Shown here: positions 1 to 64,000 of the stretch, one piece after another
How the letters are laid out: each line of letters begins with the position of its first letter
Position numbering within the stretch: the stretch's first letter is position 1
Assembly: GCF_002305895.1 (NCBI RefSeq)
Contig: NZ_CP022203.1
Coordinates: forward strand, 1,590,501 to 1,654,500
Direction: 5' to 3'
Source: Corallococcus macrosporus DSM 14697
GTDB lineage: Bacteria; Myxococcota; Myxococcia; Myxococcales; Myxococcaceae
DNA length: 64,000 bases
Position numbers and translations under genes: made by a program
Notes under the pieces: model-generated
Told to the model about the DNA's origin: nothing
The model's database searches: none
What the model saw: only the letters and a program-made list of their open reading frames with translations

Positions 1-60
1 GGGGACGGCGGCGTCATCCAGAACTACGCCGGGGGCTGCAACTTCACCTACCAGCCGTGA
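1..60 (+). CDS. 3' end of an unknown protein (partial)
   Basis: This frame is open from the left edge and ends at a TGA at 58-60. Only 19 residues are visible, ending in ...NYAGGCNFTYQP. The codons end mostly in G or C, as in real genes here. The tail is rich in glycine and aromatic residues and holds one cysteine, which would suit a secreted or surface protein, but the family cannot be named from so little. Confidence 0.55.
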   Translation, partial: GDGGVIQNYAGGCNFTYQP

Positions 61-113
61 GGCGGGGAGCGGCGCGGCGGGAGCCGGAGCGGCTCCCGCG
101 CGCCACGCGTGCT

Positions 114-551
114 TCAGGGCGCCACGCCCAGCCCGTTGAGGGTGATGACCTGCTGGGGGGTGTTGGCGGCGTTGGACTCGATGGTCACCGTGCCGTCGTA
201 TTCCGTGTCGTCGGTGGGCCGGAAGGCCACCGTGAGGAAGGCGCGCTCATACGTCTCCAGGCGCAGCGGCGTGCCCGGGGTGAAGCCTTCCGGGAGCTGG
301 AGGGTGAAGACGCCTGGGGCGGACAGGGTGATGGCGGTGATGTCGAGCGGATCCAGGCCACGGTTCTGGATGGCCAGCGAGTTGAAGGTCGTCTGCCCGA
401 CGTAGGTGCCGTGTTCGAACTCGCGGTTGAACGTCAGCGCCGCGCGGTCGATGAAGAGGGTCGGCGCCTGGGGAAGCTCCACCTCGTTCCCACAGCCAGC
501 CAGGGCGAAGAAGATGAAGGGGAGCCAACGGGTACGCAGTCGCATGGACAT
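114..551 (-). CDS. Lipoprotein with an Ig-like (ASH/DUF1573-type) domain
   Basis: The product is 145 aa. It opens with a short charged stretch, a hydrophobic helix and a lipobox LAGC (cysteine 20), so it is a predicted lipoprotein. The mature part has features of ASPM/SPD-2/Hydin-type beta-sandwich domains: a phrase like LAIQNRGLDPLDIT, then LTVAFRPTDD, then a C-terminal TIESNAANTPQQVITLNGLG. I chose the ATG at 551 because a GAGG lies 5 bases upstream; a second ATG at 545 is possible. It is transcribed away from the lipoprotein gene starting at 577, only 25 bases away. Function is unknown; such domains usually mediate protein contacts at surfaces. Confidence 0.75.
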   Translation of the reverse strand: MSMRLRTRWLPFIFFALAGCGNEVELPQAPTLFIDRAALTFNREFEHGTYVGQTTFNSLAIQNRGLDPLDITAITLSAPGVFTLQLPEGFTPGTPLRLETYERAFLTVAFRPTDDTEYDGTVTIESNAANTPQQVITLNGLGVAP

Positions 552-576
552 ACACGCCTCGCATGAGGGTCTGAAG

Positions 577-1083
577 ATGACGCCGGTTGTAACAGTGTTT
601 GGTCGCAAGTCACAGGCAGCAGCGGTGCTGCTCTTCGCATCGCTTTGGGGGGCCTGCGACGGCACGCGCGAGGACTTCATCGGCGCGCGTGTGCAGGACA
701 CCTGCGGCGCGGCCTGGCCTGTGTGCGACCGCGTGGCGGGCTGTATTCTCGGCTCGGAAAGTTATTCGGAAGGCCGCTTCCCTGGACGACAGCAGCTCAT
801 CGTCCAGTTGAAGGAGGCCTCCACGGTGAAGGTGAGCTTCTTCCTGGAGGACGTCAGCGCGGCGGGCAGTGAGACCGTCGTGCAGTTCCACGAGGAGGGC
901 TGCCGGGCGCGCATCCGCCGCGCCACGGAGGGCCGCGCGGTGTTGGACTTGATGGAGCGGCAGGGCGCCTTCACGGAAGAGGCGGAGCTCACCGGCGTGG
1001 GAGACCACCTCATCGAGTTCGAGTCCGACATGCAGGCGCGCTACATCGTCAAGGTGGACGTGGCGCCGCTGCGCAATCGCTAG
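577..1083 (+). CDS. Putative lipoprotein, unknown function
   Basis: The product is 168 aa. The N-terminus has a hydrophobic stretch ending in a cysteine (LWGAC, cysteine 27), a reasonable though imperfect lipobox. Four further cysteines in the mature part (two close together in CGAAWPVC, later GC and GC) could form disulfides. I do not recognise a family. The ATG at 577 was preferred over an in-frame upstream start at 406 because it gives a signal peptide and does not run through the divergent gene. The stop overlaps by 4 bases the stop of the convergent GMC oxidoreductase gene. Confidence 0.7.
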   Translation: MTPVVTVFGRKSQAAAVLLFASLWGACDGTREDFIGARVQDTCGAAWPVCDRVAGCILGSESYSEGRFPGRQQLIVQLKEASTVKVSFFLEDVSAAGSETVVQFHEEGCRARIRRATEGRAVLDLMERQGAFTEEAELTGVGDHLIEFESDMQARYIVKVDVAPLRNR

Positions 1084-2753
1084 CGTCCGCCCTTCAGCTT
1101 GCGCACCAGGTGGTCCGCCACGCGGAAGCTGTTGGCGCTGATGGTGAGCGTGGACGGCACGCTGCCGCCGGTGGGCATGAAGCTGCCGTCCACCACGTAG
1201 AGGTTGGGCACCTCGTGGGCGCGGCAGTGGCGGTCCAGCACGGACGTGGCCGCGTCGTTTCCGAAGCGGCAGGTGCCGTGCTGGAGGATGGACGTCTCCC
1301 CGGTGGTGGTGCCGCGGCGGACGTCGTCCGGGTCCAGCCGCAGGAGGACTTCTTCTCCGCGCTCCACCAGGAAGCGCGTGGCCGCCAGGTCCATGGGGTG
1401 CCGGTCCACGGTGATGGCCGCCACGGGGATGCCGTAGCGGTCCTTCACGCCGCCCTCCACGCTGACGTAGGTGCCCGCCGTCGGGAGGAACTCGGCGTAG
1501 ACCTCGAACTGGAGGATGCGCGAGTCGCGGTACTCCCGCATCTTGTCCTTCAGCGCCTTGCCGAAGAGGGCCGTCGGGCCCTTGCCCGCGAGCCCCACCG
1601 CCGCGTGGATGGGATTGGGGTGCGCCCACATGAAGCCCAACGTGCCGCCCTTGCGGAAGCCGAACCGGGCGTCCGGCATCAGGTAGAAGTCCTGGAGGCT
1701 GCGGTTCACGAAGGGCGACGGGTCCTTCAGCCACGGCCGCGCGGCGGCCTGCCTGGACAGCCGGAAGGTGGCGTGGGACTCGCCGAACGAGCTGAAGGTG
1801 AGGTTGCGCCCCACCAGCCCGTTGCCGTTGGCCAGGCCCCTGGGGAATCGGCTGGAGGTGGAGTTGAGCAGCAGGCGCGCGCTCTCCACGGCGGTGCAGG
1901 ATACGACGACGACTTTCGCGGGCTGCTCGCGCGTCACGCCGTCCGCGTCGAGGTAGACGACGCTCCGCGCGCGGCCCTGCTTGTCCACCTCCACCGTGCG
2001 CGCCATGCAGCCGGGGCGCAGGTCCACGTTGCCGGTGGCCACGGCGGCGGGGATGAGGCTGGCGTTGGTGCCGCTCTTCGCGCCGGTTTCACAGCCGTAG
2101 CTGCCACACAGCGCGCAATACGAGCACGGCGCGCGGCCCCGGTAGGGCTTGCTGAGGATGCCGCGCGCGGTGGGCAGGGAGTGCCAGCCCATGGCGCCGC
2201 ACGCCTTGTCGATTTCCTTCGCCACCGGGTGCACGTCCAGCGGCGGCAGCGGGTAGGGGCCCTTGCGCGGCTCGGCGAAGGGGTGGGGGACGGACTCGCC
2301 GGACACGCCCAGCTCCGCCTCGGCCTTGTCGTAGAAGGGCGCCAGCTCCTCGTAGGAGATGGGCCAGTCCGCCACGGTGCTGCCGGGGATGGCGCCCAGC
2401 GTGGAGCGCAGCCGGAAGTCCACCGGCTTGAGCCGGTAGAAGAAGCCGCTCATGTGGACGGTGCCTCCACCCACGCAGTTGGCCGTCCACGCCGCGCTCG
2501 TCTTCTCGTAGCGGCCCGCCGCGCCCTGGCGCACCAGGTGCGGCTCCTCCCACGGCACCGGCATGAAGAAGTTCCGGCGGCTGTTCAGGATTTCGTCGTG
2601 GATGAAGTCCTTGGGCTGGTAGTGCGGACCCTTCTCCAGCAGCACCACCTTGAAGCCCGCGCGGCCCAGCTCCAACGCCATGGGCGCGCCGCCCGCGCCG
2701 CTGCCGATGATGCAGACGTCCACCTCGGGCAGGCTCACCGGTGGACCCCGCAT
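1080..2753 (-). CDS. GMC-family FAD-dependent oxidoreductase (gluconate/glucose dehydrogenase type)
   Basis: The product is 557 aa, normal for the glucose-methanol-choline oxidoreductase family. A Rossmann GSGAGG motif for FAD lies at residues 17-22, followed by an acidic end to strand 2 (LLEKGPHYQP). A cysteine cluster CSYCALCGSYGC lies at about residue 208, HGTCRFG at about 492, and the C-terminal FAD motif NLYVVDGSFMPTGGS near 515. Cysteine clusters of this kind occur in gluconate 2-dehydrogenase-like flavoproteins. The protein has no signal peptide. Its start overlaps the upstream gene by 19 bases; that gene encodes the Tat-exported small subunit, so the pair probably forms a periplasmic dehydrogenase. 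The substrate is not readable from sequence. Confidence 0.88.
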   Translation of the reverse strand: MRGPPVSLPEVDVCIIGSGAGGAPMALELGRAGFKVVLLEKGPHYQPKDFIHDEILNSRRNFFMPVPWEEPHLVRQGAAGRYEKTSAAWTANCVGGGTVHMSGFFYRLKPVDFRLRSTLGAIPGSTVADWPISYEELAPFYDKAEAELGVSGESVPHPFAEPRKGPYPLPPLDVHPVAKEIDKACGAMGWHSLPTARGILSKPYRGRAPCSYCALCGSYGCETGAKSGTNASLIPAAVATGNVDLRPGCMARTVEVDKQGRARSVVYLDADGVTREQPAKVVVVSCTAVESARLLLNSTSSRFPRGLANGNGLVGRNLTFSSFGESHATFRLSRQAAARPWLKDPSPFVNRSLQDFYLMPDARFGFRKGGTLGFMWAHPNPIHAAVGLAGKGPTALFGKALKDKMREYRDSRILQFEVYAEFLPTAGTYVSVEGGVKDRYGIPVAAITVDRHPMDLAATRFLVERGEEVLLRLDPDDVRRGTTTGETSILQHGTCRFGNDAATSVLDRHCRAHEVPNLYVVDGSFMPTGGSVPSTLTISANSFRVADHLVRKLKGGR

Positions 2754-3391
2754 TCACGCAGGCACTTGGGCCCGTCGTAGTCTTCGGGGGGCGCGGAGGC
2801 GAGGGTGCCCACGGTGTCGAAGCCCATCAGCCGCCAGCCCACCTTGCCCTGGTTGCCGCCGTAGGACGGGTCCCCGAGGAAGCCCTCCAGCGTCATCACC
2901 GTCAGCAGCTCGAAGAAGTGCGCCTCGCCGCTGCGGGGCGGGCTGTCCTTGAAGAGGGTGAGCAGCTCGTCCTGCTGCTCGGCCGTGAGGGCGGCGAAGC
3001 CCTTCTGGTGCATGCGCTGGGCGCGGCGCTCCAGGGCCGCCACGCCGGAGAGGAAGTCGTCCTTCACGGGCTCCAGCTCGGGTGTCTGGAGGATGCGGTC
3101 GATGTAGACGGGGACGTTCGCGTCCACGGCGCCCGGGTCCTCATCGCGGGGGAGGATGCGCTCGGTGGCGGCGGCCACCACCGCGTACTCGAAGGAGGAG
3201 AAGGTGCGCGGGCCCTGGCCGTCCTGCTTCGCCGCCAGCGGGCCGGTGTCCGCGGGGGGCGCCTTCTCTTTCGGTTCGGAGGAGCGCTTGCAGGCGGGGC
3301 CGAGCAGCACCACGCCTCCGCCCAGGAAGGTCAGCCGCTGGATGAGGGAGCGCCGGGACAGGCGCCCCCGGTTGGAACGCGCACGTGTCAT
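2735..3391 (-). CDS. Gluconate 2-dehydrogenase subunit 3-like protein, Tat signal
   Basis: The product is 218 aa. The N-terminus has a twin-arginine motif SRRSLIQ followed by a hydrophobic stretch and a cysteine (LLGPAC), so it is likely exported folded by Tat and perhaps lipidated. The mature region (EYAVVAAATERILPRDEDPGA, FFELLTVMTLEGFLGDPSYGGNQ) matches the gluconate 2-dehydrogenase subunit 3 family. In known members this small subunit accompanies a flavoprotein GMC subunit. It is translationally coupled to that subunit here, which supports co-export of the pair. Confidence 0.88.
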   Translation of the reverse strand: MTRARSNRGRLSRRSLIQRLTFLGGGVVLLGPACKRSSEPKEKAPPADTGPLAAKQDGQGPRTFSSFEYAVVAAATERILPRDEDPGAVDANVPVYIDRILQTPELEPVKDDFLSGVAALERRAQRMHQKGFAALTAEQQDELLTLFKDSPPRSGEAHFFELLTVMTLEGFLGDPSYGGNQGKVGWRLMGFDTVGTLASAPPEDYDGPKCLRECGVHR

Positions 3392-3524
3392 ACGCGCGCG
3401 AGCCTACCGCACGCGGCCGCTTCGCGCTGGCTTCATGAAACACGCTCGACTGCTCCCCGCCGCGCGGCGCTGGCGTAGGATGCCGCTACGACGTGCAGGG
3501 CCGACAACACACGAGGAGTGGCAC

Positions 3525-4871
3525 ATGAAACGGCATGCCTGGGCGCTGGGCCTGGTGCTCGCGCTGGGATGTGGCAAGGACGGCAACCCGACGCCCCCTG
3601 ACGCGGGGGGTAACCCCGACGGCGGTCCCATCGACACCTCGCCCTTCGCGAAGTTCGTGGTGGATGCTGACGAAGGCCAGTTCGACCCCATCTCCTCCAT
3701 CGCCATGGCCGTGGGCCCGCAGGACCGCATCGGCATGGCGTACTTCGTCCGCAACGGGACGCGGACGGAGGACGTGGAGAACTCCGACGTGATGTACCGC
3801 GAGTTCAACGGCGGGCAGCTCGGCGCGGCCGAGCGCATCGCCACCGTGCAGCGCGTGTATGGCATTTCCGTCGCCTTCGGGCCGGATGGCCAGCCGGTGG
3901 TGACGTATCTGGGCGGTGACCGGGAGGAGCCGTCGTCGTTCTGGTTCCAGAGCGACCTGGCGGTGGCCTATCGCAGCGCCTCCGGCGCGTGGACCGAGCG
4001 CATCACCGTGCGGCGCTCCGACGAGGCGCAGCCCGTCAATCCCGTGACGGACGTGGGCTTCCTCGTGGGACTCAACCCCGCCATCGTCTTCAACGGGAAC
4101 GAGGCCATCGTCGCCTACCGCGACGGGCACAGCGGCAACTTCGGGCGTCAGGACTGGGAGAGCAGCGACCTGGAGATTGCCAGCGGCGGCCCCACCACCT
4201 GGCAGCGCCGGGTGGCCATGTCCTCGGGTGAGAACAAGCATGGTTATGGCGCGCACATCTCCCTGGTGATGGCGGGCTCGCAGCCGGCCGTGGTCCATGA
4301 CACGGCCCCCGAGGGCGCGCAGGCCACCGGCACGGACGTCCACTTCCAGCGGCGCAACGCGGACGGGCTGACGTGGACGGCGCCGGTGCGCGTGCAGGCG
4401 GTGAGCAACACGCAGCTCGGCGCCTCGCTGGCCCACGACGCGGAGGCGGGGTTTGGCATCGCCGTGCTGGAGAAGAACGGCGATCGGCTCACGTACACGG
4501 ACTGCGCGGACACCTCCGCCAGCGCGTGCACGGCCACCGGGAACTGGTCCGCGCCGGACCCCGTGTTCAACAGCGGCACGGGCGGCTGGTACCCCTCGCT
4601 GGCCTTCGACCCGGTCCACCACGAGCCGTCCATCGCCTTCTACATCTGCGCGCTGGAGTCCGGCCGCAACGACACGAGCTGCAACCCGAACGACGACGCG
4701 CTGGTCATCTCCACGCGCATCCAAGGCATCTGGCGCGAGACGCTGGTGGACTCGGGTGGCGGCTGGTCGCCGAAGCTGGCGTACCTGTCCAACGGCAAGC
4801 GCGTCGTCCTGTACCGGGCGCCGGTGGTGGCCCAGGACAAGGGCGTGCTGAAGCTCGCGGTGGAGCGATGA
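3525..4871 (+). CDS. Lipoprotein, possible beta-propeller
   Basis: The product is 448 aa with a short signal peptide and lipobox LALGC (cysteine 17), then a linker rich in Pro, Asp and Gly, as is usual for myxobacterial lipoproteins. The body has repeated segments of the type W-x-x-R-x-x-V and AVAYRSASGAWTERI, with motifs such as SIAMAVGPQDRIGMAYF and PSLAFDPVHHEPSIAFY, which resemble blades of a sialidase-like (BNR) beta-propeller. No catalytic signature was found. The ATG at 3525 follows a GAGGAG ribosome binding site. The stop overlaps the start of the next lipoprotein gene, so the two are co-translated. Confidence 0.8.
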   Translation: MKRHAWALGLVLALGCGKDGNPTPPDAGGNPDGGPIDTSPFAKFVVDADEGQFDPISSIAMAVGPQDRIGMAYFVRNGTRTEDVENSDVMYREFNGGQLGAAERIATVQRVYGISVAFGPDGQPVVTYLGGDREEPSSFWFQSDLAVAYRSASGAWTERITVRRSDEAQPVNPVTDVGFLVGLNPAIVFNGNEAIVAYRDGHSGNFGRQDWESSDLEIASGGPTTWQRRVAMSSGENKHGYGAHISLVMAGSQPAVVHDTAPEGAQATGTDVHFQRRNADGLTWTAPVRVQAVSNTQLGASLAHDAEAGFGIAVLEKNGDRLTYTDCADTSASACTATGNWSAPDPVFNSGTGGWYPSLAFDPVHHEPSIAFYICALESGRNDTSCNPNDDALVISTRIQGIWRETLVDSGGGWSPKLAYLSNGKRVVLYRAPVVAQDKGVLKLAVER

Positions 4872-5443
4872 CCCGCGCCGTCCGTGCGCTGGCGGCCGTG
4901 GGGCTCTCCGCCCTGATGGCCGGAGCGGGGCTGGCCGCGTGCGGCCTCGCGGACAACTCGCTGGGCGGCAGCGTGTCCGAGCTCTTCCCGCTGGAGGTGT
5001 CCCGCGTGGAGGTGCGGCGCAACGCCGAGGCTTTCCAGGTCAGCTACTACCGGAACAATGACTTGGACGTGGACCTGGTCGTCCGGCTCACGGTGTCCAC
5101 CGAAGGCTTGGACCTGCGCCCCGGCTCCAAGGTGGACCTCGCGGGCACCACGCCGTCGGGGCAGGCGCGGGCCACCGTGGTGCACCTCAACGCGGGCGAG
5201 CCGGCGCGCGTCTTCGGCCCGGTGAACAAGGGGGACCTGCAGCTTGAGTCCGGAGGCAACCCGGGCGAGTCCACGCGCGGGAACTTCTCCATGTCCTTCA
5301 TCCGAGGGGACGGCTACGGCGCCGGCCGCAACCTGGAGGGCACCTTCGCCGTGGTGGCGCAGGACGCGACCTTCGGCCCCGAGCCGGGCCAACTGCTCGA
5401 CGGGGGCGTTCCGCCTCCCGACGCGGGCACGCCTCCCGAATAG
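4868..5443 (+). CDS. Lipoprotein, unknown function
   Basis: The product is 191 aa with a signal peptide ending in lipobox LAAC and a beta-strand-rich body (VSRVEVRRNAEAFQVSYYR, LVVRLTVSTEG). It ends in a Pro/Asp-rich tail (DGGVPPPDAGTPPE). The start overlaps the stop of the preceding lipoprotein in an ATGA, so it belongs to that operon and may act with it at the outer membrane. I do not recognise the family. A long perfect hairpin lies 29 bases beyond its stop. Confidence 0.78.
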   Translation: MTRAVRALAAVGLSALMAGAGLAACGLADNSLGGSVSELFPLEVSRVEVRRNAEAFQVSYYRNNDLDVDLVVRLTVSTEGLDLRPGSKVDLAGTTPSGQARATVVHLNAGEPARVFGPVNKGDLQLESGGNPGESTRGNFSMSFIRGDGYGAGRNLEGTFAVVAQDATFGPEPGQLLDGGVPPPDAGTPPE

Positions 5444-5471
5444 GGGAGGGTCGGAGCGCGTCGGGGAGGTT

Positions 5472-5528
5472 GCTGTTCGGAAATGTCGGGGGTTTTGCGC
5501 CGCGAAGGTCCCGACATTTCCGAACAGC
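5472..5528. terminator. 19-bp perfect inverted repeat between convergent genes
   Basis: The left arm (5472-5490, GCTGTTCGGAAATGTCGGG) and right arm (5510-5528) are perfect reverse complements around a 19-base loop. It lies between the end of the lipoprotein operon and the end of the convergent DUF3332 gene, so a bidirectional transcription terminator is the simplest reading, although there is no T-run. The arms are less GC-rich than the surroundings, which leaves open a dispersed palindromic repeat. Confidence 0.6.
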
Positions 5529-5543
5529 GAGCCGCGGGCCTCG

Positions 5544-6188
5544 TTACCGGGCCACGCAGGTGTTGGCGGCCAGGCCCTGGGACATGGAGGCCTGGGCCAC
5601 GGTGTGCTGCGCGAGCGCCTGCGCGCCACCCTCTTCGTACACGCGGCGGGCCACGGCCAGCGCGTCACGGGCGTGGACCGTCAGCGTGGTGCCGGCGGCG
5701 TCCGTCACCGCCACCGCGCCGTCCGTCGCCTCCTGGGCCTGGATGAGCATGGCGCCGGCGTCGTCGCGGACCACCATGCCGTCCTCGAGCGGCTCGAAGT
5801 AGCGGACCATCGTCTCCTGGCCCTCGCGCTCCAGCTCCATGCGCATCACGCCCGTCTCCACGTCACGCGACAGGCGCAGCGTGTCCGTGGGGCTCAGCTT
5901 GACGATGCGGGTCGTCTCCGGCGCGCCGTCCACGCTGGCGACGGGGTTGCTGCCCGTCCAGAACTCGATGCTGTTGATGACGATGGCGTCGATGAACGCG
6001 CCCAGCCCGTAGACGGGGATGATGGTGAGCACGAGGAACATCAGCCACTGCACGAACTTGTTGCCGGAGATGTTCTTGTTGAAGTTCCAGATCTTCTGCG
6101 TGAGCTGGAACTGACCGAAGCAGCCGGTGGCGTGCATGGACATGAAACCGGCGAACAGCATGGCGAGCCAGGGGGACGGACGCTTCAT
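5544..6188 (-). CDS. DUF3332 family membrane lipoprotein
   Basis: The product is 214 aa. It starts with a signal peptide and a lipobox-like ATGC, followed by the family's characteristic stretch: FNKNISGNKFVQWLMFLVL, IIPVYGLGAFIDAIV and NSIEFWTGSNPV. This includes a hydrophobic segment at about residues 45-70. The rest is a beta-strand-rich domain of unknown role. AGGAG lies 10 bases before the ATG. It stands alone between a convergent lipoprotein operon and a sigma-54 activator gene transcribed the same way. Assignment to DUF3332 is by recognised sequence pattern; function is unknown. Confidence 0.85.
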   Translation of the reverse strand: MKRPSPWLAMLFAGFMSMHATGCFGQFQLTQKIWNFNKNISGNKFVQWLMFLVLTIIPVYGLGAFIDAIVINSIEFWTGSNPVASVDGAPETTRIVKLSPTDTLRLSRDVETGVMRMELEREGQETMVRYFEPLEDGMVVRDDAGAMLIQAQEATDGAVAVTDAAGTTLTVHARDALAVARRVYEEGGAQALAQHTVAQASMSQGLAANTCVAR

Positions 6189-6326
6189 TCTTGGACGTCT
6201 CCTAGAGGGGGGAGGCTTGACTCCCAGTGCGCCGCGAACATGCCACGGCCCGCAGGGCTGTCACGAGCGGCTTCAGCACTCCGTCCGCTGGTGGCCAGTC
6301 CGGCGCGCCCGGCTGTTGCGGGTCGC

Positions 6327-7727
<1,401 letters not shown>

Positions 7728-7978
7728 GGTGACTTCCTGTCCCACAGGACGATGCCCGCCCAGCAGCCGGCCATACGGGACTGACCGGAGGCGGGCGGGC
7801 GCCCGGGGCGTGACGAAGGCGGGGCGGCCCGGCGGCGTCGCCGCACGGCGGCTCGTGGAGGCCGCTGGCCCGCGGAGGGCGGCGCTGCACGCTCAGCAGG
7901 AGCGGCGCGCGTTCGACGGAGGCTATCGCCGCGCGGCGGGGCGGTTTAGGACGGGGGCCGTGAACCTGGAGGTCCACC

Positions 7979-8563
7979 GTGCTGCCGGATGCGCGTCCCG
8001 AGGTGAAACCCGTGCTGGGGAACCGTGACGAGTTGATTGATGCGCTGCGACAGCGCCTCGCGGGTTCCTTCCGTTGGGCCAGCGTGAGCGTGGCGCTGGG
8101 GGCGTTGGCGGTGCTCTACGGCGCGTCATCGTTCCAGCAGGCGCTTGATTCCGGAAGGTACCGCTGGCCGTTCAGCGCTCAGCTCCCCGTCTGGGGGAGC
8201 CTCTTGATTGTCATCGGGCTGGTCGCCTTCTGGCTGGCGCCCCGCTACACGCGGAGGCTGGTGCGAAGCGTGGAGTCCGATGTGCGGACTGAGTTGCGGA
8301 TGACGGTGGAGCGCAAGCGCGTGCCGGGGGACGACGAGCACTTCCTGTTCGTCGCCACCCTGTACACCCCGGATCAACGGCACGTGGTGCTTCGGAACGT
8401 GCATTTCCACCAGGGGGACAAACCGCTGCAGTACCCATACAAGAAAGGTGTCACCCAGATACCGGTGCAGGTGTATGGCAGGCCCGGCGAGGGCCCCATC
8501 GTCATCGACGCGGGGTGGGGCTTCCTGCTCCCCGCCAACCTGACGTACCCCTGGTACAAGTAG
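7979..8563 (+). CDS. Membrane protein, unknown function
   Basis: The product is 194 aa. Two hydrophobic segments lie at about residues 32-50 and 68-90, each ending near positive residues (YTRRLVRSVESDVRTELRM). A soluble C-terminal half follows with strand-like repeats (HVVLRNVHFHQGDKPLQYPYKKG). The start is a GTG at 7979 with GGAGG 7 bases upstream. No family is recognised. It is monocistronic, diverges from the FHA activator gene, and ends at a hairpin shared with the convergent propeller lipoprotein. Confidence 0.75.
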   Translation: MLPDARPEVKPVLGNRDELIDALRQRLAGSFRWASVSVALGALAVLYGASSFQQALDSGRYRWPFSAQLPVWGSLLIVIGLVAFWLAPRYTRRLVRSVESDVRTELRMTVERKRVPGDDEHFLFVATLYTPDQRHVVLRNVHFHQGDKPLQYPYKKGVTQIPVQVYGRPGEGPIVIDAGWGFLLPANLTYPWYK

Positions 8564-8584
8564 TCACGAAGCGCGAACAGGCGA

Positions 8585-8614
8585 CGGCCGGGCTCCCGTG
8601 AAGAAGCCCGGCCG
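8585..8614. terminator. Bidirectional hairpin terminator
   Basis: CGGCCGGGCT at 8585-8594 and AGCCCGGCCG at 8605-8614 form a perfect 10-bp stem with a 10-base loop. It lies between two convergent genes, so it may stop transcription from both sides. There is no clear T-run. Confidence 0.6.
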
Positions 8615-8641
8615 CCACCCACGTTCCATCCGACGGGCCGC

Positions 8642-10306
8642 TCAGTCCCCGGAGTAGATGCCGATGGTGCCCGGCATCACGGTGCCGTCGCTCAGCGTGG
8701 CGCCCTGGAAGGCGACCAGGATGCGCCGCCGCGGGCCGGAGCGGTCCACCTGGATGTCCGGCACGCGCAGGGTGGACAGCTCACGCCCGAACACGGAGAG
8801 GCCGTAGAGGGTCACGGAGCCACCGTGGACGCGCGAGAGACCGCCGCCCCAGCTATGACCGGCCCAGATGCTGCCGTTGGCCGGGTCCGCCGCCACGCTC
8901 GCCACGTGCGGCGCGGCCAGCTCGTTCTTCAGCGTGCGCACCACCTGGCCGCTGTCGTTCAGCTCCGCGATGCCGTGACCGAACGAGCCCACCCAGACGG
9001 AGCTGCCCATCAAGGCGATGCCGGAGACCAGGTCATCCGTGCGCTCCTCCGGCCGGGAGTAGCGCTCCTCGCCCACCGCGTCCTTCCAGATGTCGATGCG
9101 GTTCCACGCGTAGGCCGCGGACTCCGTGCGCGTCTGGCCCTCCCAGAAGTCATTCCCCACCGAGCCGTAGAAGTACCGCGTGGTCCGGTTGGCGCCGCCC
9201 ACCCAGACGTCGCCATCCGGGCGCACGCCCAGGCCGTAGTAGGCATCGGTGAGCAGCGCGTCGCGGACGCTCCACTGGCTCCGGTCCTCGCCGTACCGCT
9301 GCCGGTCGCCCGCGGGGTCCGCGTAGATGTACGCGTTGATGCCGGGGTGGGAGTGCTCCTCGACGCCCGAGCACAAGAGCTGCCCGTTGCACGTGGGGTT
9401 GCCCTGGTAGTCCGCGTCACCGCGGGCAAAGCCATGGTTGGCCCCGAACCAGACGCTGTTGGTGTTCGCGTCGTAGGCGATGCGCCAGATGTTGCAGAGC
9501 TTCTCGCGGCCCCGGAGCTCGGCGTCGACGACGTTCGGCCCGGAGGAGATGTCGTAGTGCACCACGTCCAGCGTGCCATCCGCGCGCAGCGAGACGCGGT
9601 CCGCGTCACCGCTCTTGTAGCGCGCCGGGTCCGGCGCGTTGCCGTCCCAGTTGTTCTCGCAGTGGAGCGCGCCGTCGCCCGGCATGCCCTCGTAGCCGAC
9701 GAAGACGGTGTCGTTCCATCCGCCCGCCACGGAGATGACCTTGAGGTACTTGGGGCCCGGCGGCACGCTGCCGTCCGGCATGTAGCCATACGGGCGCAGG
9801 CCGTCCGCCATGGTGAACTTCCGGAAGGTGCGCTCTCCCTTCTTCATCAGGAAGAGCCCTTCTTCACCGCCCGCCACCCAGATGTTGCCGGACGCGTCCG
9901 CGGTGACGCCGTGGATGAAGCGGGGACCGCCCGCCTCGCGTCCGAAGAACTCCCAGTTCGCCGCGGAAGGCGTGGGCAGGGGCACTTCCACGGGACCCCC
10001 GTCGGGCGTGCCGCCGTCATCCGGGGTACCGCCGTCATCCGGGGTACCGCCATCGTCCGGAGTGCCACCGTCGTCCGGAGTGCCGCCGTCATCCGGGGTG
10101 CCGCCGTCGTCCGGCGCGCCCGAATCGGGCTCGCCAGGAATCCCCGAGTCCGGCGTGCCCGCATCACCTTCCGGATTTTGGGGGGATTGCACGGGCGGGA
10201 CGTCCAGGTCCTCGGCGCCCGTCGAGTCACTCCCCGAGCCGCAGCCCGTCGCCCCCACCACGCCCGCCATGAAGAGCGCGCCCGCCCATCCCCATCCGCG
10301 CTTCAT
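8642..10306 (-). CDS. Lipoprotein with DDGGTP repeat linker and propeller-like sensor domain
   Basis: The product is 554 aa. A signal peptide ends in lipobox-like GATGC, then comes an acidic linker rich in Asp, Gly, Pro and Thr with six tandem copies of PDDGGT. The C-terminal 430 residues have repeats such as HGVTADASGNIWVAGGEEGL, GLGVRPDGDVWVGGANR and ASVAADPANGSIWAGHSWGGG, typical of two-component regulator-type beta-propeller blades. It is probably outer-membrane anchored with the propeller exposed on a flexible stalk. A strong sigma-54 type promoter lies about 70 bases upstream of the ATG. Confidence 0.85.
   Translation of the reverse strand: MKRGWGWAGALFMAGVVGATGCGSGSDSTGAEDLDVPPVQSPQNPEGDAGTPDSGIPGEPDSGAPDDGGTPDDGGTPDDGGTPDDGGTPDDGGTPDDGGTPDGGPVEVPLPTPSAANWEFFGREAGGPRFIHGVTADASGNIWVAGGEEGLFLMKKGERTFRKFTMADGLRPYGYMPDGSVPPGPKYLKVISVAGGWNDTVFVGYEGMPGDGALHCENNWDGNAPDPARYKSGDADRVSLRADGTLDVVHYDISSGPNVVDAELRGREKLCNIWRIAYDANTNSVWFGANHGFARGDADYQGNPTCNGQLLCSGVEEHSHPGINAYIYADPAGDRQRYGEDRSQWSVRDALLTDAYYGLGVRPDGDVWVGGANRTTRYFYGSVGNDFWEGQTRTESAAYAWNRIDIWKDAVGEERYSRPEERTDDLVSGIALMGSSVWVGSFGHGIAELNDSGQVVRTLKNELAAPHVASVAADPANGSIWAGHSWGGGLSRVHGGSVTLYGLSVFGRELSTLRVPDIQVDRSGPRRRILVAFQGATLSDGTVMPGTIGIYSGD
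10011..10118 (-). repeat. Six tandem 18-bp units encoding PDDGGT
   Basis: Six 18-bp units with a few third-position differences lie inside the lipoprotein gene and encode the hexapeptide stalk. Identical neighbouring copies (for example the first two) suggest recent slippage, so copy number may vary between strains. Confidence 0.9.
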
Positions 10307-10376
10307 CTCGTCACCGTCCCCTGCTGGAAAGTCGCTCGGCCCGAAGTGGGCCGTCGTGTTCAATCCAGGTTCGTTC

Positions 10377-10391
10377 GCAAGGATGGTGCCA
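10377..10391 (-). promoter_or_regulatory. Sigma-54 (-24/-12) promoter
   Basis: On the minus strand the sequence reads TGGCAC-CATCC-TTGC, an exact match to the sigma-54 consensus with the invariant GG and GC ten bases apart. It points at the propeller lipoprotein gene, giving a predicted leader of about 60 bases. Such a promoter needs an enhancer-binding protein; one is encoded 2.6 kb away at 6327-7727, but that link is only inference. Confidence 0.75.
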
Positions 10392-10516
10392 GCCCGAACA
10401 GCCTCGGAGCGTGGGGTCTTCGTCCTGGGCCGGACACGCTGTGGGTAATCCGTTTCCCCGCGTGCGTACGTGCCTGTCCCGGGCGAGGGCGGATTCGTGC
10501 TACTTCCTTGGCGCGA

Positions 10517-11215
10517 ATGGGTGGTCATGACGCGCGGGGCCGGATGCCACTTTCTCTTGTCGGTCAGGAGCCGGACCTCCTGTTCTACACACGTCAGGCC
10601 GCCGAGCACGGCGGTCCCGTGCTGGTGTTGGGTGCCGCCAATGGCCGCGTGGTCTGGGCGCTGGCGGGACACGGCTTCGACGCGGTGGGCGTGGACCCCT
10701 CGGAGGTGATGATCCGCTCCGCCGAGGAGCAGCGAAGCACCGAGCCCGAGGACATCTCGCGGCGGGCGCGCTTCCAGGTGGCGGACCTGCGCTCGCTGCG
10801 CCTGCCCGAGCGCTTCCCGTTGATACTCGCGCCCCAGCACGCGCTGGGGCTGATGCCGGGGAAGGACGACCTGGAGGCCCTGCTGGCCACGGTGCGTCAC
10901 CACCTCACGCCGGAGGGCACCTTCGTCTACGACGTGCTCAACACGCCCCGTGAGCCGGTGCTCCCCCGGGATGACGAGGCGCCCAGCGCCGGCCTGGAGC
11001 CCCGCCGGCCGCTCTTCGCGCTGCACCTGCGCGAGCGCCGGCAGCCCGGCGGGCCCAGCCCCATCCGCCGCCTCAAGCTGCGGCACTTCACGCCCGAGGA
11101 GCTGGACGCGGCGCTCACCGCGGCGGGGCTGGTGCCGCGCGAGCGCTACGGCCGCTTCGACGGCAAGCCCTTCGACCTGGAGGACTCGCGCCACATCGGC
11201 ATCGCCGGGCCGTGA
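10517..11215 (+). CDS. Class I SAM-dependent methyltransferase
   Basis: The product is 232 aa. The SAM-binding motif I is clear (PVLVLGAANGRVVWALAGHGF) with an acidic residue ending strand 2 (AVGVDPSEVMI) and a later post-motif (FQVADLRSLRLPERFPLILAPQHAL). The size and layout match methyltransferase domain 25-type enzymes. The substrate cannot be told. The start at 10517 is uncertain because no good ribosome binding site is seen; a second ATG a few codons on (MPLSLVGQ) is possible. Confidence 0.82.
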   Translation: MGGHDARGRMPLSLVGQEPDLLFYTRQAAEHGGPVLVLGAANGRVVWALAGHGFDAVGVDPSEVMIRSAEEQRSTEPEDISRRARFQVADLRSLRLPERFPLILAPQHALGLMPGKDDLEALLATVRHHLTPEGTFVYDVLNTPREPVLPRDDEAPSAGLEPRRPLFALHLRERRQPGGPSPIRRLKLRHFTPEELDAALTAAGLVPRERYGRFDGKPFDLEDSRHIGIAGP

Positions 11216-11222
11216 GCGCCCG

Positions 11223-11924
11223 TCAGCGCTCGAAGCGGTAGCCCAGCCCGCGCACGGTGAGGAAGTGGCGGGGCGCCTCCGGGTCCGGTTCGAACTTCAG
11301 GCGGAGCTGGCGCATGAAGTTGTCCACGGTGCGGGCGCTGCCCTCGTAGTGGTAGCCCCACGCGCCGGACAGCAGCTCCTCGCGGGTGAAGGTGCGCCCC
11401 GGGTGCGCCAGGAAGTGCGCCAGCAGCTTGAACTCCTGCGCGGTGAGCTCCACCGGCGTGCCCGCGCGCGCCACGGTGCGGGCGGCCATGTCCACGCTCA
11501 CGTCGCCGAACGTCACCGGCGGCGGCGAGCCCGCCCCCGCGGACGGGTAGCGGCGCCGCAGCACGGCCTTGATGCGGGCCAGCAGCTCCTGGAGGCCGAA
11601 GGGCTTCACCACGTAGTCGTCCGCGCCCAGGTTGAGGCCCAGAATCTTGTCCGGCTCCAGGCCCTTGGCGGACAGCACGACGACGGGGGTGTCCCGGCCG
11701 CGCTGGCGCAGCTCCTTGAGGACCTCGAAGCCGTTGAGCTCCGGCAGCATGACGTCCAGCACCACCAGGTCCGGGGACTCGTCCAGCGCGCGCGCCAGCC
11801 CGGTGCGGCCATCCTGGGCCTGGAGCACCTCGTAGCCCTCGAAGCGCAGGTTCATGGACAGGCCGGTGAGGATGGACAAGTCGTCCTCCACGACCAGGAT
11901 GCGCCGCGTCTTGTCGCTGCTCAT
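11223..11924 (-). CDS. OmpR-family response regulator
   Basis: The product is 233 aa. The receiver domain has an acidic pair (EDD at 13-15), the phosphoacceptor aspartate in [10 protein letters not shown] (about D57) and lysine in VVKPFG. The C-terminal winged helix ([26 protein letters not shown], then [18 protein letters not shown], then RGLGYRFE) is of PhoB/OmpR type. Its ATG overlaps by 4 bases the stop of the histidine kinase gene upstream, so kinase and regulator are translated as a cognate pair. The regulon is unknown. Confidence 0.95.
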
Positions 11925-13450
11925 GCCTTCCCCGCGGGAAGCTGGATGGTGAACCGGCTGCCCTTGCCGGGCTCGCTCTGCACGGAGATGCGGCCGCCGT
12001 GCGCTTCGATGATGCGCCGGGCGATGGCCAGCCCCAGCCCGCTGCCTTCCGTCCTGCGCGTGAGCAGGTTGTCCACGCGATAGAAGCGCTCGAAGACGCG
12101 CTTGCGTTCCTTGGCGGCGATGCCCACGCCATTGTCCTCCACCGACAGGTCCACCCACTTGCCGCCGCCCCGCGCGAGCAGGGTGATGCGGCGGTTGTCC
12201 GGCCCGCTGTACTTGTAGGCGTTCTGCAGCAGGTTGAGCAGCGCGCCGGCCACCGCGGCCCGGTCCACGTCCACCCGCGGCAGTCCCTCCGCCACGTCCA
12301 CCGACAGGTCCACGCCGTCCTCCATGCGCTGGGTGCGGAAGGCCTCCACCGCCGCGCCCACCAGCTCCGGCACCGCCACCATCTCGCGCTGGTACACCTT
12401 GCGCCCGCCTTCGATGCGCGCCCAGTCCAGCACGCGCTCGACGAAGATGGACAGCCGCTCCGTCTCACGCATCAGCAGGGTGAGCACCTCCTGCATCTGC
12501 GCCGGGTCCTTCAGCCGGCCCAGGGCCAGCGTTTCGATGAACATGCGGATGGACGTCAGAGGCGTGCGCAGCTCGTGGCTCACCAGCGACACGAAGTCCG
12601 TCTTCATCCGCGACAACTGCGCCTCGCGGTAGAGCGCGCGGCCGGTGTAGACGACGCCGAAGGTGAGCGTCAGGTAGAAGAGGCCCAGCAGCACGCCGTA
12701 CAACACGCGGTTGCGCGTGGACGCGCGCGCCACCGGGTCCTCGCCCGTGGGCAGCACCACCAGCCGGAAGTCCTGCAGGGGCGAGGGCAGCACGCGCTCG
12801 GCCAGGCCCGTGGGCCCCAGGGCGCTGGCGCGTGCCTGCGCCACCTCGGAGACCAGGCGCCCCATCAGCCCGCCCTCGGAGGTGTCGCGGGGCACGGGCA
12901 GCAGGGCGAAGCGCACCGGCTCGCTGGACACGGCCCGGGAGTCCACGCGCTCGGCCAACCGGGCCTCCAGCGCCTGCACCGACAGCCGCACGCCGTGCAC
13001 CACCGGGCCCCGCCGCTCGGCGGCCACCAGCACCGCGCGGCCCCCCGTGGTGAGGGAGAAGACGGTGGGCTCGGTGGGCAGGCCGCCCGCCTCCGGCAAC
13101 ACGGCGGTGAGCGCCTCCGTCAATTGAGGGTCCCTCGTGCGGACCTGGCCCTCCTCCAGCTCGAAGCCGCCCTCCGGCTCGGAGACGGACTGGCCGTCAG
13201 GCAGGATGAACTGGAGCCGGCCCTCCACCGCCTCCAGGCTCGCGGAGGCCAGGATGCGTGGCAGCTCCTCCGACAACGACTCCAGGGTGCCGCGCCAGGC
13301 GGCCTCCAGCCGTTTCTCCACGGCCGCGCGCTCGTTGATGATGGCCACCACCCCGAAGCCGGACAGGCCCGCGGACGGCACGACGACCAGGACGATGAGC
13401 AGCGCGAACGTGCGCCGGAAGTTGAGGAAGCGGGGCGGAGTGCGGGACAC
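11921..13450 (-). CDS. Membrane sensor histidine kinase
   Basis: The product is 509 aa. A first membrane segment lies at about residues 13-36 and a second at about 245-270 ([22 protein letters not shown]), enclosing a periplasmic sensor domain of some 200 residues with no recognised fold. The H box is [15 protein letters not shown] (histidine about 292), followed by N box [11 protein letters not shown]1 DNGVGI and G2 [12 protein letters not shown]. The start is GTG at 13450 behind AGGAGAGG. It is the first gene of the two-component operon. Confidence 0.94.
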
Positions 13451-13649
13451 GGCCCCTCTCCTTTACTCCCACCCGGCGCTACACGCTCGTGGCGTTTCAT
13501 CCACATCACCCGCCCGGGGACTGTCCACCACCTGCCTCCGGGGGCGGACGGCATCGACTTCGGGGGCGTTCTGGTGCAAGCATGCGCGGCCGCGGGGCAG
13601 GCGTGCGACGTGGGCCGGCGTGGCTGCCCGGTGCTGAAGGAATCCCTCC

Positions 13650-15659
13650 ATGAGACGGACGCTCCTGGCCACGGTGGTGGTCTCGATGCTCGCGGCCCCG
13701 GCGTGTGAAGACCGCGAGGCCCAGGCGACCTGGACCCAGGCGTCGGGCTCGGTGGCGCTCAGCCGGGATGATGCCTTTCTCTACGTGGTGGACTCGGACA
13801 ACGGCGTCCTGGCCGTGGTGGACACGGCGCGTCGTGAAAAGGTGGGTGAGGTGAAGGTGGGCCTCCTCCCCGAGCGCGTGGCCGTGGGAGCGGATGACAC
13901 CGTCTACGTGTCCAACCGGGGTTCGCGCAGCGTGTCCGTCATCCGCCGAGGCGACTGGAGCGAGGCGGCCCGCGTCGCGGTGGGCGTGGAGCCCGTGGGC
14001 CTGTCGGTGTCGCCCACCGGGGACACGCTGTATGTGGTGAACAGCACCTCGCGGGAGAGCTCGCGTCACGGCTCCTTGATGGCGGTGGACACGCGCTCGC
14101 TGGCGGTGCGCTGGGAGCTGCCGGTGGGGGATGAGCCCCGGGGCATCGCGCTGGCGCAGGGCGGCAAGCGCGCGCTCATCACCCGCTTCCGCCAGGGCGA
14201 CCTCATCTCCGTGGACCTGACGGACGCCGACCGGCCCCGCGTGGCGCGTGAGAAGACGGACCTGTACGCGCGGGCCAACACCCGGGACGGCGCGGCCGCG
14301 TCGCCAGACGGGCTGACGCCGCTGCCGCCCTCGCCGGACATCCGCTTCCAGCCGCGCGGCATGTCGAGCGTCGCGGTGACGCCGGACGGCGAGCGCGCGC
14401 TGGCGACGGTGATGTGGGCCCGCGAGGACCCGCTGTCACCGGATGGGACGCCGACGCCGCCCACCGGCGGCTCGCTCTACGGGGGCGGCGGGCCCTGCAA
14501 CACGGGCGGCGTGGTGGCGCCGGGGCTCGTCACGTTCGACACGGACACCGGCACGCCCCGGGTGGATGACCTGGACCGGTGCCGTCCGCCCCCGGAGCTG
14601 GCGCCGGACTTCCCGCCGTCCACCATCATCAGCCCGGAGTCGACGCACCCCATCCAGGGGCCGGTGGCGGCGGTGGTGGACCCCACGGGCCTGTGGGCCT
14701 TCGTGGTGAACCGGGAGACGGACAACGTCGCCATCATCCCCACGGGGCGCCGCTCGGGCTCGGACCTGATGTCGGGCATGGGCAGCACGGTGCGCCAGCT
14801 GGTGCGCGTGGGCTCCGGGCCCACCGGCATCGCGATGACGCGGGACGGGCGCAGGGCCTACGTCTACAACGCGTTCGACCACACGGTGACGACGCTGGTG
14901 AGCGACGGCGCGGGGGGCACGGCCAACGTGCGCACGGAAGGGGCGCCGCTGCCCATCGCGGGCGACGTGCTGGCGCCCAACGAGGTGGCGGGCCGCAAGC
15001 TGTTCTTCAGCGCGCTGGACTCGCGCATGGCCAGCACGTCGGTGGGGGCGTCCTGCGCGAGCTGCCATCCCGACGGCCGCGAGGACGGCCACGTCTGGGG
15101 CTTCCCGGACGGGCCTCGCCAGACGCCCAGCCTCGCGGGCCGCGGCATGACGAAGACGGGCCCGTTCCACTGGAGCGGGGAGTTCTCCACGATGCGGGAC
15201 TTCCTGGACGCGACGGTGCGCCACCGCATGGGCGGGACGGTGCTGGACGGCGTCATGGTGGCGCAGCTCTCCGACTTCATCGACGTGCTGCCCGCGCCGG
15301 ACAACCCCCACAAGGGCGAGGTGCTCACCGAGGCCCAGGCGCGCGGCGAGGCCGTGTTCCGCAAGGCCGCGTGCGACGCCTGCCACGGCGGCGAGCACTT
15401 CACCCTCAACACCCAGGCGGACGTGGGCACCTTCGTCACCACGGGGCCGCTCCAGGACAACGCGGCGGTGCGCGAGGTGGGGCTCAACACGCCGTCGCTG
15501 CTGGGGCTGGCCCGCACGGCGCCGTACCTGCACGACGGCAGCGCCGCGTCGTTGAAGGACCGGCTGCTGCAGGGCCGCGAGTCGAACCAGCACGGCGTGA
15601 CGGCGCAGCTCACCGACGCCGAGGTCGACGACCTGGTGGAGTACCTCCTCACGCTGTAG
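13650..15659 (+). CDS. Beta-propeller / di-haem cytochrome c lipoprotein
   Basis: The product is 669 aa. The signal peptide ends at a lipobox-like APAC. Residues up to about 430 carry YVTN-like propeller blades (FLYVVDSDNGVLAVVDTARREKVGEV, DDTVYVSNRGSRSVSVI, TLYVVNSTSRESS, LWAFVVNRETDNVAII). The C-terminal part has two c-type haem motifs, CASCH at about 469 and CDACH at about 575, in a MauG-like context (RQTPSLAGRGMTKTGPFHWSGE, NTPSLLGLARTAPYLHDGSA). It should therefore be a periplasmic or surface electron-transfer or peroxidase-like protein. The partner is unknown. Confidence 0.9.
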   Translation: MRRTLLATVVVSMLAAPACEDREAQATWTQASGSVALSRDDAFLYVVDSDNGVLAVVDTARREKVGEVKVGLLPERVAVGADDTVYVSNRGSRSVSVIRRGDWSEAARVAVGVEPVGLSVSPTGDTLYVVNSTSRESSRHGSLMAVDTRSLAVRWELPVGDEPRGIALAQGGKRALITRFRQGDLISVDLTDADRPRVAREKTDLYARANTRDGAAASPDGLTPLPPSPDIRFQPRGMSSVAVTPDGERALATVMWAREDPLSPDGTPTPPTGGSLYGGGGPCNTGGVVAPGLVTFDTDTGTPRVDDLDRCRPPPELAPDFPPSTIISPESTHPIQGPVAAVVDPTGLWAFVVNRETDNVAIIPTGRRSGSDLMSGMGSTVRQLVRVGSGPTGIAMTRDGRRAYVYNAFDHTVTTLVSDGAGGTANVRTEGAPLPIAGDVLAPNEVAGRKLFFSALDSRMASTSVGASCASCHPDGREDGHVWGFPDGPRQTPSLAGRGMTKTGPFHWSGEFSTMRDFLDATVRHRMGGTVLDGVMVAQLSDFIDVLPAPDNPHKGEVLTEAQARGEAVFRKAACDACHGGEHFTLNTQADVGTFVTTGPLQDNAAVREVGLNTPSLLGLARTAPYLHDGSAASLKDRLLQGRESNQHGVTAQLTDAEVDDLVEYLLTL

Positions 15660-15682
15660 GGAGGGCGCCCGCCGGCGGGCCC

Positions 15683-16282
15683 TCAGGGCGCGCCGGTGGG
15701 GCCGGCGTCGGCGTCTCCCGCATCCGGGGCCTGTCCGTTGGCGGTCCCCGCGTCGAGCACCGCGGGGGTGGTGGCGATGAGCGCCGCGCGCGCCACCTCC
15801 ACCGCCCGTTCCGTCTCGCCGCCCAGCCAGGTGATGACCAGCGCGCAGGGGGTGTCGTCATCCCAGGCGAGCACCTGGGACATGCCCTGGGCGGGCGCGC
15901 GCCGCACCGCGGCACGGCCCAGCGCGGGCACCTCCACGCCGCCGGCCTGGAGCGTCGGAGCCATCAAGGCGTGGACGTCGGCCTGGGCATGGCGGGCGTT
16001 GCAGTCCCAGGCGATGGAGACGGCGATGTCCGGGTCGGCATCGGAGCGGAAGCTGCACAGGGGACCGCAGGTGGGGCAGGCGCGCTCCTGCTTCATGGTG
16101 AAGCCGGGGAGCATCAGCTCGCGGTCGTTCTCGGACAGCAGCACCTCGCAGTCGGGGACCGCCGCGCGCTCGATGGGCGTCGCCGCGCCTCCCGCGTCCG
16201 CCGCGGGCGGGTCCGCGGGGCGGCTCCGGCACGCCGCCAGTGCCAGTGCCATGAACAACGCCGCGCGCCCTCCGACCCTCAT
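15683..16282 (-). CDS. Lipoprotein, unknown function
   Basis: The product is 199 aa with a signal peptide and lipobox LAAC (cysteine 18), and a Pro/Ala/Asp linker. The mature part has a cysteine group in ACPTCGPLCSF plus a later WDC, and ends in an Ala/Asp/Gly-rich tail. AAGGGAG lies 9 bases before the ATG. The cysteines could hold a disulfide-stabilised fold or a metal. No family recognised. It converges with the cytochrome gene and shares a GC-rich palindrome between the stops. Confidence 0.72.
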   Translation of the reverse strand: MRVGGRAALFMALALAACRSRPADPPAADAGGAATPIERAAVPDCEVLLSENDRELMLPGFTMKQERACPTCGPLCSFRSDADPDIAVSIAWDCNARHAQADVHALMAPTLQAGGVEVPALGRAAVRRAPAQGMSQVLAWDDDTPCALVITWLGGETERAVEVARAALIATTPAVLDAGTANGQAPDAGDADAGPTGAP

Positions 16283-16464
16283 CCCGTGTGACTCCCTTGT
16301 GCGCCTGCCGAAGCGGCGCGGATGGTAGACCGGAGGAGGCCTCGCGCGGCCACGTTTCCCGCATACCGCTGACCGCTTCCGGACGCAGCCCCGGCTCGGA
16401 CCGCGAGCAGGCGGGCTTGCCTCGTGCCTTATACGCCCGTCGGACTAAGCTGAGGCTCGCCCCC

Positions 16465-17640
16465 ATGCTCCTTGCCCGCTCCCTGCCCATGCTCGTGCTC
16501 GCCCTGGTGGGGGACGTCCAGGCGAGACCCGCGGAGGGGCGCTCCAGCGCTGCCGTGTCGGCCGGAGCGGCGGCGCCGAAGCGCGAGGTCGCGGCGCCGG
16601 CTCCGGCAGGGACCGCGCCGTCGAACCGCTCCAGCGCGACCGCGCCTGCGCGGGTCGCCCCGAAGACCACGCCCCCGGCGGACTCCGCGAGGGCTCGCTC
16701 CAGGGCGACCGCGCCTGCGAGCGAGTTGCCGGCGCCTGCTCCCTCGGAAGCGACGGCCCCGGCGCCTTCAGGGCCCGCTGGCCCGCCCCCGCGCAACCCG
16801 GCGCCGGACACCTCCTGGGCCCAGCCCGCCGAGGTCTCCGCGCCAGCGCGCAACGAGGCGCCAGACGACGCGGCCTGGGAGTCCTTTCCGGGCGCCACCG
16901 CGGTCCCCAGGGCGGAGGAGGCGGCCACGCTGCCCCGGCTGCCCGAAGTGCCGCCGCTGGTCCCCGTGGATGACGCGGCCATCCCCACGCCTCAACCGGC
17001 GGCGCCTGTCGTCACCCGACCGCCGCCGGTTCCCAACCGGGTGAGCCTGCTGGGCGCCCGGACGGTGGGCGAGGGGGGCCTGGCCGCGGGCCTGTCCCTG
17101 GGCTTTCCCACCGTCTCCGCGCGGGTCGCCGTGGGCGTCCTGCGGCGCCTGGACGTGCTGGCCGGCGTGGACAGTGCCTACGGCTTGATGAACGAGCTGC
17201 GGCTGGGCGCGCGGTGGATGGTGTTCGACGGCGGCCCGCGGTGGAGCCTGGGCGTGGCGGTGGAGGGGAGCCACGCCTTCTTCCTGCGGCCGGCGAGCGT
17301 GGAGGACCGGGGCGCGCGCTACCTGAGCGGCCGCCGCAACTGGAACGTGCAGCCCGGCATCGTCGGCAACTTCCAGCTCCGAGGTGCCCGGGCGCCGCGC
17401 CTGTTCCTCGACGTCCGCTACCTGCTCACGCTGGACACCGAGCCCATCCAAGGGGTGCCGCTGGGCGGCCTGCCACCCGACGTGGAGCTCTCCAGCGCCT
17501 TCCCCATTCGCGTGGGCGCGGAGGTCCCCGTGAGTGAGAAAACGTCCTACGCTGTGACCTTGGGCGGGGACATCCGCACCCGACCTGACGAGGCGGACTT
17601 CATGCCCGTCATCTCCTTTGGCGTCGTGACTGGTTTCTAG
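16465..17640 (+). CDS. Secreted protein: Ala/Pro-rich segment plus outer-membrane beta-barrel-like domain
   Basis: The product is 391 aa. A signal peptide (LLARSLPMLVLALVGDVQA) is followed by about 165 residues of low-complexity Ala/Pro/Ser sequence with loose repeats such as SSATAPARV and SRATAPASE. The C-terminal 200 residues alternate polar and hydrophobic positions (LAAGLSLGFPTVSARVAVGVLRRLDVLAGV, ELRLGARWMVFD, PRWSLGVAVEGSHAFF) and end in ...VISFGVVTGF with a C-terminal phenylalanine, as in outer membrane beta-barrels. It may cross the periplasm with its Pro-rich part. gpsA follows 11 bases later. Confidence 0.72.
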   Translation: MLLARSLPMLVLALVGDVQARPAEGRSSAAVSAGAAAPKREVAAPAPAGTAPSNRSSATAPARVAPKTTPPADSARARSRATAPASELPAPAPSEATAPAPSGPAGPPPRNPAPDTSWAQPAEVSAPARNEAPDDAAWESFPGATAVPRAEEAATLPRLPEVPPLVPVDDAAIPTPQPAAPVVTRPPPVPNRVSLLGARTVGEGGLAAGLSLGFPTVSARVAVGVLRRLDVLAGVDSAYGLMNELRLGARWMVFDGGPRWSLGVAVEGSHAFFLRPASVEDRGARYLSGRRNWNVQPGIVGNFQLRGARAPRLFLDVRYLLTLDTEPIQGVPLGGLPPDVELSSAFPIRVGAEVPVSEKTSYAVTLGGDIRTRPDEADFMPVISFGVVTGF

Positions 17641-17651
17641 AGAGGTCATCC

Positions 17652-18659
17652 ATGCGTGGCAGTGTCATCGGCTCCGGCTCCTTCGGTACCGCCCTGGCGA
17701 ACGTGCTCGCGGTGAACTGCGAGGAGGTGCGTCTGTGGGGCCGGGAGGCCTCCGTCGTGGAGGCCATCAACGCCCAGCACGAGAACCCCACCTACCTGAA
17801 GGGCATCCCCATCTCTGAGCGCGTGCGCGCCACGACGAACCTGGAGGAGGCGCTGGCGGGCTCGGAGCTGGTGGTGCTGGCCACGCCCAGCCACGCCACG
17901 CGCGAGGTGGTGGCCAGGGCCCAGGCGTACCTGCCGCGCCACGTCCCCATCGTCACGGTGTCGAAGGGCATCGAGAACGAGACGCTCCTGACGATGACGG
18001 AGCTGTTGGAGGACTGCCTGCCGGAGGAGTTCCACCCGTACCTGGCCGTGCTGTCCGGCCCCAGCTTCGCCAAGGAGCTGGCGCGGCGCATGCCCACGGT
18101 CGTCACCATCGCCTCCCACTGGGACAAGGTGGCGCTGCGCTGCCAGAAGGCGCTCCAGACGGAGACCTTCCGCAGCTACACGTCCACGGACGTGGTGGGC
18201 GTGCAGTACGGCGGCGCGCTGAAGAACGTCATCGCCATCGCCGCGGGCATGGCGGACGGGCTGGGCATGGGCCACAACGCGCGCGCGGCCATCATCACCC
18301 GCGGCCTGGCGGAGATTACGCGCCTGGCGGTGCGCAAGGGCGCCAACCCCCTGACGCTCTCCGGCCTGTCCGGCATGGGCGACCTGGTGCTGACGTGCAC
18401 CGGCGAGCTGAGCCGCAACCGGCACGTGGGCATGGAGCTGGGCAAGGGCCGCAAGCTGCCGGACATCCTCGCGGACATGAAGGAGGTGGCCGAGGGCGTG
18501 AAGACGGCTCGCAGCGCCCGGGATTTGGAGCTCAAGACGGGCGTGGAGCTGCCCATCTGCCACCAAGTGTACCTGATTGCCCACGAGGGCAAGAGCGCCC
18601 GCTCCGCGGTGGTGGACCTGATGACGCGCCAGCCGAAGTCGGAGCTGGCGGGCGTCTAG
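17652..18659 (+). CDS. gpsA: Glycerol-3-phosphate dehydrogenase [NAD(P)+]
   Basis: The product is 335 aa, the usual length. It reduces dihydroxyacetone phosphate to sn-glycerol 3-phosphate for phospholipid synthesis in the cytoplasm. The Rossmann motif GSGSFGTA is at residues 7-14, VSKGIEN and LSGPSFAKE mark the nucleotide and substrate region, and the catalytic lysine region is GALKNVIAIAAG, followed by SGLSGMGDLVLTC and RNRHVG. The ATG follows the beta-barrel gene by 11 bases, so both may be on one transcript. Confidence 0.97.
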   Translation: MRGSVIGSGSFGTALANVLAVNCEEVRLWGREASVVEAINAQHENPTYLKGIPISERVRATTNLEEALAGSELVVLATPSHATREVVARAQAYLPRHVPIVTVSKGIENETLLTMTELLEDCLPEEFHPYLAVLSGPSFAKELARRMPTVVTIASHWDKVALRCQKALQTETFRSYTSTDVVGVQYGGALKNVIAIAAGMADGLGMGHNARAAIITRGLAEITRLAVRKGANPLTLSGLSGMGDLVLTCTGELSRNRHVGMELGKGRKLPDILADMKEVAEGVKTARSARDLELKTGVELPICHQVYLIAHEGKSARSAVVDLMTRQPKSELAGV

Positions 18660-18668
18660 TCCAGGCCT

Positions 18669-19094
18669 TCAGTAGCGGCGCGGCGCGGCGTCCGGCGTGG
18701 CGCCGCGGACGCGCCACACGGTGAGCCGCTGGGAGTTGGTGTGGCTCACCACCAGGCCCTCCTGCTGCATCTGCTCCAGCAGGCGGTTCGTCTTGAGCCG
18801 GTCCAGGCCCACGGACTTCGCCAGCAAGTCACCCGGCATGCCGCTGATGTTGCGGCGCAGCTCGTTGACGATGGCGCGCTTGAACTCGTTCTTCTGGAGG
18901 CCGTCCAAATCTTGCGTGCGCCACGCCTGGAGGACGCCCGCGGCGATGATGACGAGCGTCAGGATTGCCACGATGGGGTAGATGATGTGGCTGTTCTGCT
19001 CCAGGAGCTCGATGTACTTCGGAGACAGAGAGGACACAGGCTTGGCGTAGTCGGCCTGGGCCAGCAGCAGGGGTGTGAGGGTGGGAATCGACAC
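18669..19094 (-). CDS. Membrane-anchored protein with winged-helix-like C-terminus
   Basis: The product is 141 aa. A single membrane segment lies at about residues 37-57 (IIYPIVAILTLVIIAAGVLQAW). The cytoplasmic tail looks like a winged helix: FKRAIVNELRRNISGMPGDLLAKSVGLDRLKTNRLLEQMQQEGLVVSHT. Such a layout could sense or act at the membrane, but DNA binding is not proven. The start is GTG at 19094 behind a G-rich ribosome binding site. It lies between convergent gpsA and hflX transcribed the same way. No named family. Confidence 0.72.
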   Translation of the reverse strand: MSIPTLTPLLLAQADYAKPVSSLSPKYIELLEQNSHIIYPIVAILTLVIIAAGVLQAWRTQDLDGLQKNEFKRAIVNELRRNISGMPGDLLAKSVGLDRLKTNRLLEQMQQEGLVVSHTNSQRLTVWRVRGATPDAAPRRY

Positions 19095-19141
19095 GGCCCC
19101 CCGACTCTACGGGGAGCCGTGCCTGCCCGGCAACCGCGCGC

Positions 19142-20818
19142 TCAGACGGCGCCGATGGCCTCGGTGGCGCCCTCGGCGAACAGCGTGGTGTCCGCCTTGG
19201 CCAGCAGCGTCGCCAGGCCCTCGCGCGTCGCGGCGCTGATGGCCACGCCGCCCCGGGTGCGCAGCAATGCCTCCACCTCGTCCTGCGGCAGCAGGTCCGC
19301 CTTGTTCCACACCATGAGGCGCGGCTTCTCCATCAGGTCCAACGAGTCGAGGATGTTCTCCACCGCCTCCACCTGCTCGTCGCGCGCGGGGTCCGCCGCG
19401 TCCACGACGTGGAGCAGCAGGCTGGCGTCGTACAGCTCCTCCAGCGTGGCGCGGAAGGCGGCGACCAGGTCCTTGGGCAAGTCGCGGATGAAGCCCACCG
19501 TGTCGGTGATGATGACCTCGCGCTCCTGCGGGAAGCGCAGCCGCCGGCTGGTGGGGTCCAGCGTGGCGAACAGCTTGTTCTCCGCCAGCACCTCGGCGTT
19601 GGTGATCGCGTTGAGGAGCGTGGACTTGCCGGCGTTGGTGTAGCCCACAATGGAGATGACGGGCAGCTCGCGCCGGTTGCGCTGGGCGCGGCGCACGCTG
19701 CGCTCGCGGCCAATCGCGTCGATGCGCTTCTCCAGGTGGGTAATCCGCTCGCGCACGCGGCGGCGGTCGATTTCCAGCTTCGTCTCACCCGGACCGCGTC
19801 CGCCAATGCCGCCCATCAGCCGGCTGAGCGAGTCGTCACTCTGCACCAGGCGTGGCAGGCGGTACTTGAGCTGCGCCAGCTCCACCTGGAGCTTGCCCTC
19901 GGCGCTCTGCGCGCGCTGCGCGAAGATGTCGAGGATGAGCTGCGAGCGGTCCAGCACCTTGAGGCTGGTGGCCTCGCCGATGTGCCGGCCCTGGGACGGG
20001 GTGAGGTCCTTGTCGAAGATGAGCAGGTCCACCATGGACTGCATGGAGCGCAGGTTGAGCTCCTCCAGCTTGCCGCGGCCAATGAGGTAGCGCGGGTCCG
20101 CCTCGCGCTTCACCTGGAGCACCGAGTCGATGACCTCCACGCCCGCGGTGCGCGCCAGCTCCTTCAGCTCCGCCAGGCTGGACTCGGCCAGGGCGCGGTT
20201 GCCGTCCAGGCACACCGCCACGAGGATGGCCTTCTCCCGGCCGCCCACCTTGCGGGACGCCGCCTTGCGGTTGAACTCCTCCTCCAGCGCGCCCAGCGTG
20301 TCCATCAAATCCGGCTGCGCCACGTGGACGGAGGGCAGCGACTCCACGTTCCAGAACTCGCCGGAGCCGTTCTCCGGGACGAGGTAGGCGTAGTGCAGGA
20401 CGCCGGGGAGGCCGTCGTGCTCCACGCCAATGGCCGCCACGCAGTCCAGGCGCAGCAGCGCGAGGTCCGTGAGGTCGTCCTTGGTGAGCGGCTCGCTCTT
20501 CAGGTGGGTGTGCACCAGGCGGAGGCCACGCAGGCGCACCTGGCCCGCACGGGCGCGGCCGATGTCGGGCAGCTCGAGCTTGTGGGCGTTGCCCACGATG
20601 ACGTGCTCGATTTCGCCCTTCCGGTTGACGAGCACACCCACCTGCCGGTTCGTCTCACGCGACAGCTCGGTGAGGTGCCGGGCAAGCTCGGGCGATACGA
20701 TTTCGTGCGGTGGGACGCGCCGACGGAAGGTGTTTCGCAGGCGGTGCTGCTCGCTCGACTTCAGGCCCAGGGTGTTGCCGTAGATTTCCTTCAAACCGTG
20801 CTCTCCTGGCGGAGGCAT
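19142..20818 (-). CDS. hflX: GTPase HflX (long form)
   Basis: The product is 558 aa. HflX is a ribosome-associated GTPase that splits stalled or heat-damaged ribosomes. The HflX N-terminal domain includes ADPRYLIGRGKLEELN and LIFDKDLTPSQ, and the linker has GGIGGRGPGETKLEIDRR. The G domain shows GYTNAGKST (about residue 391), DTVGFIRDLP and NKADLL. It is about 130 residues longer at the N-terminus than the Escherichia coli protein; that part includes LVHTHLKSEPLTKDDL. The ATG at 20818 was chosen by a G-rich site and by avoiding overlap with divergent proB. Confidence 0.93.
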   Translation of the reverse strand: MPPPGEHGLKEIYGNTLGLKSSEQHRLRNTFRRRVPPHEIVSPELARHLTELSRETNRQVGVLVNRKGEIEHVIVGNAHKLELPDIGRARAGQVRLRGLRLVHTHLKSEPLTKDDLTDLALLRLDCVAAIGVEHDGLPGVLHYAYLVPENGSGEFWNVESLPSVHVAQPDLMDTLGALEEEFNRKAASRKVGGREKAILVAVCLDGNRALAESSLAELKELARTAGVEVIDSVLQVKREADPRYLIGRGKLEELNLRSMQSMVDLLIFDKDLTPSQGRHIGEATSLKVLDRSQLILDIFAQRAQSAEGKLQVELAQLKYRLPRLVQSDDSLSRLMGGIGGRGPGETKLEIDRRRVRERITHLEKRIDAIGRERSVRRAQRNRRELPVISIVGYTNAGKSTLLNAITNAEVLAENKLFATLDPTSRRLRFPQEREVIITDTVGFIRDLPKDLVAAFRATLEELYDASLLLHVVDAADPARDEQVEAVENILDSLDLMEKPRLMVWNKADLLPQDEVEALLRTRGGVAISAATREGLATLLAKADTTLFAEGATEAIGAV

Positions 20819-20915
20819 GGGGCCCCCACCGTTTCGGTACGACTTTATGACCGCCGCTGTGGGGAAAACACGCCGGACGCGCGCGTCTTCCAATTCTGAC
20901 CTACGCTGACGCCCC

Positions 20916-22049
20916 GTGAGTTGGATTTCCACGGGACGCACCGCCCTGCGCGCCGCCCGGCGGGTGGTGGTGAAAATCGGCACCAACGCGCTGACGAACG
21001 CCACCGGGCGCTTCAACCGTCATCACTTCGATGCGCTGGGCCAGGATTTGTTGTGGGCCGCGCAGGGCCGCGAATTGGTGGTGGTGTCCAGCGGGGCCAT
21101 CGCCCTGGGGGTGGAGCGGCTGGGCCTGCCCTCGCGCCCTCGCGACATCCCAGGCAAGCAGGCGTGCGCGGCGGTGGGACAGAGCCGGCTGATGCAGGCC
21201 TACGAAGAGGCCTTCGCCGCGCGCGGGAAGGCGGTGGCCCAGGTGCTGCTCACCCACGAGGACGTGCAGGAGCGCCGCCGCTACCTCAACGTGAAGCACA
21301 CGCTGGAGCGGCTGCTGACCGCGGGCGTCGTGCCCGTCATCAATGAGAATGACACCGTCTCCGTGGACGAGCTGAAGTTCGGCGACAACGACACGCTGGC
21401 GGGCCTGGTGGCGGGCGTGGTGGAGGCGGACGCGCTCGTCCTGCTGTCGGACGTGGAGGGGCTCTACACCGGAGACCCCCGCCGCGACGCGGACGCGGAG
21501 CTGCTGGCCACGGTGCTGCAAGTGACGCCCGAGGTGCTGGCGCTGGCCACGGGCACCACCAGCGGGGTGGGGACGGGCGGCATGAGCACCAAGGTGCGGG
21601 CCGCTGCGCGCGCGTCCGAGTCCGGCATCCACTGCGTGATTACGTCCGGCGCCGTGCCCGGCCGCCTGCGCGCCGTGCTGGAGGGCGAGGACGTGGGCAC
21701 CCTCTTCGAGCCCACCGGCAGCCGCCGCAGCGCCCGGGCCGCGTGGATTGCCCACGCCCTGCGCGCACGCGGGACGCTCACGGTGGACGCGGGCGCGCGC
21801 GAGGCCATCGTCACCGGCAAGCGCAGCCTGCTGCCCAGCGGCGTGCGCGGCGTGGAGGGGGACTTCGGGCGCGGAGACCCCGTGGACCTGGTGGGCGTGG
21901 ACGGCGCCGTGTTCGCCCGGGGCCTGGCCGCCTATGACGCCAACGAGCTGCGGCGCATCGCCGGGCGCCACACGGCGGACATCGAGGCGGTGCTGGGCTA
22001 CCGCTACCTGGACGAGGCGGTGCACCGCGACGACCTGGCGGTGCTGTAG
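20916..22049 (+). CDS. proB: Glutamate 5-kinase
   Basis: The product is 377 aa, full length for the two-domain form. It phosphorylates glutamate as the first step of proline synthesis. The amino acid kinase domain shows VVVKIGTNALT, VVSSGAIALG, NENDTVSVDELKFGDNDTLA and the nucleotide-binding GTGGMSTKV. A C-terminal PUA domain starts near residue 275 (GTLTVDAGAREAIVTGKRSLLPSGV). The start is a GTG at 20916. The gene diverges from hflX. proA is not adjacent in this window. Confidence 0.96.
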   Translation: MSWISTGRTALRAARRVVVKIGTNALTNATGRFNRHHFDALGQDLLWAAQGRELVVVSSGAIALGVERLGLPSRPRDIPGKQACAAVGQSRLMQAYEEAFAARGKAVAQVLLTHEDVQERRRYLNVKHTLERLLTAGVVPVINENDTVSVDELKFGDNDTLAGLVAGVVEADALVLLSDVEGLYTGDPRRDADAELLATVLQVTPEVLALATGTTSGVGTGGMSTKVRAAARASESGIHCVITSGAVPGRLRAVLEGEDVGTLFEPTGSRRSARAAWIAHALRARGTLTVDAGAREAIVTGKRSLLPSGVRGVEGDFGRGDPVDLVGVDGAVFARGLAAYDANELRRIAGRHTADIEAVLGYRYLDEAVHRDDLAVL

Positions 22050-22053
22050 CCGC

Positions 22054-22524
22054 TCAGATGGACGAGGTGGACGAGGACGCGCCGCTGCTCTCTCCGAGCT
22101 GCATCAGCGCGCGGAACTCCGGCGAGTCCACCTTCATCAGCAGCAGGGAGACCTCGAGCTCACCCGGGACGCTGCCGAGCTGGAGCTTGCGCTCCTGGCC
22201 GTGGAGCAGCGCCAGCTCGGAGTGCCCCTTGGCCTCGGGGAGCTGCAGGTCGAGCTGGAGCAGGAACGACTTGCCCTCGGCCCTGGGCGTGAGCACCAGC
22301 CGGTAGTCGGGCAGGGGGGCGCCGGGGCGGCGGCGCTCGGCGCGGAGGGTGCGGCCCGTCTCGCCCAGCAGCTTGGGCTGGGCCACCAGGCGCCCGTCAC
22401 GGCGGACCTCGACGGCGAAGTAGAGGGGCTCGGCGCGCACGGGGGCGGGCGCCGCCGTGCTCGTGACACCCACGAACATCGCCAGTCCGGCCACCACATT
22501 ACGGACGAGGGTGATGCGGCTCAT
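22054..22524 (-). CDS. Secreted protein, unknown function
   Basis: The product is 156 aa. A cleavable signal peptide is evident (ITLVRNVVAGLAMFVGVTSTAAPAPVRA). The mature protein is strand-rich (LYFAVEVRRDGRLVAQPKLLGETGR, KSFLLQLDLQLPEA, LEVSLLLMKVD) and ends in a Ser-rich tail. This resembles proteins of pilus or secretin operons that describe small beta domains, but no family can be named. The ATG at 22524 has AGGGA upstream; an upstream in-frame ATG at 22605 lacks one. It converges with proB, 4 bases apart. Confidence 0.72.
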   Translation of the reverse strand: MSRITLVRNVVAGLAMFVGVTSTAAPAPVRAEPLYFAVEVRRDGRLVAQPKLLGETGRTLRAERRRPGAPLPDYRLVLTPRAEGKSFLLQLDLQLPEAKGHSELALLHGQERKLQLGSVPGELEVSLLLMKVDSPEFRALMQLGESSGASSSTSSI

Positions 22525-22838
22525 CGTGAGGTCCCTTCGGAGGCGCCGCCCGCCGCGCCGGCCATGCGGCATCCGGACGGGCTTGCCCGTCCACGTCGCT
22601 TCCATTTCAACGGAATGACCCAGCCATAACCCAGATCATGCCCTCAGTGCGAGCCCCCCGACCGGGTGGTTGCAGGGCGCAAATGAAGACAAGCGCACGC
22701 ACAGGTGAATACCTGCTTGTCTGTTCAGTGTCATCCGGCTATCTCGCCGGACGCGGGCGGACGTCTCACCTGTTTCCCACCCACACGTCCACTTCTTGAC
22801 CCTCCCGGGTCCGCCCGGCATCGTCGCCGACCTTTCCA
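22525..22838. other. 315-bp intergenic region between divergent genes
   Basis: No convincing gene lies here. It holds the promoters for the secreted protein (minus) and the WYL operon (plus). A bulged hairpin sits at 22687-22722 and a short dyad CCGGC/GCCGG at 22735-22750. A weak sigma-A-like pair, TTGACC at 22796 and CATCGT at 22819 with a 17-base spacer, precedes the WYL operon. Confidence 0.6.
22687..22722. repeat. Bulged hairpin
   Basis: AGACAAG (22687-22693) pairs with CTTGTCT (22716-22722), and inside it CAGGT (22702-22706) pairs with ACCTG (22711-22715) around a GAAT loop. An 8-base bulge lies on the 5' side. All twelve pairs are perfect. It may be an operator for the WYL regulators or a structured RNA leader. 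Confidence 0.5.
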
Positions 22839-23861
22839 ATGGACCGCACCGAACGCATCCTCGACCTCGTGGCCCTCCTGCTCGACGCGCGCGAGCCCAT
22901 CTCCTGGGCCGAGCTGCGCGAGCACTTCCCCGCTGACTACGGCGGCTCGGATGATGCCGCCGAGCGCAAGTTCGAGCGCGACAAGGCGGAGCTGGTGGAG
23001 CTGGGCTTCCCGCTGACCTACGTCCAGGGCGACGACGAGCGCAGGGACGGCTACATCGTCGACCGGGACGCCTACTACCTGCCGGAGGCGGACCTCTCCA
23101 AGGAAGAGCTGGCCGTGCTCTACGCCGCCGGCTCCGCGGCGCTGGCGTCCGGCGCCTTCCCCGGCCGGGACGACCTGGCGCACGCGCTGCGGAAGATTGG
23201 CTTCTTCGCGGGCCAGTCGCTGCCCACACCCCGGGTGCGCATGGAGCTGGGCTCCGTGCACGAGGGCCAGGAGAAGGAGGTCTCCGCGCGCCTGGAGCAG
23301 CTCTGGGACGCGTGCGCGGCCCGCAAGTGGGTGGATGTGACGTACGCCAGCCCCAAGCAGGCCGGCACCACGCAGCGGCGGGTGGACCCGTATGGCCTGG
23401 CCCTGCGGCGCGGCGCCTGGACGCTGGTGGGGTACTGCCACCTGCGCGCCAGCCTGCGCAGCTTCCACGTCCACCGCATCCGCGAATTGAAGGTGAACAC
23501 GGCGCGCCCGCGCACGCCGGACTTCCAGGTGCCGGCGGACTTCTCGCTGGACTCCCACGTGGCGTACTTCCCGTGGCAGCACCGCTTCCACGAGCAGGTG
23601 GAGGTGGTGCTCCACCTGTCGGGCACGCTGGCCTCGCGCGCGGCGAGCCTGCTGCCCGGCGCCGCGCTGGAGCCGGCGGAGGCGGGCGCGGTGCGGGCGC
23701 GGCTGCCGGTGACGTTCGTGGACGGCCTGCTGCGCTTCTGCCTGGCGCTGGGGCCGGACTGCCGCGTGGAGGGCCCGGAGCGGGCGCAGGCGCGGCTGCG
23801 GGAGATGGCCTCGCGCATCGTGGCGTCCCACGAGGATTCGCAGGACAAGGTGAGCGCATGA
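22839..23861 (+). CDS. WYL-domain transcriptional regulator (PafB-like)
   Basis: The product is 340 aa. The N-terminus is a winged helix (RTERILDLVALLLDAREPISWAELREHF). The WYL domain follows at about residues 150-230 (DPYGLALRRGAWTLVGYCHLRASLRSFHVHRI) with a C-terminal extension. WYL proteins bind nucleic acid or nucleotides and control DNA-damage or defence genes. In Mycobacterium the PafB/PafC pair controls the LexA-independent damage response. A second WYL gene overlaps its end in an ATGA, as with pafBC, so the two probably form a heterodimer. Confidence 0.9.
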   Translation: MDRTERILDLVALLLDAREPISWAELREHFPADYGGSDDAAERKFERDKAELVELGFPLTYVQGDDERRDGYIVDRDAYYLPEADLSKEELAVLYAAGSAALASGAFPGRDDLAHALRKIGFFAGQSLPTPRVRMELGSVHEGQEKEVSARLEQLWDACAARKWVDVTYASPKQAGTTQRRVDPYGLALRRGAWTLVGYCHLRASLRSFHVHRIRELKVNTARPRTPDFQVPADFSLDSHVAYFPWQHRFHEQVEVVLHLSGTLASRAASLLPGAALEPAEAGAVRARLPVTFVDGLLRFCLALGPDCRVEGPERAQARLREMASRIVASHEDSQDKVSA

Positions 23862-24787
23862 GCAACGTCCACGAGCGGCTCCGCCGCCTGCTGTTCCTGG
23901 TTCCGTACGTCTCCAAGCACCCGGGCGTCACGGTGGACGCCCTGGCGCGCGCGCTCAACGTCAGCCGCGAGGACCTGCTGGAGGAGCTGGACCTGCTCAC
24001 CTGCGTGGGCCGGCCGCCCTTCAACCCGGACGACTACATCGACATCTACGTGGACAACGACCGCGTCTACGTGGACCTGGACCAGCGCCTGTTCGCGCCG
24101 CCCCGGCTCACCCCGGGCGAGGCCGCGGCGCTGGCCGCGTCGGCGGAGCTGCTCCGGCCGGCCACGGGGGACGCGCTGCAGAGCGCCCTGCAGAAGCTGG
24201 AGCGGGTGCTGCCGCCCGCCACCCGCGAGCGCTACCGGGAGATGTACCGGAAGATTGACGCGTCCACGGAGGCGCCCCAGGCCCTGGGGCCGCTCACCCG
24301 CGCCATCATCGAGCGGCTGGAGGTGACGTTCGGCTACGCCAGCCCCGGCCGGTCCCCGGAGCCGCGCACCGTGCGCCCCTACGAGCTGCTCAGCCACCGG
24401 GGGCAGTGGTACCTGCAGGGTTACTGCCACACCCGGCAGGACGCGCGCCTGTTCCGCCTGGACCGGATGGAGGACATCACCGTCACGGACGTGCCCTTCC
24501 AGCCGCCCGCGGACGCCCGGGCGGACGTGCCCAACCCGGCCCGGGGCCTGACGGACGCCTCGGTGCGCGTGCGCTTCTCCCCGGTGGCCGCACCCTATGT
24601 GAAGGAGCGCTTCGGCCGGGACGCCCGCCCGCTCGCCGACGGGGGCGTGGAGGTGCTGGTGGCGGGGGACAGCGAGCGGTGGCTGACCCAGTGGGTCCTG
24701 TCCTTCGGAGGCGAGGCGCAGGTCATGGAGCCCGCCTCCGCGCGTGCGGCCGTTGCCCGAGCGGCGCGGGCCTCTGTAGGATTGTGA
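23858..24787 (+). CDS. WYL-domain transcriptional regulator (PafC-like)
   Basis: The product is 309 aa. It begins with a helix-turn-helix region (RLRRLLFLVPYVSKHPGVTVDALARALNVSREDLLEELDLL), then a WYL domain at about residues 150-215 (VRPYELLSHRGQWYLQGYCHTRQDARLFRLDRMEDI) and a C-terminal WCX-type domain. It overlaps its partner WYL gene by 4 bases. The FHA gene begins 6 bases after its stop, so all three share a transcript. Confidence 0.9.
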   Translation: MSNVHERLRRLLFLVPYVSKHPGVTVDALARALNVSREDLLEELDLLTCVGRPPFNPDDYIDIYVDNDRVYVDLDQRLFAPPRLTPGEAAALAASAELLRPATGDALQSALQKLERVLPPATRERYREMYRKIDASTEAPQALGPLTRAIIERLEVTFGYASPGRSPEPRTVRPYELLSHRGQWYLQGYCHTRQDARLFRLDRMEDITVTDVPFQPPADARADVPNPARGLTDASVRVRFSPVAAPYVKERFGRDARPLADGGVEVLVAGDSERWLTQWVLSFGGEAQVMEPASARAAVARAARASVGL

Positions 24788-24793
24788 CCCCCC

Positions 24794-26362
24794 ATGCCTT
24801 TCCAGCTGACGATCTCCGAGGGTAGAGAAGCCGGTAAGGAGTTCGTCTTCGACCAGGACTCCGTTCTCATCGGCCGTTCGACGGATTGCGACGTCGCGCT
24901 GTTCGACCCGGGTGTGTCCCGGCGCCACTGCCGCATCTTCCTCGACGGCGACGCCTATTCCGTCGAGGACCAGGGCAGCGCCAACGGCTCGCTCGTCAAC
25001 GGCAGTCCGGTGAAGACGCAGGTGCTCGAGGACGGCGACAAGCTGACCCTGGGGCCGGTGACGTTCATCTTCGCCATGCTGACGGACGAGCCGGCCACGG
25101 GCGAAGAGGAGCTCCCCGCCGGCGCCCAGGAGGGCGACGGCAGCACGCGCATCGTCTCCCTGGACAGCCTGAAGCGGCAGCGCAACAAGGGCGTCGCGCT
25201 GGCGCCCGAGGGCGCCGACCAGGACGAGCTGGACGAAATCCGCGAGGGCGCCACCCGCAACAACCTGCAGGCCCTGCGCCCCGTGTCCCAGGGGCAGAGC
25301 GGCTCGCGGCCGGCGGCCATCGAGCGCTCGGCGCCCGCGGCGGCGCCCGCGAGGCGGCCGGCCAGCGCGCCTCCGCCGGCTCGGGCCCGTCCGGCGCCGT
25401 CCGCTGGCGGCGGTGGCCTGTCCGCGGCCGAGCGCGCGCGCATCCGGCGTGAGTCGCCGGGCATCGTGTCCAGCGCGAAGCTCTTCTGGGCGGACGCCAG
25501 CCAGGGCGTGCGCACCGGCATCATCGGCGGCGGCGTGGCCCTGGTGCTCGGGCTGTTCGGCGTCCTGTACTGGCTGGTGTTGAGCGGCGAGGACGGCCAG
25601 CCGGTGGGCGAGGAGCCCGCGTGGCTCAGCGGGCAGCCCATCCGCGACGGGTTCGGCCTGGGGCCGGGCGCGACATGGGAGCGCGCGGACATGAAGGTCT
25701 TCGAGTGGGAGTACACCGCCGCCACGCGCGCGGTGGTCATCCTCCACTACCAGGCCCAGGGCATCTCCAAGGACGAGGTCGTGGTGAGCGTCAACGGCGT
25801 GGACGTGGGCAAGGTTCCGCCCGACACGCTGGCCAGCCAGGACCGCTCCATCGAGCTGATGATTCCGGCCCAGCACCTGAAGAAGGGCGAGCCCAACCGC
25901 ATCATCTTCGACAACGTGAAGAACCCGCCGGGTGAGGACCCGTGGGTCATCTGGAACATCTGGGTGGAGCGCGCGCTGCTGCCGGACCTGCTTCCCGAGG
26001 AGCTGGTGCGCGAGGCCACCGAGTACCACAAGCGGGGCTTGAAGCACTTCCAGACGCCGGACATCGGCGCCCGCAACCGCTACGAGGCCTGGAAGTCCTT
26101 CCGCGTGTCGTGGCTGATGCTGGAGGCCCACCCGGAGCCGAAGCCGGACCTCTACTACGACGCCCAGGAGCGCATGAAGGCGGCGCAGCAGGAGCTGGAC
26201 CGCACCTGCTCCAAGCTGCTGCTGGAGGTGGAGGGCTACTACAACCAGGGCAACTACAAGAGCGCCTCCGCCACCCTGGACCACGTGAAGGAGTACTTCC
26301 CGGAGTACGACCAGCCGTGCGCCACCCGCGCGGAGGCCAAGCGCGCCGAGTACGGCCTCTAG
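24794..26362 (+). CDS. FHA-domain membrane protein
   Basis: The product is 522 aa. A canonical FHA domain is at about residues 20-90 (VLIGRSTDCDVALFDPGVSRRHCRI, GSANGSLVNG) and should bind phosphothreonine. An Ala/Pro-rich linker is followed by one membrane helix at about 241-263 (IIGGGVALVLGLFGVLYWLVL). The C-terminal half is soluble, with a domain EWEYTAATRAVVILHYQAQG and a helical TPR-like end (ATEYHKRGLKHFQTPDI, LEVEGYYNQGNYKSASATLDHVKEYF). It probably links kinase signalling to an envelope complex. The role is not established. Confidence 0.88.
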   Translation: MPFQLTISEGREAGKEFVFDQDSVLIGRSTDCDVALFDPGVSRRHCRIFLDGDAYSVEDQGSANGSLVNGSPVKTQVLEDGDKLTLGPVTFIFAMLTDEPATGEEELPAGAQEGDGSTRIVSLDSLKRQRNKGVALAPEGADQDELDEIREGATRNNLQALRPVSQGQSGSRPAAIERSAPAAAPARRPASAPPPARARPAPSAGGGGLSAAERARIRRESPGIVSSAKLFWADASQGVRTGIIGGGVALVLGLFGVLYWLVLSGEDGQPVGEEPAWLSGQPIRDGFGLGPGATWERADMKVFEWEYTAATRAVVILHYQAQGISKDEVVVSVNGVDVGKVPPDTLASQDRSIELMIPAQHLKKGEPNRIIFDNVKNPPGEDPWVIWNIWVERALLPDLLPEELVREATEYHKRGLKHFQTPDIGARNRYEAWKSFRVSWLMLEAHPEPKPDLYYDAQERMKAAQQELDRTCSKLLLEVEGYYNQGNYKSASATLDHVKEYFPEYDQPCATRAEAKRAEYGL

Positions 26363-26377
26363 GCCGCCTCCTGACGC

Positions 26378-26428
26378 GCCGGTGTCCGTGAAGTCACGGG
26401 CTTGTCCCGTCGGTTTCCGGACACCGGC
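26378..26428 (+). terminator. Nested hairpin after the WYL-FHA operon
   Basis: GCCGGTGTCCG at 26378-26388 pairs perfectly with 26418-26428, and a second hairpin (ACGGG 26396-26400 with CCCGT 26406-26410) sits in the loop. It follows the FHA stop by 16 bases. It may end the operon transcript, but lacks a T-run; a structured leader for the next gene is an alternative. Confidence 0.5.
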
Positions 26429-26500
26429 TGGCACCGGCAGACAGGCTGCGAAGCGGCTCGGGTTGCCGGGTCGCGCGGGCGTCCGCACCGTTGGGAGGCC

Positions 26501-27751
26501 ATGGGTGAACCGGAGGCGTTGACCGAGCAGTCGGGGGAGGCGGACACGGGCGCGCCCACGCCTCCGGGGCCCGTGCCGGAGCATGGGCCGGTGTGGAGCC
26601 CGAACGTCTCCGGGCTGCTCCTGTCGCGCTACTACCTGCCTCGCCGCCATCCGGTGATGCAGGGCAACGCGTGCCAGCTCCTGCGCGACGGCGTGGAGGC
26701 CTACCCGGCCATGCTGGAGGCCATCCGCGGGGCGCGCCGGTATGTCCGCCTGGAGACGTACATGTTCGTCTCCGACGCGGTGGGTGAGCTGTTCGGCGAG
26801 GCGCTGGCGCAGGCCGCCGAGCGCGGCGTGCACGTGAAGGTGCTGTACGACGCGGTGGGCTCCTGGACGAGCCGCCGGAGCTTCTTCGCCGGGCTGCGCG
26901 CCCGGGGCGTGGACATCCGCGCCTTCAAGCCCTTCAGCCTGTCACGCGGGCTGCGGCACCTGCTGCGCCGGGACCACCGCAAAATCCTCGTCGTGGACGG
27001 CGAGGTGGCCTTCACCGGCGGGGTGAACATCTCCGCGCACTGGGCGCCCGCGGGGGTGGGCGCGGCGTGGCGGGACGACGTGCTGCGCATCGAGGGGCCG
27101 GCCGTGCACGAGCTGGAGCGGTGCTTCTCCGCCACGTGGCGGATGATGTTCCAGGGCCGCTTCCACCGGCTGACCCGGCGGCTGGAGCGCCTGCGCCGCC
27201 AGCCGTCCCGGCAAGGGGGAGTGGGGCTGGCGGTGTTGTCCAGCCGGCGGAGCATCCACCGGGCCTACCTGCACGCCATCCGCCGGGCCCGGCGCAGCGT
27301 GCTGGTGGCCGCCGCCTACTTCATCCCGGACCGGCGCATGGTGATGGCGCTGCGCGAGGCGGCCCGGCGCGGCGTGGAGGTCCACCTGCTGCTCAACGCC
27401 CGCAGCGACCACCCCCTCCTGGAGTTCATGGCCCGGGGCTTCTACGAGCGGCTCCTGGGCGCGGGCGTCCGCATCTTCGAGTGGCAGCGCGGCGTGCTGC
27501 ACGCCAAGACGGCCGTGGTGGACGGGGTGTGGGGCACCATCGGCTCGTTCAACCTGGAGCGCCTCAGCCTGGCCTTCAACCACGAGGTGAACGCCGTCTT
27601 CGCCGACCCTCGCTTGGGGCAGCAACTGGAGGACTCCTTCCGCGGCGACTGCGGGGACTGCCGCGAGGTGACGCTGGCCGAGTTCCGCCGCCGGCCCCTG
27701 TGGCAGAAGCTGCTGGAGCGAGCCCTGTTGCTGCTTCGCAAAATCATCTGA
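26501..27751 (+). CDS. Cardiolipin synthase-like phospholipase D family protein
   Basis: The product is 416 aa. Two HKD motifs mark the phospholipase D superfamily: HRKILVVDGEVAFTGG (histidine about 159) and HAKTAVVDGVWGTIGS (about 334). The layout matches bacterial cardiolipin synthase, which joins two phosphatidylglycerols at the inner membrane. However, the usual N-terminal membrane segments are missing, as in ClsB-type enzymes. The ATG at 26501 follows GGGAGG closely. The N-terminal 60 residues are a Pro-rich leader. Confidence 0.9.
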   Translation: MGEPEALTEQSGEADTGAPTPPGPVPEHGPVWSPNVSGLLLSRYYLPRRHPVMQGNACQLLRDGVEAYPAMLEAIRGARRYVRLETYMFVSDAVGELFGEALAQAAERGVHVKVLYDAVGSWTSRRSFFAGLRARGVDIRAFKPFSLSRGLRHLLRRDHRKILVVDGEVAFTGGVNISAHWAPAGVGAAWRDDVLRIEGPAVHELERCFSATWRMMFQGRFHRLTRRLERLRRQPSRQGGVGLAVLSSRRSIHRAYLHAIRRARRSVLVAAAYFIPDRRMVMALREAARRGVEVHLLLNARSDHPLLEFMARGFYERLLGAGVRIFEWQRGVLHAKTAVVDGVWGTIGSFNLERLSLAFNHEVNAVFADPRLGQQLEDSFRGDCGDCREVTLAEFRRRPLWQKLLERALLLLRKII

Positions 27752-27853
27752 GCCGCGCCTGCCCGCCCCCCAGCGGGGCGCATGGTTCCGATGAGCGGGG
27801 CTGCACTTCCGCGGCCCGAAGCGTCCGCCCTTCAATGCCCAGGAAGGAACCCT

Positions 27854-27882
27854 TTGCAACGCGTCAAAGGGGGGCCTAGAAG
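27854..27882 (+). promoter_or_regulatory. Sigma-A promoter of the aconitase gene, with dyad
   Basis: TTGCAA (27854-27859) and TAGAAG (27877-27882) are separated by 17 bases and lie about 37 bases before the aconitase ATG. A dyad, CCCTTTG (27850-27856) with CAAAGGG (27865-27871), straddles the -35 element and could be an operator. Confidence 0.6.
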
Positions 27883-27918
27883 TTGCCGCATCCCGCGCAA
27901 GGAAGGACGGCAACACAC

Positions 27919-30633
<2,715 letters not shown>

Positions 30634-30687
30634 CGCGGAGAGGAGAACCCGGCGTCCTGCTTTCCTCGGCGGGCGCCGGTAGCACCT

Positions 30688-30721
30688 CGGCCCGGAGTCG
30701 CCCTCGTGGCACTCCGGGCCG
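30688..30721. terminator. Hairpin terminator of aconitase gene
   Basis: CGGCCCGGAGT (30688-30698) and ACTCCGGGCCG (30711-30721) form a perfect 11-bp stem with a 12-base loop, 55 bases after the aconitase stop and just before the end of the convergent HD gene. The downstream side reads TCGTGTCTT, only weakly T-rich. Confidence 0.7.
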
Positions 30722-30729
30722 TCGTGTCT

Positions 30730-31152
30730 TCAAGGTTCGCGCAGGCGGGCCCAGGCGGCGCGGTAGCGGGCCAGGCGCTCGGCGTCCTTCGGCGTCACCG
30801 CGGCCAGCCGCCGCACGTCCATGTTGTCCTCCAGGTCCGCCAGCTTCACGCGGCGGGCGAGCGGCAGCGGACGCAGCCTTTCGATGAAGGCCTCGTACGT
30901 CTCGCCCTCGCGGCGGGTGAGCGCGTCCAGCGCGGCGAGGACGCCTTCCGGGTAGCCCAGCTCGCGCAGGCGCTCGAGCGTGTAGGGCGTGTCCTCCACC
31001 ACGTCGTGGAGGATGGCGACGGTGCGCTCCTCGTCGGTGTCCAGCCGCATCATCACCCGCAGCGGGTGGAGGATGTACGTCTGGCCGGCCTTGTCGCGCT
31101 GGCCGTGGTGCGCGGCCACCGCGAGCGCGATGGCGTCTTCGAGTGCGGGCAT
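30730..31152 (-). CDS. HD-domain phosphohydrolase (RelA/SpoT HD-like, MESH1-like)
   Basis: The product is 140 aa. It has the metal-binding pattern of the SpoT-type HD domain: AVAAHHGQRDKAGQTYILHPLRV, then VAILHDVVEDT, then LADLEDNMDV. Stand-alone domains of this kind hydrolyse (p)ppGpp or other nucleotides, but the substrate here is inferred only. It has no synthetase domain. It converges with aconitase and lies downstream of the pilus cluster on the same strand. Confidence 0.85.
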   Translation of the reverse strand: MPALEDAIALAVAAHHGQRDKAGQTYILHPLRVMMRLDTDEERTVAILHDVVEDTPYTLERLRELGYPEGVLAALDALTRREGETYEAFIERLRPLPLARRVKLADLEDNMDVRRLAAVTPKDAERLARYRAAWARLREP

Positions 31153-31172
31153 GCCCGCCTTCTAACGCCGAC

Positions 31173-31198
31173 GCCCTCCCCACGCGAGCGGGGAGGGC
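31173..31198 (-). terminator. Hairpin after the pilus operon
   Basis: GCCCTCCCC (31173-31181) and GGGGAGGGC (31190-31198) form a perfect 9-bp stem with an 8-base loop, starting 18 bases past the pilY1 stop in the direction of transcription. No T-run follows, so readthrough into the HD gene is possible. Confidence 0.55.
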
Positions 31199-31215
31199 GG
31201 GGCGCTTCCGTCACG

Positions 31216-34200
31216 TCACGGCACGCAGTGGGCGGCATTCTCATGGCGGCAGGCGTGCTGCTCCTGGGTGAGGGGCAGCTCGTACACGTTCTGCAGCACC
31301 TCGTTGTTCACCGACACGTCCACGGAGGTGAGCTGGCGCTGCCCGGGCTCCGGAACGACGACGCCGTCTTTCACGCTGCCGGTGGGCGAAATCATCACCA
31401 CGGTGGCGGGCTCGGGCGGCGGCGACAGCACGGAGCGCTCCTGGAAGCGCGCGTTGTCGAAGGACGCGGCGCAGTTGGGCAGGCCGCTGAGGAAGTCCGC
31501 CTGGTAGAAGCGCGCCCGGGCGGCGGTGCTGCTGCACACCTCGCCGTCCTGCGACGGGTAGATGACGTTCCACAGCGTGCAGCTCGCCACCGTGGCCGCG
31601 CCGCCCGCCGTCTTGTGGGTGATGTTGTCGGTGTACTCCAGCATCCACCCCGGGCTCTCCGGCGCGGCGCCCGTGTCGGAGCAGGCGCCGGACGCGTCGC
31701 AGGTGATGTCCGTCACGTCCACCAGGTCCCCGCTGGTGTCGTTGTCGCTGGTGCGGTCGGACAGGCGGGCCGCGTCGAACTGGCTGGCCGTCAGCGGGCC
31801 GTCCGCGGAGACGGAGGTCGCGTCCTCGGCGAACGTCTGCCCGGAGACGCCGTACACGCGCACGCCGTAGAAGCGGTTCTTCCCAATGGCGTTGGTGGTG
31901 CGCGTCAGCTCCAGGTCCGCGAAGTTGGGCGCTACGTTGCTCACGTCATGGCAGCGGAAGTTGCCGGCGGCGTCCTTGCCGCACTCCACGCGCGCGGGGC
32001 TCATGGAGGTGTAGTCCTGCGGCGCTCCCGGGCAGGTGCGGGCCTCGTAGCGGCTGAAGCGGGCGGACACCACCGTCTGGCCGGGCTCGCCGCAGGCGGG
32101 CTGCGACACCGTCCCGCGCGTCAGCGTCGTCTGCGCCAGGCCCCGCTGCGTCCACTGGTGCCGCGCCTGGGTGATGTTCTCCCCGATGCGGTTCACCTGG
32201 TAGTCCACCTCCACGTTGCCGCACCCGTAGCGCGCGCAGGCCTGCGGGTTGTCGAAGCGGCAGATGCCGGCCTCGTCGTCCAGCAGCGCGTAGCGGTCTC
32301 CGGTGCCCACGAGCGCGCGCATGGCGCCCGTGCCCGGCTGGATGCCGATGGAGGGCACGTAATAGAAGGGCCAGGTGCGCGTCAGGCTGTTGCCCTGGAC
32401 GCCGTTGGGACCGACGGAGTCCCGGTCCATCTGGAAGGCACGCGCGGCGCTCCAGTTGCGGATGAGGCCCGTGGACGGGTCCAGCGCGCCCGGCACGGAC
32501 ATGCGCGCCACCCAGAGCTGGCCGCGCATGTCGCCGAAGACGGCCGTGTCGAAGAAGCCGTCCTGCTGGACGCTGCCGGCCACGCCGTAGTCCACCAGGG
32601 CCACCGGCGCCGCCACGCTGTGCGTGAGGTGCCGGGCGGGGCCGTGCTGCTCCCCGGTGGCGTTCGGGTCGAATTCGAACTTCCACCACAGGTTGTCGTT
32701 GCGGCCATTCACCTCGGGGGACCACGCGTCCACCACGTAGATGCCGCGGCCCTTCTCCTGGCCGGGGGACCAGCCGCCCGACAGGGCCACCACCCACCGC
32801 TCCTGGGTGTTCACCTCGTAGCGGGACACGCCGCCGGGCGCGGTGCCGGCCTCCACCAGCACGGGGCCAATGGGGGGCGGCTTGGGGCTGAGCGAGAAGA
32901 GCGTCTTGCCGAAGAGGGCGGCCTCCGCGGAGTCCGGCTGCGGGTACATCCACTGCATCCGGGGCGCGCCGAAGCGGCCGGTGCCCGCGTCCGCGCGCAG
33001 CTCCAGCGCCACGTAGTGCACGCCGCCGCGGCCTTCCGAGAGCACCGCCATCGTGTGGTACTCGGTGGACTGCTTGATGCCGTCCGGCTGCGAGCCGTCC
33101 GAGCCGTCCGCCCACACGTCGCGCACCATGATGTCGCCGTCCACGTAGTACTGGTGGCCGTTGGCCATCTCGTGCAGGCGCGACAGCAGGTCGGGCGGGA
33201 TGAAGGCCCACTCCTCCTGGCCGGTGCTGGGCGTGTACTCAATCATGGGCATGCCGCCCTCGCAGTTGTCACTGCCCGCGGTGCTGTCCCGGAAGGCGTG
33301 CAGCATGCCGTCGTTGGCGCCCACCAGCACCAGCTTGTCGCGGCGGCGGTAGCGGTGCAGGTACGCGTCATACGCGTCCACCTCCACGGTGTCGCCGCAG
33401 CGGCTGATGTTCTCCGTGGCCAGGGGCGTGGGCGACACGCCGAGCTGCTGGCTGTAGAGCGTGCGCGTGCACTGGTTGCTCATGCCCAGGTTGCACAGGA
33501 ACTTGTCCATGGGCGGGTCCACCAGCACCGGCGCGGAGTGGAAGATGTCGCCCAGCACGGAGCGGCGCACCTCGGTGCGGTTGCCGTTGCCGTCCTCGTC
33601 CGCCAGGTCCTGGCCGCGCACGTACTGGATGAGCGTGCGCACGCAGATGTCGTTCACCCAGTTCTGCGCCTGCGTCATGCCGCTGAAGGTCGGCACCGTG
33701 ACGCTCATGGCGGCGGCGGCCTGCTGCGGCGTCAGCCCCAGGCCCGTCAGCAGCTTGCCGGGGTCGATCTCCAGCGGGCTCACCGACTCCACCGTGGGAC
33801 AGACGGGCGTGCCGAGGATGCCGAAGTAGCTCTTCAGCGTCTCGCGGTTCGCCACGGTGAATTCAATGGGCGTCGCCGCGTTGTCCGCGGCGGTGAGGCG
33901 CCCGTCCTGGTTGCTGTCCGTCACCGTGTAGATCTTCCGGCTGTCCAGCGACCGGGCCAGCAGCGCGCGGCGCGCCTCCCAGAACTGGTTGGCCGGGGTG
34001 CTGCCGCCGTCCTTGACGAAGTTGCCGCTCGTGTCCTCGACGACGATGTCCCCGTCCCGGTCCACGACGAAGATGTCGTCCATGTCGCCGTCGGCGTTCT
34101 TGTCCACGCCCTCCACGAACTCGTTGAACTGGTTGAAGCGCCACAAGTCACCCCGCCAGGCGCTGTCTCCGGAGGCGGGGGACATGCGCGGCATCAGCGC

Positions 34201-35700
34201 GCTGAGCGTGGAGCTGCCCGTCTGGAACGAGGAGATGGCCGCCGCGGCGAACGCGATGTTGCGGTTCTGCACGTCGTCGACGATGGACTGGAGCGCCGTC
34301 TTGAGCTGGCTGGAGTTGGTGGCCGCGTAGAAGCGCCCGCCGCCCGCGTCCGCGGTGGTGCGCAGCAGGTTGAGCGCCCGCGTGTTCGTCAGCGCGAAGC
34401 CCACGGTGTAGGTGGCCACCTGCTGCGACCCGTCCAGCTCCGGGCGCATGTCGTGGGTCCACATCCACTTGGCGATGCGGTGGATGTGGCTGGAGGTGCC
34501 GCCGCTGTTGGCCCCCTGGTTCGCCGCGGTGCAGTTGGCGCAGGGGACGTCCAGGTCGCGCACCTGGGAGGGAATCTGGGAGGAGTCGCTGCTGGGCTCG
34601 TTGGGCTCACCGTCGGTGAGCAGAATCATGGCGTTGAAGCCGCAGGTGAAGCAGGTGGCGGCCCGGCCGGGTTCAGCCTCGTCGTCGAAGTCGGAGTCAC
34701 GCAGGTAGCCGCTGCCGAACCAGCCAGGGAACGGGTCGTCCTCGGAGGAGCGGAAGTAGGTGCTGGCGCCCCACATGACCTGCGTCAGCGGCGTGCCGGT
34801 GTTGAACTGCAGGCCCCGGTTCATCTTGAGGAGCAGGTTGTTGCGGTGGTTGTTGCGCTCCGTCTGGTTCAACGACTGGTCGCAGCGGGGCCCGAAGCGC
34901 TCGAAGCGCACCACGTCCTGGTTGTTCCACTTCACGGTGTCGGTGGCGTCGCGGCTCGCGGAGAACGTCACCACGCCGAAGCGCGTGCGCTCCGAGTCCT
35001 TGAGCACCTGGCTGATGACGTTGACGGCGGAGTGGCCGCGCGGCGAGTAGAAGTTGAGGAAGTTGCCGGAGGCGATGCGCTCGTTTTTCCGGTACTGGAA
35101 GTAGCCCTTCGTCGTCAGGCACTGCGCGCACGCGGCGCGCGCGGCGGCCCGGGTGCTGTTGTTGCCCGTGTCCACGATGTTGGCGCAGGCCGTCGCCGCG
35201 CTGTCGCTGATGGTGGTGTTGGGCGGCGGCTGGTCGAAGCGGACGGGGTTGTTGCCCATCCCGAAGCTCTCCTGGGTGCCGCTGCCGTTGCCGTCGAAGC
35301 GGTAGTAGCTGGTGGGGACGAACCAGGGGGAGTCCTGGTTCGTCAGCGACAGCCACATGCGCGGGTACTCGACGCTGGCGTCGTAGTTCAGCGCGTCGAT
35401 GTTCTCCTGCCGGCAGCCGGGGGACGCCCCGTTCCGGTTGTCGATGTAGCTGTAATAGTCGTTGTTGCTCCAGGCGATGGGCCAGTACGCCATGGAACCC
35501 GACGTGTCCAGGATGAGCAGGATGTTGGGCGGGCCGCTGGGGCTGGTGAAGAAGCGCTCGTCGCTGCCGCGCGCGGGGTTGAGCAGCGCGTCCAGCCGGG
35601 AGGTGGACTGGAGGCTGCAGGAGGCCGGGTCCTGCGCGAGCGCGGCGGGGGCCATCAGCAGCGCGGCCAGGGCCGTCAGGGAGGAGAGGAGTGCCTTCAT
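31216..35700 (-). CDS. pilY1: PilY1-type type IV pilus tip/adhesin protein
   Basis: The product is 1494 aa. A signal peptide (1-22) leads to a von Willebrand A domain with MIDAS motif DTSGSM at 65-70. EF-hand or dockerin-like calcium loops follow at about 530 (DKNADGDMDD) and 593 (DSNQDGRLTAAD). The C-terminal 800 residues carry the PilY/PilC beta-propeller (LVLVGANDGMLHAFRD, EEWAFIPPDLLSRLH, QLWVARMSV, RALVGTGDRYALLDD). PilY1 sits at the pilus tip and works with minor pilins to prime assembly. It is the last gene of the cluster, 33 bases after pilX. Confidence 0.93.
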   Translation of the reverse strand: MKALLSSLTALAALLMAPAALAQDPASCSLQSTSRLDALLNPARGSDERFFTSPSGPPNILLILDTSGSMAYWPIAWSNNDYYSYIDNRNGASPGCRQENIDALNYDASVEYPRMWLSLTNQDSPWFVPTSYYRFDGNGSGTQESFGMGNNPVRFDQPPPNTTISDSAATACANIVDTGNNSTRAAARAACAQCLTTKGYFQYRKNERIASGNFLNFYSPRGHSAVNVISQVLKDSERTRFGVVTFSASRDATDTVKWNNQDVVRFERFGPRCDQSLNQTERNNHRNNLLLKMNRGLQFNTGTPLTQVMWGASTYFRSSEDDPFPGWFGSGYLRDSDFDDEAEPGRAATCFTCGFNAMILLTDGEPNEPSSDSSQIPSQVRDLDVPCANCTAANQGANSGGTSSHIHRIAKWMWTHDMRPELDGSQQVATYTVGFALTNTRALNLLRTTADAGGGRFYAATNSSQLKTALQSIVDDVQNRNIAFAAAAISSFQTGSSTLSALMPRMSPASGDSAWRGDLWRFNQFNEFVEGVDKNADGDMDDIFVVDRDGDIVVEDTSGNFVKDGGSTPANQFWEARRALLARSLDSRKIYTVTDSNQDGRLTAADNAATPIEFTVANRETLKSYFGILGTPVCPTVESVSPLEIDPGKLLTGLGLTPQQAAAAMSVTVPTFSGMTQAQNWVNDICVRTLIQYVRGQDLADEDGNGNRTEVRRSVLGDIFHSAPVLVDPPMDKFLCNLGMSNQCTRTLYSQQLGVSPTPLATENISRCGDTVEVDAYDAYLHRYRRRDKLVLVGANDGMLHAFRDSTAGSDNCEGGMPMIEYTPSTGQEEWAFIPPDLLSRLHEMANGHQYYVDGDIMVRDVWADGSDGSQPDGIKQSTEYHTMAVLSEGRGGVHYVALELRADAGTGRFGAPRMQWMYPQPDSAEAALFGKTLFSLSPKPPPIGPVLVEAGTAPGGVSRYEVNTQERWVVALSGGWSPGQEKGRGIYVVDAWSPEVNGRNDNLWWKFEFDPNATGEQHGPARHLTHSVAAPVALVDYGVAGSVQQDGFFDTAVFGDMRGQLWVARMSVPGALDPSTGLIRNWSAARAFQMDRDSVGPNGVQGNSLTRTWPFYYVPSIGIQPGTGAMRALVGTGDRYALLDDEAGICRFDNPQACARYGCGNVEVDYQVNRIGENITQARHQWTQRGLAQTTLTRGTVSQPACGEPGQTVVSARFSRYEARTCPGAPQDYTSMSPARVECGKDAAGNFRCHDVSNVAPNFADLELTRTTNAIGKNRFYGVRVYGVSGQTFAEDATSVSADGPLTASQFDAARLSDRTSDNDTSGDLVDVTDITCDASGACSDTGAAPESPGWMLEYTDNITHKTAGGAATVASCTLWNVIYPSQDGEVCSSTAARARFYQADFLSGLPNCAASFDNARFQERSVLSPPPEPATVVMISPTGSVKDGVVVPEPGQRQLTSVDVSVNNEVLQNVYELPLTQEQHACRHENAAHCVP

Positions 35701-35733
35701 GGGGGGCTCGGGGAAGGGCGAGGTCGGAAGGGG

Positions 35734-36231
35734 TCAGATGCCGAAGCGGAAGACGAACTCGGTCTCGGCCTGGCGGCCTCCCGGCTCGTCACACATGACG
35801 ACCACGCGGTAGTAGCTGCCGCCGGCCGTGCCTTCTCTGAGGGTGTTGGCCGCGTCGCTCACCTGGTCCTTGCCGCTGCTGAACGAGGAGGTCGCGAGCA
35901 CCGCCGCGGTGGGCGCCGACTCGGTGTCGCCCATGTGGGCGGTGCGCATGGTGCTGCTGTCGGCGACGACCTGGTCGTCTTGCAGCACCTGCTCCAGGCT
36001 GATGCTGGTGACGGGCACCGCGCCGGTGCCGAACACCTTCAGCCGCGACAGCAGGTAGCGCCGCGCCGTCTCCGCGCAGGCCTCCACGCGGTCGCTGCGC
36101 GTCTTGGACACCGCGGCGGACTGGTTGCGGCCGGTGAAGGTGATGGCGCCCACCACGAGCAGCAGCAGCACCGTCAGGGCAATCAGGGTGATGGCCAGGG
36201 CGCTGCCCCGGCGTGAGGCGAAGTGGGTCAT
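35734..36231 (-). CDS. pilX: PilX-like minor pilin
   Basis: The product is 165 aa. The type III signal is RRG/SALAITLIALTVLLLLVVGAI with cleavage after glycine 9. The mature protein lacks glutamate at position 5, as in PilX/GspK-type tip subunits. The body is small, with paired cysteines at about 51 and 150. Position between pilW and pilY1 matches known minor-pilin operons. The start is 5 bases after the pilW stop. Confidence 0.82.
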   Translation of the reverse strand: MTHFASRRGSALAITLIALTVLLLLVVGAITFTGRNQSAAVSKTRSDRVEACAETARRYLLSRLKVFGTGAVPVTSISLEQVLQDDQVVADSSTMRTAHMGDTESAPTAAVLATSSFSSGKDQVSDAANTLREGTAGGSYYRVVVMCDEPGGRQAETEFVFRFGI

Positions 36232-36236
36232 GGTGG

Positions 36237-37424
36237 CTAGCCTCCCCAGACGTTCTTGAGGTCACCGGCGACGCCGGCGGCGCGCAGCTCGGGGATGAAG
36301 AAGGCGCGGGACGTCATGTTGGGGATGCGCACGGACGTCTCCACGGTGGTGCGGAAGAAGGTGTCCTCACCGTTCACCGGGTCCGCGTTGAAGAGCCGGC
36401 GGGCCTGGTTCTTCTTGCCGGAGGGCATGGGGCGCACCGAGCGCACCGTGAGGCCCACGCCGACGGAGCGGATGTTGGCGGTGTTCATGTTGTAGCGGAG
36501 CGCATCGTCATAGGGCGTGCTGTACGTGGGCGGGGGGACGTCCGCGTCGTACTTGGGCAGCATGACGGCGTCCTCGTCGCCCAGCACCCAGGCCATGCCG
36601 CTGCCCACGGCGCCGTCCGGCGCGGCCTGCCCGGCGCAGCACGCGGAGTTCGCGGGCGGGCGGTTCATCTGGTAGCTGACCTGGAAGGACTCCACGTCCG
36701 CGGCGATGGGGTCGAAGTCCGCGTCCTCCGCCCAGCCGTGCTTCACCACCAGGTACGGGCGGCCGCCGTGGGCCTCCACGCGCAGCCGCTTCTCCTGCAC
36801 CAGCATGACGAAGGGCATGCGGGTGGAGTCCGTCATGCAGCCCTTGGGCACGTCCCCCGGGATGCCGGCGGCCAGCGCGGTCTCCAGCGAGGCCGTGGTG
36901 CCGTCCGCGGTCACGTCCGCCGCCAGCCGTCCCAGGAAGTAGTCCTGGCCGCCCGGGCAGGCCACCAGCACGGCCTGGCCCTGGCGCAGGGGCTGGCCGA
37001 AGTTGGCCGCGGGCTCCAGCGTGAGCTGGAAGGGCGGCGCCCCGGTGCCGTCGAGCTGGCCGCGGCGCAGGTACATGGGGTCGCGGTAGCGGAAGGCCAG
37101 GTCGTCGGTGACGAAGCTGCCCCAGTCCTCCACTTCCTCGGTGTAGTTGTCCTTGCGGTCCTCCGGCAGGCCGTCCGTGCCGAAGTCGAAGGCGATGGCC
37201 GGGTCCAGCCCGTAGCCCGCGTAGCGCAGCGTGCGGTTGAGGTAGTCCATGCCCACGCGGCTGCCTTCGACGGCCGTCTTGGAGACGGTGTTCTTCTGGA
37301 AGATGTCGTTGACGGCGATGATGGTCGCCGCCACCGCCAGCAGCACCACCGAGGAGACGGTGATGCCCACCAGCAGCTCGATGAGCGTGAAGCCGCGTCG
37401 CGCGGGCGTCCTGGGCGTGCTCAC
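36237..37424 (-). CDS. pilW: PilW-like minor pilin
   Basis: The product is 395 aa, long for a pilin but usual for PilW. It has a canonical prepilin cleavage site RRG/FTLIELLVGITVSSVVLLAV with glutamate at +5. The globular part is large, with two CC or C pairs (NSACCAGQA, KGCMTD, ACPGGQDY). The start is a GTG overlapping the pilV stop by 4 bases. Confidence 0.87.
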   Translation of the reverse strand: MSTPRTPARRGFTLIELLVGITVSSVVLLAVAATIIAVNDIFQKNTVSKTAVEGSRVGMDYLNRTLRYAGYGLDPAIAFDFGTDGLPEDRKDNYTEEVEDWGSFVTDDLAFRYRDPMYLRRGQLDGTGAPPFQLTLEPAANFGQPLRQGQAVLVACPGGQDYFLGRLAADVTADGTTASLETALAAGIPGDVPKGCMTDSTRMPFVMLVQEKRLRVEAHGGRPYLVVKHGWAEDADFDPIAADVESFQVSYQMNRPPANSACCAGQAAPDGAVGSGMAWVLGDEDAVMLPKYDADVPPPTYSTPYDDALRYNMNTANIRSVGVGLTVRSVRPMPSGKKNQARRLFNADPVNGEDTFFRTTVETSVRIPNMTSRAFFIPELRAAGVAGDLKNVWGG

Positions 37425-37975
37425 AGCTCCACCCCCGCGCCGTTCTCCGCCGGGTTGTAGAGCGCGACGAACTGCTTGACGTAGCGGCGCTGCCCCGCGC
37501 TGCGGAAGGACACCACCACCGCGACGGAGTCGATGGCCTGCGCCGGCGTCCAGACGAGCACGCGGCGGTAGTCCTCGCTCTCCTCCGTCGAGTACCCCGG
37601 CACCACCTTGAGCAGCGGGTCGCCGGTCGCGCTGTCGAAGGCGTCCAGGTCCACGACGCAGGCGTCGGGGAGGGTGGAGAGGCCACCGGCCAGCTCCAGC
37701 GTCTCCGCGGCGCCGGCGCAGCGCGCGGCGGACAGCGGCCCGGTGCCGGCGAAGAGGCGGGCGCGGCCCTGGAGCTGGAGCCCGGAGCGCACCTGCGCGG
37801 CGATGGCGCTGGCCTGCGACAGGCGGTTGGCGGCGGCGTTCTGCTGGCTGGCGAAGATGAGCCCGCCAAAGACACCGCTGATGCCCATGGCGAGGATGGC
37901 GGCGGCCGCCATGCCTTCGATGAGCGTGGCGCCGCGCATGGCGGCGCGGCGGGATGCGGGATTCAAGCGCCTCAT
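37421..37975 (-). CDS. pilV: PilV-like minor pilin
   Basis: The product is 184 aa. The leader is MRRLNPASRRAAMRG with predicted cleavage before ATLIEGMAAAAILAMGISGVFGG. The usual phenylalanine at +1 is alanine, but glutamate +5 is kept, and it has the hallmark PilV pattern LIEGMAAAAIL-MG. It overlaps both neighbours by 4 bases. It should incorporate into the pilus tip complex. Confidence 0.85.
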   Translation of the reverse strand: MRRLNPASRRAAMRGATLIEGMAAAAILAMGISGVFGGLIFASQQNAAANRLSQASAIAAQVRSGLQLQGRARLFAGTGPLSAARCAGAAETLELAGGLSTLPDACVVDLDAFDSATGDPLLKVVPGYSTEESEDYRRVLVWTPAQAIDSVAVVVSFRSAGQRRYVKQFVALYNPAENGAGVEL

Positions 37976-38676
37976 CGGTTGGTCCTCGTGTCGACGAATC
38001 CGACGGGAGCGGAGATGGCGAAGAGGTATTCGCGCTGTCCGTCCGTGGAGGTGAGTGCCAGGGACGCGGCCCGGTTCAGGGCGCCGTTGCCCGCCGGGAT
38101 GACGGGCTGGCCCGCGCCGTCCACGAAGCGCGCGGAGCCGTCACCGCGGAAGACGATGGCGCCCCGCCGCGGCGCGCCGCTGCAGAAGCTGCAATCCGAC
38201 ACCGGCAGGCCCTCGAAGATGCCGGTCCACGCCAGGTTGCCCGTGGCGCCGAAGCGCACGGTGCGCTGCGTGTAGCGGTCCATGTACATGGAGTCCATCA
38301 GCCGGCCCTGGTCCGCGGTGGGGTGGATGTCCAGGGGCGGCGAGAAGGTCGAGAAGGTCAACTGCCCGGCGGGCGCCGCGGCGTCGCCGAAGTTGCGCAG
38401 GCGGTCCTCCACCAGGAACCAGGCCCCGTGGCCGCCGGCCTGCCCCGCCGGGTCGAGGTCCGGGTAGACGATGAGCCACACGTCGGCCTGCCGGTCCACG
38501 GCGCGGGCGCGGGCCTCGGCGAGCGCGCCGGACAGGTCGGCCGCGGCGTTCTGCGGGCTCGTCCGCGCGCTGAGCTGCGCATAGCCCGCGTAGGCCAGGG
38601 CGGCCAGCACCGCGATGATGGCGAGGACGATGCTGACCTCCAGCAGCGTCGCGCCGCGTGCGTCGCGCCGGCTCAC
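37972..38676 (-). CDS. FimU/GspH-like minor pilin
   Basis: The product is 234 aa. After a short basic leader (SRRDARG) comes ATLLEVSIVLAIIAVLAALAY, with glutamate +5 and alanine +1. The next part (DLSGALAEARARAVDRQADVWLIVYP) matches FimU/GspH. The GTG at 38676 has GGAGG 8 bases upstream and overlaps the stop of the preceding gene by 4 bases. A pair of cysteines (DCSFCSG) lies near residue 165. Confidence 0.85.
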   Translation of the reverse strand: MSRRDARGATLLEVSIVLAIIAVLAALAYAGYAQLSARTSPQNAAADLSGALAEARARAVDRQADVWLIVYPDLDPAGQAGGHGAWFLVEDRLRNFGDAAAPAGQLTFSTFSPPLDIHPTADQGRLMDSMYMDRYTQRTVRFGATGNLAWTGIFEGLPVSDCSFCSGAPRRGAIVFRGDGSARFVDGAGQPVIPAGNGALNRAASLALTSTDGQREYLFAISAPVGFVDTRTNR

Positions 38677-39083
38677 TTCGCGACCTCCAGGCGGACGCTC
38701 AGCGGCCGCTTGATGCCCTGGCGCCACACGAGCACCTCCGACACGCCCGGGCTCAGCCCCTGGACCGCGAGCTGGTTCGGCTCACCGAGCGACACCTCGA
38801 CCACCGCGGGGGCCTGGACCCTGACGCGCTCGGCGTTCTCCACGATGAACTGCGTCTGCTCGAGCGGCGCCACGCGCACCACCAGCCCGGAGGGCTCCGC
38901 GCTCTTCGCCTCGGTGGCGTAGTCCAGCTCGGGAGCGGCGCCGGGGGCGGGGGCCGCGTCGGTGTCCTGGGCCCACGCGGCGGGGGTGGCCAGCGTCAGC
39001 GCCAGCGGCGCCCACAGCCTCCAGCGGCGCGCGCGTGAACGGGATGAAGGAGAGGGAGACGGAAAAACCGTGAGCAAGGGCAT
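38673..39083 (-). CDS. Secreted protein with T2SS/T3SS pil_N-like domain
   Basis: The product is 136 aa. A signal peptide (RWRLWAPLALTLATPAAWAQ) leads to an acidic linker and then a domain VRVQAPAVVEVSLGEPNQLAVQGLSPGVSEVLVWRQGIKRPLSVRLEV. This is the pattern of the pilus formation N-terminal domain found at the start of CpaC/RcpA-type secretins, but no secretin body follows. It is the first gene of the minor-pilin operon. It may be a periplasmic assembly factor or bind the secretin; this is inference. Confidence 0.78.
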   Translation of the reverse strand: MPLLTVFPSPSPSSRSRARRWRLWAPLALTLATPAAWAQDTDAAPAPGAAPELDYATEAKSAEPSGLVVRVAPLEQTQFIVENAERVRVQAPAVVEVSLGEPNQLAVQGLSPGVSEVLVWRQGIKRPLSVRLEVAK

Positions 39084-39150
39084 GGGGGGATGTCCTGCGA
39101 GCACAATGGCCCCCGGGGGCTGGGGCGATGGAGACACTGAGGGTGCATCT

Positions 39151-39165
39151 GCACACCACGTGCCT
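39151..39165 (-). promoter_or_regulatory. Candidate sigma-54 promoter of the pilus operon
   Basis: On the minus strand the sequence is AGGCAC-GTGGT-GTGC followed by A. The invariant GG and GC are ten bases apart and GGCACG and TGCA match consensus; the differences are A for T before GG and G for T in -12. It points at the pil_N gene with a leader of about 56 bases. Established knowledge: pilA of Myxococcus xanthus is sigma-54 dependent. Confidence 0.55.
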
Positions 39166-39240
39166 CCCTGGCTGGTGAGCCAAGCCCCCGACACTCCACG
39201 GCAATTTTCGGGAGGAGGGGCTTCAGAAGGGGCAGGCGAC

Positions 39241-39257
39241 CTCGCAAGGTCTGCGAG
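39241..39257. promoter_or_regulatory. Dyad upstream of the pilus operon promoter
   Basis: CTCGCA and TGCGAG form a perfect 6-bp dyad with a 5-base spacer, about 75-90 bases upstream of the candidate sigma-54 element. This is a suitable place for an enhancer-binding protein site. The assignment is inference. Confidence 0.35.
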
Positions 39258-39323
39258 CCCGCAAACTTTAGCCGCACCCAGACTGTTCGATGACAGGGAC
39301 GTTGGAGTCCGAACAGACCCGGG

Positions 39324-39713
39324 TCACCAGCCGGCTTTACCGCTCCTCCGGGCCTTCTTCTCGGAGGTGCGCTTCTTGCCTTCCAGGCGCCGCCGCTTGG
39401 CGCCGGCCGTGGGCCTGGTGGCCCGCCGCACCTTGGGGACGAAGGTGAGGACCTTGAGGCCCTCGCGCAGGCGCTCCAGCGCCACGCCCTTGTTCTGCAC
39501 CTGGCTGCGGCGCTCGGTGGCGCTGACGGACAGCTCGGTGGGGGCGTGCGTGAGGCGCACGCCGCTGGCGGTGGTGTTGCGGTGCTGTCCGCCCGGGCCC
39601 GAGGCGATGAAGTAGTCCACCTCGCACGCCTTCAGGAGGGCCTCGTCGTCCAGCGCGAGGGCGTCCAGCGCGGCCTGGCGGCGGGTGGGGGAAATGCTCA
39701 TGGCGGTCTTCAA
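39324..39713 (-). CDS. RF-1 domain peptidyl-tRNA hydrolase (ArfB/ICT1-like)
   Basis: The product is 129 aa. It has the class I release-factor catalytic motif GGQ in [12 protein letters not shown], followed by a basic C-terminal tail rich in Arg and Lys ([20 protein letters not shown]) of the type that enters the mRNA channel in ArfB. It should release peptides from stalled ribosomes. The TTG at 39713 is preferred because GGAGGG lies 5 bases upstream; the ATG at 39701 has no comparable site. A role with hflX (ribosome rescue) is plausible but they are not linked. Confidence 0.85.
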
Positions 39714-39871
39714 GGTATCCCTCCCAGGCCCCTTCGTGAACCGCTGACGCGCGGGCAGGCCCCGGCGCTGGACGGGACCCTGGCCGCCGTCTGACGAGGG
39801 GTTTCAGGGGAGAGGGGTTGCCGGGCCGAGGTGGAGCCAGGCCCCGGCGCCGGGTGGGCCGCGCGCCGGGC

Positions 39872-40588
39872 TCAGCGCACGTTGACGCTGATGCCGGTGC
39901 TGGCCTGCCGTCCGTCCTCGCTGGTGGCGATGAGGGAGGCGGCCACGGGCACGCGCGTCATGCCGCGGTCGGTGTTGATGTAGGGCTCCACGAAGGTCTC
40001 ACCCGCCGGGATGGTGACCTCCTGCATGCCGATGCGGCGGGTGGGGGTCTCCAGGGAGAGCGTCACCGGCCCCGTGAAGCCCTCCGCCCGCGTCACGGTG
40101 ATGCGCACCTTCTCGTTCTGCCCGGCGAAGAGGTCCACCTGACGCGGCTCGACGGCGATGGAGAAGTCCGGCTGGGCCACGGGCGGCTGCAGGATGACGA
40201 GGAACAGGTTGGCGCTGGTCGCGAACGTCTCCGCGGCGTTGGTGGCCGTCAGCAGGGCGCGCGTCATGCCCCGGAACTGCGTGTCCTGCGCCACCGCGAA
40301 GGTGGCGGTGGCGGTGACGCTGGCCTCGTTCTCCGGCAGGACGAACTCCGGCGTCAGCGTGACGCCCTCCGGCGCGCTCTGGAGGTCGACGCGGAACGCG
40401 CTCTGGTCATCTCCCTCGCGCAGCACGGTGAGCTCCACCGGGAAGCTCTCACCCGGGGCGGCGGTGAGGGTGTCGGGGAGGGAGAAGGTCAGGCGGAAGA
40501 AGGGCCCGTCGTTGCCGCAGGACAGCGCGAGCGCGCAGCAGGCGAGGAACAGGCCCCCGAGGAGGGGGCGGCGAAGGGATGGGGTCAT
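39872..40588 (-). CDS. Lipoprotein with Ig-like/CARDB-type repeats
   Basis: The product is 238 aa with signal peptide and lipobox LALSC. Two similar beta-sandwich domains follow: LTFSLPDTLTAAPGESFPVELTVLRE... and FSIAVEPRQVDLFAGQNEKVRITVTRAEGF..., each ending in strand-rich segments such as VTLSLETPTRRI. They look like bacterial Ig-like domains. AGGAG lies 10 bases before the ATG. It is likely exposed at the envelope; no ligand is known. Confidence 0.78.
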   Translation of the reverse strand: MTPSLRRPLLGGLFLACCALALSCGNDGPFFRLTFSLPDTLTAAPGESFPVELTVLREGDDQSAFRVDLQSAPEGVTLTPEFVLPENEASVTATATFAVAQDTQFRGMTRALLTATNAAETFATSANLFLVILQPPVAQPDFSIAVEPRQVDLFAGQNEKVRITVTRAEGFTGPVTLSLETPTRRIGMQEVTIPAGETFVEPYINTDRGMTRVPVAASLIATSEDGRQASTGISVNVR

Positions 40589-40663
40589 GTTCTGGGTTCT
40601 CCTGGTGCGTGCCAGCATCCGCCCGTCGTGGCACCCGGGCAAGCCGCGTCAGGGCAGGCAGGT

Positions 40664-41563
40664 TCAACGGAACAGCGCCCGGGCCACCTCGTACGTGCCT
40701 GCGTGCGCGTCAATCGTGGCGGACAGGGGCTTCGCGTAGCCGCCGCCCAGGGTGAGTACCGCGGGCAGGCCCCGCTGGCGGGCGGCCTCCAGCACCAGCC
40801 GGTCGCGCGCGCGCAGCCCGGCGTGCGTGAGGGAGAGCCGCCCCAGCGCGTCCTCGGTGAGCGGGTCCACGCCGGCCTGGTAGAAGAGGATGCAGGCCCC
40901 CGCGCGGTCGAGCACCTCGGGCAGGTACAGCGCGAGCGCGTCCAGGTACGCCGCGTCCCCCGTGCCGTCCGGCAGGCCCACGTCGAGCTGGGAGGGCTGC
41001 TTGCGGAAGGGGAAGTTGTTCTCCCCGTGCATGGAGAAGGTGAAGACGGAGTCGTCGCCGGCGAAGACGGCGGCGGTGCCGTTGCCCTGGTGCACGTCCA
41101 GGTCCACCACTACGGCGCGGCGGATGTCGCGCGACGCCTGGAGCGCGCGGATGGCCACGGCGATGTCGTTGAAGACGCAGAAGCCCTCGCCGTGGTCTGG
41201 AAAGCCGTGGTGCGTGCCGCCAGAGAGGTTGCCGCCGATGCCGTCCTGGAGCGCGGCGCGGGCGGCGTCCACGGTGCCCGCCACCGCGGCGGCGAAGCGG
41301 CGCACCAGCTCGGGCGACCAGGGGAAGCCCAGGCGGCGCTGCTCGGCCTCGGTGAGGGTGCCCTGGAACAGCGCGTCCAGGTAGCGGGGCGTGTGGACGC
41401 GGGCCAAGTCCTCGCGCGGGCTGGGCGTGGATTCGGTGAGGGACTCCGGCGGCAGCACGCCGCGCGCCAGGAGCGCCTCGCGCAGCAGGCGGTACTTCTC
41501 CATGGGGAATCGGTGGCCGGGAGGCAACGGGACTTCGTAGCTGTCCGAATGGAAGACGCGCAC
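40664..41563 (-). CDS. Histone deacetylase-like deacetylase
   Basis: The product is 299 aa, normal for bacterial class IV HDAC-like amidohydrolases. Active-site motifs are visible: GGTHHGFPDHGEGFCVFND (catalytic histidine pair), RAVVVDLDVHQGNGTAAVF with two zinc ligands, ILFYQAGVDPLTEDALG with the third, and GGGYAK. It would remove acetyl groups from lysines or from small molecules such as polyamines. The GTG at 41563 begins RVFHSDSYE, the normal N-terminus for the family. No neighbour points to its substrate. Confidence 0.9.
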   Translation of the reverse strand: MRVFHSDSYEVPLPPGHRFPMEKYRLLREALLARGVLPPESLTESTPSPREDLARVHTPRYLDALFQGTLTEAEQRRLGFPWSPELVRRFAAAVAGTVDAARAALQDGIGGNLSGGTHHGFPDHGEGFCVFNDIAVAIRALQASRDIRRAVVVDLDVHQGNGTAAVFAGDDSVFTFSMHGENNFPFRKQPSQLDVGLPDGTGDAAYLDALALYLPEVLDRAGACILFYQAGVDPLTEDALGRLSLTHAGLRARDRLVLEAARQRGLPAVLTLGGGYAKPLSATIDAHAGTYEVARALFR

Positions 41564-41723
41564 GCGAGCAGGAGCCCTAACGCCAGGGCAGGGCGGGTGC
41601 AACCGGCGGCGCGCGTGAGAAATCGACCGGGGGCGTAGACCCGGGGGCGAGGTCATTCGTTCCAGGGTCGTACGCGCGCGCCGAAGCCTGCTGAATCCCG
41701 CTGTCGTCCCCTTGGAGAACGCC

Positions 41724-42983
41724 ATGGACCGCAAGTTCCTGTCGCGCGCCGCGCTGTCGGCCGCGGTCGTCACCGCTCTGTCCGCCGCCCTGGCCCTGGC
41801 CACGGAGAGCCCGATTTTCAAGCCCGTGGAGAAGTCCGCGCCCGCCAAGGCGGCGACGCCGGCCGCTCAGGCGCAGCCCGCCGCTTCCCAGAAGCCCGCG
41901 CCGGCGCCGCCGTCACAACAGCAGAAGCCGGTCACGGCCCGGCCGGAGATTGAAGTGGTGTTCGTGCTGGACACCACGGGCTCGATGAGCGGACTGCTGG
42001 AGGGCGCGAAGCAGAAGATCTACTCCATCGCGTCGCGCATCGCGCAGGGCCGTCCCACGCCGCGCCTGAAGGTGGGGCTGGTGGCCTACCGCGACGTGGG
42101 CGACGAATATGTGACGAAGCGCTTCGACCTCAGCGATGACCTGGACACGGTGTTCGCCAACCTGCGCAAGTTCGAGGCGGGGGGCGGCGGGGACACGCCC
42201 GAGCACGTGGGGCGCGGCCTGGGCGAGGCCGTGTCCAAGCTGTCCTGGAGCCAGAACCGCGAGGTGATGAAGGCCATCTTCCTGGTGGGAGACGCTCCCC
42301 CGGCGCGGCGCAACGATGACTGGGACTTCAACTTCTGGGCGAAGAAGGCGCGCGAGAAGCACATCGTCGTGAACACCGTCCGGTGCGGTGGGGACGCCAA
42401 GACGGCGGTGGCGTGGCGGGCCGTGGCGAAGCTGACGGATGGCACCTTCGACTCCATCGACCAGTCCGGGGGCATGGTCGCCGTCGCCACACCGTACGAC
42501 GAGGCGCTGGCGAAGGTGAACGCGGAGCTGTCCACGAAGACGCTCTACACGGGCCGCCGGGAGGTCCAGGCGGAGAACAAGGCGCGCGCCGCCTCCATGG
42601 CCCGGCTGGCGCCGGAGGCCGCGGCCGAGCGCATCAGCTACATGAAGAAGACGCGCGGCGCCGGGGCCGGTGGCGCTCCCGCCAGCAGCGCGCCCAAGGC
42701 GGTGGGCGGCGCGGTGGACCTGGTGGAGGCGCCGTCCGCGCTGGCGGGCGTGAGCCAGGACGAGCTGCCCGCCGAGCTCAAGGGCTTGTCTGCCGAGGCG
42801 CAGGCCGCGAAGGTGAAGACGCTCTCCGAGGAGAAGAAGGCGCTGGAGAAGAAGGCGGAGACGCTGGCCGCCGAGCGCGAGGCGTGGCTGACGAAGAACG
42901 CCCCCGCCAAGGAGGACGCCTTCGACGCCAACGTGATGAAGGGCGTGAAGGCCCAGGCGGCGAAGCACGGCATCGCCTACTGA
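41724..42983 (+). CDS. Secreted von Willebrand A domain protein with coiled-coil tail
   Basis: The product is 419 aa. A signal peptide is followed by a Pro/Ala/Gln linker and a VWA domain at about 75-270 with MIDAS DTTGSMSG (EVVFVLDTTGSMSGLLEGAK), VGLVAYRDVGDEY and GGGDTPEHVGRGL. The remainder is helical, ending in a Lys/Glu/Ala-rich coiled coil (KVKTLSEEKKALEKKAETLA). VWA proteins with this motif bind metal-mediated ligands. The gene starts at ATG 41724 behind GGAGAA. Partner unknown. Confidence 0.83.
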   Translation: MDRKFLSRAALSAAVVTALSAALALATESPIFKPVEKSAPAKAATPAAQAQPAASQKPAPAPPSQQQKPVTARPEIEVVFVLDTTGSMSGLLEGAKQKIYSIASRIAQGRPTPRLKVGLVAYRDVGDEYVTKRFDLSDDLDTVFANLRKFEAGGGGDTPEHVGRGLGEAVSKLSWSQNREVMKAIFLVGDAPPARRNDDWDFNFWAKKAREKHIVVNTVRCGGDAKTAVAWRAVAKLTDGTFDSIDQSGGMVAVATPYDEALAKVNAELSTKTLYTGRREVQAENKARAASMARLAPEAAAERISYMKKTRGAGAGGAPASSAPKAVGGAVDLVEAPSALAGVSQDELPAELKGLSAEAQAAKVKTLSEEKKALEKKAETLAAEREAWLTKNAPAKEDAFDANVMKGVKAQAAKHGIAY

Positions 42984-43000
42984 GCGTCACGGGAAGAGGG

Positions 43001-43048
43001 GGACAGGGAGCCGCGGACGCGCTTGGAGGCGTCCGCGGCTCCCTGTCC
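43001..43048. terminator. 20-bp perfect hairpin between convergent genes
   Basis: The left arm 43001-43020 and right arm 43029-43048 are perfect reverse complements around an 8-base loop. It follows the VWA stop by 17 bases and precedes the end of the convergent ABC permease gene. It is a strong candidate for a bidirectional terminator. Confidence 0.7.
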
Positions 43049-43107
43049 GTTCCGTTCCGCAAGGGGCATGGTCCCTCCGTCGAGCACTCCCGGAGGGGCC
43101 GCGCGCG

Positions 43108-44763
43108 TTACTCCCGCGTCACCGCCTGGAGCACGACTTCCCGCCGCCGCTCCAAGAGCCGCAGCGCCAGCGGCAGCACCCCGCGGTACAGCGCCACGTT
43201 CAGCGCGGCGGCCAGCAGAATCATCGCCGCCGTGTGCCACGTGGGGCCGTCCTTGCCCGCGAGCTTGAGCGCCCACCCGAAGGGCATGCAGCCCGCGCTG
43301 GCCGCGAGGATGCCCAGCATGGAGGCCGTCAGCGGCACCTTGTCCCGCCGCTTGAGGCTGGCGTGGAACTTCACCGGGAAGTACAGCGACAGGAAGTTGC
43401 CCGCCGCCAGCAGCATGGGCACCACGGTGGCCACGGCCGCCATGGCGCACAGCATGTCCAGCGCGGTGCCGAAGCCGAAGTACACCCGGTAGAAGAGCGC
43501 CACCAGCGCCGCCATCGCGAGCGCCGCCGCGCCCTGCACCTGGTTCTTCGCGCGCAGCACGTCCGCCAGGTCCAGGGGCGCCGCCAGGAACGCCGCGAAG
43601 CCCTGCCCGTCATACGCGAAGGTGTTCTGCGAGAAGGTGGACGCAATCACCACCGCGCCGTAGATGCACAGGCCGCCCATCAGCCACGCGTCCGCGGAGG
43701 CGCCCAGGACGAACACGAACAAGTCCCTGCCGGACAGCAGCTTCAGCAGGATGGCCAGGATGAAGGGCACCGACGCCAGCAGCCGCGCGCGCGGGTTGCG
43801 CCACAGGTCCAGGGCCTCGCGCGTCACCAGCGTGGTGTAGCGCGTCTTCGTGGTGGCGAACGGGTTGCTGTCACCCGAGTCCTTGCGCGAGCCCCCCGCG
43901 CGGCCCGCCTGCCGGTGGAAGCGCATCAGCAGCGCGTAGGCCACCGCCATGCCCACCGCGGTGAAGAAGAGCAGCGCCGCCGCCTCGGCCATGGCCACCC
44001 GGGGCCGGTGCCAGGCGAGCTGCGCCAGCGCGTCACCGAAGAGGCCCGGGGGCACGCGGCCCAGCGCCACCGCCGCGTTGATGATGAGGCTCATGTCCAG
44101 CGCGTCCACGCCCGCCTCACCCACCGCCGTCAGCCACGACGTGTCGATGGGCGGAATGAAGGACGCGCCCAGCAGGAACAGCGCCAGCCCGCCGCCCATG
44201 ATTTCCGCGCTGTGCTTCTCCCGCAGCACGTTGATGACGGCGTACAGCGCCACCCGGCTCCACGCCGCGCACAGGAGCGCGAAGAGGATGTAGAGGACCA
44301 CGGCCAGCCACGGCATGTAGAGCACGTAGACGGACGCGAAGCCCAGCGCGGCCCCGGTGAGCGGCGCGTAGAAGACGAGCGCGCGCGGCTCGAAGAGGCT
44401 GGCCACCGTGGAGGCGATGAGCAGCCGGAAGGGGGAGATGGGGAAGGCCGCGTAGCGGCTCAGCTCGGAGTGGTCATCCACGCCCGCGGAGAGCAGCGGC
44501 CACGTCACCCACACGGAGAAGGTGACGAAGCACAGCAGGTTGAGGATGAAGAAGGGCCACACCTCGCTCTGCGCGATGGGCTTCAGCCGCATCAGCGCGA
44601 AGAACGTCAGCCCCAGGAAGAGGCCCGGCGCGCTGGACGCGGCGAAGGCGGCCACCGCGAGCAGCCGGCTGCGTCCGGGGCCCTGATTCAACCCGATGTC
44701 GAAGCGCAGGCCCCACAGGAGCCACAGGTGCCGGAAGAAGCCGGGCACGGCGGGGCGGCTCAT
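43108..44763 (-). CDS. ABC transporter permease (ABC-2-like)
   Basis: The product is 551 aa with about twelve predicted membrane segments in two bundles, for example LLAVAAFAASSAPGLFLGLTFFALM, FFILNLLCFVTFSVWVTWPLL, VLYILFALLCAAWSRVALY and AAALAMAALVALFYRVYFGFG. A soluble loop at about 320-345 contains GGSRKDSGDSNPFATTK. The ATG overlaps the stop of the ATPase gene by 4 bases. The substrate is unknown; such pairs often export lipids or peptides or move gliding-related components. Confidence 0.85.
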   Translation of the reverse strand: MSRPAVPGFFRHLWLLWGLRFDIGLNQGPGRSRLLAVAAFAASSAPGLFLGLTFFALMRLKPIAQSEVWPFFILNLLCFVTFSVWVTWPLLSAGVDDHSELSRYAAFPISPFRLLIASTVASLFEPRALVFYAPLTGAALGFASVYVLYMPWLAVVLYILFALLCAAWSRVALYAVINVLREKHSAEIMGGGLALFLLGASFIPPIDTSWLTAVGEAGVDALDMSLIINAAVALGRVPPGLFGDALAQLAWHRPRVAMAEAAALLFFTAVGMAVAYALLMRFHRQAGRAGGSRKDSGDSNPFATTKTRYTTLVTREALDLWRNPRARLLASVPFILAILLKLLSGRDLFVFVLGASADAWLMGGLCIYGAVVIASTFSQNTFAYDGQGFAAFLAAPLDLADVLRAKNQVQGAAALAMAALVALFYRVYFGFGTALDMLCAMAAVATVVPMLLAAGNFLSLYFPVKFHASLKRRDKVPLTASMLGILAASAGCMPFGWALKLAGKDGPTWHTAAMILLAAALNVALYRGVLPLALRLLERRREVVLQAVTRE

Positions 44764-45581
44764 GCGGTCTCCCGGCGCAGCGGCGTCACGGAGGCGGGGG
44801 CTTCTCCGTAGAAGGACAGGCGCGCGTTGCGCGAGGCCGGCACGGAGATGAGCTTCTCGAACACCGCCTCCAGTGACGGGCACTCGTAGCGCGACAGCAG
44901 CGAGCCCACCGGCCCCTGGTCCAGCATCCGGCCGCCGCGGAGGATGCCCGCGTGCGTGGCCAGCCGCTCGGCGATCTCCAGCACGTGCGTGGTGAGCAGC
45001 AGCGTCACCCCGCGCCGGCTCAGCTCGCGCAGGAGCTCGCGGATGACGCCGGCGGCCAGCACGTCAATGCCCTCGAAGGGCTCGTCCAGCAGCACGAGCT
45101 CCGGCGCGTGGATCAGCGCCGCGGCGATGGCGAGCCTCCGGCGCATGCCCTTGGAGTACTCCGCCACCAGCGCGCCGGCCTTGTAGGTGAGCTCCGTCAG
45201 CTCCAGCAGCTCCGCGGCGCGCGCGGCGGCCTCGTCTCCGTCCAGCCCGTACATGCGGGCGCAGAAGGTGAGGTACTGGCGGCCGGTGAGCCGCTCGAAG
45301 AGGCTCAGCTCCTCCGGCACCACGCCCACGCGGCGCTTCACTTCCATGGGCCTGGCCACCGCGTCCACCCCGAGCATCCGGATGGTGCCCGCGTCGGGGC
45401 CGTACACCCCCGTCAGCAGGGCGATGCTGGTGGACTTCCCGGCCCCGTTGGGGCCCAGGTACGCGTAGAAGGCGCCGCGGGGAATCTGCAGGTCCAGCCC
45501 GTTGAGCGCGCTGAAGCCGCCAAAGCGCTTCTGCAGTCCGCGGGCGTCGACCGCCAGGTCATCAGTGGGAGAGGGCGTCAT
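44760..45581 (-). CDS. ABC transporter ATP-binding protein
   Basis: The product is 273 aa. It has Walker A GPNGAGKST, a Q-loop position replaced by PEELSLFERLTG (typical of the DrrA/CcmA class), signature YSKGM, Walker B LVLLDEPFEGID and switch histidine TTHVLE. It works with the overlapping permease gene downstream. The start is ATG at 45581, 90 bases from the next gene, a receiver protein. Nothing shows the substrate. Confidence 0.95.
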   Translation of the reverse strand: MTPSPTDDLAVDARGLQKRFGGFSALNGLDLQIPRGAFYAYLGPNGAGKSTSIALLTGVYGPDAGTIRMLGVDAVARPMEVKRRVGVVPEELSLFERLTGRQYLTFCARMYGLDGDEAAARAAELLELTELTYKAGALVAEYSKGMRRRLAIAAALIHAPELVLLDEPFEGIDVLAAGVIRELLRELSRRGVTLLLTTHVLEIAERLATHAGILRGGRMLDQGPVGSLLSRYECPSLEAVFEKLISVPASRNARLSFYGEAPASVTPLRRETA

Positions 45582-45671
45582 GGAATGCCCTGCATCTCAC
45601 CCGAGCCCGGCACCGGGGGACAATCCCCACCCGTCAACAGGGGGATGCCCGCCCGCTTTCAGGGTGCCGCC

Positions 45672-46049
45672 TCAGTGGACGAGCGACATCTCCGGCGGAC
45701 CGGCGATCTGCTGCACCGTCATCCGCACCTTGTCCAGGTCCACCGGCTTGGAGATGTAGCCGGCGGCGCCCACCAGCTCGGCCTCCCATTCGAAGCCGTA
45801 GCCGGAGATGATGATGATGGGCAGCCCGCGCGCGCGGGGCATCTTCTTGAGCGCGTCGAGCAATCCCCAGCCGCTCATGACCGGCATCCGCAAGTCGAGC
45901 AGCACGGCGGAGGGCATGTCTCCCTCCAGCAGGTCCAGCGCCTCACGGCCGTTGGCCGCTTGAACCGTGGGATAGCCCATTTCCTCGAGGGCATCGCAGA
46001 TGAGCGTGCGGTGGCTCGCGTCGTCGTCGACGACCAGGATGTGGGACAT
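45672..46049 (-). CDS. Single-domain response regulator
   Basis: The product is 125 aa: one receiver domain only, with VVDDD acidic pocket at 6-10, phosphoacceptor aspartate in AVLLDLRMPVMSG (about D52) and lysine in GYISKPVDLDKV (about 105). No output domain follows. Such proteins pass phosphate or bind motor or kinase partners. No kinase gene is adjacent, so the partner is unknown. GAGG lies just upstream of the ATG. Confidence 0.9.
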   Translation of the reverse strand: MSHILVVDDDASHRTLICDALEEMGYPTVQAANGREALDLLEGDMPSAVLLDLRMPVMSGWGLLDALKKMPRARGLPIIIISGYGFEWEAELVGAAGYISKPVDLDKVRMTVQQIAGPPEMSLVH

Positions 46050-46207
46050 GGCAGGGCCTCGGAAGCTGCGGCTGGGTGACTCGCCGCGAAATTCTATGGG
46101 CAGGATGATGGGAACTCCTCTTCCATTCCGGAAGGGGCTCCGACGTTTTTCAACAGCGAACGGCCCGTGAGGACGAGCCTTGAAACCGGGGCCGGGCCCC
46201 ACGGGGC

Positions 46208-47155
46208 TCACGCTCCGTAAAGCTGGAGTGCATTCTGCCCCAGGATGCCCGCGAGCACCGCGTCATCCAGCTTCATCCCCAGCAAGGTCCGCAGCTCCCG
46301 GTCCCACGCGTAGGGGAGGTTGGGGAAGTCCGTGCCGTAGAGGATGCGCTCGGGCCGGACCTCCAGCGCGCGGCGGGGAAGGGGCACGGGGAAGTACCCC
46401 GCCAGCGCCATGGTGGTGTCCAGCCAGAGGTTGTCGTGGCGCTCCAGCAGCCGCGCGTAGGCGTCGAACTCGTCCGCGCCCAGGTGCGGCACGCACAGCT
46501 TCAGCGTGGGATGGTCCTTCAGCACACGCTCCACCCGTTCGGCGGCGCAGAGCGCGTAGGTGTCGCAATGGTAGTGGGGGCTGGAGGGCTCCCGCCCCGC
46601 ATGCATGACGAGCGGACGGCCCGCCTTCGCGCACGCGGCATACACCTCGTGAAGGTGCGGCGCGTCAGGGGCGAAGCATTGGACGTGGCAGTGAATCTTC
46701 ACCCCCCGCAGGCCCGCGGCGAAGGCCTCCTCCAGCACCGCCGTCGCCTCCGGCTCACCCGGGAGCACGGTGGCGAGCCCCAGCACGCGGGGCTCTTCCC
46801 GGGCCACCTCCGCCACGTAGGCGTTGAGCGCGCGGGCCATGCCCGGCCGGTGGGCGTAGTGCAGCGCCACCACCCGCTGGACACCCCGTGACAGGAGGAA
46901 GGACACGACCTGGCGCGTGTGCAGCTTGTAGCGGATGGGCCAGCCGTACCGGTCGAACCAGCGCCACACCGCCTCGAACACCCGGTCCGGGAAGAGGTGG
47001 ACGTGCGCGTCCACCACGGGCGGCAGGCTGTCCGGCAGGCGGGGGCCTTCTGAATCGTGAAGGCCGGGCATGGGCAGGGTGATGCCGGCGTCCCGCCACG
47101 TGGGGGCGGTGGCCAGGCAGGGGACGGGCACGTCGGCGTCGGAGTCGGTGGCCAT
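46208..47155 (-). CDS. Amidohydrolase family 2 metal-dependent hydrolase
   Basis: The product is 315 aa. It begins with the metal site VVDAHVHLFPD, has a middle histidine strand GVKIHCHVQCFAP and LVMHAGREPSSP, a CVPHLGADEFD segment and the final aspartate in RILYGTDFPNLPYAWD. This is the amidohydrolase-2 TIM barrel, whose members include decarboxylases and lactonases. The substrate cannot be told. It follows the gene at 47171-47398 by 15 bases, so the two are likely one operon. Confidence 0.85.
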   Translation of the reverse strand: MATDSDADVPVPCLATAPTWRDAGITLPMPGLHDSEGPRLPDSLPPVVDAHVHLFPDRVFEAVWRWFDRYGWPIRYKLHTRQVVSFLLSRGVQRVVALHYAHRPGMARALNAYVAEVAREEPRVLGLATVLPGEPEATAVLEEAFAAGLRGVKIHCHVQCFAPDAPHLHEVYAACAKAGRPLVMHAGREPSSPHYHCDTYALCAAERVERVLKDHPTLKLCVPHLGADEFDAYARLLERHDNLWLDTTMALAGYFPVPLPRRALEVRPERILYGTDFPNLPYAWDRELRTLLGMKLDDAVLAGILGQNALQLYGA

Positions 47156-47170
47156 GACGAGCCACCCGTC

Positions 47171-47398
47171 TTAAGCCTTCTTGGCGCTGTCGTCCTCGTC
47201 GCCGTCGGTCCGCCGCAGGTAGGTGTTGTGCGGGTACCCCTGGCGGGACAGCCGCTGCGCCTCGATGGCGTCCGCGACCTTGCCGCAGACCTGACCCAAC
47301 ATGCGCAGCGACTCGGCGAGGAGCCGCTCGGCGTGGTCCTGCGCGTCGGCGGCCTGGATGGTGGTGCGCTCTTTGCGGAACAGCCCGGGCAGCTTCAT
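47171..47398 (-). CDS. Small protein, unknown function
   Basis: The product is 75 aa, mostly helical (ERTTIQAADAQDHAERLLAESLRMLGQVCGKVADAIEAQRL), with an acidic and lysine-rich tail. A G-rich ribosome binding site (GGGGGGAG) directly precedes the ATG at 47398. It is the upstream partner of the amidohydrolase gene. No family recognised. Confidence 0.65.
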   Translation of the reverse strand: MKLPGLFRKERTTIQAADAQDHAERLLAESLRMLGQVCGKVADAIEAQRLSRQGYPHNTYLRRTDGDEDDSAKKA

Positions 47399-47585
47399 CT
47401 CCCCCCAAGCATAGGTGACGCACCGCCCCGGTGCCACCGCCCCGCGAGGGCAGGCTTAACCGCGTTGACGGCCCACGAAATTTACATTTTTGAGCAGTTA
47501 CCCCCGGCCACCTGCCTGGATGCCCGCCATGTGCGCCTGTAACTCCTTGGACTTCCAAGGCTTTGACGAATTTTCAAGTGGGGGG

Positions 47586-47614
47586 ATGACAGGGCGTTAA
47601 TCCGGCCCTACATT
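47586..47614 (+). promoter_or_regulatory. Sigma-A promoter
   Basis: ATGACA (47586-47591) and TACATT (47609-47614) are 17 bases apart, five of six and four of six consensus bases. The predicted start lies about 28 bases before the ATG at 47649. Just upstream, a dyad CCTTGG/CCAAGG (47545-47560) next to TTGACG could bind a regulator or be a second -35. Confidence 0.6.
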
Positions 47615-47648
47615 GGGTTCCGTTGGGTTTACGGCACAGGAGCTGCGC

Positions 47649-47927
47649 ATGGCTTACGACGGCGAGCTGGTGAAGATGGAGAACGGTCGCTGGGCGCGGT
47701 TCCAGCGGTGCCAGGTGTACCGCCCGGGCGTCGAGGACGCGGGCGAGACGATGCTGCTGATCGCCGTGGAGCTGGAGGAGCGCTTCCAGCGCCAGCTCGA
47801 CGCGGCGGCGGACTCCCTGGCCCAGTACCGCTACCAGGGCGTGCCCGTGCAGGTCCGCTTCGACGCGGACGCCCAGGGCATCACCCTGCAGCCCGAGCAG
47901 TCGGTGTCCGCACCCGCGGTGCACTGA
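47649..47927 (+). CDS. Small protein, unknown function
   Basis: The product is 92 aa (MAYDGELVKMENGRWARFQR...). AGGAG lies 7 bases before the ATG, a consensus-like promoter precedes it and a classic terminator follows, so it is a well-defined single-gene unit. The sequence suggests a small beta-rich start and a helical middle (AVELEERFQRQLDAAADSLAQY), with a strand end. There is no signal peptide. No family recognised; a cytoplasmic regulatory or stress protein would fit. Confidence 0.8.
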   Translation: MAYDGELVKMENGRWARFQRCQVYRPGVEDAGETMLLIAVELEERFQRQLDAAADSLAQYRYQGVPVQVRFDADAQGITLQPEQSVSAPAVH

Positions 47928-47981
47928 ACACCGACGCCGCGTGGGCGGACCGTTGATGATTTGACGGATTCACAACACCCG

Positions 47982-48018
47982 GGGCCTCGCGATTCACATC
48001 GCGGGGCCCTTCGTTTTT
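47982..48018 (+). terminator. Rho-independent terminator
   Basis: GGGCCTCGCGA (47982-47992) pairs with TCGCGGGGCCC (47999-48009) with one G-T pair and a 6-base loop, and TTCGTTTTT follows. This is one of the most textbook-like terminators in the window and ends the 92-aa gene transcript. Confidence 0.9.
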
Positions 48019-48038
48019 ACACGCGCTGACGAGCAGCG

Positions 48039-50090
48039 TCAGGCGTCGTCCAGCCAACGGGTGTAGGCCTCGAAGCCGTAGTCCCTGCCCAGGAATGAGC
48101 GCACCAGGTCCGCGGCGTCCCGGGAGCCGCCGGGGCCCAGCACGGTGTCCCGGAAGCGCTGGGCCGTGGCGGGGTCCATCAGCCCGTGCTCCAGGAAGGG
48201 CGTGAGCAGATCCCGGGCGATGACGAGCGACCAGAGGTAGGCGTAGTACGCGGACGAGTAGTACCCGTCGAGTTGGACGAAGGAGAGGTGGGCGTAGGTG
48301 TCGTCCAGGGCGGGGAAGGGCATGTAGCGCTCCTGGAGCGCATGGACTCGCGCGGTGGTGTCCACGCTGGCCGGGTCGCTGGCGTGGAGCTGGAGGCTGA
48401 CGGCCGCGTAGAAGAGCTGCTGGCGCAGCCACAGCCCCTTGCCGAAGGCCTCCGCGCGCCGCATGCGGAGGATGGTGTCCGTGGGCAGCGGCTCCCCGGT
48501 GTCGACGTGCCGGGCGAAGGTCCGCAGGGACTCCGGGCGCCAGGCCCACTCCTCCAGCACCTGGGCGGGGGCCTCCACGAAGTCGCGCTCCGTGCGCGAG
48601 CCGGACAGGCTCGCCCAGCGCGCGCGGCCGCCCAGGACGTGGTGCAGCAGGTGGCCGAACTCGTGGAAGAAGGTCTGCACCTGGGCGTGCTGGAGCAGCG
48701 CGGGGTGGGCGCCGGGGCGGGGGAAGTTCGCCGTCAGCACGCCCTCCGGAAGCGTCCTGCCCGCGCGGCCGGTGGCCAGGTCCCACTGCGCCGGGTGGGC
48801 GTACTTGTCCGGGCGCGGGTGCATGTCCAGGTAGAAGCGCCCCAGGCGCGTGGGGCCCTCGTAGATGTCCCAGGTCTCGATGTCCGGGTGCCACGCCGGC
48901 GCGTCGGTGACGCGGCGGTAGGTGAGTCCGAAGAGCCGCGAGGTGATGTCCAGCACGCCCTGCTTCACCCGCGTGTATTCGAAGAAGGGCCGCAGCTCGC
49001 GCGAGTCGAGCCGGTGGCGCTCCGCGCGCACCTGCTCCTTGAGGTACGTCTGCTCCCACGGCTCCACGCGGGCGGCGCCGGGCACCTCGCGCCGCTTGCG
49101 CGCCAGCAGCGCGGCGTAGTCGTCCTTCACGCGCGTGGCGGTGGCGGTGGCGAGCTGTTCGATGAAGGCCTCGGCCACGTGCTGGTGGCGGACCATCTTG
49201 TCCTCGGACGCGTAGGCGGCCCAGGACGGGTAGCCCAGGAGCGTGGCCAGGTCGTGCCGCGCCTGGAGCAGGCGTGACAGCGTCTCCAGGTTGCGCGGGT
49301 GGCCGCGCTGCTGCCCCGCGCGCCACAGCGCCTCGCGGGCGCGCCCGTCGCGCGCGTAGGTCAGGAAGGGCAGCGTGTCGGACGGGTCCGTGGTGATGCG
49401 CACCCGGCCATCCGGCCCTGGCGGGTGGTCCCGGATGTAGTCGTCTGGGAGGCCGTCCAGCGCGTCCGGGGCCACGTCCACGTACCGGACGTCCTCGCGG
49501 ATGTGCTGGCTGAAGGCCTGGCCCAGCCGCGTGAGGGTGTCGTTCAGCTCGCGCAGCCGCGCGCGGGTGGCCGCGTCCCGGTTCACCCCCGCGCGCCGGA
49601 AGCCTCGCAACACCAGGTCCACCCAGCGCCGGGTGGCGGCGTCCTGGCCGCTCAAATCCAGCGCGGCCAGCGCCGCGTAGACGCGGGGGTTGAGCGACAC
49701 GTCCGTGCGCTTGCCGTCCGTCGCCTGGGCGCAGCGCTCCGCCGCCGCGCGGAAGGCGGCGTCCGGGTGGGTGTTGGCGCCCAGGTTCCCCCGGCTGTGG
49801 GCGTCATCCAGCAGCGCCATGGCGTCGTCGTAGGCGGTGAGCGCCGCGTCCACGTCCCGCGGCGTGGGCAGCGCCAACATCGCCTGGATGCGCGCCTCCG
49901 CCTGTCGCACGTCGCGCAGGCAGGCGGCCAGGAAGCGCTCGGGCGTGAAGGTCAGTTGGCGGCCCGCGTCAGGCTCCAGCGGCCGTGGCGCGCCCAGGGG
50001 CTCACCAGATGACGCGAGGCGCTGCGCGGAGGATGGGCCAGTGCAGCCCGCGAGCGCGAGGCTGACGACGAAGACGACCAAGCGGTGCAA
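48039..50090 (-). CDS. M3-family metallopeptidase lipoprotein
   Basis: The product is 683 aa. It has the M3 oligopeptidase zinc site HEFGHLLHHVLGG (about 475) and a downstream glutamate in family context (DFVEAPAQVLEEW), plus FYLDMHPRPDKYAHPAQWDL typical of the family. The substrate is short peptides. Unlike cytoplasmic OpdA, it has a lipoprotein signal (HRLVVFVVSLALAGC). I placed the start at TTG 50090 because GGGAG precedes it and it yields a normal signal; a TTG at 50120 is the alternative. Confidence 0.92.
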   Translation of the reverse strand: MHRLVVFVVSLALAGCTGPSSAQRLASSGEPLGAPRPLEPDAGRQLTFTPERFLAACLRDVRQAEARIQAMLALPTPRDVDAALTAYDDAMALLDDAHSRGNLGANTHPDAAFRAAAERCAQATDGKRTDVSLNPRVYAALAALDLSGQDAATRRWVDLVLRGFRRAGVNRDAATRARLRELNDTLTRLGQAFSQHIREDVRYVDVAPDALDGLPDDYIRDHPPGPDGRVRITTDPSDTLPFLTYARDGRAREALWRAGQQRGHPRNLETLSRLLQARHDLATLLGYPSWAAYASEDKMVRHQHVAEAFIEQLATATATRVKDDYAALLARKRREVPGAARVEPWEQTYLKEQVRAERHRLDSRELRPFFEYTRVKQGVLDITSRLFGLTYRRVTDAPAWHPDIETWDIYEGPTRLGRFYLDMHPRPDKYAHPAQWDLATGRAGRTLPEGVLTANFPRPGAHPALLQHAQVQTFFHEFGHLLHHVLGGRARWASLSGSRTERDFVEAPAQVLEEWAWRPESLRTFARHVDTGEPLPTDTILRMRRAEAFGKGLWLRQQLFYAAVSLQLHASDPASVDTTARVHALQERYMPFPALDDTYAHLSFVQLDGYYSSAYYAYLWSLVIARDLLTPFLEHGLMDPATAQRFRDTVLGPGGSRDAADLVRSFLGRDYGFEAYTRWLDDA

Positions 50091-50266
50091 ATGCCACTCC
50101 CAGCGCGGGTGATGGGGCAACGTGCGGGGGACCGGCCTATTTCCGCTGCGCGCCCTGCAGGGAATGACGAAGAGCGCGCCGTTTCATCGAAAGTTTCCGT
50201 CGCGGACGTCGTCCGGCCCGGGGCAACGCGCCGGGGCCGGCGATGCCGCGCGGAGTCGTGCGTGCG

Positions 50267-51049
50267 TCAGCCGCTCACCTGGAAGAAGCGGGCGGCGTTC
50301 TCATGGGTGATGCGGCGCACGATGCGCTCGGACAGGCTGGCCTTGGCCAGGAGGTTGGCGGCGCGCGCCAGGCCGAGGATGTCCCCGGCGCCGTCGCCCG
50401 CGTCCGAGTCGAGCATGAGCCGCTCGCTGCCCAGCCGCCGCACCAGCGCCACGGCGCGCTCGGCCTTGAGCGCCTCGGGGTGCAGCGTCAGGCCGGCCCA
50501 GTGGCCCACCTCCAGGATGGTGCGCACCGTGCGCGCGTTGGCGTGGTCCACCAGCGCGCGCGAGGGCAGGAGGCCCGACTGCCGCAGCAGCGTGAGGATG
50601 CGCCGCGTGTGGCGCTCCTTGTCGGCGGTGGGGGTGTGCACCACCACGCGCAGCTTGAGGCCGCGGGCCAGCGCGAGCTGCTCCAGGAAGGCCTCCTCCT
50701 CTTCCTCTCCGCCCGCGTGCAGGCCCGTCTCGCCCAGGGCCACCACGCGCCCGCCCTGGAAGTAGCCGGGCAGGGCGGACAGCACCTCGCTCAGCCCGCG
50801 CCGGGGGATGCAGCGCGGGTGGACGCCCAGCGCGGCGTACGCGCGGATGCCCAGGCGCTCCAGCCGGGGGAGCTGCCGCTCCACCAGGTCATCGAAGTGG
50901 CGCAGCAGCGCCTTGGACGTGGGCTCCGGGAAGTGGTGCGCCACCACCAGCGCCCGCTCCACGCCGAAGAGGCGCATGGACTCCAGGTCCTGGTCGCTCA
51001 GGCCCTCCGGGTGGAGGTGGGCGTCGAAGATGGGCGGCGGGGTCGGCAC
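50267..51049 (-). CDS. TatD-family metal-dependent hydrolase
   Basis: The product is 260 aa. TatD-like metal motifs are visible: IFDAHLHPEGL, ALGVHPRCI, VALGETGLHAG, RVVVHTPTADK, LVDHANARTVR and MLDSDAGDG. Family members are nucleases or amidohydrolases. The GTG start at 51049 has AGGA 7 bases upstream and lies 3 bases from the ggt stop, so it is cotranscribed with gamma-glutamyltransferase. Confidence 0.85.
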   Translation of the reverse strand: MPTPPPIFDAHLHPEGLSDQDLESMRLFGVERALVVAHHFPEPTSKALLRHFDDLVERQLPRLERLGIRAYAALGVHPRCIPRRGLSEVLSALPGYFQGGRVVALGETGLHAGGEEEEEAFLEQLALARGLKLRVVVHTPTADKERHTRRILTLLRQSGLLPSRALVDHANARTVRTILEVGHWAGLTLHPEALKAERAVALVRRLGSERLMLDSDAGDGAGDILGLARAANLLAKASLSERIVRRITHENAARFFQVSG

Positions 51050-51052
51050 TGC

Positions 51053-52825
51053 TCAATCCTGCCCCAGGGCGGCGCCTTCGTTGCGCGGGTCGCTGGCGGA
51101 GAAGCGCAGCCCCGTCTTCGGGTCGCTGTAGACGGCCTCCGCGTCACCCCACTGCTCCACGCGGCGGATTTTGTGGCCCTTGGCCTCCAGCGCGGACAGC
51201 GTCGCCGGCTCCAGGCCCCACCTGTCCACCCACACCTCGTCGGGCAGGTACTGGTGGTGCACGCGGCCCTCGTTCACCGCGCGCGCCACGTCCATGCCGT
51301 GGTCCACCACGTTGCTGATGACCTGGATGACGGTGGTGGGGATGGTGGAGCCGCCGGGGCTGCCCACCGCGAGCATGACGCGCCTTGGGTCCTCCTTGGA
51401 GAACACCAGCGTGGGGGACATGGAGGACAGCGGGACCTTGCCCGGCGCAATCGCGTTGGGCTCGCCCGTCACCAGGCCGTAGGCGTTGGGCACGCCGGGC
51501 TGCGCGGCGAAGTCGTCCATCTCGTCGTTGAGCAGCACGCCGGTGCCCTTGGCCACCATGCACGAGCCGAAGCCGTAGTTCACCGTCGTCGTCATGGCCA
51601 CCGCGTTGCCGTCCTTGTCGATGACGGAGATGTGCGTGGTGTTCTTCTTCTCCGGCTCGGGCGTCAGGGTGGTGGGCTCGTCCGTCAGCGTGGAGCCCCG
51701 CACGCCTTCCTTCGGCGCCAGCAGGGACGCGCTGGGCGTGGCCTTCTTCGGGTCGATGGAGCCCGCCAGGTCCGCGACGTGCCCGGCTGACACCAGCCGC
51801 GCCAGGGGCACGTCCACGAAGGCCGGGTCCCCCAGGTGCTTCGCGCGGTCCACGTAGGCCCGCCGCACGGCCTCCACGTAGAGGTGCAGCGCCTCCGCGT
51901 CGCGGAACGCCAGGCCCTGGGGCCGGAGTTGCTCCAGCGCCGTCAGGACCTGGATGACGGCCACGCCGCCCGCGCTCGGCGGGGGCATGGTGAGCACGCG
52001 GTGGCCGCGGTACGAGCCCGCGAGCGGCGTGGCGCCGCGCGTCTTGTACGCGGCCAGGTCCTCCTGCGTGAGGATGCCGCCGCCCGCCTGCACCGACGTG
52101 GCGATGGCCTTCGCCACCGGCCCCGCATAGAAGGCCTTGGCGCCCTGCTTCGAGATGGCGGTCAGCGTGCGCGCCAGGTCGGGCTGGCGGATGAGGTGCC
52201 CCACGGGCGGGGCCTCCCACTGGCCCTGGGCGTCCTTCACCAGGAACACGCGCGAGGCCTCCGCGTCCCGGCGCAGGCAGGCCAGCCGGCCCTCCGCCAT
52301 GGTGCGGTAGCGCGGCGTCACCCACATGCCCCGCTTCGCCGCCGCGATGGCCGGCGCCAGCACCACGGCGGGCTTCAGCTTGCCGTGCGCCTTGAGCAGC
52401 TCCAGGTAGCCCGCCACGGCTCCCGGCACCGCCACGCTCAGCGCGCCGTCCGTGGACAGGCCCGGCACCACCTTGCCGTCCTTCACGTACATGTCCCGCG
52501 TGGCCGCCTTGGGGGCGACTTCACGGAAGTCCAGCACCTTCGTGTCGCCGCGCTTCGCGTCGTGCACCAGCGCGAAGCCGCCGCCGCCAATGCCGGAGTG
52601 GTAGGGGCCCACCACCGCCGCCACGAAGGCCGCCGCCACCGCCGCGTCCGTGGCGTTGCCGCCCTTCTCCAGCATCTCCAACGCCGCCGCGCTCGCCTGC
52701 GGGTAGGCCGTGGCCACCGCGCCGCCCCGGTAGGGCCGCGCCGCCTGTGCCACACACGCCACCAACATCACCGCGGTCAGCAGCCCTCGCTTCAGCACCG
52801 CACCGCGGAAGCTCATCTCCTTCAC
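51053..52825 (-). CDS. ggt: Gamma-glutamyltransferase
   Basis: The product is 590 aa with a signal peptide (LKRGLLTAVMLVACVAQA), so it acts in the periplasm. It cleaves gamma-glutamyl bonds such as in glutathione. It is an N-terminal nucleophile enzyme that self-cleaves; the new N-terminal threonine is in NTTHISVIDKDGNAVAMTTT (about residue 394). The GGSTIPTTV glycine loop and GGGFALVHD are also conserved. The GTG at 52825 has GAGGAGGG 8 bases upstream and is preferred to the ATGs at 52861 and 52816. Confidence 0.95.
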   Translation of the reverse strand: MKEMSFRGAVLKRGLLTAVMLVACVAQAARPYRGGAVATAYPQASAAALEMLEKGGNATDAAVAAAFVAAVVGPYHSGIGGGGFALVHDAKRGDTKVLDFREVAPKAATRDMYVKDGKVVPGLSTDGALSVAVPGAVAGYLELLKAHGKLKPAVVLAPAIAAAKRGMWVTPRYRTMAEGRLACLRRDAEASRVFLVKDAQGQWEAPPVGHLIRQPDLARTLTAISKQGAKAFYAGPVAKAIATSVQAGGGILTQEDLAAYKTRGATPLAGSYRGHRVLTMPPPSAGGVAVIQVLTALEQLRPQGLAFRDAEALHLYVEAVRRAYVDRAKHLGDPAFVDVPLARLVSAGHVADLAGSIDPKKATPSASLLAPKEGVRGSTLTDEPTTLTPEPEKKNTTHISVIDKDGNAVAMTTTVNYGFGSCMVAKGTGVLLNDEMDDFAAQPGVPNAYGLVTGEPNAIAPGKVPLSSMSPTLVFSKEDPRRVMLAVGSPGGSTIPTTVIQVISNVVDHGMDVARAVNEGRVHHQYLPDEVWVDRWGLEPATLSALEAKGHKIRRVEQWGDAEAVYSDPKTGLRFSASDPRNEGAALGQD

Positions 52826-53075
52826 GGGTTCAGCCCTCCTCGCGCTGTCTGAACAGTCCATCGCTGGCTTTCGTCCTGGGTGATGTGTTACCCGGGCGAC
52901 AAAAGCCTACCCTCCAGTCCGGCGACGCCAGGGGACCAGACGGACTACATGTGTCCCGGTATGCACGAACCGTGTGGTCGGGACCAGGGTTTCAGTCCGA
53001 CAACATTTTTCTTCTTGGATTGTTCTCCGGCGACGTGCATCCTGGTCCCATCATGAATCGCGTCTGGGGGAGCGT

Positions 53076-53282
53076 ATGAGCACGCCAGCCATACCCGAGA
53101 ACAAGGCCCTGCCTGGCGCCGCGCCGACCGCGGCGGAGGTGACGGTCTTCTTGAAGCCCAGCTTCGGCATCACGGTTCAGCGCAACACCCTGTGCGTCTC
53201 GGTCAGTGCGAAGGCACGGCCGGTGGACACCCCCCCGCCTTCTGATCCGCGCGCGGTTGACGACTCGATTCCCTGTCCCTAA
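53076..53282 (+). CDS. Small ORF upstream of glmU, unknown
   Basis: The product is 68 aa ([22 protein letters not shown]...[20 protein letters not shown]) with no signal peptide. Third codon positions are mainly G or C, supporting real coding. GGGGGAG lies 3 bases before the ATG. An 8-codon ORF at 53053-53079 (MNRVWGSV) ends over its start in an ATGA. The stop is 11 bases from glmU, which suggests cotranscription. No family recognised; it may be a leader rather than a functional protein. Confidence 0.5.
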
Positions 53283-53293
53283 TTCTCCGCCGC

Positions 53294-54694
53294 ATGAGCG
53301 TTCTGGCGGCGGTGGTGCTGTGCGCGGGCAAGGGCACGCGGATGAAGTCGGAGAAGGCGAAGGTCCTTCACCCCATCCTCGGCCGGCCTCTTTGCGCGTA
53401 TCCCCTCAAGCGGGCCCTTGAACTGGGCGCCACGTCGGTGGTCCCGGTGGTGGGCCATCAGGCGGAAGCGGTGGAGAAGGCCGTCCGCGCCCTCTTCCCG
53501 GAGGCCCCGTTGCGCTTCGCGCTCCAGCGCGAGCAGCGCGGCACGGCGGACGCGGTGCGCTCCGCGGAGGAGGCCCTGAAGGGGTACTCGGGCCGGGTCC
53601 TCATCCTCTACGGCGACGTGCCGCTCCTGCGCCGCGAGACGCTGGAGGCGCTGCTGGCCGCCCATGACCAGGCGGGCGGCAAGCTGGCCATGGTGTCCAC
53701 CACCCTGGAGGACCCCACGGGCTACGGCCGGGTCCTCCGCGAGGGCGGCAAGGTGACGCGCATCGTGGAGCACAAGGACTGCACCCCGGCGCAGCGCCAG
53801 GTGCGCGAGTGCAACGCGGGCATCTACTCCGTGGACGCGGACTTCCTCTGGAAGGCGCTGGCGGACATCAAGCCGCAGAACGCCCAGGGCGAGTACTACC
53901 TCACCGACCTGGTGGAGATGGCCGCGAAGCTGGGCCCGGTGGGCTCGGTGGAGGCGGACGCCACGGAGACGGCCGGGGTGAATGACCGGGTGGAGCTGGC
54001 CGCCCGCGCGCGCGTGATGCAACAGCGCATCAATGAAGCGCACATGCGGGCCGGCGTGTCGCTGGTGGACCCGGCCACGGCCTACATCGAGGAAGGCGTC
54101 ACCGTGGGGCCGGACACCGAAATCGGTCCGTCCGTCACGCTGGCCGCCGGCACCGTGGTGGGCAGGGGCTGCGTCATTGGCCAGGGCAGCGTGCTGCAGG
54201 CCTCCACCGTGGCGGATGACACCGTCATCAAGCCCTATTCCGTGTTGGAGGAGGCCCGCGTCGGAGCGCGCAATGTCATTGGCCCCTTCTCGCGGCTGCG
54301 CCCCGGGACGGAGCTGGCCGAGGACGTGCATCTGGGCAACTTCGTGGAGACGAAGAAGGCTCGCATCGGAAAAGGTTCGAAGGCCAACCACCTCACGTAC
54401 CTGGGTGACGCTGTCATTGGTTCAGGGTGCAACGTGGGGGCGGGCACCATCACCTGTAACTATGACGGGGTGAACAAGCACCTGACTGAGCTGGGTGATG
54501 GTGTGTTCATCGGCTCCGACACCCAGCTCGTCGCGCCCGTGAAGGTGGGGGACGGCTCGTATGTCGGCGCGGGCACCACGGTGACGAAAAATGTGCCTCC
54601 CGGGAGCCTCGCTGTGTCGCGGACGCCACAGGTGACCAAGGAAGGCTGGGTGGCCACCAAGAAGGCGCGCCAGGCGAAGGCCCGGGCCGGTTAG
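53294..54694 (+). CDS. glmU: Bifunctional GlcNAc-1-P uridyltransferase / GlcN-1-P acetyltransferase
   Basis: The product is 466 aa, full length. It acetylates glucosamine-1-phosphate and then transfers UMP to make UDP-GlcNAc for peptidoglycan and polysaccharides. The pyrophosphorylase motif is [20 protein letters not shown], and other uridyltransferase segments include [12 protein letters not shown] and LYGDVPLL. The left-handed beta-helix C-terminal half shows [23 protein letters not shown] and [22 protein letters not shown]. glmS follows 107 bases later, joining successive steps of the pathway. Confidence 0.97.
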
Positions 54695-54801
54695 GCGGCG
54701 CGGCTCTTGCTTGGGAACCAGGCAGAGCGCTGTAAGGCAGGGGTGTAGGGGAATCCCGCGGATTGCTCCGGCGGGCGTGGGCGTGAGAGAGAGGTGCAAC
54801 T

Positions 54802-56637
<1,836 letters not shown>

Positions 56638-56669
56638 CGCGCCGCGCGGCCTTGCGCCCTGTAGCGCCA

Positions 56670-56704
56670 GAAGCCCGGGCTCCCGAAGAGGGGGCTCGGG
56701 CTTC
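56670..56704. terminator. Hairpin terminator of glmS
   Basis: A 15-bp stem (56670-56684 with 56690-56704) with two G-T pairs and a 5-base GAAGA loop follows the glmS stop by 33 bases, with ATCGTTT beyond. It also faces the end of the convergent sigma-factor operon, so it may act in both directions. Confidence 0.75.
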
Positions 56705-56722
56705 ATCGTTTCCACGGCGGCT

Positions 56723-56971
56723 TCAGTCCTCCTGGCTCAGCTCCAGCAACAGGTCCAGGTCCGCGGCGGCGTCCAGGCTCTCCAGCAGCTCCAGGTGCTC
56801 CACCACCTCCTGGTCCTCGTCGGAGGGTGGGGCGCGGGGGCGTTGCGGCGCTCCAGGGGGCGGCGGTTTCGCGGGGACGCCGGGCGGCGGCGGCGCGGGC
56901 GTTTCCTGGGCCGCCGCGGAGGTGGCACCCAGCAGCATCAGCCAGACGACGGCGGGGAGCGCGCCGCTCAC
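56723..56971 (-). CDS. Small secreted proline-rich protein
   Basis: The product is 82 aa. A signal peptide (LPAVVWLMLLGATSAAAQ) precedes a short proline-rich stretch (PPPPGVPAKPPPPGAP) and an acidic tail (DLDLLLELSQED). The end resembles the acidic leucine-rich end of the anti-sigma protein upstream in the operon (EVVEHLELLESLDAAADLDLL). The GTG start overlaps the preceding stop by 4 bases. It is the last gene of the sigma operon. Confidence 0.75.
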   Translation of the reverse strand: MSGALPAVVWLMLLGATSAAAQETPAPPPPGVPAKPPPPGAPQRPRAPPSDEDQEVVEHLELLESLDAAADLDLLLELSQED

Positions 56972-57465
56972 CGGCGCCGCCGCTCACGCAGGCGCTCCCG
57001 GACCTCCTGCCGCTGCTCGGGCGAAAGCCGCCGCCAGCGGCGGAGGTTCTCCAGCATCTGCTCGCGGCGCTCCGGGTTCTCCTTCAGGTACCGCCGCATG
57101 CGCTGGCGCAGCTCGGCGCGCTGCGCCGGGTCCAGCTTCCTCAAGTCCCTGGCCCGCTCGCGCAGGGCCTGCCGCTCCGCGGGCGTCAGGCGCTCGAGCT
57201 CGCGCAGGTTGGCGCGGATGCGCTCGCGCTCCTCGGGTGGAAGCTGGCGCCAGCGCCGCAGGTTGGCGCGGATGCGGGCCTGCTCGGCGGGCGGCATGGC
57301 CTTGAACTCGCGCAGCTTCGCGCGAAGCGCTTCCTTCTGCTCCGGCGTCATCTGCTCGAAGCGCTCGGCCGCTGTCCGCGGCGTGGGCGCCTGCGCGCGC
57401 GCCGGAGCGCCCGTGAGCAGCGCCACGCCCAGCACCAGCGCGGCCGCCAGGTTCCCGGCCCTCAT
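56968..57465 (-). CDS. DUF3106-like secreted helical protein
   Basis: The product is 165 aa with a signal peptide (LAAALVLGVALLTGAPARAQ). The rest is a run of short helical repeats with recurring L-x-P-x-E-R/Q-x-x-x-R-x-x-L (LTPAERQALRERARDL, LDPAQRAELRQRMRRY, LPPEERERIRANLREL), typical of DUF3106 and reminiscent of periplasmic CpxP/RcnA-type stress sensors. It is very rich in arginine. It overlaps both neighbours and probably senses or buffers the envelope signal handled by the anti-sigma protein. Confidence 0.85.
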   Translation of the reverse strand: MRAGNLAAALVLGVALLTGAPARAQAPTPRTAAERFEQMTPEQKEALRAKLREFKAMPPAEQARIRANLRRWRQLPPEERERIRANLRELERLTPAERQALRERARDLRKLDPAQRAELRQRMRRYLKENPERREQMLENLRRWRRLSPEQRQEVRERLRERRRR

Positions 57466-57938
57466 CGCGTCACCTCCAGCTCGTGGAGGTTCGCGACGAC
57501 CTCCAGGTCATCCATGTCGTCGAGCCCCAGCAGCTCGTAGTCCTCGGCCAGCTCCAGGTTCGCCGCCAGCTCCATGACGGACGCGTCCTCCAGCGCCAGC
57601 GGCGCGCCCGGGCCGGCGCGCGTCAGGAGCAGGGACACGGCCAGCACCGCCACCAGGCCGGCGGCGGGGACCAGCACCGCCGGGCGCGGCCACGTCTTCA
57701 GCCGCGCCCACCAGGGCGCGGGCAACGCGTCCAGCTCCGCCATCACCGCGCGCCGCGAGGCCGGTGAGGGCTCGAAGGCGGGCAGCGCCGCCATGCGCGC
57801 CACGGTGGTGCGCAGCAGCGCCTCCGTGGCGCGGCAGTCCGCGCAGGTGTCCAGGTGGACACGCAGCCGGGCGCCGCGAGCCGGGGGCAGCTCGCCGTCC
57901 ACGTACGCCGTCAAATCCTCTTCGTAGTCACAGCTCAT
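57462..57938 (-). CDS. Zinc-finger anti-sigma factor (membrane)
   Basis: The product is 158 aa. The N-terminal anti-sigma domain has the HxxxCxxC zinc motif (histidine 28, cysteines 32 and 35 in HLDTCADC). One membrane helix lies at about 84-106 (AVLVPAAGLVAVLAVSLLLT), and the periplasmic tail is acidic and leucine-rich. It would hold the ECF-type sigma factor encoded just upstream until an envelope signal arrives. It overlaps the sigma gene by 4 bases. Confidence 0.92.
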   Translation of the reverse strand: MSCDYEEDLTAYVDGELPPARGARLRVHLDTCADCRATEALLRTTVARMAALPAFEPSPASRRAVMAELDALPAPWWARLKTWPRPAVLVPAAGLVAVLAVSLLLTRAGPGAPLALEDASVMELAANLELAEDYELLGLDDMDDLEVVANLHELEVTR

Positions 57939-58540
57939 GCCCTGCTCCTCGCGGGCACGGTGCCCGTCTGCAGCGCCTCAATCCTGCGCGCCACCGCCAA
58001 CGTGGCGCGGTGGATGAGGCTCTTCACGGCGGACTCGCTCGCCTCCAGCGCGTCCGCGATGTCCCGGTACGCCATGCCCTCGAAGCGGCACATGGTGAAG
58101 GCCGCGCGCTCCCGGGCGCTCATGTCCGCCAATGCCTCGCCCACCGCCCGTTCCAGCTCCCGCCCCTCCAGCGCCGCATCCGGCCTGTCGCCCTGGGGGC
58201 CCTCCCTGTCCCAGCCGTCCCTGTCGTCTCCGTCCGGCGCCGCGGCGGACGCGCGCGGCGTCCGGTACTCGCCGCGCCGCACCTCGTTGAGGCAGTGGTT
58301 GGTGGCCACCCGGAAGAGGAAGGTCTTGAAGCGCGCCGTGGGCTGGTAGGCCCGCGCGTTCCGGTAGAGCTTCACGAAGATGTCCTGCGTCAGCTCCTCG
58401 GCGCGCTCCCGGTTGCCCACGAAGCGGAAGGCGAAGCGCGCCACGCTCGCGTGGTGGCGGTCGAACAGCCGGGCGAAGGCCCGCCGGTCTCCCGCGGCCA
58501 CCCTCAACATCGCCTGTGCGTCCGAGTCCGCGTCGTCCAT
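57935..58540 (-). CDS. ECF-type RNA polymerase sigma factor
   Basis: The product is 201 aa. Region 2 is clear (LFDRHHASVARFAFRFVGNRERAEELTQDIFVKLYRNARAY and FKTFLFRVATNHCLNEVRR) and region 4 is at about 135-190 (ALADMSARERAAFTMCRFEGMAYRDIADALEASESAVKSLIHRA). A Gly/Asp/Arg-rich linker (DGDDRDGWDREGPQGD) joins them. It is the first gene of a four-gene overlapping operon with its anti-sigma factor. The ATG at 58540 is a tentative start. Confidence 0.95.
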   Translation of the reverse strand: MDDADSDAQAMLRVAAGDRRAFARLFDRHHASVARFAFRFVGNRERAEELTQDIFVKLYRNARAYQPTARFKTFLFRVATNHCLNEVRRGEYRTPRASAAAPDGDDRDGWDREGPQGDRPDAALEGRELERAVGEALADMSARERAAFTMCRFEGMAYRDIADALEASESAVKSLIHRATLAVARRIEALQTGTVPARSRA

Positions 58541-58607
58541 GCCGACATCAACCCCGTTGCCCGGTGGAAGTTGCGGGGGCACTTCGCTTTGAACCTTCCC
58601 GGGGGCC

Positions 58608-59570
58608 GTGGCTACAGTTTCCTCCGTGTCCGACGCGCCGCGCATACATCCGCCCACGCAGCGGCTCATGGACGGCGAGGCCGAGGCGCCTCGGGAGGAT
58701 GTGGCGCCCTGGGCGCCGCTGACGGACACCCTGGCTCGGGAGGATGCCGCGCCGTGGGTGCCTTCACTGGAGGATGTCGCACCCCAGGCCCCGCCGACGG
58801 CTGCAGCGGCTGGGGAGGCTGTCGCGCCCCGGGCGCCGCTGGTGGCCATGCCTGGGGAGGCCGTCTCACCGCGGGGGCCGCCGGGGGCCACGTCCCGGGA
58901 GGCCCCCTCGCCTTCGCCGCGCTCGGGCAAGCCCACGCCGCCCCTGGACCTGCCCCTCCCGGTGTTGGTGCTGACGGAGCAGGCACAGCGCGCGCCGGAG
59001 GCGGAGCGCCCCTTGATTGCGGCGCGCCTGAACCTCCAACTGGCGCGGATGGCCCGGACCGGCGGGGACCGGTTGGTGGCGGACACCTTCCTGCGCCTCC
59101 TGGAGAGCGGCCGGCTCACGGGGTTGGTGGATGCCCGGGGGCGCACCTGCCGCGCGGCGGCGGTGGAGGCCCTGCTGTCCCTGGGCTTCCCCTACGCCCT
59201 GGAGGTCCACCCCGAGGACCTGGCGCACCTGCGCGCCAACGCCCAGCAGCGCAAGAAGCGGCGCGGGAGGCCGGGTGCGTCCGTGGCGGTGTTGGTGGGC
59301 GGCCTGAGCGCGCAGGGGGCCCACGAGGCCCTCTTTCCCTTCCGGGACGCCAGCCTGCTCACCTCCCAGGTGGGACTGTCCCTGCTGGCGATGACCGCCT
59401 TGTGGCTTGCCCGGCCCGGGACGCCCGTGTACCGCGTGGGGCTGCTGATGCTGGCCCTGGTCTCCCTCGGCGGGGTGGCGCTGGCGCTCGTGGGCGCGGC
59501 GCACACAGGGGTGTGGGTGGGACTGGGGGGGCTGGTGGCCGCCCTCCTGGCTGCCCTCCGCGAGGGCTGA
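58608..59570 (+). CDS. Membrane protein with degenerate N-terminal repeats
   Basis: The product is 320 aa. Residues about 29-102 hold about five loose repeats of the form E-(D/A)-x-A-P-x-x-P-x, for example REDVAPWAPLTDTLA and EAVAPRAPLVAMPG. A helical domain follows, with LIAARLNLQLARMART and LRANAQQRKKRRGRP. Three or four C-terminal membrane segments are visible (LSLLAMTALWLA, VYRVGLLMLALVSLGGVALALV, GVWVGLGGLVAALLAALRE). It diverges from the sigma-factor operon, 67 bases away. The GTG at 58608 or the GTG at 58626 may be the start. Confidence 0.75.
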   Translation: MATVSSVSDAPRIHPPTQRLMDGEAEAPREDVAPWAPLTDTLAREDAAPWVPSLEDVAPQAPPTAAAAGEAVAPRAPLVAMPGEAVSPRGPPGATSREAPSPSPRSGKPTPPLDLPLPVLVLTEQAQRAPEAERPLIAARLNLQLARMARTGGDRLVADTFLRLLESGRLTGLVDARGRTCRAAAVEALLSLGFPYALEVHPEDLAHLRANAQQRKKRRGRPGASVAVLVGGLSAQGAHEALFPFRDASLLTSQVGLSLLAMTALWLARPGTPVYRVGLLMLALVSLGGVALALVGAAHTGVWVGLGGLVAALLAALREG

Positions 59571-59601
59571 CCGGCAGGATGCAGCACGGATGTCAGAGGG
59601 G

Positions 59602-59630
59602 TGGACTAGGGTCTACCCATCGCGTACTAA
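59602..59630 (+). promoter_or_regulatory. Sigma-A promoter of recA
   Basis: TGGACT (59602-59607) and TACTAA (59625-59630) lie 17 bases apart, placing the start about 46 bases before the recA ATG. No LexA-type box is visible nearby. A short palindrome GGGTCTACCC sits inside the spacer. Confidence 0.55.
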
Positions 59631-59682
59631 AAGCGCGTTCAGGTGAGCCGGGGTGGCTCGCCAATACAAGGAGCTACGAGCA

Positions 59683-60771
59683 ATGGCCGTGAATCAGGAG
59701 AAGGAAAAGGCGATCGAGCTGGCGATGTCCGCGGTGGAGCGCCAGTTCGGCAAGGGGTCCATCATGCGGCTCGGCAACGACGAGCCGCTGATGCGAGACG
59801 TTCAGGCCATCCCGACGGGCTCCATCTCGCTGGACATCGCCCTGGGCGTCGGTGGCGTGCCCAAGGGCCGCATCATCGAAATCTTCGGGCCGGAGTCGTC
59901 CGGTAAGACGACGCTGTGTCTCCACATCGTCGCGGAAGCGCAGAAGCGTGGCGGCATCTGCGGCTACGTGGACGCGGAGCACGCGCTGGACGTGGGCTAC
60001 GCGCGCAAGCTGGGCGTGCGCACCGATGACCTGCTGCTGAGCCAGCCGGACACCGGTGAGCAGGCGCTGGAAATCGCGGAGATGCTGGTGCGCTCGGGCG
60101 CCATCGACGTGCTGGTGGTGGACTCGGTGGCCGCGCTCGTGCCGAAGGCGGAGCTCGAGGGTGAGATGGGCGACGCGCACATGGGTGTGCAGGCCCGCCT
60201 CATGAGCCAGGCGCTCCGCAAGCTGACGGGCACCATCGCCAAGAGCCAGACGTGCGTCATCTTCATCAACCAGATCCGCATGAAGATTGGCGTGATGTTC
60301 GGCAACCCGGAGACCACGACGGGCGGCAACGCGCTGAAGTTCTACGCGTCCCAGCGCCTGGACATCCGCCGCATCGGCGCCATCAAGAATGGCGACAACG
60401 TGGTGGGCAGCCGCACCCGCGTGAAGGTGGTGAAGAACAAGGTCGCGCCACCGTTCAAGGAAGTCGAGTTCGACATCATGTACGGCTCGGGCATCTCCCG
60501 TGAGGGCGACCTCATCGATCTCGCCGCCAACGAGAACATCGTGGAGAAGAGCGGGAGCTGGTTCTCCTTCAACGGCGAGCGCATCGGCCAGGGCCGGGAG
60601 AATGTGAAGGACTACCTGCGCGAGCACCCGGAGATTGCGAAGGACATCGAAGGCCGCGTGCTGGAGAAGTACGGCATCGGCAAGACGCCGGGCGCCGCCG
60701 CCGCGGCGCCGGAAGAGGCCGCGCCCGCCGAGGGCAGCGAGAAGCGCGGCCGCGTGAAGGCCGTGAAGTAG
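59683..60771 (+). CDS. recA: Recombinase A
   Basis: The product is 362 aa. RecA coats single-stranded DNA for homologous recombination and repair. Walker [10 protein letters not shown] is at about 70-78, Walker B in [13 protein letters not shown]1 region [39 protein letters not shown], and [10 protein letters not shown]. The C-terminus is an Ala/Glu-rich tail ending in a basic [15 protein letters not shown] lies 9 bases before the chosen ATG; a GTG at 59653 is in frame but gives a longer product. Known: Myxococcus xanthus carries two recA genes; this could be either. Confidence 0.97.
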
Positions 60772-60828
60772 GCGTGCGCTTCACCCGGGCGTTTTGCCCG
60801 CATAAGGCGATTCGCCCGTGAAACGAGA

Positions 60829-60860
60829 GGGCCGTCCACCGCGAGGTGGGCGGCCCTTTT
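60829..60860 (+). terminator. Rho-independent terminator of recA
   Basis: GGGCCGTCCACC (60829-60840) pairs with GGTGGGCGGCCC (60845-60856) around a GCGA tetraloop, with one G-T pair. TTTTGCTT follows. A strong terminator in the standard form. Confidence 0.88.
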
Positions 60861-61012
60861 GCTTGGCGTCTGGAGTTTCGCGTGCCGGTTCGCACCGCGC
60901 GTGGGTGACACGGCGCGTTGTCATTTCATCCATGGGGATGTTTCCTGCTGGATGGAAGGGCGCTCTAGACTCGCGGGCCTGTTACCCAACCCGCGCAACC
61001 CGGAGTGCCGCC

Positions 61013-63166
61013 TTGTTCGACCGATTCAAACGCCGCAGTTTCCTCCAGGCCGTCGTCGCTGTGGCAGCGACCACTGCGTTCGGATGTAACGACGATGAGA
61101 CGTCGTCGGATGCTGGCGAGAAGTACTTCCCGCAGTCGGTGTGCTCGGGTGACCCGCGCCCGGACAGCGTGGTGCTGTGGGTGCGCGCGGTGGACCCGGA
61201 CAACGCGGGCGCGAACACGCAGGTGCGGCTGGAGGTCTCCACCAGCGAGTCGTTCAGCAGCCTGGTGCTGGACCAGACGTTCACCGCGCAGGCGGCGTTC
61301 GACCATGCGCTGAAGGTGAAGGTGACGAACCTGTCCGCGCGCACGACGTACTACTACCGCTTCTCCATCGACGCGGGCGGCCAGAAGCACTCCACGGTGA
61401 CGGGCCGCACCCGCACCGCGCCGGCCCCCACGGACACCGTGCCGGTGAAGTTCGTCTTCGCGAGCTGCCAGGACTACATCGGCCGTTACTACAACGCGTG
61501 GCAGCACCTGCTGCAGCTCGACGAGGACCTGGACTTCGTCGTCTTCCTGGGTGACTACATCTACGAGACGACGGGCGACGCGTCCTTCCAGTCCGTGGAC
61601 GGCCGTGGCGTCATCTTCAGCGAGCCGGAGAAGGCGCTGCGCCAGGGCACGGGCCTGACGGCGTTCTACGCGGCCAACTCGCTGTCCAACTACCGCGACC
61701 TCTACAAGAACCTGCGCAAGGACAAGGTCATCCAGCGGGTGCACGAGCGCTACCCGTTCATCGTCACCTGGGATGACCACGAGTTCTCCGACGACTGCTG
61801 GGGCGACGTCGCGACGTACACGGACGAGAAGACCAACGAGAAGCAGACCGAGCGCCGCCGCAACGCGGAGCAGGCCTTCTTCGAGTACATCCCCATGGAG
61901 CACGGCGAGAGCGCCGCGGGCGCCATCGACATCAACGCCGTGGTGTCCCAGCCCACGCGCATCTACCGCGACTTCGAGTTCGGTCAGAACCTGAAGCTGC
62001 TGGTGACGGACACGCGCACCTACCGCCCCGACCACCTCATCCCCGAGGACGCCTACCCGGGCAAGGTGGCGGTGCCGGCCGAGCAGCTCGCCCTGGTGCT
62101 GCCGACGCTGCCCGAGCCCGTCCAGGCGCAGCTCCAGTCGGACATGTTCGCCTACGTGGACATCGACGCCGCGGAGCTGCGGCTCTACAAGGACCTCCTC
62201 ACCGGCGTGTACGTGCAGCAGGCCGTCGCCGCGGGGCTCACGGCGGAAGAGGCGGCCACGAAGGCGGCCACCTGGATTACCGGCGGGCAGGCGCTCCTGT
62301 ACGTCAACCAGGTGCTGAACGCCGTCAACCAGGCGCGCGTGGCGGCGGGCGAGGATGCCATCCCGGCGATTCCCGTCGACGGCACGCCGCGCGGCCTGGC
62401 CTTCGCCCACATGGGCAAGACGGGGCTCTTCGGCATCCAGGGTTCGCGCTACGTCGTGGTGAAGCCCATCTTCGACCTGTACGCGGCCATCAAGTACATG
62501 GGCTCGGCGGGGGCCTCCGAGGGCATCTTCGGCAACGAGCAGCAGGCGTGGCTGCAGGAGTCGGTGTCGCAGGCCACCAACGCGTGGAAGATCATCGTCT
62601 CCTCCATCTCGCTCACCACCATGGTGTTCAAGCTGAGCGACAAGGCGGACGTCCCGGACCCCACGCTGCGCCAGGACTTCTACTTCAACGTGGACCAGTG
62701 GGACGGCTTCCCCACGAAGAAGCAGGAGTTCCTCAAGTCCCTGCGCGACAGCAACGTGCAGAACGCGCTGTTCATCTCCGGCGACATCCACGCGTCCTTC
62801 GCGTCCGTGGAGTCCGGCATCCCCGCGCTGACGGCGCCGGCCATCTCCTCCGGCTCCATCAAGGAGCTGGCGGGCCTGGCCGTCATCGGCGCGGGCTTCT
62901 CCACCGGCAGCACCGTGTACCGGTACATCGTGGCGGAGCTGGACAAGTCGCTGAAGGAGGCCCACCCGGGCATGGAGTTCGTGGACGGTGACGCCCACGG
63001 CTTCGTGGTGCTGGAGGTCGGCGCCTCCGAGGCGAAGGCGTCCTTCCACCTCATCCCGAGCACGGAGATCGCCAAGGACTACTCGCTGCGCCAGCCCTCC
63101 GAGCTGACGGAGAAGTTCACCCGCCGCGACTTCGTCATCAAGGACGGCACCATCACCGCCGCCTGA
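61013..63166 (+). CDS. PhoD-like alkaline phosphatase, Tat-exported
   Basis: The product is 717 aa. It begins with a Tat signal (DRFKRRSFLQAVVAVAATTAFGC), whose cysteine could also make it a Tat lipoprotein. The PhoD N-terminal Ig-like domain (PRPDSVVLWVRAVDP...LSARTTYYYRFSIDAGGQ) precedes the metallophosphatase domain with SCQDYIGRYYNAW, GDYIYE, TWDDHEFSDDCWG and FISGDIHASF. It should release phosphate from phosphodiesters outside the cell. I chose TTG 61013, which has GGAG 7 bases upstream; an upstream ATG lies farther away and yields no signal. Confidence 0.93.
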   Translation: MFDRFKRRSFLQAVVAVAATTAFGCNDDETSSDAGEKYFPQSVCSGDPRPDSVVLWVRAVDPDNAGANTQVRLEVSTSESFSSLVLDQTFTAQAAFDHALKVKVTNLSARTTYYYRFSIDAGGQKHSTVTGRTRTAPAPTDTVPVKFVFASCQDYIGRYYNAWQHLLQLDEDLDFVVFLGDYIYETTGDASFQSVDGRGVIFSEPEKALRQGTGLTAFYAANSLSNYRDLYKNLRKDKVIQRVHERYPFIVTWDDHEFSDDCWGDVATYTDEKTNEKQTERRRNAEQAFFEYIPMEHGESAAGAIDINAVVSQPTRIYRDFEFGQNLKLLVTDTRTYRPDHLIPEDAYPGKVAVPAEQLALVLPTLPEPVQAQLQSDMFAYVDIDAAELRLYKDLLTGVYVQQAVAAGLTAEEAATKAATWITGGQALLYVNQVLNAVNQARVAAGEDAIPAIPVDGTPRGLAFAHMGKTGLFGIQGSRYVVVKPIFDLYAAIKYMGSAGASEGIFGNEQQAWLQESVSQATNAWKIIVSSISLTTMVFKLSDKADVPDPTLRQDFYFNVDQWDGFPTKKQEFLKSLRDSNVQNALFISGDIHASFASVESGIPALTAPAISSGSIKELAGLAVIGAGFSTGSTVYRYIVAELDKSLKEAHPGMEFVDGDAHGFVVLEVGASEAKASFHLIPSTEIAKDYSLRQPSELTEKFTRRDFVIKDGTITAA

Positions 63167-63199
63167 GTGACACGGGCCTCACCCGCCGGGTGAGGGGCG

Positions 63200-63239
63200 A
63201 GGGCCGCGCCCAGAGCCACGTGCTCCGGGCCGCGGCCCT
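63200..63239 (+). terminator. Hairpin after phoD-like gene
   Basis: AGGGCCGCG (63200-63208) pairs perfectly with CGCGGCCCT (63231-63239), with inner G-C pairs and a loop of about 10-20 bases. A smaller hairpin, CCTCACCC/GGGTGAGG, lies at 63177-63195, just before it. Either could end transcription. Confidence 0.6.
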
Positions 63240-63380
63240 TGGCCGTTTGGGAGGGCGTACCGGCCCGGGAGGCGGGCTCACGCGAGGTGGCCGCCACCGC
63301 GCCCCGTCCGCCCGCCTCCAGCGTCAATCACGCGGCGGCGTCACGCTGGCGTGCCCCTCCCCGGGACGGCGTGCCTTGGC

Positions 63381-63785
63381 TCAGCCGCACTGGAGCAGCA
63401 GGTGCTCCAGCCGGTGCCTGGCCAGGTACTCCAGCAGCGCCTCCCGCGGCGGCAGGTTGCTGCGGTACGGCTGCTCGCAATGCCCCGTGTAGAGGCCGCC
63501 GCCGGGGCCGGTGTAGAGGCCGCCACCAAGCCCCCGGTACAGGCCGCCGCCGGGGCCGGTGCTCATCCCTCCGCCGGGGCCGGTGTAGAGGCCGCCGCCG
63601 GGCGCGGTGGAGAGGCCGCCGCCAAGGCCGGTGTAGAGGCCGCCGCCGGGCGCGGTGGAGAGGCCGCCGCCGGGGCCCGTGGAGGCGCCGCCGCCGGGGC
63701 CGGTGTAGAGGCCGCCGCCGGGGCCGGTGTAGAGGCCGCCGCCCGGCCCCACATGGCGGTCCCTCGGCCAGGTGTTCTTCAGCAT
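63381..63785 (-). CDS. Small protein with eleven glycine-rich octapeptide repeats
   Basis: The product is 134 aa. After a 12-residue head (MLKNTWPRDRHV), residues 13-100 are eleven tandem octapeptides with consensus G-P-G-G-G-L-Y-T; variants are A or L for P-side residues, S for Y, and M or A for L. The C-terminal 34 residues (HCEQPYRSNLPPREALLEYLARHRLEHLLLQCG) are a different, helical domain with two cysteines. There is no signal peptide. GGGAGG lies 8 bases before the ATG at 63785. No known function is recognised. Confidence 0.8.
   Translation of the reverse strand: MLKNTWPRDRHVGPGGGLYTGPGGGLYTGPGGGASTGPGGGLSTAPGGGLYTGLGGGLSTAPGGGLYTGPGGGMSTGPGGGLYRGLGGGLYTGPGGGLYTGHCEQPYRSNLPPREALLEYLARHRLEHLLLQCG
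63486..63749 (-). repeat. Eleven tandem 24-bp units
   Basis: Eleven 24-bp units encode the glycine-rich octapeptides. Units differ at third positions and at a few codons for Tyr/Ser and Pro/Leu, showing both recent duplication and divergence. Confidence 0.93.
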
Positions 63786-63899
63786 GCGCGTCACCTCCCG
63801 GCGCCCTTCGCCTGGGGGGGCGCCCTTCTCCATGGCGGCTCGGCGACGCGAGTCCCAGGGGGCGGCCGGCGGGCGCGGTGGAGCGGGGTGGAACAGCGT

Positions 63900-63922
63900 C
63901 CCCGCCCGGGCTCCGGGCGGGG
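63900..63922 (-). terminator. Hairpin after the gene entering from the right
   Basis: CCCCGCCCGG (63900-63909) and CCGGGCGGGG (63913-63922) form a perfect 10-bp stem with a 3-base loop, 13 bases beyond the stop at 63936 on the minus strand. Confidence 0.55.
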
Positions 63923-63935
63923 CGCGAGGTCGCGG

Positions 63936-64000
63936 CTACAGCGCGGCTTCCAGCGTCTTCTGGATGGCCTGGGTGCGGTCCTTCACGTCGTCGATGTTGG
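63936..64000 (-). CDS. C-terminal end of a protein entering from the right (partial)
   Basis: The minus-strand frame ends in TAG at 63936-63938 after about 20 residues (NIDDVKDRTQAIQKTLEAAL). The end is a helix rich in charged residues with a leucine pattern. A hairpin follows. The family cannot be determined. Confidence 0.6.
   Translation of the reverse strand, partial: NIDDVKDRTQAIQKTLEAAL

What the first reader, a model, noticed from the sequence alone, without database searches (positions are those of the whole stretch)
63381..63785. Glycine-rich octapeptide repeat protein of unknown function
Two thirds of a 134-aa protein is an uninterrupted run of eleven GPGGGLYT-type octapeptides, with a unique basic head and a cysteine-bearing helical tail. 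The repeats carry regularly spaced Tyr, Ser and Thr side chains on a Gly/Pro backbone. This could be a structural (silk- or elastin-like) protein, a kinase substrate, or a modified peptide precursor; none is established.
Basis: partly seen in the sequence, partly recalled or inferred. Interest (0 to 1): 0.65.

Follow-up and report, generated by a model that had tools for sequence, protein, structure and literature searches.

The report
Mobile eleven-octapeptide glycine-repeat protein family
The odd glycine-rich repeat protein is a real, strongly conserved gene that turns up in very different bacteria on prophages, on plasmids and beside anti-phage defence genes, belongs to no named protein family, and may take part in the conflict between bacteria and their mobile elements.

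Summary
In detail: 63381-63785(-) encodes 134 aa with eleven GPGGG(L/M)(Y/S)T octapeptides between a WPRD head and a helical tail. It is no low-complexity accident, and nothing points to a silk. Its family is absent from Pfam, NCBIfam, PHROGs and PADLOC. About 40 members occur in at least eight phyla. Of 37 uncut copies, 28 have exactly 11 units, with a conserved tail (PYxSNIPPWPVFVxELExRG). Two E. coli copies differ at 78% of synonymous but 3.5% of nonsynonymous sites; within most genes adjacent units are no more alike in DNA than codon usage predicts, so selection holds the repeat. The gene is accessory: five sister genomes lack the 1.2 kb holding it and a 136-aa neighbour. Elsewhere it abuts Gabija GajA-GajB (twice), type III restriction (twice), TrlF-like ATPases (twice) and a dCTP deaminase; it lies beside P2-type integrases, in the P2 old/tin position and on plasmids. 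Best reading: mobile-element cargo acting in phage-host conflict, a small folded protein whose ends clasp. The function is inferred; a crude control did not show defence enrichment by hit count.

The parts
63381..63785 (-). Octapeptide-repeat gene, 134 aa plus stop, MLKNTWPRDRH...LLLQCG
   Evidence: homologues; purifying selection
63791..63799 (-). Shine-Dalgarno-like GGGAGGTGA upstream of the ATG at 63785
   Evidence: sequence read directly
63750..63785 (-). Basic head, residues 1-12, with the family motif WPR(D/N); the structure model pairs W6-P7 with R108-S109
63486..63749 (-). Eleven octapeptides GPGGG(L/M/A)(Y/S)T, residues 13-100; unit 3 carries Ala in place of Leu/Met
63384..63485 (-). 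Conserved tail, residues 101-134: PYRSNxPP strand followed by a helical hairpin (two helices, pLDDT 87-93 over most of the hairpin in the homologue L085)
63938..64000 (-). 3' end of a 136-aa neighbour gene (MGLPERRAQKAYETNVF...NIDDVKDRTQAIQKTLEAAL), upstream on the same strand, running past the window end; it sits beside the repeat gene in both genomes that carry it at this site
63249..64000 (.). Left part of a ~1.2-kb accessory block (continues 464 bases past the window end) that holds the repeat gene and the 136-aa gene and is replaced by 39-119 bp in five sister genomes
60818..63166 (+). PhoD-like phosphatase ORF flanking the block (identity assigned from its sequence, no family search run); its 3' part is found in all 27 genomes of the genus; not part of the system

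Best explanation
The gene is a member of an undescribed, pan-bacterial family of small accessory proteins carried as cargo by prophages, plasmids and defence islands. It most likely acts in conflicts between bacteria, phages and other mobile elements, as a stand-alone anti-phage or exclusion factor or as a helper of a neighbouring system. SHOWN: conserved architecture (WPR head, about 11 octapeptides in fixed register, helical-hairpin tail), purifying selection, patchy distribution, gain or loss at an empty site, and mobile or defence neighbours at many but not all loci. INFERRED: the protein folds into one clasped unit in which the head pairs with the PYxSN segment, holding the eleven glycine-rich units as an ordered array that shows like Leu/Met and Tyr/Ser/Thr side chains at an 8-residue spacing; the helical hairpin docks this array to a partner. 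The partner is unknown.
For: Repeat number is exactly 11 in 28 of 37 uncut copies and 10-12 in 34 of 37, with unit-specific residues (Ala at unit 3, Leu at 6-10, Met at 11) kept across phyla. E. coli pair: 83 of 106 synonymous versus 10 of 290 nonsynonymous sites differ; Myxococcota pair dS 0.58, dN 0.10. In most members neighbouring units are no more alike in DNA than codon usage predicts, so the amino-acid repeat is maintained rather than freshly duplicated. Patchy: found in about 0.5-3% of the genomes sampled in each phylum and in 18 of 5,426 E. coli genomes. Empty site in five sister genomes. Neighbours: GajA+GajB directly upstream in two phyla; type III restriction plus Ppl/TrlF-like ATPase (L048) and type III restriction (L109); Ppl-like ATPase plus a Cas4-like nuclease (L053); dCTP deaminase plus PLD protein (L013); HEC-01 pair in E. 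coli P2-like prophages; class VI defence RT on a plasmid (L058). It lies next to a P2-type integrase (L072, L076-L078, L089) and next to the portal gene (L085, L075), the position of the P2 hotspot that holds old/tin (PMC9122126). Clasp: the only paired strands in both models join the head to PYxSN, and the two exported forms (L026, L073) have one Cys just before the head and one within that same segment.
Against: No member has a tested function. A control of 87 proteins from random regions of the same genomes also gave several PADLOC hits (generic kinases, a regulator, one RT), so raw hit count does not show enrichment over the 88 neighbours. The window copy itself and several others (G111, G140, G201, G654) have no recognised defence gene nearby. 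The repeat array is predicted with low confidence (pLDDT about 30-68), so the clasped fold is a hypothesis.
Confidence: 0.45

Rival explanations
1. General fitness cargo without a conflict role, such as a small stress, envelope or metabolic helper that simply travels on mobile DNA and therefore lands in islands that also hold defence genes.
For: Several members have no defence gene nearby (G000, G074, G111, G140, G201, G654); two members are exported; the control did not show enrichment.
Against: Repeated direct adjacency to complete multi-gene defence systems in unrelated phyla and placement at prophage cargo sites.
Confidence: 0.25
2. Counter-defence or antidote protein: a small protein carried by prophages and plasmids that inhibits, or protects the carrier from, restriction, Gabija and similar systems beside which it is found.
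For: Present on plasmids, some conjugative, and next to phage integrases; sits directly behind GajAB or restriction genes in the same direction, as an antidote would; small size.
Against: Classical anti-restriction DNA mimics are strongly acidic (own knowledge), whereas most members here are near neutral or basic (window pI 9.0, E. coli 9.2). No match in 50,697 phage records. The neighbouring systems share no obvious common target.
Confidence: 0.17
3. Structural silk-, elastin- or flagelliform-like protein or matrix component.
For: GPGGX composition resembles flagelliform silk (own knowledge); two members have signal peptides.
Against: Nearly all members lack a signal peptide, are only 130-160 aa and keep about 11 units in a fixed register; they are carried by prophages and plasmids.
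Confidence: 0.06
4. Precursor of a modified peptide (RiPP) or a phosphorylation array.
For: Regular Tyr/Ser/Thr spacing.
Against: No recurrent modifying enzyme beside the gene; whole subfamilies without a Tyr at that position of the unit (SQYGGLST, GAGGGLST).
Confidence: 0.04
5. Non-functional low-complexity ORF made by DNA slippage.
For: A 24-bp tandem repeat in GC-rich DNA with several open frames; recent unit copying in a few members (L004, L056, L058, L063, L066); a 24-bp deletion in one E. coli strain.
Against: Synonymous saturation with amino-acid identity, conserved head and tail, conserved unit number and register, and the same frame open in low-GC genomes.
Confidence: 0.02

Closest known systems
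Accessory cargo genes of P2-like prophage anti-phage hotspots (old/tin locus and relatives; Rousset et al. 2022, PMC9122126)
   Same: Same places: beside the portal gene gpQ in L085 and L075, and near cI-int with the HEC-01 pair in E. coli; small, patchy, exchangeable genes
   Different: I found no described cargo family with this sequence; in E. coli it lies between int and the host gene rcdA rather than in the cos-proximal site; activity untested
Gabija (GajA OLD-type nuclease plus GajB UvrD-like helicase)
   Same: Two members follow gajA-gajB on the same strand (29 bp and about 490 bp downstream)
   Different: Gabija is defined by two genes; this third gene is not part of the described system, and most members are not near Gabija
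Pfam ALTTAQ repeat (PF20080)
   Same: The SQYGG-type members L082 and L068 score above its gathering cut-off in the repeat (E 1.7e-20 and 1.8e-15)
   Different: GPGGG-type members, including the window protein, do not match; head and tail are not covered by that model; shared composition is possible
Flagelliform spider silk GPGGX and prion octarepeats PHGGGWGQ (from memory)
   Same: Gly/Pro-rich short repeats; the prion repeats are also octapeptides with an aromatic residue
   Different: No homology found; here the unit number is nearly fixed, there is no His in the unit, and there is a conserved bacterial head and tail

Membership tests
Pfam / NCBIfam / PHROGs families | Score above a curated or significant threshold over the protein | tested here: not met
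   No hit for the window protein at E<=1 in any of the three; other main-branch members likewise in Pfam
ALTTAQ repeat (PF20080) | Match of the repeat above the gathering score of 26.4 bits | tested here: not met
   Not met by the window protein; met only by the SQYGG-type members L082 and L068
PADLOC anti-phage proteins | Match of the protein to a PADLOC model | tested here: not met
   0 families for the window protein
Gabija system | GajA and GajB encoded together beside the gene | tested here: inconclusive
   Met for the members in L046 and L016; not met for the window, whose flanks hold no GajAB
Gabija system | The third gene is required for or modulates defence | not testable with these tools
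   Needs phage assays with and without the gene
P2-like prophage hotspot cargo | Located between gpA and portal gpQ, or in another described hotspot | tested here: inconclusive
   Met for L085 and L075, adjacent to the portal gene (definition from PMC9122126). Not met for the window gene, which is chromosomal beside phoD
Anti-phage factor (function) | Reduces phage propagation | not testable with these tools
   Needs an experiment
Silk/elastin-like structural protein | Export signal and a long, variable repeat array | tested here: not met
   No signal peptide seen in the window protein (by eye); 28 of 37 copies have exactly 11 units

The most novel reading that the evidence does not exclude
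The octapeptide array is a new closed or clasped protein fold that serves as a generic recognition or blocking module in phage-host conflict: one small protein, active alone or as a third component of Gabija, restriction and dCTP-deaminase systems, shared by many bacterial phyla and overlooked because gene callers miss or misread it.
Probability: 0.2. Interest if true: 0.85.

Novelty: new variant of a known kind. Interest (0 to 1): 0.6.

Why it matters
A short gene under strong selection, found on mobile DNA in at least eight phyla, has no family model and is often left unannotated or called in the wrong frame. Its repeated placement behind Gabija and restriction genes and at prophage cargo sites makes it a directly testable candidate anti-phage or counter-defence factor, including an E. 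coli copy that can be assayed in K-12. The near-fixed number of eleven glycine-rich units is also a structural puzzle that current prediction does not solve.

Tried and rejected
1) Second weak hit in the window's own genome: not a homologue on reading. 2) Weak matches in G094, G098, G084, G050 and others: low-complexity repeats of large proteins, such as DAGPDGG or GVVFGPVS types. 3) PDB match to Rhoptry neck protein 2 (E 1.5e-4): taken as compositional. 4) Foldseek search of the window model: best E 7.7, meaningless. 5) Idea that codon choice avoids DNA repeats to keep the unit number: not supported overall; several members show recent unit copying instead. 6) Raw PADLOC enrichment against random regions: not shown. 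7) Tail profile against PDB: only short helix matches, best E 0.1. 8) Literature searches for the motif strings and for a third Gabija gene found nothing. 9) tblastn with the window protein on plasmids found nothing, probably because BLAST masks the repeats; a member with a better conserved tail found 22 plasmids.

Full report
WHAT IS THERE. Window 63381-63785(-) encodes a 134-aa protein: MLKNTWPRDRHV, eleven octapeptides of the type GPGGG(L/M/A)(Y/S)T, and the tail GHCEQPYRSNLPPREALLEYLARHRLEHLLLQCG. The ATG at 63785 is preceded by GGGAGGTGA.

A REAL, CONSERVED PROTEIN FAMILY. No Pfam, NCBIfam, PHROGs or PADLOC family matches the window protein. Searches by protein, alignment and tail motif nevertheless found about 40 members. 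They come from other Myxococcota (G061, G074, G077, G111, G140), Desulfobacterota (L015, L046), Helicobacteraceae (L013), Planctomycetota (L018, L047), Patescibacteria (L017/L048, L109), Bacillota (Clostridiales L016 and L055, Aerococcus, Enterococcus, Bacillus, Paenibacillus, Weissella, Leuconostoc), Actinomycetota (Actinomycetospora L012, Clavibacter L064) and Pseudomonadota (Vibrio campbellii L062, Acinetobacter L058, E. coli L076). Names of genomes reached by phylum search follow the seed record. The uncut members share the head WPR(D/N) or close variants, the repeat and the tail PYxSNIPPWPVFVxELExRGxxxxAxLIRRxL. In 28 of 37 copies not cut by a contig end or an IS the unit number is exactly 11, and in 34 it is 10-12. 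Unit 3 has Ala where the others have Leu or Met in most members, units 6-10 have Leu and unit 11 mostly Met, so single units keep their identity across phyla. Contracted copies exist (1, 2 and 7 units in L061, L027, L084), as do broken ones (L012 frameshifted, L060 cut at its 5' end beside IS1216).

SELECTION. Two E. coli alleles differ at 83 of 106 synonymous but 10 of 290 nonsynonymous sites; the window gene and its G074 orthologue have dS 0.58 and dN 0.10. Inside most genes the units are 77-94% identical in amino acids while third positions agree about as often as codon usage predicts (shuffles). A few members (L004, L056, L058, L063, L066, and to a lesser degree L072 and E. coli) show recent unit copying, and E. 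coli RM10466 has lost one unit. So units do turn over, yet selection holds the array near 11. The units of one protein also share a signature (GV in L018 and L056, PYGG in L004 and L058, SQYGG in L068 and L082, GA in L071), which suggests that the units pack against each other (inference).

MOBILE AND ACCESSORY. In the window genome and in G074 the gene lies between a phoD-like gene and a 136-aa gene on the same strand. In five sister genomes the segment L019 1750-2965 (window 63249 to 464 bases past its end), holding both genes, is replaced by 39-119 bp. In E. coli the gene occurs in 18 of 5,426 genomes; in the five inspected it lies between the integrase of a P2-like prophage and rcdA. A P2-type integrase also lies beside it in L072, an integrase in L071, and the portal gene in L085 and L075. 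The portal-to-gpA interval is the P2 hotspot that holds old and tin (PMC9122126). Other copies are on plasmids.

DEFENCE NEIGHBOURS. Directly upstream and on the same strand are gajA-gajB in a Desulfobacterota genome (L046, 29 bp away) and a Clostridiales genome (L016, about 490 bp). Also adjacent are a type III methyltransferase, a Ppl/TrlF-like ATPase and a ResIII helicase in L048; type III restriction in L109; a Ppl-like ATPase and a Cas4-like nuclease in L053; and a dCTP deaminase and a PLD protein in L013. The E. coli prophage carries the HEC-01 pair just before the integrase, and the Acinetobacter plasmid a class VI defence RT. A control tempers this: 87 proteins of random regions in the same genomes also hit PADLOC at 1e-20 (PD-T4-6 kinases, RtcR, one RT and others), so raw counts do not prove enrichment. 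The difference lies in kind: complete multi-gene systems touching the gene. Several members, the window's among them, have no defence gene near.

STRUCTURE. AlphaFold2 with 15 sequences gives no confident model of the repeats (window: mean pLDDT 60.5, other four models about 40; L085: 46.4, with 87-93 over most of the tail hairpin). In both runs the tail is a helical hairpin, and the only paired strands join the head (W6-P7 in the window) to PYxSN (R108-S109). Independently, the two members with signal peptides (L026, L073; judged by eye) carry one Cys just before the head and one in that same segment (YCSN/YCSR), as expected if the ends lie together and are locked by a disulfide outside the cytoplasm (inference).

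MOST LIKELY WORKING. A small clasped protein carrying a nearly fixed glycine-rich array, moved between bacteria as cargo and used in phage-host conflict, either alone or as helper of a neighbour system (confidence 0.45). The architecture, selection, mobility and neighbourhoods are shown; the conflict role and the binding mechanism are inferred. Main rivals: cargo without a conflict role (0.25), and counter-defence or antidote (0.17). It is not filed as a member of Gabija, of P2 hotspot systems, of ALTTAQ-repeat proteins or of silks, because the window protein itself fails or cannot be put to their defining tests.

Noticed in passing
L076 8998-9394 (E. coli); also L089, L090, L062, L065, L067, L064, L061: RefSeq annotates a wrong-frame ORF (WP_024205920.1, L076 9032-9346) over the conserved E. 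coli reading frame, and no CDS is listed over the gene in several other records. This probably explains why no family model exists.
   Followed up: partly
L082 6668-7123; L068 5962-6429: The SQYGG-type members score above the gathering cut-off of Pfam ALTTAQ repeat (E 1.7e-20, 1.8e-15), a repeat known from other proteins; homology or shared composition is open.
   Followed up: no
L026; L073 5818-6285: Two members have N-terminal signal peptides and a pair of cysteines flanking the repeat array, so an exported branch of the family seems to exist.
   Followed up: partly
63938-64000 and beyond (L019 2437-2848); L020 5436-5846: A 136-aa gene of unknown function travels with the repeat gene in both genomes that carry it at this site; relatives occur in 16 of 27 genomes of the genus, mostly at 49-61% identity.
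   Followed up: partly
L109 8245-8673: A 12-unit member has Ala in both units 3 and 4, as if the Ala-bearing unit had been duplicated.
   Followed up: no
58810-58904: A 42-bp tandem repeat of 2.3 copies lies in a GC-rich stretch with open frames on both strands.
   Followed up: no
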